This document shows, piece after piece, positions 1 through 27,295 of a DNA stretch of 27,295 bases. The DNA lies in the IMG/VR virus record IMGVR_UViG_3300025137_000228, positions 1 to 27,295 of that record. The stretch is one strand, 5' to 3'. The notes below the pieces were generated by a model. The model was given only the letters and a program-made list of their open reading frames with translations, did no database searches and had not been told where the DNA came from. Source of the DNA: a virus. How positions within the stretch are numbered: position 1 is the first letter of the stretch; the number at the start of each line of letters is the position of its first letter. A program made the position numbers and the translations under genes.

Positions 1-76
1 GCGATCAATAGGGTTAATATTATCTATTATATATAAGGCCTCTTATACCAGGGTAATACCGGTCTTTATACGTGAT

Positions 77-136
77 CCCGACTCATCCCGACCCGACTGG
101 CCCGACCTGGAATCCAAGGCACAAAAAAGGCCCGAC
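77..136 (+). repeat. Left CCCGAC hexamer cluster
   Basis: Five copies of CCCGAC lie on the top strand at 77, 87, 92, 101 and 131. Two of them run on into CCTGG. I see no reading frame in 1-167. A second, denser CCCGAC cluster lies on the other side of the neighbouring gene at 1244-1325, in the same orientation. The surrounding DNA is AT-rich, so the array stands out. Its function is unknown; a protein-binding array, a packaging signal or a C-rich RNA loading site are all possible. Confidence 0.6.
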
Positions 137-167
137 CTGGTTACAGACCGGACCTCCTGAGGTTTTC

Positions 168-1040
168 TTAACTTGCTATTTTAAACGTGGAGAAAAATCT
201 TAAACCTGGATACTCATGCATCTTGTTTAAATCAATTACAAATTTTGACTCAAGGCCTAGTTTTAAAAGTTTCTTAGAGCCTTTAAAATATAGAGCAACC
301 GCGACTCCGTTATCATCTAGATGCCTTACATCAGAGTCATCGCCACTAACCAGGGGGAACCACTTATCATGAATATATAAACCTTGTTTATCATTGATAG
401 CGTGATCAACTTGGCCTTTATCTTTAAATACTACAGCCATTCGCGACCCGTTATTGATGGCCTTGATGACCTCGCCCTGGTAACTAAGCTTTGCGCTATA
501 AGAGAAAGTAAGATCATAATTACCAGGAGTCTTGCCTAACCTGGAACCTGATTTGGTATAGTCATAAAACTGTACGCTAGGATAGTCAGCAAGTATTCCT
601 GGAAGCTTGCGTTCGTATACAATATCGGATGTACCATTGAGTCGGACCAGGGGAGTCAGGCCGTCGCGCTTTGCAATTCTTACAAGCGAGTCTAATTCTT
701 TTCTTAATAATGACTCAAACTCTTTGCGGTATTCCATCCAAAACCACGATTTGCGCAACCTGGACATTTCAACCGGACCCATGCAACCGCGACCGGATGA
801 AACCAGGCAAGCGTCCTTGCATCCAGCGTGTTTATAATGGGTGCAAAGTTCATACCCGGAAACGTCCGCTGGTGCCATGTGAGTTATCGCCGTTAAAAAC
901 CCTAATTTCTGATTTTTAACGATCTTAGTATTAGTATCAACTCCCATTAATTTTTTTGGTAACTCATCAAAATAATGATAATACCTGGGATCAAGCTTTT
1001 CTTCTTCCTTAAACTCATTAAACTTTTTATATATAGACAT
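168..1040 (-). CDS. GP88-like phage protein with four-Cys cluster
   Basis: This 290-residue protein resembles the widespread phage family I know as GP88 (also DUF7227-like), whose function is unknown. In the N-terminal third four cysteines are closely spaced (Cys66, 74, 78 and 86 from this start, in a CTHYKHAGCKDAC...GRGC pattern), which suggests a metal site. Further family-like motifs follow: RLNGTSDI, FYDYTK, DLTFSYS, and near the C-terminus GDDSDVRHLDDNGVAVAL. I chose the ATG at 1040 over the in-frame ATG at 1052 because GAGG sits six bases upstream of 1040. A sigma70-like promoter lies just upstream. The gene is a single transcription unit flanked on both sides by CCCGAC arrays. The family assignment is from memory of motifs. 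Confidence that it is a gene is high; its function cannot be called. Confidence 0.85.
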   Translation of the reverse strand: MSIYKKFNEFKEEEKLDPRYYHYFDELPKKLMGVDTNTKIVKNQKLGFLTAITHMAPADVSGYELCTHYKHAGCKDACLVSSGRGCMGPVEMSRLRKSWFWMEYRKEFESLLRKELDSLVRIAKRDGLTPLVRLNGTSDIVYERKLPGILADYPSVQFYDYTKSGSRLGKTPGNYDLTFSYSAKLSYQGEVIKAINNGSRMAVVFKDKGQVDHAINDKQGLYIHDKWFPLVSGDDSDVRHLDDNGVAVALYFKGSKKLLKLGLESKFVIDLNKMHEYPGLRFFSTFKIAS

Positions 1041-1063
1041 ATTAAACCTCATTAGTTGTTAAT

Positions 1064-1099
1064 ATAATAATATTAACTTATTAACTTAACAAAGTAAAC
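1064..1099 (-). promoter_or_regulatory. Probable sigma70-like promoter of the GP88-like gene
   Basis: Read on the minus strand, TTGTTA (1092-1087) and TATTAT (1069-1064) are separated by 17 bases. The -10 lies 23 bases upstream of the ATG at 1040. A GTTTAC half-site (1099-1094) abuts the upstream edge of the -35. The same half-site is found in the palindrome at 10184-10203 and near the terS promoter. Confidence 0.5.
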
Positions 1100-1109
1100 A
1101 ATAAAGGTT

Positions 1110-1470
1110 CCTGGTATACGACCGGTATATTAACCCGGACGCGGCGTAAGGCCGGCGACCTGGCCAGGTAATTATGCAGACCTGGTAATGACCTATATAT
1201 AACCTGGGCCTTACCTATTACTAACCTGGTATCTATGTGTAGTCCCGACTACCCGACTCCCGACCCCCGACCCGGACCCCGACTAAGACCTGGAACCCGA
1301 CCGGTCGCAGCGAACCCGACCCGACCTGGCTAGGACTTGGCTCTTCCCTGGCTAGGACTTTTAGAACCTAAACTTGAACTGATGGTTCTAGTTTTGGTTT
1401 ACCTGGAATGTCTGATTTTTTTTCAGAGAGGGGGAGTGCCTCCACCCCCCTGGTTCTAGCCTTGATTTTA
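1110..1470. repeat. Non-coding region dense in CCTGG, CCCGAC and ACCGGT
   Basis: The 460 bases between 1053 and 1513 carry no convincing reading frame. Eleven CCWGG sites (ten CCTGG, one CCAGG) lie at 1110, 1159, 1164, 1181, 1203, 1225, 1289, 1325, 1347, 1402 and 1449; about one would be expected by chance. CCCGAC occurs eight times at 1244, 1252, 1259, 1266, 1278, 1296, 1315 and 1320, always on the top strand. Two copies of an approximately 28-base segment beginning GGTTCTAG (1384 and 1452) are imperfect direct repeats. The region adjoins terS, so a packaging (pac/cos) site is one candidate role; an origin or a regulatory array are others. Confidence 0.6.
1325..1360 (+). repeat. 14-bp perfect direct repeat
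   Basis: CCTGGCTAGGACTT occurs at 1325-1338 and again at 1347-1360, a 22-bp period (about two helical turns). The spacing suits binding of a protein on one face of the DNA. It lies at the end of the CCCGAC array. Confidence 0.7.
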
Positions 1471-1490
1471 CCGGTAATGCCCTAGAAAAA

Positions 1491-1517
1491 GTAAACCGAA
1501 GTAAACGGAGCGTTTAC
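1491..1517 (-). terminator. Hairpin at the 3' end of terS, possible weak terminator
   Basis: GTAAACG-gag-CGTTTAC (1501-1517) is a 7-bp inverted repeat that overlaps the last codons of the minus-strand terS. On the minus strand it is followed, after a further GGTTTAC (1497-1491), by TTTTT. The T-tract is about ten bases from the stem, so termination is uncertain. The arms are also GTTTAC half-sites of the kind found in the operator at 10184. Confidence 0.35.
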
Positions 1518-2017
1518 GAGTCTTGGTCTTCCGAAGTGAAGGAAACATCAATAGTATTTTCTTCAGCTTGATCTTGTAACTTTTGGAGTTCTTTCATTAC
1601 TTCTTCCCTCGACATCTGATCTATTTTGCCCGTCTTAATTTCCTTCTTGTCGACCAACAATCCAGCAATTTGTAGACGTAATTTCTCAGCCCCGATTGAG
1701 GCATTGTATGAGCCTTCCTCGTAAGCTTTATCTCTTATCTTCATAAGATCGTTCAGTGACCTGTCAGGGGTAATCCTAGCCCTCGATCTCATGGCATCTT
1801 GCATCTCAACTATCTTGTCTGCGATATGCTTGCGCCTGATCAATCGATAGCCCTCTTGGTTGGCATGATTATAACCAGCTAACCTGGCAGACTCTGTTTG
1901 AGAACAATTCTTCTTCACATAGTGTTCTACAAAACTCATCTCTTTTTCTGTCAGTTTTGCGTTCAGGCTATCGGGGTTTCTACTTAGTGCTTTTACGTCT
2001 GCTTTTCTCTTATGCAT
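1514..2017 (-). CDS. terS: Terminase small subunit (TerS)
   Basis: The 167-residue product looks like the Terminase_2 family of small terminase subunits, which recognise phage DNA and recruit the large subunit for packaging. The signature region is residues 21-72: LTEKEMSFVEHYV, then a helix-turn-helix-like stretch with QTESARLAGY (40-49), then RRKHIADKIVEM. A central helical part (residues 90-120) would serve for oligomerisation, and the tail is acidic (from about residue 148). The start at 2017 is preceded on the minus strand by AGGATAGAG and by a promoter at 2090-2062. No large subunit is visible in the window, so the TerL gene must lie elsewhere. The neighbouring repeat-rich DNA at 1110-1470 is a natural place to look for the packaging site. 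Confidence 0.85.
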   Translation of the reverse strand: MHKRKADVKALSRNPDSLNAKLTEKEMSFVEHYVKKNCSQTESARLAGYNHANQEGYRLIRRKHIADKIVEMQDAMRSRARITPDRSLNDLMKIRDKAYEEGSYNASIGAEKLRLQIAGLLVDKKEIKTGKIDQMSREEVMKELQKLQDQAEENTIDVSFTSEDQDS

Positions 2018-2061
2018 CTCTCTATCCTTTTGACTACCGGTTTGGTGCTAGGTACAATCAG

Positions 2062-2090
2062 AATATAAATCATTCATGACGTTTACTCAA
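2062..2090 (-). promoter_or_regulatory. Probable terS promoter
   Basis: On the minus strand, TTGAGT (2090-2085) and TATATT (2067-2062) are spaced by exactly 17 bases and point into terS (ATG at 2017). A GTTTAC half-site (2081-2086) overlaps the -35 hexamer, so a repressor bound there would block it. Confidence 0.5.
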
Positions 2091-2119
2091 CAAGTTTATA
2101 GAATTAACTTAAAGAGATC

Positions 2120-2158
2120 ATATAGTTGGGGGGGTTTTATAGACCCCCATATCTATAT
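2120..2158. other. Inverted repeat with G/C core between divergent operons
   Basis: ATATAG (2120-2125) pairs with CTATAT (2153-2158), and inside it TGGGGG (2127-2132) pairs with CCCCCA (2144-2149). The loop is about 11 bases. There is no T-tract directly after it, so it does not look like a terminator. It sits between the promoters of terS and of the plus-strand early genes, where it could be an operator or a cruciform. Confidence 0.5.
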
Positions 2159-2165
2159 ATATATA

Positions 2166-2330
2166 CGTAAACCATAAACCTCTCTGTAACCCTCAGAAAA
2201 CTGCCAAAAAGAAGTTTACGGACGTGGCCATAAACCATAAACAAAAAAACCCTTAGAATGGCTGAATATTGCTAAAAGTGTTTTATATACGGCACTTTGT
2301 TTATGGCATAAACCCGTAAACCATAAACCT
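2166..2330. repeat. (C)RTAAAC heptamer cluster next to AT-rich DNA
   Basis: An identical 16-mer, CGTAAACCATAAACCT, occurs at 2166-2181 and 2315-2330. Related units are CCATAAACCATAAAC at 2228-2242, GTTTACG at 2214-2220 and a near-palindrome GTTTATGgCATAAAC at 2299-2313. Another GTTTAC lies at 2385-2390. AT-rich DNA (2330-2384) follows. The stretch 2018-2413 holds no gene. Iterons of a replication origin, or multiple operators for a GTTTAC-binding regulator, are the two readings I consider most likely. Confidence 0.6.
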
Positions 2331-2413
2331 TTGTTAATAAAATAAATTAATAAGTGCTTGTATATTAGTTAATCATTTGATATCGTTTACAAATAACAAC
2401 CGAGGAGATTCGA

Positions 2414-2857
2414 ATGAAGAGATTAAAAAAAATAGACGTTGGTCATTATAAATACAAAGGATATGAAATTTGTGATGCCTTCGTTAGTGAGAACCATGAT
2501 GGATCAGACGCTATGCTTTATCATGAATATGATGGTATAAAATCTCATGATGATATACAAAAGCTAGTTAATTATTTTAGTGGTCGTTGGTATATTAGGT
2601 TTAATCCTGAGAATAATGACAAATACGATTTTGAGACAAAAGAATATGTCGAAAATCACCCAAATACATATCGCAATCAAAGACTTGAGTTTGATGATAA
2701 TGGAAAAATCATTATGTCAGATATAAGATTTTATTCTACTTTAGAGGACATCAAGTTAGAAATTGATGATCTTTATGAGTACGATAAAAAACAATTTATT
2801 AAAAATCATATTAATAAATTAACCAAATTTGGATTTATAATAGAAGGGGTAAAATAA
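2414..2857 (+). CDS. Hypothetical early protein, first gene of the early operon
   Basis: I do not recognise this 147-residue protein. It is rich in Asp, Tyr, Asn and Lys, with no signal peptide or membrane segment. Two regions look folded: an N-terminal 'KYKGYEICDAFVS' strand-like part (residues 13-25) and a helical C-terminal half with many charged residues. GGAG lies eight bases before the ATG. It is the first gene of a chain of tightly spaced plus-strand ORFs, and a GTTTAC half-site (2385-2390) stands just upstream, so it probably follows the main early promoter. The next gene starts directly after its stop. Small acidic proteins at this position in phages often act on the host, but nothing in the sequence proves that here. 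Confidence 0.75.
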   Translation: MKRLKKIDVGHYKYKGYEICDAFVSENHDGSDAMLYHEYDGIKSHDDIQKLVNYFSGRWYIRFNPENNDKYDFETKEYVENHPNTYRNQRLEFDDNGKIIMSDIRFYSTLEDIKLEIDDLYEYDKKQFIKNHINKLTKFGFIIEGVK

Positions 2858-3376
2858 ATGAAAACTTTTAAACAAGAAACATTAATAATGATAAGTAAAA
2901 GTTATGTAGATTTTCAAGGTTGTGATTATTTTGTTGATTTTAATATCGACGATAAAGGTGATCCAATTATTGCAAGTCTATATGGTGAAGATGTAATCAA
3001 TATTCAATTGATGCCAACAGGCATTCAACAAGTAATTAAAAATATTCTTCACGGAGAACATTGTAATGGTTTTCCTAAAAAAACAAAAGATCATCTTATC
3101 GAGTTTATTAGAGATGATTTAAAAGGAGGACTAACTATCCAAAAACAGCATGACGAAGATGCTTATGAAGATGTTATGTTCGACGTTGTTCTTAATGAAG
3201 AGATCGACAACGACGGCGAAGGAAGAATGTATCTTAAAGAAATTTGGAATGTCTTAGAAGAGAATAAAGAAGTGGTTCTTAGAGGTGATGCAGAATTAGA
3301 TTTAACAAAATATCGATCTGTAATGAGAAGAGTTAACAGAGCATCAGATTATCATATGAGAAGAGGGAGGATATAA
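2858..3376 (+). CDS. Hypothetical acidic early protein
   Basis: This is an unrecognised 172-residue protein. The N-terminal half has alternating hydrophobic and charged residues (IMISKSYVDF, VDFNIDDKGDP) that suggest a small beta fold, the middle is strongly acidic, and the C-terminus (from about residue 154) is basic: YRSVMRRVNRAS then HMRRGRI. The acidic body with a basic tail is unusual and might bind nucleic acid. The start follows the stop of the previous gene with no gap and has GAAGGGG upstream. Its own stop overlaps the next ATG in a TAATG arrangement, so the three genes are translationally coupled. Confidence 0.75.
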   Translation: MKTFKQETLIMISKSYVDFQGCDYFVDFNIDDKGDPIIASLYGEDVINIQLMPTGIQQVIKNILHGEHCNGFPKKTKDHLIEFIRDDLKGGLTIQKQHDEDAYEDVMFDVVLNEEIDNDGEGRMYLKEIWNVLEENKEVVLRGDAELDLTKYRSVMRRVNRASDYHMRRGRI

Positions 3377-4068
3377 TGGCTATTGAGAGTTGGAAGAAAA
3401 ACTACGCAGACCTAAAACTACCATTAACCTGGGAAAACAATGATTACGGCAATGATGAGTTACCAACATTTTCTTTTAATGATGGGGATACAATTTGGAA
3501 TATCAATATCGATATGCCGACCCAAGAAGAGAGAGATGAACGTTGGGGTCTTAATAGTAATGTTAAGAGGTTCTTTGTTAAAAGAGATCAAGACTATGCC
3601 TCAACAAATTGTTGGTTCTTAGAAACTAATAGCTTTAATGAGGTCAAAGAGTTTTGTATCAAAAGACAAATCAAAACTATCGCCAAAAAGGTTAATCCCA
3701 TTATTAATGAAGAGTATGACGAAGATTTATATTTAAAATATTGGGCGCATGGAGGTAATGATTTTAATGATTTTAAAGAGGGTCAGGACGATCTAGTACC
3801 AAAAATGTTCGATCTCTTTGAGCAAATTATAACAGAGGATCACCAAGACTACTATTCAAAGAGATGGCTAAAGGCTTGTCCTCACGAAATGGTTGACGAC
3901 ATAGTCGAGTGTATAAATGGCATGGAGGATTATGACGAGATGGTTGATAGGCTCGATGAGTATGACGAGGTATCAGGAGATTGGACTAGTAGTGATAGGC
4001 TTACAAAGTTTTTTGTTAAAGAAGTGCATGAAAGAAAAGGTCATACATCTATAAGGAGTGAAAAATGA
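3376..4068 (+). CDS. Hypothetical early protein, 230 residues
   Basis: I do not recognise this protein. It is rich in Asp, Glu, Trp and Tyr, has no membrane segment, and is probably soluble. The N-terminal third contains 'DTIWNINIDMP', the middle 'TNCWFLETNSFNEVKEFCIKRQ', and the C-terminal part is helical and acidic (CINGMEDYDEMVDRL) before a basic end. GGAGG lies six bases before the ATG, which overlaps the upstream stop (TAATG). Its 3' end overlaps the next gene by four bases (ATGA). This is the longest of the early hypothetical genes. Confidence 0.75.
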   Translation: MAIESWKKNYADLKLPLTWENNDYGNDELPTFSFNDGDTIWNINIDMPTQEERDERWGLNSNVKRFFVKRDQDYASTNCWFLETNSFNEVKEFCIKRQIKTIAKKVNPIINEEYDEDLYLKYWAHGGNDFNDFKEGQDDLVPKMFDLFEQIITEDHQDYYSKRWLKACPHEMVDDIVECINGMEDYDEMVDRLDEYDEVSGDWTSSDRLTKFFVKEVHERKGHTSIRSEK

Positions 4069-4385
4069 ACCAAGATCATCAAAGAGAAATTAATCAATAT
4101 TTACCACAAGAAGAGAACCCACAGACAGCCATAGTTAGGTGTAAAAAATCTCTTCTTGGTAAGTTTACTTACACCTTAGAAACTGTTGAAGAGGTAGTTG
4201 ACTATGGAGATGACGGAGCATTCAAGTTCGTTCCTATTAACTCCATTGAGATTAGTATCAGTTGTGAAGAGGAAGATATAGAAAAAACACAAAAAATTAT
4301 ATTCGAGATCATAAGTAACTATGGTTTCCTGGAAGGTGGCACGGAATGGTTACCTATGACTTTAGAGGGAGAGGACGATGAGTAA
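4065..4385 (+). CDS. Hypothetical early protein, 106 residues
   Basis: This unrecognised small acidic protein has predicted strands (AIVRCKKSLLGKFTYTLETV; INSIEISISCEEED) followed by a helix (EKTQKIIFEIISNYG) and an acidic tail. The pattern suggests a compact alpha/beta fold. AGGAG lies six bases before the ATG, and the gene overlaps both neighbours (ATGA upstream, eight bases downstream), which marks it as part of the coupled early operon. Confidence 0.75.
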   Translation: MNQDHQREINQYLPQEENPQTAIVRCKKSLLGKFTYTLETVEEVVDYGDDGAFKFVPINSIEISISCEEEDIEKTQKIIFEIISNYGFLEGGTEWLPMTLEGEDDE

Positions 4386-4638
4386 AGTAAGAAAAATTTG
4401 GGATAAAAAAGCACAGGATTTTTTTGTTGGTAAAAAAATTGCTGGGGTCAGATATCTAACTGAAGAAGAAATGACTAAATTTTTTGGTGAAGAGTATTTG
4501 GGTAGCGATAGAGTTCCCTTGGCTTTTTATTTTGATGACGATAGTTGGGCATTTCCTATGATGGACGATGAGGGAAATGACGGAGGCGCTTTATTAACAA
4601 GTACCGGTGACTTTCCGGTCATAAGTAGGGGGGATTGA
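4378..4638 (+). CDS. Conserved phage small protein with DDEGNDGGAL motif
   Basis: The 86-residue product has the layout of a small protein I have often seen in marine and T4/T7-like phages: 'DFFVGKKIAGVRYLTEEEM' (residues 14-32), then a segment predicting beta structure ending in 'DDDSWAFPMMDDEGNDGGAL' (53-72). The DDEGNDGGAL part is the conserved core. Its function is unknown as far as I know. The start overlaps the end of the previous gene and has GAGAGG just before it. The stop overlaps the next ATG (TGATG). Recognition is from memory of the motif only. Confidence 0.8.
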   Translation: MSKVRKIWDKKAQDFFVGKKIAGVRYLTEEEMTKFFGEEYLGSDRVPLAFYFDDDSWAFPMMDDEGNDGGALLTSTGDFPVISRGD

Positions 4639-4706
4639 TGACTAATTGGGATTTAACGCAAGTAATATTAGCAATAATTTGTTTAGCAATTTTAGTAAAT
4701 ATATAG
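4638..4706 (+). CDS. 22-residue single-pass membrane peptide
   Basis: A 22-codon ORF starts at an ATG overlapping the upstream stop (TGATG) and encodes MTNWDLTQ followed by a hydrophobic helix (VILAIICLAILVNI). It fits a minimal inner-membrane peptide with a polar N-terminus. The bases before its start include AGGGGGG, a usable ribosome site. The next gene begins 13 bases after its stop with its own GAGGAGG. Coupled position, ribosome site and clean hydrophobic segment favour a real gene; the very small size argues for caution. Such peptides can act in lysis timing or superinfection exclusion, but I cannot assign a role. Confidence 0.5.
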   Translation: MTNWDLTQVILAIICLAILVNI

Positions 4707-4719
4707 AGGAGGACGAGTA

Positions 4720-5139
4720 ATGCGTATAGAAAAAGGTGGTGATTTTGGATACCACAAAAGAAAAAGTAGCGAAGAATATTTGTTATCGGCCCTGGAGGAT
4801 TTAACAGATCAGTTGAGTCAAGACAAGATAACTGAGACACAAGTCATTGAGGCTTTAGAAAGTATGACGAGGTATTATACAAGCTTTCATATCTTCAATA
4901 GGCATGGAGACAATAGCAAAAATTCAATTGCTATCGTTTGGAATATAGAAGACGTCCAATCGATTTTAGAAGATGGTCAGGAAGACGGATACTTTAAAGA
5001 CCTAAAACTTACTGATAAAGATTGTATGGATATCTTAACAGAGATTGAACTTCGTCATGATTCAAGCCAAGGAGTATGTAGCGATACGATTTGGTATTAT
5101 TTGCACGACTTGGCTAAAGAAAAAAAGGAGGAAGCATAA
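4720..5139 (+). CDS. Conserved phage/plasmid protein, 'IEDVQS...IELRHD' family
   Basis: The C-terminal half (about residues 72-130) matches a small-protein pattern I have seen in phages and plasmids: W-x-I-E-D-V-Q-S, a 'LTDKDCMDIL' helix, then 'IELRHDSSQGVCSDTIWYYL'. No function is known to me. The N-terminal half is helical and charged (SSEEYLLSALEDLTDQLSQD). GAGGAGG sits eight bases before the start codon, an excellent ribosome site. The stop overlaps the next start codon by one base. The protein has no membrane segment and a lysine/glutamate-rich tail. Confidence 0.75.
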   Translation: MRIEKGGDFGYHKRKSSEEYLLSALEDLTDQLSQDKITETQVIEALESMTRYYTSFHIFNRHGDNSKNSIAIVWNIEDVQSILEDGQEDGYFKDLKLTDKDCMDILTEIELRHDSSQGVCSDTIWYYLHDLAKEKKEEA

Positions 5140-5342
5140 TGCAAAAACAAGCACAGGATTATAACGAAAGAATTAATCAGCTTACTGACGAGTATACAAC
5201 CTGGGGCATTAAAAATGGTTTTGTTGGCAAGAATTTATTATCTGCTGACGAGATGATGCTTAGTGTCCCGAATCTAACTATCGATCAGATCATATGGATT
5301 AAAGAGTTTATTAGACAATGGGAGGACAATGATAATGCCTAG
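5139..5342 (+). CDS. Hypothetical small early protein, 67 residues
   Basis: This short, acidic, mostly helical protein is not recognised. It has 'NERINQLTDEYTTWG' in the N-terminal half and 'TIDQIIWIKEFIRQWED' in the C-terminal half. AAGGAGGAAG precedes the ATG, the strongest kind of ribosome site in this operon. It overlaps the following gene by eight bases if that gene uses its second ATG. Confidence 0.7.
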   Translation: MQKQAQDYNERINQLTDEYTTWGIKNGFVGKNLLSADEMMLSVPNLTIDQIIWIKEFIRQWEDNDNA

Positions 5343-5631
5343 TAATAAAGCTTTAGTAAATCGTTTTGAAAATCTTTCTGAGGAGCATCAGAAGTATATC
5401 TTTGGGTTGGTAAACCTTATAAGTAAGTCAGCCCCAAACGATCCCTATGCCGATAAAATGTTTGAAGAACACATTATAACTGCGATTAACGAATGCTCTA
5501 CTAAGGTGAAGTTGATATCAGAACTTTGTGAGACATCATCTAAGCTTTTAAGTCCCTATGATGAGTCTCAGGCTTATCGATCTGACATAATTGACGATGT
5601 AGCTAGTGCTATGGGTGTATCTGATGATTAA
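5335..5631 (+). CDS. Hypothetical early protein, 98 residues
   Basis: This is an unrecognised helical protein. There are two in-frame ATGs at 5329 and 5335. GGAGG at 5321-5325 is nine bases from the second and only three from the first, so I prefer 5335. Helical stretches include 'LVNRFENLSEEHQKYIFGLVN' in part and 'HIITAINECSTKVKLISELC'. The stop overlaps the ATG of the next small gene by eight bases. Confidence 0.7.
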   Translation: MPSNKALVNRFENLSEEHQKYIFGLVNLISKSAPNDPYADKMFEEHIITAINECSTKVKLISELCETSSKLLSPYDESQAYRSDIIDDVASAMGVSDD

Positions 5632-5785
5632 AATAATAGTTGAATATTGGGACGAACAGGATAATAAAATGTGTACTCTTAAATATACATTAGAAAATTT
5701 TGCAGCGGACTTTAACCGGAAAGATCCGGTGCTATACCCGGAAATCAATAAACCCGGAACAAGAATAAGGATCTTAGATGAATGA
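5624..5785 (+). CDS. Hypothetical small protein, 53 residues
   Basis: An ORF of 53 codons joins the previous gene (eight-base overlap) to the next (eight-base overlap), which fills an otherwise empty 146-base gap in a densely packed operon. The product begins MIKIIVEYWDEQDNKMC and ends with NKPGTRIRILDE, a mix of strand-like segments. Its second half contains three CCGGA/CCGGT motifs (5717-5757), which are GC-rich compared with the rest. No homologue is recognised. Position and overlaps make it likely to be real. Confidence 0.6.
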   Translation: MIKIIVEYWDEQDNKMCTLKYTLENFAADFNRKDPVLYPEINKPGTRIRILDE

Positions 5786-6107
5786 AGAAATAAAAAGAAA
5801 GGCTTACAAGTTTGATCTCATCATGGAGATATTTGATGAACTGCCCGACAATAAAGTAGCCCGACAAATAAGCGAAATTTTGACCCGACTAGATAAAGAT
5901 TATGTTTCTAAAACAGTAGAGTGTTCGAGGCATGAACTTACAATGTCGATCAATAGTGAATACATATGCGTTGTAATAAACGGCCATGCGTATAGAAGAC
6001 CCACCACAGTAGATGAACTTATGGGCATCGCTATGGGTTCTCAAAAGAGTGCAATAGAGAAAAAGAGGAATGAAGATCATGGAAGACAAAGAAAAGGCAA
6101 AAGTTAA
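5778..6107 (+). CDS. Hypothetical early protein, 109 residues
   Basis: This unrecognised protein has a helical N-terminus (IKRKAYKFDLIMEIFDELP), a central strand region (ELTMSINSEYICVVINGH) and a basic C-terminus ending in GRQRKGKS. The start overlaps the upstream stop. The coding sequence contains three CCCGAC hexamers at 5844, 5860 and 5884, the same motif that forms arrays at 77-136 and 1244-1325. The following gene overlaps its 3' end by about 29 bases. Confidence 0.65.
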   Translation: MNEEIKRKAYKFDLIMEIFDELPDNKVARQISEILTRLDKDYVSKTVECSRHELTMSINSEYICVVINGHAYRRPTTVDELMGIAMGSQKSAIEKKRNEDHGRQRKGKS

Positions 6108-6273
6108 TATAGAAAGTAAACAATGGAAAAGGAGCTGGAATATGGCAAAAAGATTAATACCTGGAAAAACTAGAAAGAGTAAAGGCAAGAAAGTATCTCA
6201 CCGACCGGTAAGGTCTGAGGGTGCATACTTTGATGAAAATGATCATAAGTGGTATAAAAGAGTAGAAGAATAA
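6079..6273 (+). CDS. Small basic protein; internal start likely at 6142
   Basis: This lysine/arginine-rich 64-residue protein is not recognised. It may bind nucleic acid or ribosomes. The ATG at 6070 is too close to its AGAGG (one base), so I take 6079 (ten bases). A third in-frame ATG at 6142 has AAGGAG (6129-6134) seven bases upstream and would give a 43-residue product (MAKRLIPGKTRKSKGKKVS...). Both forms may be made. It is the last gene before the hairpin at 6277. Confidence 0.6.
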   Translation: MEDKEKAKVNIESKQWKRSWNMAKRLIPGKTRKSKGKKVSHRPVRSEGAYFDENDHKWYKRVEE

Positions 6274-6276
6274 ATT

Positions 6277-6325
6277 TTAAGTGATGGAGAAGAGTCACTC
6301 CTCTGTTGTTAACTCCATCACTTAA
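6277..6325 (+). terminator. Perfect 13-bp hairpin after the first early gene block
   Basis: TTAAGTGATGGAG (6277-6289) pairs perfectly with CTCCATCACTTAA (6313-6325) around a 23-base loop that has its own GAGTcACTC palindrome. It begins four bases after a stop codon. No T-tract follows directly, so it may be an RNA processing or 3'-end-protecting hairpin, a terminator used with another factor, or the first element of the structured RNA next to it. Confidence 0.6.
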
Positions 6326-6326
6326 T

Positions 6327-6431
6327 AACTTGGTTGGGTACTAGCCGTGAAAGTCGGTGGTGGAATCCTTAATAAAGGGGAATACCCATTAAATTTTTCC
6401 CAAAGATATCTAACAAAGCCAAGTTTTTTTT
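6327..6431 (+). ncRNA. Candidate structured RNA closing on a T8 tract
   Basis: AACTTGG (6327-6333) pairs with CCAAGTT (6419-6425), and eight T residues (6424-6431) follow. Inside, TGGGTA (6335-6340) pairs with TACCCA (6383-6388), CCTT-aata-AAGG forms a small hairpin (6367-6378) and CCG/CGG a further short one (6345-6357). The closing stem plus T8 is the form of an intrinsic terminator. The gene at 6445 starts right after, with AAGGAG. It could therefore be a cis-regulatory leader or attenuator, or the 3' end of a phage small RNA. I could not match it to a known riboswitch. Confidence 0.45.
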
Positions 6432-6444
6432 AAAGGAGAGAAAG

Positions 6445-6828
6445 ATGAAAAATATTATTTATAAAATTAGAAACCTATTGTGCTTCCGGTTTAAGTGGAA
6501 AGAGATAGCATTCAAGTCAACTAACAACCAAGATGTTTTGCTTCAAGATATCTTTAACACCTGGGATAGCTTTTGTAATGATCCAGTAGATAATTTAAAC
6601 CCGACACTAACTGTTTCTGAGTTAGGTGAAAGAATGAAAAAGTATCATGCTCTTTATCAAGATATGAAATCAAATCCATTGTTAAAAAAAGTTTTTGAAG
6701 ACTATGTTAAATATAATTCAATGGGCTTGACTGTTCCTGAGTTAGCAAAAAGAATGGAGCGCCATAGAGTTTCTTTTTACGGCCACGAAAGAAAAAAACC
6801 TCATGTTTTTGCTAGTGACGTTTACTAA
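6445..6828 (+). CDS. Hypothetical protein with internal LTV-EL repeat
   Basis: This 127-residue basic protein is not recognised. It contains two copies of the same motif: residues 55-71 (LTVSELGERMKKYHALY) and 95-112 (LTVPELAKRMERHRVSFY). They are about 40 residues apart and separated by a helical stretch. The repeat looks like two small helical units that could pair with each other or bind a repeated partner. GGAG is seven bases before the ATG. The gene lies directly downstream of the structured RNA at 6327-6431 and may be controlled by it. About 68 bases of AT-rich DNA with no clear feature separate it from the next gene. Confidence 0.7.
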   Translation: MKNIIYKIRNLLCFRFKWKEIAFKSTNNQDVLLQDIFNTWDSFCNDPVDNLNPTLTVSELGERMKKYHALYQDMKSNPLLKKVFEDYVKYNSMGLTVPELAKRMERHRVSFYGHERKKPHVFASDVY

Positions 6829-6896
6829 ATCGCTTTGCACAAAAAAAATGTAAGATCAATATAGAAAAGAAGCATTTATTATATCAATTTTTGAAA

Positions 6897-7136
6897 ATGA
6901 CTAAGAAAAGTAAAATAACAGTTTATGTTGCATTAGCGACTGTTGGATCAGACGGGAAGGTAAAGCTTCACGAAGACCCTGAGACAATAAGATTGTTTTT
7001 AGAAGAACGATCTGATGCTGAAATAGGGGCAATAATTAGAGATTATTTTGAAGATCATCTATTAGAATTAAAAGAAGAGTCCCAAAGCAGAGTTAGTAAT
7101 GTGGTATCACTCAATCAATGGAGAGAAAAATGTTAG
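6897..7136 (+). CDS. Hypothetical protein, 79 residues
   Basis: This short acidic protein is unrecognised. An N-terminal strand region (SKITVYVALATVGSDGKV) is followed by helices (ETIRLFLEERSDAEIGAII). I chose ATG 6897; an in-frame TTG at 6891 would add two residues. The ribosome site is weak. Its stop overlaps the next gene's preferred start, which supports translation through this pair. Confidence 0.65.
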   Translation: MTKKSKITVYVALATVGSDGKVKLHEDPETIRLFLEERSDAEIGAIIRDYFEDHLLELKEESQSRVSNVVSLNQWREKC

Positions 7137-7375
7137 AACTAAAAGCAGAAGAGGCTGGATTTACCCGGTCCAATAAAAAGAATGAATGGAAAGCTTCGAA
7201 AAGAGGCATTGAAATTATTCTTACAATAGACAAAGAAGAAAAATTTCCAAAATATACAACCCCGACCGAGCTTATAGTTAATTCAGCTATAATGCATTTT
7301 ACTGGGTTCGACACGGCCTTAAAGGCATCTCAGCTAATGCTGAACTATGCATCAATGGAAAGACCGGCAAATTAA
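7130..7375 (+). CDS. Hypothetical small protein, 81 residues
   Basis: This is an unrecognised protein with a basic first half (GFTRSNKKNEWKASKRGIEI) and a more hydrophobic second half. ATG 7130 is preferred over 7118 because GGAG lies seven bases upstream and the start overlaps the previous stop (ATGTTAG). The 150 bases after it (7376-7527) hold two GTAAACAT motifs (7446 and 7481 regions) but no convincing gene. Confidence 0.65.
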   Translation: MLELKAEEAGFTRSNKKNEWKASKRGIEIILTIDKEEKFPKYTTPTELIVNSAIMHFTGFDTALKASQLMLNYASMERPAN

Positions 7376-7527
7376 TTCATAGAGGAATGATCACGCACCA
7401 AGTGATATGCGAGTCTTATGGCTCGATGAAAGATCAAATCTGGCTGTAAACATATTTTTTGTAGTCTATATCTTTCTGGTAAACATTGCGGAAGAACGAA
7501 ATATTACTTATGACTACGCATTGACTT

Positions 7528-7983
7528 GTGGCAGTACAAAAAGACGTGCCGTGGGCAGAGAAGACAATGATATCCCAGGAGCTTTCGAATCATCATAGAA
7601 TAATCCAAACGAATCAAGGGTTTAGTTTGGGACACAAAAATAACTTTATGAAGGACAATATTACTCGTGGTGTACGAGGTGAATTAATAGCTGCCGAGTG
7701 GTTAGTTGGCCAAGGAATATGGGCTTTTTTACCTCCTTCAGCTCAAGGTCCGGTAGATTTAATTGGGTTGGATAAGGACGGTAAAGTGTATTTGTTTGAT
7801 GTAAAAGTTTTAAACCGGAGAAAAGATGGAAGCAAAGTAGCCCGTGTTTTAAGCTCTCTTCAAAAAAAATTAGGCGTAAAACTTTTATATGTTGACCTAG
7901 ATTTTAAACAAGTTTTTATAGGCGGATCTCAAGGCCGTGATAAAAAAGGAATGGTTACAACTCAGATGTCTATAATAAAGTAA
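7528..7983 (+). CDS. PD-(D/E)XK endonuclease, Holliday-junction-resolvase-like
   Basis: The core from about residue 46 on has the layout of archaeal Hjc / PD-(D/E)XK-type nucleases: a helix RGVRGELIAAEWLV with Glu52, then GPVDLIG with Asp77, then VYLFDVKV with Asp91 and Lys93. Such enzymes cleave branched DNA, which phages need before packaging. The start is uncertain: GTG 7528 is the longest, ATG 7567 has a weak AGAGAAG, and ATG 7648 would begin just before the conserved helix. The gene is the last of the plus-strand early block, and a hairpin overlaps its stop codon. The catalytic pattern is visible; the exact substrate is inferred. Confidence 0.75.
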   Translation: MAVQKDVPWAEKTMISQELSNHHRIIQTNQGFSLGHKNNFMKDNITRGVRGELIAAEWLVGQGIWAFLPPSAQGPVDLIGLDKDGKVYLFDVKVLNRRKDGSKVARVLSSLQKKLGVKLLYVDLDFKQVFIGGSQGRDKKGMVTTQMSIIK

Positions 7984-8008
7984 TGCCCAACCTGGAGATC
8001 GGGCATTA
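7981..8008 (+). terminator. Hairpin that includes the resolvase stop codon
   Basis: TAATGCCC (7981-7988) pairs perfectly with GGGCATTA (8001-8008) around a 12-base loop. The stop codon is the first three bases of the stem. No T-tract follows, so it is at best a rho-dependent or 3'-end-stabilising element. The following 8009-8133 has no gene; it holds a short inverted repeat CGTGGA/TCCACG (8024 and 8080). Confidence 0.5.
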
Positions 8009-8133
8009 CAAGTGGCTGCAATCCGTGGAATGATACATGATAAGAGAGGAAGACATATATCTAAAGTAGAGTCCTACCATCCACGTACTACTAGATGTAG
8101 TGTATTCACCAGGTTTCGTCAACCAGTTGTATG

Positions 8134-8655
8134 TTATAACCATTTTAATTGAGTGTTTTTAGTGGGTTTTTTATCCCAGACCATCCAACAGAATGCCATT
8201 GTTCCTGAAGACGTGGGTTTATCTCCGTTTATCCACAAGGTAAGTCTTTTAGAAAAGACCCAAACCCTAGCCGGGGGGAAAGGATCAAAAAGCTCTTTCT
8301 TCCGGCTTTGTGATTCGAGAAAGGCTAACCTTAGAAACATAGCCACCTTATCATCTGATAATTCTAACGATCTTAATATAAATTCTTTAGCTAATTTAAA
8401 GGGTGGATTGGTTATTATATTGGGATATCTTTCATATTCCATCAAAAAATCGACCCCTCCTGTGCCATAACCCCTGTCTATAAGGTCATTACTCACCACT
8501 TGATGGCCGTGAGACATCAAAATTTTACTAATATGACCCTCTCCACACGCTGGTTCCAGTATTTTTCCTTTAAATTTCTCTACTTGCAGCAATGATTCGG
8601 TTGCCTCAGGAGGCGTTGGGTAGTAATCATCCTTATGACGAGCTATTTTTCCCAT
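8134..8655 (-). CDS. DNA methyltransferase, NPPF type (probable N6-adenine)
   Basis: This 173-residue class I SAM-dependent methyltransferase probably modifies adenine in DNA. Motif I is EPACGEG (residues 34-40), the acidic residue after strand 2 is Asp57 (SNDLID), and motif IV is NPPF (83-86), which marks amino-methyltransferases. The opening YYPTPPEATESLL and the ending TMAFCWMVWDK are typical of a compact phage family. ATG 8655 overlaps the upstream lipoprotein stop (TGATG); a TTG three bases earlier is less likely. It is the last gene of the minus-strand DNA-modification cassette. No target-recognition domain can be distinguished, so its site is unknown. It may be part of an anti-restriction system, which would be inference. 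Confidence 0.85.
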   Translation of the reverse strand: MGKIARHKDDYYPTPPEATESLLQVEKFKGKILEPACGEGHISKILMSHGHQVVSNDLIDRGYGTGGVDFLMEYERYPNIITNPPFKLAKEFILRSLELSDDKVAMFLRLAFLESQSRKKELFDPFPPARVWVFSKRLTLWINGDKPTSSGTMAFCWMVWDKKPTKNTQLKWL

Positions 8656-8819
8656 CAAAATGTTTTAATTTTAGGACATCCTAGCTCTTCTACTTGTAGA
8701 ATTTTAAATTGCCCTTCATTATCTATAATAGATCCAACATGAATTGGAGAACATGTTGAAGTTCCCATGGTTTGACACCCAGCTAATAACAAAACAAAAC
8801 TAATTATTATTATTTTCAT
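8655..8819 (-). CDS. Small lipoprotein (54 residues)
   Basis: The product starts MKIIIISFVLLLAGC, a charged residue followed by a hydrophobic stretch and a perfect lipobox (LLAGC, Cys15). It would be exported and lipidated. The mature part is about 40 residues with two further cysteines (Cys23 and Cys48) and no proline-rich stretch. The gene overlaps the methyltransferase subunit by 20 bases upstream and the next methyltransferase start downstream (TGATG). It could be an outer-membrane spanin or a surface-exclusion lipoprotein; lying inside a methyltransferase operon, neither is supported directly. Confidence 0.65.
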   Translation of the reverse strand: MKIIIISFVLLLAGCQTMGTSTCSPIHVGSIIDNEGQFKILQVEELGCPKIKTF

Positions 8820-9732
8820 CTTCAACCTCCTTTATACATTCAGCGATAACTGCTACGCATTGCGGCACAACAGCATTACCCATACACTTTAATCTATCTT
8901 TCCGGTTATTAACTTTTGAACCTACTCTAGGCATATCAGGTTCAATATCCCAGTAAGATACATTGGCGTGAACTTCGTCCTCTTCATCAATACTAGTGTG
9001 ATTAATTGGAAAACCCATTAACCATTCAACCCAAGATGGATTTAAAGTTTTAGGTGTATCGTCTAAAGATCTAATTTTATCAGGTAGTGAGTTAGATGCA
9101 GTCCTTCCTTTCTTTTTTAATGTTTCCGGTTTTCTTGCACCTTTCCAATCTCTTGCAGTTGGAGTGGGAAACATACACACAGCCTGTTCTAACTTTGATT
9201 TATAACCTTTTCTTTCTAACTGGCCTTCTACAGAGTGCATAGAATCATTCATTCCATTACTTGCGCGAGGCGTTGGCCACATTCTATTAGGCTGATCATC
9301 TAAGCTATCAGTAACTGCAGCAGTTAGGCTCCATCCATGTGTACCGTTAATCATAGAAGGACAAGGTTTTTCTGCGTAAGAAGATCGTCCTCCTCTATGT
9401 GTTGGCGTGGGCCACAACGAAGCATCTTTGTCTTTGATGGCGGGCTTTGACGGAGACAGCACCAAATACGAAAGTTTGGACTTTGTAGTTTTCATTTTCC
9501 AAGTCAGCGACCGTACGGGCGAGTCCCATCTCCATGTTAACAAACCCTTGCACATTTTCTCCAACGATCCATTTAGCCCGGGGCGTGAGGCTTTTAATAA
9601 CTCGTAACATTTCTGGCCAGAGATCTCGGTCATCTTCCGAGCCTTTTCTCTTTCCTGCTCCACTCCATGGTTGGCATGGGAATCCTCCGAGAACAATGTC
9701 AATGTTTCCAATTCTTGATCTTTCGTCTTCAT
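8800..9732 (-). CDS. C5-cytosine methyltransferase, C-terminal half (target recognition and motifs IX-X)
   Basis: The 310-residue product carries the parts of a DNA cytosine-5 methyltransferase that the neighbouring ORF lacks. The pattern WPTP appears twice (residues 107-110 and 152-155) and FPTP once (188-191). LNPSWVEWLMGFP (230-242) and GNAVVPQ (285-291, motif X) follow; these are the conserved features of phage C5 enzymes. I place the start at ATG 9732 because AAGGAG (9745-9740) lies exactly seven bases upstream, inside the N-terminal subunit gene; ATG 9753 has no such site. The first 113 residues are therefore encoded in a different frame of the same DNA as the N-terminal subunit (338 bases of overlap). 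The two products probably form one heterodimeric enzyme, as in M.EcoHK31I and M.AquI. A +1 frameshift that fuses them is the alternative. Confidence 0.8.
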   Translation of the reverse strand: MKTKDQELETLTLFSEDSHANHGVEQEREKARKMTEISGQKCYELLKASRPGLNGSLEKMCKGLLTWRWDSPVRSLTWKMKTTKSKLSYLVLSPSKPAIKDKDASLWPTPTHRGGRSSYAEKPCPSMINGTHGWSLTAAVTDSLDDQPNRMWPTPRASNGMNDSMHSVEGQLERKGYKSKLEQAVCMFPTPTARDWKGARKPETLKKKGRTASNSLPDKIRSLDDTPKTLNPSWVEWLMGFPINHTSIDEEDEVHANVSYWDIEPDMPRVGSKVNNRKDRLKCMGNAVVPQCVAVIAECIKEVEDENNNN

Positions 9733-9949
9733 ATCTAAACTCCTTAATATCATCGTATACTGGTACGTCTTTCCAATTCTTTTGTAAAACTTTTGTACAA
9801 TACGGATCTCTTTCTACAAATGCAGCACACTTATAATCTTTTCCATAACCCAGCTCCATGCCAAGAGACATTCCTCCGACACCAGCAAATAATTCAAGAC
9901 CTTTCATTCTTTTAGGCACTTTGATCGTTTGAGCTGTCTCGCACTGCAT
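9395..9949 (-). CDS. C5-cytosine methyltransferase, N-terminal catalytic half
   Basis: The 184-residue product has the SAM-binding motif LELFAGVGG (18-26), the catalytic GGFPCQPWSGAG (Cys92) and ENVQGF (131-136), with QRQRCF (172-177) near the end. These are motifs I, IV, VI and VIII of the DNA (cytosine-5) methyltransferase family. It stops at TAG 9395-9397, before any target recognition domain. The C-terminal motifs are in the overlapping ORF 8800-9732. ATG 9949 has AGGA seven bases upstream; the internal ATG 9907 (before KGLELFAG) is an alternative start. The last codons (VVAHANT) are encoded by the same bases that give SLWPTPT in the other frame. Its recognition site cannot be deduced. 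Confidence 0.9.
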   Translation of the reverse strand: MQCETAQTIKVPKRMKGLELFAGVGGMSLGMELGYGKDYKCAAFVERDPYCTKVLQKNWKDVPVYDDIKEFRYEDERSRIGNIDIVLGGFPCQPWSGAGKRKGSEDDRDLWPEMLRVIKSLTPRAKWIVGENVQGFVNMEMGLARTVADLENENYKVQTFVFGAVSVKARHQRQRCFVVAHANT

Positions 9950-10163
9950 TTTCAATTCCTGATTTTATTTTAATGTGTTCGCTATCAAGGATGTCTATTT
10001 CATCTTCATCTTTATCTTTAGTTAGATCTATCCAAGCTTCATTTACTAATTCATCAATCATCTTAATTTGTGTTTTTTGTGAGTTAGTTGCTAAGACTCT
10101 TAACCTAGCCAGTGTCTCAGTGTATATTCTTGCAGTCGAATAGTTTACAGTTTTTTCTTGCAT
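9912..10163 (-). CDS. Ribbon-helix-helix DNA-binding protein, probable cassette regulator
   Basis: The first 46 residues of this 83-residue protein fit a ribbon-helix-helix fold: a short strand (VNYSTARIY, residues 6-14), a helix (TETLARLRVLATNSQK) and a second helix (TQIKMIDELVNEAWIDL). Such proteins bind DNA palindromes as dimers. An acidic tail (residues 50-83) follows. GGAGG is six bases before the ATG. The gene is divergent from 10233, and between them stands a perfect 20-bp palindrome, the best candidate for its operator. It heads the methyltransferase cassette, so it may autoregulate it. The fold is judged from sequence pattern, not from a search. Confidence 0.7.
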   Translation of the reverse strand: MQEKTVNYSTARIYTETLARLRVLATNSQKTQIKMIDELVNEAWIDLTKDKDEDEIDILDSEHIKIKSGIENAVRDSSNDQSA

Positions 10164-10183
10164 TATTGCCTCCTCTCAATTAG

Positions 10184-10203
10184 GTTTACATAAATATGTA
10201 AAC
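10184..10203. promoter_or_regulatory. Palindromic operator GTTTACATAAATATGTAAAC
   Basis: Two 9-base arms (GTTTACATA and TATGTAAAC) flank a 2-base centre. The palindrome is centred between the divergent genes at 10163 and 10233 and overlaps where their promoters should be. GTTTAC/GTAAAC half-sites also occur near 1094, at 1491-1517, at 2081, and in 2166-2390. Confidence 0.65.
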
Positions 10204-10232
10204 TAATTTCTATTTTGAGTAAAGGAGAAATT

Positions 10233-10433
10233 ATGAATGCTAAGATGCCAGTGATTTGGCATAACTATACAGGAAGGATAATAGCTCAATCTATGATCCG
10301 TAGTAACGAGAATATAATTGAGAAAAAATTAAGTTATCCTGAGGCATCACATTGGATCATTGCAGAACACGTAATAGATCCAGAAAATTATGTGATAAGT
10401 AAAGGCTGCGTACTTTACGAACCTGTAGAATAA
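10233..10433 (+). CDS. Hypothetical small protein, 66 residues
   Basis: This protein is unrecognised, with N-terminal strands (MPVIWHNYTGRIIAQSMI) and a C-terminal 'DPENYVISKGCVLYEPVE'. ATG 10233 is preferred; the upstream in-frame TTG at 10215 precedes the AAGGAG that serves 10233. It is the first gene to the right of the palindromic operator and is followed by a hairpin that would end its transcript, so it seems to be its own unit. A role linked to the regulator, such as an anti-repressor, is conceivable but unsupported. Confidence 0.65.
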   Translation: MNAKMPVIWHNYTGRIIAQSMIRSNENIIEKKLSYPEASHWIIAEHVIDPENYVISKGCVLYEPVE

Positions 10434-10459
10434 AATAACCCGTAATGGGTAGAGAGGTA

Positions 10460-10495
10460 GTTCTGTTAACTAAAAAACAGAACATAAAATTTTTT
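10460..10495 (+). terminator. Probable intrinsic terminator
   Basis: GTTCTGTT (10460-10467) pairs with AACAGAAC (10476-10483) around an 8-base loop, with six T residues at 10490-10495 after six intervening bases. It would end the transcript of the gene at 10233 just before a new promoter. Confidence 0.5.
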
Positions 10496-10499
10496 ATGC

Positions 10500-10526
10500 T
10501 TGACGCAATTAATAAAAAAGTATAAA
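10500..10526 (+). promoter_or_regulatory. Probable sigma70-like promoter of the replication operon
   Basis: TTGACG (10500-10505) matches the -35 consensus in five of six bases and TATAAA (10521-10526) matches the -10 in five of six, with a short 15-base spacer. The ATG of the first gene is 50 bases downstream. The DNA between 10505 and 10565 is almost pure A/T and could also unwind easily. Confidence 0.55.
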
Positions 10527-10575
10527 AACAAATATATTTTAATTAATTTTTAACAATTTTTACGGAGATTTAAAC

Positions 10576-11058
10576 ATGATTACAACAGAATATTTATTAT
10601 CTATTAAGGATGATAAATCTATTTTAGCAAACCTTTCAAATAAAGATCTGTTCGAACTTAAAGAACAGTTAGTAGGGGTTAGGAAATTATCAACAATAGT
10701 AGAAGATTATATAGACAGATGTTTAGACAGGACAATCGGTCAACAGCTGCAATCTGAACTGGATACAAGTAAGTTAGACTCTGGTTCTCATACTTTCGAT
10801 TATGAGACTGCCAAAGTCATCGCAAGAAAACCATCAACCATAAAATATGATGATGCTCAATTGCGAACGGCTTATAAAAATTTACTTGAAAAAGGTATTG
10901 ATAAGGAAACGCTAGACAATATTTTTAAGTTTAGCGTCCTATCCTCGAAGTACAACACTGCCTCAGAAACAATTCAACACGAGCTGCAAAAGTGTAGAAC
11001 TGTGACTATTGGAGAAGATTTAAAATACAAGGTTACTTTAAAGGGAGAAATATTATGA
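10576..11058 (+). CDS. Conserved-looking phage protein ahead of the Sak4-like ATPase
   Basis: This 160-residue protein is not recognised by domain. Its N-terminal third is helical (DLFELKEQLVGVRKLSTIVEDY), the centre has 'ETAKVIARKPSTIKYDDAQLRT', and the end has 'HELQKCRTVTIGEDLKYKVTLKG'. Proteins of this size often precede a RecA-like Sak4 ATPase in phage genomes. The start follows a good promoter and an AT-rich leader. Its stop overlaps the ATPase start (ATGA), so the two are translated together and may act together in recombination. There is no membrane segment. Confidence 0.7.
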   Translation: MITTEYLLSIKDDKSILANLSNKDLFELKEQLVGVRKLSTIVEDYIDRCLDRTIGQQLQSELDTSKLDSGSHTFDYETAKVIARKPSTIKYDDAQLRTAYKNLLEKGIDKETLDNIFKFSVLSSKYNTASETIQHELQKCRTVTIGEDLKYKVTLKGEIL

Positions 11059-11882
11059 AGTTAGTAACACCTGAAGAACGTCTAAATCAAAAAAGCGGTG
11101 TAAAAGCCGTAATAGCTGGTAGGCCTGGAGTTGGTAAAACAACTCTTCTCTTAGGATTAAACCCTAAGAAAACTGTTTTTATAGACTTAGAGGCCGGAGA
11201 TTTATCCGTTCAAGATTATAAAGGCTCAACCATTCAACCTGATACTTGGAATGATTGTAAAAATATTGCTGTATTAGCTGGCGGACCGAACACAGCGATT
11301 GTGTCAAAAGATCCAGCCAAACCAAAAGCATATTCTCAAGAACATTATGATATGTGTGTAAAGCATTTTCCGGATCAACATAAAGCATTACAAGAATGCG
11401 ATACAATATTTATTGACTCAATAACTGTTGCAGCAAGATTAGCTTTAATGCATTCCAGACAACTTCCAGAAAATTATACTAAGTCTGGAGCCATAGATTC
11501 TAGAAACGCATATGGGTCAATGGGTCGTGAAATGATGGAGTGGTTAATATTCTTTCAACACATAAGATTAAAGAATATTATTTTCTGTTGCATCTTAGAA
11601 GAAGGCCAAGATGAAATGGGAAGAGTTGAATATAAACTTCAGATGGAAGGTAAAAAATCAGCTCAAGAATTACCGGGAATTGTAGACCAAGTTATCATTT
11701 ATGATTTTGTTAATTCAGAAGATAAAGACGGCAACATGATACCTACTCGAACTTTTATTTGTAAGCCAGAGGGTCATCCATTTGCTAAAAGCCGAGCTAA
11801 AGGTGTAAGTGTTTATGAAACACCAGATCTAAATGCTCTTTTAAACAAACTTTCAAACAATCAAATAACAGGAGAAAAATAA
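11055..11882 (+). CDS. Sak4-like RecA-type ATPase (single-strand annealing)
   Basis: The 275-residue protein is a P-loop ATPase of the AAA_24 / Sak4 type that phages use for single-strand annealing and recombination. The Walker A motif is GRPGVGKTT (residues 22-30) and the Walker B is TIFIDS (117-122). Between them lies 'TVFIDLEAGDLSV' (40-52), a typical early strand of the family. The middle region (about 150-200) has the long basic 'FFQHIRLKNIIFC' stretch. It is coupled to the gene before (ATGA) and to the SSB-like gene after (TAATG). The order Sak4-SSB is common in phages. It should act with the SSB-like protein on replicating DNA. Confidence 0.8.
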   Translation: MKLVTPEERLNQKSGVKAVIAGRPGVGKTTLLLGLNPKKTVFIDLEAGDLSVQDYKGSTIQPDTWNDCKNIAVLAGGPNTAIVSKDPAKPKAYSQEHYDMCVKHFPDQHKALQECDTIFIDSITVAARLALMHSRQLPENYTKSGAIDSRNAYGSMGREMMEWLIFFQHIRLKNIIFCCILEEGQDEMGRVEYKLQMEGKKSAQELPGIVDQVIIYDFVNSEDKDGNMIPTRTFICKPEGHPFAKSRAKGVSVYETPDLNALLNKLSNNQITGEK

Positions 11883-12580
11883 TGGTTGATTTTAATAGCG
11901 TAGATTCTGGGGAACGAAAAAATACTTTAATTCCAAATGACACAGTTGTCCCCGTAAGAATAGAGTTGTCACAAGAAAATACTGTAGACTCTGAAATGGT
12001 AATTAAAGGAGAAAAGTATCCACCCAATCTATTAAGAAGAGCTGATACAGGTATGTGTTACATTCCTGTAGCCTTTAGGGTTATTGGTGGCCCATACATG
12101 AATAGGCTTGTCTGGAAAAATACCAATATAGTAATGGATGGAGAATCTATCACTGACGGGCAGCAGAAAGGAATTAATTTTTCTCAGTTAATGTTAAAAG
12201 GTATATTGCTTTCAAATGCAAGATTGGGGATGTCAGATGTTTCTGATAAGTCTAAAAAAGTATTAGCTGAAACTATACCTGGAAATGATTATAGTGTTTT
12301 ACATGGTATGAATGCAGTTGTTCGTATTGAAATAAAACAAGGAGACAATGGTTACTCTGATAGTAATGATGTTGCTCCATGGGGTATTTTAACATCTGAT
12401 GATGGCAGTCAGTACAGCGATCATTTAGAATTTTTTGATACTCAAGTAGCTGTTTCATCTAGTGGTATGAGCGCACCAGCAAGTGCTGCTCCCGTACCTA
12501 CATTTTCACCAGACACGGACAAACCTTCAACTCAATCAAAGGTTATGTCTAGTGATGATCTGCCTCAATGGGGATCATAA
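11882..12580 (+). CDS. Single-stranded DNA-binding protein-like
   Basis: The 232-residue product has a beta-rich N-terminal two thirds, a Ser/Ala/Pro-rich linker (from about residue 195) and the acidic-aromatic tail SSDDLPQWGS. That layout, an OB-like body followed by a flexible linker and a short acidic tip, is characteristic of SSB proteins, whose tip (E. coli DDDIPF) recruits partners. The body contains 'GMCYIPVAFRVIGGPYMNRL' and 'MNAVVRIEIKQG'. The start overlaps the Sak4 stop (TAATG) and AGGAG precedes it. The N-terminal body is not an obvious classical SSB, so the call rests on the tail and on position. Confidence 0.65.
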   Translation: MVDFNSVDSGERKNTLIPNDTVVPVRIELSQENTVDSEMVIKGEKYPPNLLRRADTGMCYIPVAFRVIGGPYMNRLVWKNTNIVMDGESITDGQQKGINFSQLMLKGILLSNARLGMSDVSDKSKKVLAETIPGNDYSVLHGMNAVVRIEIKQGDNGYSDSNDVAPWGILTSDDGSQYSDHLEFFDTQVAVSSSGMSAPASAAPVPTFSPDTDKPSTQSKVMSSDDLPQWGS

Positions 12581-12867
12581 TGAATGCTAATCGTGTGCAA
12601 TCAGAAATAAAAAAACTTAACCAAGCTAAGAAAAAACTTGGAGAAGTTGAAAAGCTTATTTCTGAAGGTATAGATTCTTTATCTGATAAAATTTCTAGTG
12701 GCGAAATTCCCAACATAGAAACTCGTGGTCGAAAGATTAACGAGGAAAATCGTAATGAGATATACAATCTTCTTACGGAGGGAAAAACGGTGACTGAAGT
12801 GGCTTTAATAACAAAAAAATCTAAGTCATATATCAGTCAAATGAAATCTAAATTTAAAGAAGATTAG
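12580..12867 (+). CDS. Small protein with coiled-coil and helix-turn-helix
   Basis: The 95-residue product starts at the ATG overlapping the upstream stop (TAATG); an ATG twelve bases earlier in the same frame is less likely. Residues 5-38 are an amphipathic helix rich in Lys/Glu and can form a coiled coil. Residues 49-91 (RGRKINEENRNEIYNLL, then TVTEVALITKKSKSYISQM) match a resolvase/Hin-like helix-turn-helix. It probably binds DNA as a dimer. An intrinsic terminator follows it, so it is the end of the Sak4-SSB transcript. A regulator or a replication accessory role is possible. Confidence 0.7.
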   Translation: MNANRVQSEIKKLNQAKKKLGEVEKLISEGIDSLSDKISSGEIPNIETRGRKINEENRNEIYNLLTEGKTVTEVALITKKSKSYISQMKSKFKED

Positions 12868-12874
12868 TGTGGCG

Positions 12875-12908
12875 AAGCGCCTAGCTATACCCGGCTAGGC
12901 GTTTCTTT
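12875..12908 (+). terminator. Intrinsic terminator
   Basis: CGCCTAGC (12878-12885) pairs with GCTAGGCG (12894-12901), extended by flanking A-T and G-T pairs, over an 8-base loop, and TTTCTTTT follows. It is the clearest terminator in the window. The next ATG (12913) begins only a few bases later. Confidence 0.8.
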
Positions 12909-12912
12909 TATC

Positions 12913-13413
12913 ATGTGGAAACCTATCACAAAAGAGTTTGGAGGTAAACGTGTCTGTGGATTATGTGGTTCTATTGGCTACCATCCTTTTGGCATTTACG
13001 ATTTTCATAGATCTAAACAAATAGGCTGGGTATGTTCATTAAAAAGTCAAAGATATATAAGTAAAAATTTAGGAGTTAATATGGAAATTAAAGATGCTGC
13101 AAAAGAAAAAGAATGGCTTTGCGTTACAGAAACAGTTAAGAATCAACTTTTTAATTTTCTAGCAACCGAAACAAGAAAAGATAAAGACGGGAACGAATGT
13201 CGTTTATTTGATAAACCTTTTAAAGATTTACATAGAGATGATGCAATTAAATTAGTTTATTGTGTGCTAGAAGGTTATAGAGACAATTTAAATAAAAGAA
13301 TTAAATATGATGAAAGACAAGAAGGAAGAACGGTCTTAGCAAAAGAGTTTTGGGAGCCAGATGATGATATACCGTGGGTTAAAAACGAGGAATATTTCAA
13401 CAGAAAAGATTAA
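12913..13413 (+). CDS. Zinc-finger-bearing phage protein, DUF6511-like
   Basis: The 166-residue product begins with a CGLCGSIGYHPF...WVCSLKSQ region (Cys15, Cys18 and Cys41), possibly a zinc ribbon. A helical body follows (residues 70-125), and then EPDDDIPWVKNEE, close to the SSB-tail sequence. This order resembles DUF6511 phage proteins as I remember them. The first ATG has no ribosome site and lies just after the terminator. A second ATG at 13081 has AGGAG six bases upstream and would remove the zinc region (110 residues). Since the Cys region looks conserved, both starts are possible. It is followed by the nuclease gene, so it may work in the same replication complex. Confidence 0.65.
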   Translation: MWKPITKEFGGKRVCGLCGSIGYHPFGIYDFHRSKQIGWVCSLKSQRYISKNLGVNMEIKDAAKEKEWLCVTETVKNQLFNFLATETRKDKDGNECRLFDKPFKDLHRDDAIKLVYCVLEGYRDNLNKRIKYDERQEGRTVLAKEFWEPDDDIPWVKNEEYFNRKD

Positions 13414-13425
13414 TAGGAGAAGGGT

Positions 13426-14172
13426 GTGGTTGATTTAAACGAAAAAGTTTTTGATGGCGATGTATCAGATATTATTAATGGATACATTGATAAAAGTTTG
13501 CAAGAAGCAAACAGACAAGAAGTCAGAAGAAGTTACATAGGTGGGTCCAGTATAGGAGATCCCTGTAAAAGAAAATTACAATATAGATTATTGGCTATAA
13601 AACCTGACAAAGAGTTTGAGGGAAAGACTTTAAGGATATTTGGGGCTGGTCATGCTTATGAAGACATGGCTATAGGATGGTTAACGAGAGGTGGTTTTGA
13701 GTTAAGAACAGTAGATCGTCATGGAAGGCAGTTTGGATTTAGTCATGCGGACGATAGAATAAAAGGTCATATAGACGGCCTTGTTACTAAAAGTCCTTTA
13801 GATGAAACGTATCCATATTTATGGGAGTGCAAGTCCGCTAATGATGCTACTTGGAAAAAATATAAAAAAAATGGTGTAGAAAAAACGAATAAGATTTATT
13901 ATGCACAGATAGTGGTTTACCAATACTTTATGAACCTAACAAAGCTTCCGGCTTTATTTACGGTCGTAAACAAAAATACGCAAGAGATATACCATGAGAG
14001 AGTACCTTTTGATTCAAAGTTTGCACAAGAATGCACGGACAAAGCCGCTATGATTGTTGCTGCAACTGATAATAAAGAATTAATGCCAAGAGTTGCTTAT
14101 GAGAGAGATCATTTTTCCTGTCGTTTTTGTGAGTTTAGTACAAGATGTTGGGAAGTAGATGGAGAAGTTTGA
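13426..14172 (+). CDS. Fe-S PD-(D/E)XK exonuclease, Cas4/AddB-like
   Basis: The 248-residue protein starts with GTG (AGGAG eight bases upstream). The nuclease motif is clear: Asp117 in GHIDG, then Glu134-Cys-Lys136 in WECKS and Gln161 in YYAQI. One cysteine near the N-terminus (Cys47, GDPCKRKL) and three near the C-terminus (Cys232, Cys235, Cys241 in CRFCEFSTRC) are placed like the four iron-sulfur ligands of Cas4 and AddB nucleases. His77 and Glu79 in GHAYED fit the family's additional acidic site. It probably resects DNA ends with 5' or 3' polarity for Sak4-type annealing. It overlaps the primase-helicase gene by 14 bases. Confidence 0.85.
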   Translation: MVDLNEKVFDGDVSDIINGYIDKSLQEANRQEVRRSYIGGSSIGDPCKRKLQYRLLAIKPDKEFEGKTLRIFGAGHAYEDMAIGWLTRGGFELRTVDRHGRQFGFSHADDRIKGHIDGLVTKSPLDETYPYLWECKSANDATWKKYKKNGVEKTNKIYYAQIVVYQYFMNLTKLPALFTVVNKNTQEIYHERVPFDSKFAQECTDKAAMIVAATDNKELMPRVAYERDHFSCRFCEFSTRCWEVDGEV

Positions 14173-16222
14173 TTCTATAGACATAGATTCTTTTAAGCTT
14201 AAATGCTCTACAAGACTTTCTGACATATTTTTTCACTTATTTCCCTCTGGAAGAATTAGAGGTAAAGAATTTATAATAGGTGACTTAAATGGTAAGCCTG
14301 GAGACTCTGTTTCGTTTAGCTTAGATAGTTCTAAGCTTGGAGTTGGCGGAGAGTTTAATGGTATGGGCGGCCATAAGATGTTTTCTGATTTTATAGATGT
14401 TTGGAAGCATAAAAAAGGCGTAGATTTTATAACAGCAGTAGAAGATATAAGTAACTTTATAGGAAGTCCTATAGAGAAAAGACCTGTTGTTGCTGCATCA
14501 GAGCCAATAAGAAATGTAGATCAAGACAAGGGCAAGGTCGTAGCAGAGCATACATACACCGATCCAAATGGAAATTTAATATGCACCATTGTTAGAAAAC
14601 AATTTAATGACGGAAAAAAAAGTTTTTTACCTAGACTTGCAAGTGGTGATTTTAAAATGCCACTCGTCAGACCTCTTTATAATTTAGTTGATGTATCTAC
14701 TTCTGATACTGTAATTATTGTAGAGGGCGAAAAATGTGCTGATGCATTAAAAACTATGGGGTACGTTGCAACATCTGCTATGGGTGGGTCAGGCGCTCCT
14801 TTAGAAAAAACTGATTGGTCATCCTTACAAAATAAAGAAATAACAATTTGGCCAGATAACGATGAACCTGGTTTTCATTATGCAGAATCTTTAGCCTCCT
14901 ATCTTATACCTATTTGTAGATCAGTAAGAGTGCTTCAACCATCTAAAGGAAAACCAAAAGGCTGGGATGTAGCTGATGCAGTAGCAGAAAATTTTAATAT
15001 TAATAAATTTTTATCAATAGAAGATTCAAATAGAAAAATTATTAATCTTATAGATTCTAGTTTATCTGCTTCTCGATACGCTCAAGGAAAATCACCACCT
15101 TATCAATACTTGGTAGAAGAAACATTACCAAAAGGAGTTGCTGGCGTTCTTGCTGCAACAGGAGACACCGGTAAAGGTCTAATAACATTAGACATGGGTC
15201 TAAAGTTAGCTTACGGAACGGTTGGCAAAGATAAAGTTTTTGATAGCCATATAACAGAAAATGGTTCTGTTGTAATTCTTACAGCGGAAGATGAAGCTGA
15301 TGAAATACATAGGCGTGTAGAGTCATTAGATAGAGATGGATATAGATTTAGGGAAACAGGTCATGACTTAAAAATAATTCCTTTTCCTAATTATGGCGGA
15401 ACAGTTCCAATTGTTACGGTAGAAAAAGGTAGGCCAACTATTACACCGGAATGGCAAAACATATGTGACCAAATAAAAAAAATTGAAGGGTTGGTAATGG
15501 TTGTTGTAGATCCACTTAGCTCTTTTATATATGCAGATGTTAATGCTGATCCAGCTATGGGTAGTTTTGTTACAGGATATTTTGCAAGTCTTGCTACTGA
15601 AACAAATGCTACATGGCTTCTTATTCATCATATGGCAAAAGTAGATATTAAAAATCCTGTTACAACACCGGAGCATGCACGTAATTTAATTAGAGGTACA
15701 TCTGCCATTGTTGACGGATTAAGATTTGCTATGGCTTTATGGACTCCCCCAGAAGGAGAGATAAGATATATTTGTAAAAGTTTAAACATAGAATTTAAAA
15801 GAAACAAAGTGGCTCACGGTGCTGTTGTTAAAAGTAATGGCCCAGCTAATAGAGAAATACGAACTTTTTTAAGAAATCCAAATAATGGTTTATTGGAAGG
15901 ATGCACAAGTGAACTTGGATTGGTTCGTCACGGTACAGAACTTGATTTAGAGGAACTTGTTTCGTGCATCAAACATGCAGCTAGAGATGGAAAGCCATTT
16001 ACTCAAACAGGTAGGGCAAACGGCATCGCTTATCATAAAGAAAGGCTTACAGACAGGTTCCATGACAGAGGTATAAATAATTTACAAGAAATGGTTCAAA
16101 CGCTTATTGATCAAGGAAGAATTGTAAAGGCTACAGCCGGAGGATCTAAAAGTAAAAAATGGTTAGATGTTCCTGGTGGTCCTTTTGCTGAAGGTGATGG
16201 AGAGTTTACTACAGGTTCTTAA
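14159..16222 (+). CDS. Primase-helicase: TOPRIM domain fused to RepA-like ATPase
   Basis: This 687-residue protein appears to do priming and unwinding in one chain. The N-terminal part (about 1-105) resembles a primase zinc-binding-type fold without the cysteines (GGEFNGMGG, then FSDFIDVWKHKKGVDF). The TOPRIM domain follows: VEGEK with Glu190, then WPDNDEPG with Asp233 and Asp235. From about 310 a RecA/RepA-like ATPase (AAA_25 type) begins, with ATGDTGKG (333-340), VVVDPLSSF (448-456) and IHHMAK (489-494). The P-loop ends in Gly-Leu where Ser/Thr is usual. The C-terminus may hold a winged helix (from about 590). It is the last plus-strand gene and meets a minus-strand gene head on. Confidence 0.85.
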   Translation: MEKFDSIDIDSFKLKCSTRLSDIFFHLFPSGRIRGKEFIIGDLNGKPGDSVSFSLDSSKLGVGGEFNGMGGHKMFSDFIDVWKHKKGVDFITAVEDISNFIGSPIEKRPVVAASEPIRNVDQDKGKVVAEHTYTDPNGNLICTIVRKQFNDGKKSFLPRLASGDFKMPLVRPLYNLVDVSTSDTVIIVEGEKCADALKTMGYVATSAMGGSGAPLEKTDWSSLQNKEITIWPDNDEPGFHYAESLASYLIPICRSVRVLQPSKGKPKGWDVADAVAENFNINKFLSIEDSNRKIINLIDSSLSASRYAQGKSPPYQYLVEETLPKGVAGVLAATGDTGKGLITLDMGLKLAYGTVGKDKVFDSHITENGSVVILTAEDEADEIHRRVESLDRDGYRFRETGHDLKIIPFPNYGGTVPIVTVEKGRPTITPEWQNICDQIKKIEGLVMVVVDPLSSFIYADVNADPAMGSFVTGYFASLATETNATWLLIHHMAKVDIKNPVTTPEHARNLIRGTSAIVDGLRFAMALWTPPEGEIRYICKSLNIEFKRNKVAHGAVVKSNGPANREIRTFLRNPNNGLLEGCTSELGLVRHGTELDLEELVSCIKHAARDGKPFTQTGRANGIAYHKERLTDRFHDRGINNLQEMVQTLIDQGRIVKATAGGSKSKKWLDVPGGPFAEGDGEFTTGS

Positions 16223-19200
16223 TATCCAGAAGCAGAATTATAAACTCTCATTGCTTCTCCTGGAATATAACCTACAGACTTTCCGTTTCTAACGCCCCAT
16301 GAAAATAGATCTACAGAAGGATTAGGGCCACTTTGAGCTGGATTAACAAAAGAAATTAAATAATTCATTAACTCATTATCGCTCATACCTGTTGCTTCTT
16401 TCTGTCTAGCCCACTCATCACCTAAATTAATATCTTTCATAACTTGTTGGAAGTTACTAAAGTCGGTATAACCAGCGTCTAAAGCTCTTCTGATGTCACC
16501 TAAGATAGTTTCTTTAAATTCAATTAATTGGTCTTGTAAGTTTTCTGGGTTTTCAAAATCAAATGTTCCTAAATTTTTTCTGTAAAGATTTGATTCTGGA
16601 ATATCTACACCGCCATCCCTAGCATCTAATCTTTCTAAAAACCCGGTAACATCTTCATTACCAATGGTATAGAAAAATCCATCAAGATCAGAGTAAGCTA
16701 ACTGTAGATCACCTTTAATGTCTATTCCGTACTCTTCTTCTAGTGCTTGAATATCAGGTGAAATTAACTGGCCTACACCATCCATAAACATGTTTACGCC
16801 TTCGCTTGCATTTTTATCTGGGTCGTAATCAGCTTGTGAATAAGATAAAGGCTCAAATATATCAAAGTCTATGTTACTGTATACAGTTCTATGAGGTTGT
16901 TGATCGTAACCATTGAATACAGCATCCACTACTTCTGCAAGAGCTTTAACGGCGAGAGCTAATCCAAATTGACCAGTAGCAGCTAAAACTCCAGCCGCTG
17001 TTTTTAATGCGCTTTCAGGTTCTGGATCATCTATAAATTGAACAAGATTGGCGTAGGCATCTATACCACCTCCAATTTGTGCAAATATTTTTAGACCTTC
17101 TTTAACTCCAGGAGGTATTGATTCAGCAAGACCAGTAAATGCTTTATCAATAAATTCTGGCGTTAAATCTGCTATTGCACCAGTAACTTGAGCATTTAAT
17201 TTTGCTACGCCTGTTAAGGCTGTTGTACCGTCAGCACTTATGTAAAGTGTATCTCCTAAAGATCCACCAAATTTATCTACGTCAACTTGAGATGCATTTG
17301 TAATTATTTTTGAAACTGTTCCACCAAGTGTACTGCTCTTTCCTTGATAGACAGTTTCACTTCCAAGACCTGAATCAAGAACTCCAGAAGCTGTTTCAAC
17401 TGTTAATCCTGAATTAAAAGCATCAATATCTCCTGATGAAAAACCAATCGTCTGAAGTCCTGCAAGAAAACTACCAGGATCTCCAGTCCAATCAAAATCA
17501 TCAAAAATATTAGTAGTATTAGCACCGCCATCTTGAGTGGTTGTTGTTTTAGTTTCTTCTACTTCATCATACACGCCGTTAGCTTGTCTTTGTGTTATGG
17601 TTGTTTCTTCTCCCACCATTACTTCATTGCCAAATTCTTCTTGTACGGAATCTAAATAACCCTGTTGAACTTTAGCATTATACTCTTGTATTGTTCCTTC
17701 ATTGCCAGCATCTAACCAAGATTGATATGGACCTTGTTTATTGTAGATTGAGTCAAAACCTTGTCTTGCTGTTGATAATAAATTTTGGTTGTTACTTGTT
17801 ATGTCGGCACCCCAAGGAACGCCTGTACCTGTAACAACTTCAGTTTCCGATAATCCTGCCCAATAATCAGCAAATTGCTCAAAACCATATGTTAAAAGAT
17901 TTCCGGCTCCAACTGTCAAAACTAAATCACCTAAAGGATTGCCAGTAATGCTGCCATCATCAAACTTTATTGCATCTACATCTTCAATAGTATTATCATA
18001 AGCAGTAGTTACATCAGGATCTAGGTATGTAGATCCTCCTGTTATACCTCCGGGAACGCCTTGACCGCCACCTATTAATGAAGTGTTGTTTCCTCCACCT
18101 GTTAAAGATGTAATACCGCCAGAATCTCCATTCACTCCTCCTGTAATAACAGAGGTGTCTCCACTTCCTTTATAATTAGCAAAAGTTAACCCTTTGACAT
18201 TTAAATCTTTGAAATTATCAAGATTAAAAATACCACCTACAGAAGGAGCGAATGTGTCCTCAGAGTATCCAAAAGATGATAAGGGTTGATTTGTTGTCGA
18301 GGTAGGTGGACCTCCAAGGAATTGATTGGGGTTAACACCTACATCATAAAGATTGGCAAGTGTGTTTCCGGTATTAGGGCTAACAAAAGGTGTTATGGAT
18401 GAATAAGATGAGTCAGGTGTAAAGTAAGGGCCATAACCTTCGTCTGTATAATAACCAAGGTTAGGATATGATCCTCCTGGTCCTTCAGCGACTGTAGTAA
18501 TTCCTCCAGTGTTTGTGGCTCCGGCTGCAGATCCTGGAATTACAACTATATTTGATCCTCCAGAACCATCATCAATTATTGTTGTTGTATCATCTTCTTC
18601 TTCTTCTTCATCTGGATTCCACTCTATTCCAAAAGCATTAGCTACCATTTTTACATAATCTGCAGGAAGAATATCCTCGTACATAGCTATCCATGTTTCT
18701 CCATCTATACCATTACCAATATCTCTAGCAGCTTCACCAGCACCCATTATGTAAGCACTATCAGTTGCTAAAATATTGTAAGCATCGTTTAATGGAGAAA
18801 ATCCTGTTGTAGGAAAACTTACTCCAGTAGGATTTAAAACAGTAATTCCACCAGTTCCTGAAACTGGTTCTCCTACAATTAAATCAGGAGTTCCATATTC
18901 TTTTGCAGCTATAACACTTGATCCAGCACTATCTCCAAATATATCAACATTATCTGGATATATAATTGTTGACGGAGCATCTATATCTCCTGTAACAATC
19001 ATTTCTCCTGGATTACTAGCTTGAAAACCTTGTGTGTCTAAATCAGTATCTGTTCCACCAACAGTAAAATCTGTTTCTATATTAATCATGGAACTGGGAT
19101 CAAAAGTTTCTTCAGTTAAAAATGTTTTAACAGAGTTTGAATCTAAACCATAATCAGAAGCGTTTGATAAAGCCCATAAATCAGCAGCTTCTTTTCCTTC

Positions 19201-19353
19201 AAATTGTTCTACACCAGCATAATTGCTTGCAAAATCAGAAATATCTATAGTGCCTGTAGATCTAGCAGTAGCGCCTGTTGATACTAAATTTTCTTCACCA
19301 ATATTTTTAGAAGAACCTAAACCGCCAAATAATTCAGTTAAATCATCAGCCAT
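16219..19353 (-). CDS. Very large virion protein, probable internal/ejection component
   Basis: This 1044-residue protein is rich in Gly, Thr, Asp and Ser. It has a short acidic run DEEEEEDD (248-255), then a low-complexity Gly/Thr/Ser region (about 265-450) and a more ordered C-terminal half. A hydrophobic helix-rich stretch lies near residues 830-865 (SALKTAAGVLAATGQFGLAL). I do not recognise a catalytic domain. The order of large proteins of this kind downstream of small virion genes fits the inner-core or ejection proteins of short-tailed phages, but the identity is not shown. The start has AGGAG seven bases upstream and overlaps the upstream stop (TAATG). Its stop overlaps the stop of the converging primase-helicase. 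Confidence 0.75.
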   Translation of the reverse strand: MADDLTELFGGLGSSKNIGEENLVSTGATARSTGTIDISDFASNYAGVEQFEGKEAADLWALSNASDYGLDSNSVKTFLTEETFDPSSMINIETDFTVGGTDTDLDTQGFQASNPGEMIVTGDIDAPSTIIYPDNVDIFGDSAGSSVIAAKEYGTPDLIVGEPVSGTGGITVLNPTGVSFPTTGFSPLNDAYNILATDSAYIMGAGEAARDIGNGIDGETWIAMYEDILPADYVKMVANAFGIEWNPDEEEEEDDTTTIIDDGSGGSNIVVIPGSAAGATNTGGITTVAEGPGGSYPNLGYYTDEGYGPYFTPDSSYSSITPFVSPNTGNTLANLYDVGVNPNQFLGGPPTSTTNQPLSSFGYSEDTFAPSVGGIFNLDNFKDLNVKGLTFANYKGSGDTSVITGGVNGDSGGITSLTGGGNNTSLIGGGQGVPGGITGGSTYLDPDVTTAYDNTIEDVDAIKFDDGSITGNPLGDLVLTVGAGNLLTYGFEQFADYWAGLSETEVVTGTGVPWGADITSNNQNLLSTARQGFDSIYNKQGPYQSWLDAGNEGTIQEYNAKVQQGYLDSVQEEFGNEVMVGEETTITQRQANGVYDEVEETKTTTTQDGGANTTNIFDDFDWTGDPGSFLAGLQTIGFSSGDIDAFNSGLTVETASGVLDSGLGSETVYQGKSSTLGGTVSKIITNASQVDVDKFGGSLGDTLYISADGTTALTGVAKLNAQVTGAIADLTPEFIDKAFTGLAESIPPGVKEGLKIFAQIGGGIDAYANLVQFIDDPEPESALKTAAGVLAATGQFGLALAVKALAEVVDAVFNGYDQQPHRTVYSNIDFDIFEPLSYSQADYDPDKNASEGVNMFMDGVGQLISPDIQALEEEYGIDIKGDLQLAYSDLDGFFYTIGNEDVTGFLERLDARDGGVDIPESNLYRKNLGTFDFENPENLQDQLIEFKETILGDIRRALDAGYTDFSNFQQVMKDINLGDEWARQKEATGMSDNELMNYLISFVNPAQSGPNPSVDLFSWGVRNGKSVGYIPGEAMRVYNSASGY

Positions 19354-22300
19354 TACACGCTCCTACTTCTTAACATTGCTTGATTTAACGGACTATCTCC
19401 GGCTGCACCTAAAGCTATATCTCTTTCAATATTACTAGCTCTTACGTTTGGGGCTGGCATAGGAGCAGAAATTCTTGTTGGTCTTACAGGTTGCTCTCTT
19501 ACAGTTTCTGTTACTTCAGTCTCTGTTCCTTGTGGGCTACTCTGTTGAAATATATTTTCGCTTACTTCATCAATAACATCATTGCCAGCAATAAAACCTT
19601 TTCCAGCACTAGCTCCTATAGGTTGTGTAGCGGCTCTTGTAGCCAATCTTTTTAATACATTAGATTTCTCGGTAAGAGCATCAATATTTGTTTTTCCTGT
19701 AGGACGAGTAGCTAAGTATTTCATAACACCTCTTGACCTAAGAATGTGTTTACCTAAGAAAGCACCACCAGCTGTAGCAATAGTAGGTCCGGGAGCTAGT
19801 AGTAAAGCTAGTCCTGCTATCGCAGATCTATCACTTGCACCTTTAAGGCCAGACAATCCAGCGGTAGATGCATCAGATAGAATTTTAGAGAAATTCCAAA
19901 GATCAGTTAAGTTGTTATAAATATTTTTACCAGCATCACCACCACCTAAAAGTTCTATTAAAGTATCTTTGTTATACGTTGCTCCATCTCCTACAAATGG
20001 TGATAACTCTGAAGTAACTTTTCCACTTAACAAACCATCAACGCTCAACTTTGATTCATCAGGTAATATTTTAGCTAATGTCATTTCAACAAAAGCATCG
20101 TTTGCTTGATTAGGTGAAACGCGTTGCTTAATTAGTGCATCTTTATAAGCTTCAACTTCTAATTTCGTCATATTTGGTTTTATAACTTGATTTCCAATTG
20201 ATTGTAATGCAGCAGGTTTATTTATATTAGATTGAATGGCTCCAAGAATTTCATCATCACTAAATTGTGTTTGTCTGGTTCTTAAAGTATTTAATTTTTC
20301 TACAGTATTTTTTGCAGTTTGACCTGCTGTTAGTTCAAAAGCCTCTGGTAATATTCTTTCACCAACATCATCCATTTGTTTAGCTATTGTAATTATTTCA
20401 TCTACTTGAGCTTTACCGTATAGTCTATTTAAAACAACTCTATTATCTTCAAACTCTTTTATGATTTGTTGTGGGTTAACAGAAAAATCAGCAATATCGT
20501 CAACAGCACTAAATGTTCCTTGACCTTTACCTAAAGCACGACCACCTAAAGATTCTACTCCAAACATTTTACTCCAGTGTACACCAGCTAAAGCATTAGT
20601 CATTTGATTATCAAATTCTTTTGATCCACCAGATATAACATTTCCAGCGTTTTCTATTAAATCTTTTTGTCTTTGAGATTTGTTTTCAAAATATTTTACA
20701 TAAGGATTTTTGGGATCTTGTGCTTTTAATATTTCAACAAACTCGCTATCTTGTTTGCTAAGTAAGTCATCAATCTTTACTGACCCTCTTTTTCCTTGCG
20801 CTGGTAAATTTGCAGCACCCTTTCCTCTAAATGGATTAACGACATTTAAAAAACCTTCTAATTTAGCTTCATCAAGAAGTAATTCCTCAATATCACTTTT
20901 AGATAACTTAATACCGTTTTGTACTTTTTGGCCAATAGCATTTATTTCTTTATTTAAAAAAGCTCCTTTTCCTTCTATAATAAAATCTTCTGTTGCATCT
21001 AACAATTTTAACACTTCTTCTAAATCTTTTCTTACACCTTTTGGAGCATCTACAGCAATAGCTCCTAAATTTGCTCTATACGATTTCATAGCGGAATCTA
21101 CAATATCTACACCTTTTTTTAATGTATTTCTAGACACTCCATCAACCAGATTGTCATCAAAAGCTAATTCTCTAAGCAAAGATCTAACACTATTTAATTC
21201 TTTTAAACTAACAGATCCTTCTTTACTTCTTAAATAAGTACTAAATTTATTTAAAGAAGTTGGATCCATGCTGGTAGATGCCACTCTATCTAATGCATCA
21301 GCTATCTCTGAAAAATTTTGTTTTCCCATTGCACTTCTAATAATATTGTTTAAAGGGGTGTCTTGTGCATCAAATAACTCGGTAGATTTTGTAAAAGGAG
21401 GATTATCAAGGCTTGTTGAATCTAATGCATCAGCTTTAAGTCTGTCTGTTATTAGTTTGTTTTGTAATTTATCTATTCTTTTATTGGGATTTATTTTTGC
21501 CAACAAATCATCTACTGCTGCGTATCCAGCATTTGTTTGATAATTAAAAATATTTCTTCCAGCAATTATTCTAGCGCCTAGCTCGTCTAAGTCTGGAGCT
21601 ACAAGTTGACCTGATTTTTTAGAAATATTATCAGACAAAAGTTTTCTTAAAGACTCTGCATTTGTATCAATATCAGATTTTATTTTATTTTGACTTGGAA
21701 AAGCTTTTTGAATAGCTTCTACAATTTTATTACCATCAGGTGTACCAGCCTCATTTTTTAATTGTCTCATTGCTGCTAAAAAAGCTGAAGCGTTTCTTCG
21801 TTGTGCTTTTTTATTAGGAAAAACCATTTCAGCAATCTTTTGACCTGTAGCTAATATTTCTTTATCAGAAATATTTTTAATGTTAGGCATCATGTTTTGT
21901 ACGTCTTTGGCTAGTGAGCCAACTGTTAATCCTTCAATTGCTTTTCCCTTAGAATCAAAAATTTGTTTTCCTTGATTTGCTGGATTAAAAAGATTTTCAA
22001 ACATGTTACCTTGAAAAATTTTACCGCCATCAGCATCTCTTAATAATTTTCCATCTCCTTTTAATATGCCCTCTATTACTCTGCTTTGTGTAACTTCTGT
22101 ACCTTTTTTACCTGGTGTTAAAGAAGCTCCAGGACCTTTAATTAATCTACTTCCGGCTACAAATGCACCTCCTAATATACCTTCACCAAGGCCAGCTATT
22201 AATGCTTCAAAAGCAGCTCTTGTAAAAACATCTGTAGCACTTTCGTCTTGATAACCTTCAGCCATTTCAATAACTTCATCAGCTAAAACACCAACACCTG

Positions 22301-22940
22301 TACCAGCAGCGGCACCTAAAGATGTTAAACCTAGCGTTGCACCCGTGCCTAATAAAGATGTTCCAGCTGTAAAAGGAGCTGCTACAGCAGCAGCTGTACC
22401 TAAAGCTATAGGAGCGCCATAAGCTGAGAAAAATTCTACTACATCATCTAGTGATGTGCCTTTTTCATCAATAACAACTTTCTTTTTTAATGGGTTTAAA
22501 CCTAATTTTTTTTGACCTCTTGGAGTAATAACGTAACGACCTACGCTGTCTTGACTCCAGTCTGTACCTTGCTCTCCAACCTTATCTAAAAGATAAGATT
22601 GTTTCTCTGCATCATTGTCTCTTCTAGCCCAACCAGCTCTAAACTTCAGGTCTTGTATACCTGTTTTATAATCAACATCATCGTCATAATAAGATTTTGA
22701 TCCGGAAGCCTTTAAAGCATCTTTTCTTTTACCAGCATTTTCTTTTCTTTTTTTATCTAAGTAAAGTTCTCCAAAATTAGACATTGTAGGTGCGGTTGAT
22801 CCAAAACTAACAGGAGAGCCTGAACCAGGAAGTTGTTGTCCTAGTAAAGAAAGAACTTCAGATTTTTCTGCTTCGGAAAATATTCCTTGTTTAAAAGCTC
22901 TACCTAATTCTAATCTATCTCTATCGCTTAGATTAACCAT
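19353..22940 (-). CDS. Very large virion protein with hydrophobic segments, probable ejection protein
   Basis: The 1195-residue protein is mostly helical, Lys/Asp/Ala/Leu-rich and unrecognised by domain. Long hydrophobic Gly/Ala segments lie at about 174-225 and 243-265 and again near 1039-1063 (SAIAGLALLLAPGPTIATAG). Such stretches in an otherwise soluble large phage protein are typical of proteins that enter the host envelope during DNA delivery. An N-terminal motif DSVGRYVITPRGQKKLGL (131-148) precedes them. It ends in GDSPLNQAMLRSRSV, similar to the N-terminus of the upstream protein (NSPLNRSMF). The ATG overlaps the stop of the upstream gene by eight bases. The function is inferred from size, hydrophobicity and context. 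Confidence 0.75.
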   Translation of the reverse strand: MVNLSDRDRLELGRAFKQGIFSEAEKSEVLSLLGQQLPGSGSPVSFGSTAPTMSNFGELYLDKKRKENAGKRKDALKASGSKSYYDDDVDYKTGIQDLKFRAGWARRDNDAEKQSYLLDKVGEQGTDWSQDSVGRYVITPRGQKKLGLNPLKKKVVIDEKGTSLDDVVEFFSAYGAPIALGTAAAVAAPFTAGTSLLGTGATLGLTSLGAAAGTGVGVLADEVIEMAEGYQDESATDVFTRAAFEALIAGLGEGILGGAFVAGSRLIKGPGASLTPGKKGTEVTQSRVIEGILKGDGKLLRDADGGKIFQGNMFENLFNPANQGKQIFDSKGKAIEGLTVGSLAKDVQNMMPNIKNISDKEILATGQKIAEMVFPNKKAQRRNASAFLAAMRQLKNEAGTPDGNKIVEAIQKAFPSQNKIKSDIDTNAESLRKLLSDNISKKSGQLVAPDLDELGARIIAGRNIFNYQTNAGYAAVDDLLAKINPNKRIDKLQNKLITDRLKADALDSTSLDNPPFTKSTELFDAQDTPLNNIIRSAMGKQNFSEIADALDRVASTSMDPTSLNKFSTYLRSKEGSVSLKELNSVRSLLRELAFDDNLVDGVSRNTLKKGVDIVDSAMKSYRANLGAIAVDAPKGVRKDLEEVLKLLDATEDFIIEGKGAFLNKEINAIGQKVQNGIKLSKSDIEELLLDEAKLEGFLNVVNPFRGKGAANLPAQGKRGSVKIDDLLSKQDSEFVEILKAQDPKNPYVKYFENKSQRQKDLIENAGNVISGGSKEFDNQMTNALAGVHWSKMFGVESLGGRALGKGQGTFSAVDDIADFSVNPQQIIKEFEDNRVVLNRLYGKAQVDEIITIAKQMDDVGERILPEAFELTAGQTAKNTVEKLNTLRTRQTQFSDDEILGAIQSNINKPAALQSIGNQVIKPNMTKLEVEAYKDALIKQRVSPNQANDAFVEMTLAKILPDESKLSVDGLLSGKVTSELSPFVGDGATYNKDTLIELLGGGDAGKNIYNNLTDLWNFSKILSDASTAGLSGLKGASDRSAIAGLALLLAPGPTIATAGGAFLGKHILRSRGVMKYLATRPTGKTNIDALTEKSNVLKRLATRAATQPIGASAGKGFIAGNDVIDEVSENIFQQSSPQGTETEVTETVREQPVRPTRISAPMPAPNVRASNIERDIALGAAGDSPLNQAMLRSRSV

Positions 22941-24852
22941 TTTTTGCTGCTTCTTGTTGTCGTATTAACTCTTGAACTTCAATATCTAATTCACTTAACT
23001 CATCTTGTTCTTCAGATGTTAAATTTGATTGAGCAAATTGACCAGCCATCTTAGGGTTAGCTAAATTAATTCTGTTAAAGGCACTATTATATTTCCTAGA
23101 TCCACCAGTTATAACCTCTCTAACTTCTTCTAATTTATTTTTTAAAGTTTCAATATTTGTACCAGTTGCTGCTAATTCGTTAGCTTGAGCAAATATCGTT
23201 GTTACTAAATCTCTATCTCTATCAGATATAGTTCTACCACTTTCGTTTAAAAACTCTGATGTAAATGCTGCTTGAATTAATTTTTGAATAGAAGCGTATT
23301 TATCAGAATCAGTTTGTTCAGCAAAGTCCTTTCCTAAAGCAGAGGATACTCTAGAAAAAGCTTGCGTTAATCTGGTCCCTATGTCGGTAGGATTTCCATT
23401 TGCTAATATAGCTGCTAATTGATCTATCTGGTCATCTGCTCTTGCATAAACTTCTAATTTAGTTGTTATTTGCTGAGAAGCATCTCTATAAGCATTATCA
23501 GTTATTAATTCTTGTGCGCCTCTAAGAGTAGGATTTGATGGCTGGAAGAAAGAAATATTTATTCCTGTGCCTTCAATTACTTCTTCACTTTTAGGAGCTT
23601 CGTAACCAGAACCTAATGCTTTTTTCTGTTCTAATCTTAACAGATCAGCTTTTTCTTCTTCAGCAATTCTTGTAACATCAGCATTTTTAAAGTAATCAAA
23701 AGCAGTAGCGTTAGGGCCACCTCCATACATGGCTGCCATTAAAGCTTTTTCTTCAACTTTAGGGTCCATAGGTTTTCCCTGTATTCTTTCTTCTCTTATG
23801 TAAGTATCCATTGTACTTTTATTATCTCTTGCACGTTGCATTAAAGCTTCTTTTCGTCTTTCTTCTTCTATTGCTTTTCCCATACCTTGTTGTGCATCTT
23901 TTGTCATTTTATCAAAGTCAGAATCTTTAGGAATAGGAGTTGTTTCAGCAATTTTTTCCCCAACAAAAATTTCATTAAAAGCTTCTGGATCTTCTTTTTG
24001 AATTAAATTTTTTAAACCATCTGGACTAGTTAAAGAATTTATAAAAGAACGAGCGCTTTCTTCGTCTGTAGTTGACATTTCAAATAATTTCTGTGAGTTG
24101 CTATCAAGCCAATTACTTATTTTTTTAGTAGTAGTTAATTCACCGGCTTTTGTTTTTGAAAAAATACTTCCTAATGTTCCTAAAACTCCTCTTCCTAATT
24201 GAGATTTTATACTGTCAATTGTTTCGTCAAAAGCTTGTTGAGAATTTAATCCTCCCCTCAAAGCATTTGGGTTAGAACCCATGCCAGTTAATAATCCTTT
24301 CGCACTTTCTGGCAATAGAGGAATTGAAGCTAATCCTCTTCTAAGATTACCAGCAACTATGGAAGGATTGTATTCTTCTTTACTGCCTGCTACATATCTC
24401 TCTATTGTTTCATCTTCGTTTCCTCGTCCTAGTAAACCTAATGTTCCAAAAGGCTTTCTAATATCAGTAGCTTTTCTAAAAGGATCTAATTCAGGATTAG
24501 TTGTTTGTGAAGCTACTGTTCCAGCAAGAGCTAATGGTCCTGCTGTTGATCTTAATAATGGTCCTGATCTTCGTAGAAGATCAGCAATACCTTTTGAACC
24601 TGTTCTTCCTAAACTTTTTATTCTATCCATCCTACTCTGCGGACCAGGGTTAATTGTTCTTGGACCTTGACCTTTAACTATCTTTAACGCTGTTCCTGGA
24701 ATTTTTTTACCTCTGGGAAGTATTCTTGTTTTTTCACCACTAACAGGTATATTAGATGTTCCACCTCTAGCTAAGTAAGCAATACCTCCACCGTTACGAT
24801 AACCAGGTACTTTTTTTTGAAACATAGATCGGTTTAAAGGACTATTATACAC
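22933..24852 (-). CDS. Large virion protein, 639 residues
   Basis: I place the start at GTG 24852: GGAGG lies five bases upstream, whereas an in-frame TTG at 24864 has none. The N-terminus YNSPLNRSMFQKK is followed by GGGIAYLARGGTSN, a motif close to that near the C-terminus of the 367-residue protein two genes upstream (GGGISKLNNGGF). The first 100 residues are Arg/Pro/Gly-rich. The centre and C-terminus are helical and charged, with coiled-coil-like stretches (KAIEEERRKEALMQRARDN; SELDIEVQELIRQQEAAK). No catalytic motif is visible. It overlaps both neighbours by eight bases and is likely a structural or internal virion component. Confidence 0.75.
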   Translation of the reverse strand: MYNSPLNRSMFQKKVPGYRNGGGIAYLARGGTSNIPVSGEKTRILPRGKKIPGTALKIVKGQGPRTINPGPQSRMDRIKSLGRTGSKGIADLLRRSGPLLRSTAGPLALAGTVASQTTNPELDPFRKATDIRKPFGTLGLLGRGNEDETIERYVAGSKEEYNPSIVAGNLRRGLASIPLLPESAKGLLTGMGSNPNALRGGLNSQQAFDETIDSIKSQLGRGVLGTLGSIFSKTKAGELTTTKKISNWLDSNSQKLFEMSTTDEESARSFINSLTSPDGLKNLIQKEDPEAFNEIFVGEKIAETTPIPKDSDFDKMTKDAQQGMGKAIEEERRKEALMQRARDNKSTMDTYIREERIQGKPMDPKVEEKALMAAMYGGGPNATAFDYFKNADVTRIAEEEKADLLRLEQKKALGSGYEAPKSEEVIEGTGINISFFQPSNPTLRGAQELITDNAYRDASQQITTKLEVYARADDQIDQLAAILANGNPTDIGTRLTQAFSRVSSALGKDFAEQTDSDKYASIQKLIQAAFTSEFLNESGRTISDRDRDLVTTIFAQANELAATGTNIETLKNKLEEVREVITGGSRKYNSAFNRINLANPKMAGQFAQSNLTSEEQDELSELDIEVQELIRQQEAAKNG

Positions 24853-25882
24853 TGCCACCTCCAAATGGGTTTACTCCGCTTATTCCCATTGCTGCACTCG
24901 TTGAACTATTACCTCCAACTGGGAAAGGTGTTGGAACGCTATATCCAGAATTAGGTATTAAACCACCTAATTCAGATATAAATCCTAAGTCTTGGAATGG
25001 TCTAGACTCTTCTGCATAAATATTTTCTTGAGCTGTGTCTAACATTAACTGGTTATAATCTCTTAAACTTTGACCATAGCCTAATGCACTTCCTATATCT
25101 TGTTGATACATATCTTGTCCAGCACCTCCAAGAGCTGCCATATTAGTTCCAGTAGATCCTAATTGAGTACCTATATTGCCATAAGTTGTTCCTAAATTAG
25201 CAATACCTGTTCCTAAAGTAGCAAAACTTTTTCCAGCATCTGCTAATCTTTGATTTCTTGTATTAAACTCAGAAGAATATAAATTACCTAAACCTTCTGT
25301 TAAAGCTCTAGTATTGTCTCTTTGAATATTAGATCTTTCTAATCCGTATCGAGAACCACCTAAAGCATTCTTAGCGGCAGCCTCTCTTTCTAAATTAACT
25401 AATTGTAGAGCTTCTCTTTCATTTATTCTGTTTGTTAGGTTGTCAGCAACTTGTTCGGTAAAAGGATTAACGCCAGTTGTTTGATCAATTAAATCTTGTC
25501 CATAACGAGTACCTAAAATTCCTTCTTGTATGTAAGGTAATCCCGCTCTTGTTAAACCAGCTTGTTCACCATATAAATTTCTAGCATCCTGTAAGTAGGG
25601 TTGAAACTGACCAACACCTTGAGCTGCACCAAGATAAGCAGCTTGCTCTAATCCTGTAAGAGGTGCAATGTTACGCATGTAAGCATCACGACTAAATGGT
25701 CCTTCCCCTGGGCCATAACCTTCTGTAAAAATAGGATCCCCTAATTCATCTACACCTGTTTGAACTTGCCCTGTTGTTAAGGCAATAGCATTAGCAATTA
25801 TACTATCATATAAAACTTTTTTAGCTGGATCTAATCTATTTTCAACGGCGCTTATTGAGCTGTAAGGTTGTGCGGTTGCCAT
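24845..25882 (-). CDS. Virion protein, helical then Gly-rich, 345 residues
   Basis: The N-terminal 120 residues have short helical segments with many Tyr, Gly and Gln. Residues 150-220 are strongly helical and charged (NRINEREALQLVNLEREAA). The middle to C-terminal part has repeated Gly/Thr/Leu stretches (LGTGIANLGTTYGNIGTQLG). Such proteins are commonly seen among ejection or tail-associated components of marine podoviruses, as I remember them. GGAGG is nine bases before the ATG, which overlaps the upstream stop (TAATG). I see no enzyme motif. Confidence 0.75.
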   Translation of the reverse strand: MATAQPYSSISAVENRLDPAKKVLYDSIIANAIALTTGQVQTGVDELGDPIFTEGYGPGEGPFSRDAYMRNIAPLTGLEQAAYLGAAQGVGQFQPYLQDARNLYGEQAGLTRAGLPYIQEGILGTRYGQDLIDQTTGVNPFTEQVADNLTNRINEREALQLVNLEREAAAKNALGGSRYGLERSNIQRDNTRALTEGLGNLYSSEFNTRNQRLADAGKSFATLGTGIANLGTTYGNIGTQLGSTGTNMAALGGAGQDMYQQDIGSALGYGQSLRDYNQLMLDTAQENIYAEESRPFQDLGFISELGGLIPNSGYSVPTPFPVGGNSSTSAAMGISGVNPFGGGSV

Positions 25883-26985
25883 TATGCTCGCCCTCCGTTT
25901 TCTAAGTTATTCATAATACCATACATTACTTCTGTTCCTTTTTTTCTACTTCCACCTCCAGCATTTCTTACTGCCTCAGCAGTCATAACAAATTCACCGT
26001 CAGAAAGCATAGCAGGAATATCATCAGATGTTCCTGTTCCCGGGCCATTAATAGGACCATCTCTATTTACAAAACCTCCATTGTTTAATTTAGAAATTCC
26101 GCCCCCTGTTGCAGCAAATTTTTTAGGGACTCTGTTTTGTCTTGCAGCAATGTCTCTACTAAATTTTTGATTAAATCCGCCAATATTCATATCTTTAGCA
26201 AATTGATCTGCCTGTCTTTCAAAGTCTTGATTAGCTAAGTCAACTGCTTCTCTTTCTGTTCTAAAGCTATCAGGAAAAAGTATTTTAAGAATTTCATCAT
26301 TTATTTTTGTGCCTATTGTATTCTCCCCTAATGTACTTAACAATCCCTGTGTTCCTATTCCAAAGTTAGCTGGTTTGGTTTTTCCTTCTCTAAGGGTCCT
26401 TAAATAACCTCTGCTTAAATCTAACATTTCTTGAGCGCCAGTACTGTAATCTCTAATATAACCTGTAGTTCTTCCAGTATTTTTGTCTACTACTGGTTTA
26501 TCTACATAACTATAATCACCTTGATTATATGTGCCAGTTCTGGGAGGGTTGTCTCCTTCAAAAGTAGGTCCGCCAAAAAGATCTAAAAAACCTCCAGTAG
26601 GAGTAGGAGCAATCATTTCACCTTCTGTAAAGGCTGCGGGTTGAAATCCATTTCTTAGGCCACCAATACCTTCATTAGAAACTTGCATTTCAAGTTGACC
26701 AGTTTGTGGATTAAATTTGGGGCCACCTTGAAATTGACTTTTGGGTTTTACTTGTGCTTGTGATCGTCTTGTTTTTGCTTTTGCATTTTGTTGTTGAGGA
26801 GTTAAAGTGTTTAATAATCCACCAATACCAGCATTACGAAGGTAATCGCCTTTATTACCGCCAGCAAGCGCTGTATAAAGAGCAGTTTGAGCAATGTTTC
26901 TAGGATCTATAATATTTTTTCCTACGGTAAGGAGATCCTTTCCTGTATTTGCTATCCCTTCTGTAATGAAATCATACCAAGCCAT
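25882..26985 (-). CDS. Virion-associated protein with C-terminal GTSDDIPAMLSDGEF motif
   Basis: The 367-residue product begins with a hydrophobic/amphipathic segment (residues 1-60), has a Gln/Lys/Pro-rich linker, and ends with a segment (about 290-367) containing GPGTGTSDDIPAMLSDGEF (314-332) followed by VMTAEAVRNAGGG. That motif recurs in proteins of marine phages, usually placed among structural genes, and suggests virion attachment. The linked motif GGGISKLNNGGF is also found in the 639-residue protein. GAGG is six bases before the ATG, which lies 7 bases after the stop of the upstream partial gene. Its precise role is not known. Confidence 0.75.
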   Translation of the reverse strand: MAWYDFITEGIANTGKDLLTVGKNIIDPRNIAQTALYTALAGGNKGDYLRNAGIGGLLNTLTPQQQNAKAKTRRSQAQVKPKSQFQGGPKFNPQTGQLEMQVSNEGIGGLRNGFQPAAFTEGEMIAPTPTGGFLDLFGGPTFEGDNPPRTGTYNQGDYSYVDKPVVDKNTGRTTGYIRDYSTGAQEMLDLSRGYLRTLREGKTKPANFGIGTQGLLSTLGENTIGTKINDEILKILFPDSFRTEREAVDLANQDFERQADQFAKDMNIGGFNQKFSRDIAARQNRVPKKFAATGGGISKLNNGGFVNRDGPINGPGTGTSDDIPAMLSDGEFVMTAEAVRNAGGGSRKKGTEVMYGIMNNLENGGRA

Positions 26986-26992
26986 GTTATCC

Positions 26993-27295
26993 TCACGTTA
27001 TCTGCAATAATGATACAATAACATCTAGAGCAGTTCCTGTACCAGCATTAATTATTAATTTATCACCCGCTTCTAGGTTGATAACCTCTCCGTTCTGAAG
27101 AACTCTTTCTTGCGTTGTTGCAGCAACTGAACTCGTATCCCATATGCCTGTTACGGTTGCCGAGCTATCAAAAACACTTACAGTAGAGTTAACAGCACCA
27201 GCAGTGGTATTATATATATTTACTACTTTAATGATAGCTTGTCCACCGATTGGACAAACATAAATATCTGTATTACCAGAACTTAAACCGCTTTT
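26993..27295 (-). CDS. Partial virion protein, C-terminal part
   Basis: A frame that is open to the window edge encodes at least 100 residues and ends with TGA at 26993-26995. It is a beta-rich sequence with 'TDIYVCPIGGQAIIKVVNIYN', 'VSVFDSSATVTGIWD' and 'INLEAGDKLIINAG'. Such strand-rich small proteins near virion genes may be tail, head-decoration or fibre components. The N-terminus is outside the window. The next gene starts seven bases after its stop with its own GAGG. Confidence 0.7.
   Translation of the reverse strand, partial: KSGLSSGNTDIYVCPIGGQAIIKVVNIYNTTAGAVNSTVSVFDSSATVTGIWDTSSVAATTQERVLQNGEVINLEAGDKLIINAGTGTALDVIVSLLQIT

Follow-up and report, generated by a model that had tools for sequence, protein, structure and literature searches.

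A minus-strand locus in a viral DNA sequence of 27,295 nt (hereafter the window, meaning this whole stretch) encodes the two halves of a cytosine-5 (C5) methyltransferase in overlapping reading frames. On the basis of the sequence comparisons below, we consider it very likely that the locus specifies a two-subunit DNA cytosine-5 methyltransferase, in which a separately initiated beta chain assembles with an alpha chain and which most likely has an anti-restriction role. The alpha gene (9395..9949, minus strand; 184 aa), which carries motifs I-VIII of the catalytic half, runs from an ATG at 9949 to a stop at 9395, just past motif VIII. The beta gene (8800..9732, minus strand; 310 aa) runs from an ATG at 9732 to a stop at 8800 in the +1 frame relative to alpha, and comprises an N-terminal domain, an array of recognition modules and motifs IX and X. 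The two genes share 338 nt (9395..9732, minus strand), a dual-coded segment constrained in both frames. A Shine-Dalgarno site for beta, AAGGAG (9740..9745, minus strand), lies 7 nt upstream of ATG 9732 inside alpha, and one set of bases within the overlap is read as VVAHAN in alpha and as WPTPT in beta. On re-reading the sequence, we found the coordinates, frames, motifs, overlap and Shine-Dalgarno site as an earlier sequence-only reading of this DNA had described them.

Alpha matched PF00145 (E = 6e-37) over profile positions 1-163 of 324 and phrog_363 (E = 1.5e-54), and it aligned with residues 12-173 of M.HhaI (E = 1e-13). All four motifs previously assigned to this ORF were located there on the minus strand: motif I, assigned to the AdoMet-binding sequence FAGVGG (9872..9889); motif IV, FPCQPWS, with the catalytic Cys (9662..9682), which overlaps LFSEDSHAN of beta; motif VI, GENV (9551..9562); and motif VIII, QRQR (9425..9436). 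Alpha therefore contains the full PF00145-type set of motif I, motif IV (PCQ), motif VI (ENV) and motif VIII (QxRxR).

Beta matched phrog_1008 (E = 1.4e-31), and the overlap segment alone, read in the beta frame, still matched this family (E = 4e-16). Searches of Pfam and NCBIfam returned no match to beta, and a profile search matched no solved structure. Beta holds three WPTP-type motifs followed by LNPSWVEWLMGFP (9007..9045, minus strand), which is motif IX, and GNAVVPQ (8860..8880, minus strand), which is motif X. Within motif IX, residues N231, P232, W234, V235, E236, L238, M239, G240 and P242 are invariant or nearly so among beta relatives. Beta thus shows the arrangement that marks this part of a C5 methyltransferase, namely a recognition region followed by motifs IX and X, and by motif content the enzyme is divided into I-VIII in alpha and IX-X in beta. 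The beta N-terminal domain (9448..9669, minus strand) is wholly overprinted on alpha and is predicted to form a helix at residues 22-49, a second helix at 56-66 and a hairpin at 75-95. Its AF2 model had a pLDDT of about 75-85 at residues 31-90 (pTM 0.48) and no fold match in the PDB; the model of full-length beta was of low confidence (pLDDT 60.7, pTM 0.25) and gave no PDB match with Foldseek. The domain was found only as an overprint of the alpha motif IV-VIII segment.

We gathered relatives by a beta search and, separately, by an alpha-only search; many are metagenomic contigs, and the non-redundant set comprised 81 sequences (<90% identity). Across 165 alpha-matched loci, the window included, the +1 frame held a long ORF (median about 245 aa, minimum 130), and the +2 frame was usually short (median about 44). 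Under synonymous codon shuffling, the +1 frame was open in 74 of 81 relatives against 7.5 expected, and the +2 frame in none of the 81 against 0.26 expected. In the window itself, the +1 frame was open in 1.7% of shuffles in which the alpha protein was held fixed and its own codons were shuffled. Among distant pairs, codon identity at conserved alpha residues followed the codon-usage expectation until about residue 80 and exceeded it from residue 81 onward (0.38-0.68 vs 0.28-0.42; for residues 81-88, 0.66 vs 0.35), and this onset of synonymous constraint in alpha coincides with the start of beta. In 60 independent close pairs, third-position differences per site fell from 0.292 outside the overlap to 0.140 within it (p = 3e-20), with positions 1 and 2 hardly altered. 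The suppressed position, alpha 3, corresponds to beta 2, whereas alpha 1, corresponding to beta 3, was unsuppressed. Between the window and its relative L085, 32 of 62 third positions had changed before the overlap and 25 of 108 inside it. The earlier proposal that the overlap is constrained in both frames was thereby borne out, both by the excess of open +1 frames and by the halving of third-position change, and codon-level conservation of the second frame across the overlap was strong.

All classified relatives were dual-coded. A check for clean single-frame relatives found none: the beta N-terminal domain profile matched the +1 ORF at 230 of 230 viral and genome loci from many phyla. The sequence-only reading had missed two features that emerged from these relatives, namely that most of them nest beta inside alpha and that beta has a modular recognition array. 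In the nested class (67/81), alpha continues as far as motif X and encloses most or all of beta, which carries the recognition region and motif IX. In eight of the 81, including the window, alpha is short and motif X is found in beta (the betaX class); the other six are cut by contig ends or have an architecture that could not be assigned. A genome scan yielded 80 loci, nearly all nested, from Bacillota, Pseudomonadota, Bacteroidota, Planctomycetota, Spirochaetota, Chloroflexota, Verrucomicrobiota and other phyla. On an unrooted tree of the alpha core, the nested/betaX label needs six changes, at least four of which are forced by well-supported branches, and the window falls with L002, L085 and L087 (starred support) in a four-member betaX clade surrounded by nested lineages. 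The nested majority and the scatter of betaX suggest that betaX arose repeatedly from nested, with the unrooted tree leaving the direction unproven.

Several loci stood apart in other respects. L131 and L218 carry motifs I-VIII and IX in one frame and motif X in another, and are indel variants, probably frameshift mutants or sequence errors. The alphas of L234 and L243 have a classical Dcm-like motif IV context (PCQDxSLAG...ERSGLW or similar), and each is accompanied by a +1 beta that has WPTP modules, motif IX and a diverged N-terminal part. One Roseovarius assembly contains five identical copies of a nested locus (L169-L173) in a single chromosome, which reflect either a repeated prophage or an assembly effect.

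For the nested relatives, we compared codon positions from motif VIII to the end of beta. Change at beta position 3 was 0.125, as against 0.037 at position 1 and 0.041 at position 2 (p = 2e-32); beta position 3 thus varies about three times as much as the other two, and beta is therefore the constrained protein here, indicating that the recognition region is coded by beta. The nested alpha frame was stop-free over the recognition region in 67 of 67 loci against 3.9 expected to be open from the beta proteins, a count that is partly built in, since the nested class is defined partly by an alpha open to motif X; its strength lies in the small size of the other class, with only eight loci. Over this region, nested alpha is merely kept free of stops, and its motif X shows the ordinary alpha-frame pattern (0.121, 0.087, 0.323). 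In the window, the alpha frame over the recognition region contains 15 stops against 15.0 expected; the open-frame constraint on alpha over this region is gone in the betaX class.

A second in-frame ATG is available to beta at 9753. Comparison within the window's clade indicates that ATG 9732, not 9753, is the conserved start, kept with (A)AGGA-type sites: the sites are AAGGAG in L002, AGGGAA in L085 and AAGGAA in L087. More widely, a Shine-Dalgarno match of at least 4 nt was present at some candidate beta start in 52 of 81 relatives, a count that is poorly controlled and uninformative as a general test, because sites deeper in beta score equally often. The site is clear in the window's clade but not in all nested relatives.

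The sequence-only reading had offered either a heterodimer or a +1 frameshift product. In the latter case, a programmed +1 shift near the end of alpha, at VVAHAN/WPTPT, would yield a single chain and the internal beta start would be unused. The two frames do meet at the same bases there, and an artificial +1 shift at this point gives one open frame of 368 codons with motifs I-X in order. However, constraint is present from the beta start onward, some 100 codons upstream of the first point at which a shift would be useful, and the part upstream of the shift has a protein-family signal of its own. The conservation of the beta ATG and its AGGA-type site in the clade is likewise at odds with an unused start, and in nested relatives a second, reverse shift would be required to reach motif X. 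A frameshift product is unlikely because the first 105 residues of beta, which the overlap preserves, would be functionless; the overlap gains nothing from such a product, and two separately initiated polypeptides therefore fit best. We accordingly regard frameshifting as very improbable, and, of the two earlier options, the heterodimeric C5 methyltransferase made from overlapping frames stands as the reading that best fits the motif split and the dual-frame constraint.

We assign a marginally smaller probability still to the idea that only the part of beta from the WPTP region onward is genuine, with the overlap constraint reflecting an RNA structure or nucleotide signal and the N-terminal domain being a shadow of alpha. 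Conservation of alpha does dictate part of the beta sequence, and in distant pairs identity in the +2 frame was likewise raised (0.338 vs 0.243), which follows from codons being shared. Given this rise in +2, the identity of beta relative to alpha-preserving recoding is weak evidence, and the case therefore rests on stop avoidance and codon-position rates. On both counts, a shadow fits poorly: stops are avoided in the +1 frame but not in +2, and suppression falls at alpha 3 (beta 2) with none at alpha 1 (beta 3). The recurrence of the N-terminal domain in every +1 ORF across phyla and the two helices and hairpin of its AF2 model also argue against this idea. Taken together, these comparisons indicate that both frames are protein-coding and under selection. 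That a recent frameshift, pseudogene formation or a sequencing error split a single ancestral gene in this contig, as the indels of L131 and L218 might recall, has a negligible probability and is refuted by conserved relatives with the same split, which recurs on the separate contigs of L081, L002, L085 and L087, the last three grouping with the window on the tree.

Cutting beta at the WPTP-type motifs delimited 1-7 modules per beta, of about 36 residues each (interquartile 28-40), and the same module families occurred at differing positions in very different betas. The array of the window is F4-F8-F0, all on the minus strand: module 1 (family F4; 9280..9402) follows the first WPTP, and modules 2 (F8; 9172..9267) and 3 (F0; 9046..9159) come after it. 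F0, with the pattern ARDxKGARKPETL...NSLPD, is present in 90 loci. In L081, whose alpha is identical to that of the window, the array is F4-F8-F0-F9, the F9 module being a 111-bp in-frame insertion after F0 with flanks 93-99% identical; in L085 the array is F4-F2-F40-F0-F17. Among 36 pairs whose alphas share at least 97% identity, 25 had different arrays, and these comparisons indicate module turnover in beta. The modules may be recognition domains whose exchange or addition alters specificity, with one module possibly conferring one specificity. The beta of L002 (L002:1966-3588) is 541 aa long with extra modules, and a long insert between its modules looks like a DNA-binding domain.

We propose that one ribosome would make alpha, while another would start at the internal site and make beta. 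Alpha would supply AdoMet binding and catalysis through motifs I-VIII, and beta its N-terminal domain, the three-module target-recognition array and motifs IX and X. The two chains may then assemble into a complete C5 methyltransferase, with the N-terminal domain presumably docking beta onto alpha; heterodimer formation and methyltransferase activity are both inferred from sequence. The enzyme would most likely methylate phage DNA so that host restriction fails, and exchanging modules in the beta array would redirect methylation to other sites and leave the catalytic half untouched. As to origin, a single-chain enzyme may have shifted frame after motif VIII, and beta may have gained its N-terminal domain by overprinting, with motif X carried in either frame. 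A broader picture, which we hold to be about as likely true as false, is that of a widespread, mostly unannotated family in which the overprinted domain is a subunit adaptor for plug-in modules, phages swap modules to re-programme or widen specificity, and the placement of motif X in beta frees the array from double coding.

Plus-strand genes flank a minus-strand cluster of the window (7980-10163) that includes the methyltransferase genes. The cluster also contains a small protein of ribbon-helix-helix appearance (9912-10163, minus strand), a short lipoprotein with weak Cor-like similarity that overlaps the end of beta (8655-8825, minus strand) and a phrog_799 DNA methyltransferase (8134-8658, minus strand), after which comes a terminator-like stem of 13 pairs (8009-7980). 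On the plus strand are an AAA_24-type ATPase (11055-11882; PF13479, E = 1e-28) and, downstream of it, replication-type genes such as a 687-aa ORF (14159-16222) judged by eye to be primase-helicase-like.

Paenibacillus phage Sitara has beta listed as a hypothetical "g59 internal gene"; a single CDS stands at the site in a Paenibacillus polymyxa plasmid according to the PLSDB gene table, which is incomplete, and in the deposited annotation of Lacticaseibacillus phage R9.1. Some annotations of such loci keep alpha alone, in which case the record may lack the other half of the enzyme. The literature that we searched contained no paper describing this family, nor nested or overlapping cytosine methyltransferases in phages. 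Two-polypeptide C5 methyltransferases were previously known from single restriction-modification enzymes; here, selection acting across hundreds of bases shows the dual coding, both in phages and in bacteria of many phyla. The motif X frame switch with its release of constraint offers a natural experiment on overlapping genes, and the modular array of beta lends itself to direct tests of how methylation specificity changes in phages. Split methyltransferases of this type also serve as targeted-methylation tools (PMC3439449).

Both M.AquI and M.EcoHK31I are C5 methyltransferases of two polypeptides (PMC3404938), and we compared the window with them by description. The larger subunit of M.AquI has motifs I-VIII, and the smaller has motifs IX-X and the recognition sequence (PMC3404938), a division that the window shares. 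The larger M.AquI subunit also has part of the variable region (PMC3404938), whereas alpha of the window ends at motif VIII and the whole recognition array is in beta. M.EcoHK31I likewise has motif IX in the smaller of its polypeptides, and it divides its motifs as the nested relatives do (I-VIII and X in alpha, IX in beta). Motif X in the large subunit with only IX in the small one was found in 67 of 81 non-redundant viral loci and in almost every one of the 80 genome loci; the window differs in having motif X in beta. The recognition domain of M.EcoHK31I has been predicted to lie in the larger subunit (PMC3404938), whereas selection places the recognition region of the nested relatives in the smaller one; if M.EcoHK31I belongs to this family, the placement of its recognition domain deserves another look. 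Among the PHROGs "DNA methyltransferase" families, alpha corresponds to phrog_363 and beta, overprinted part included, to phrog_1008, but the entries do not mark the two as overlapping halves of one enzyme. The Bacillus phages SPR, phi3T and rho11 have multispecific single-chain C5 methyltransferases. As the window may also do, these bring together in a single enzyme a number of interchangeable recognition modules, each a few dozen residues long, whereas in the window a separate polypeptide carries the array and WPTP motifs bound its modules.
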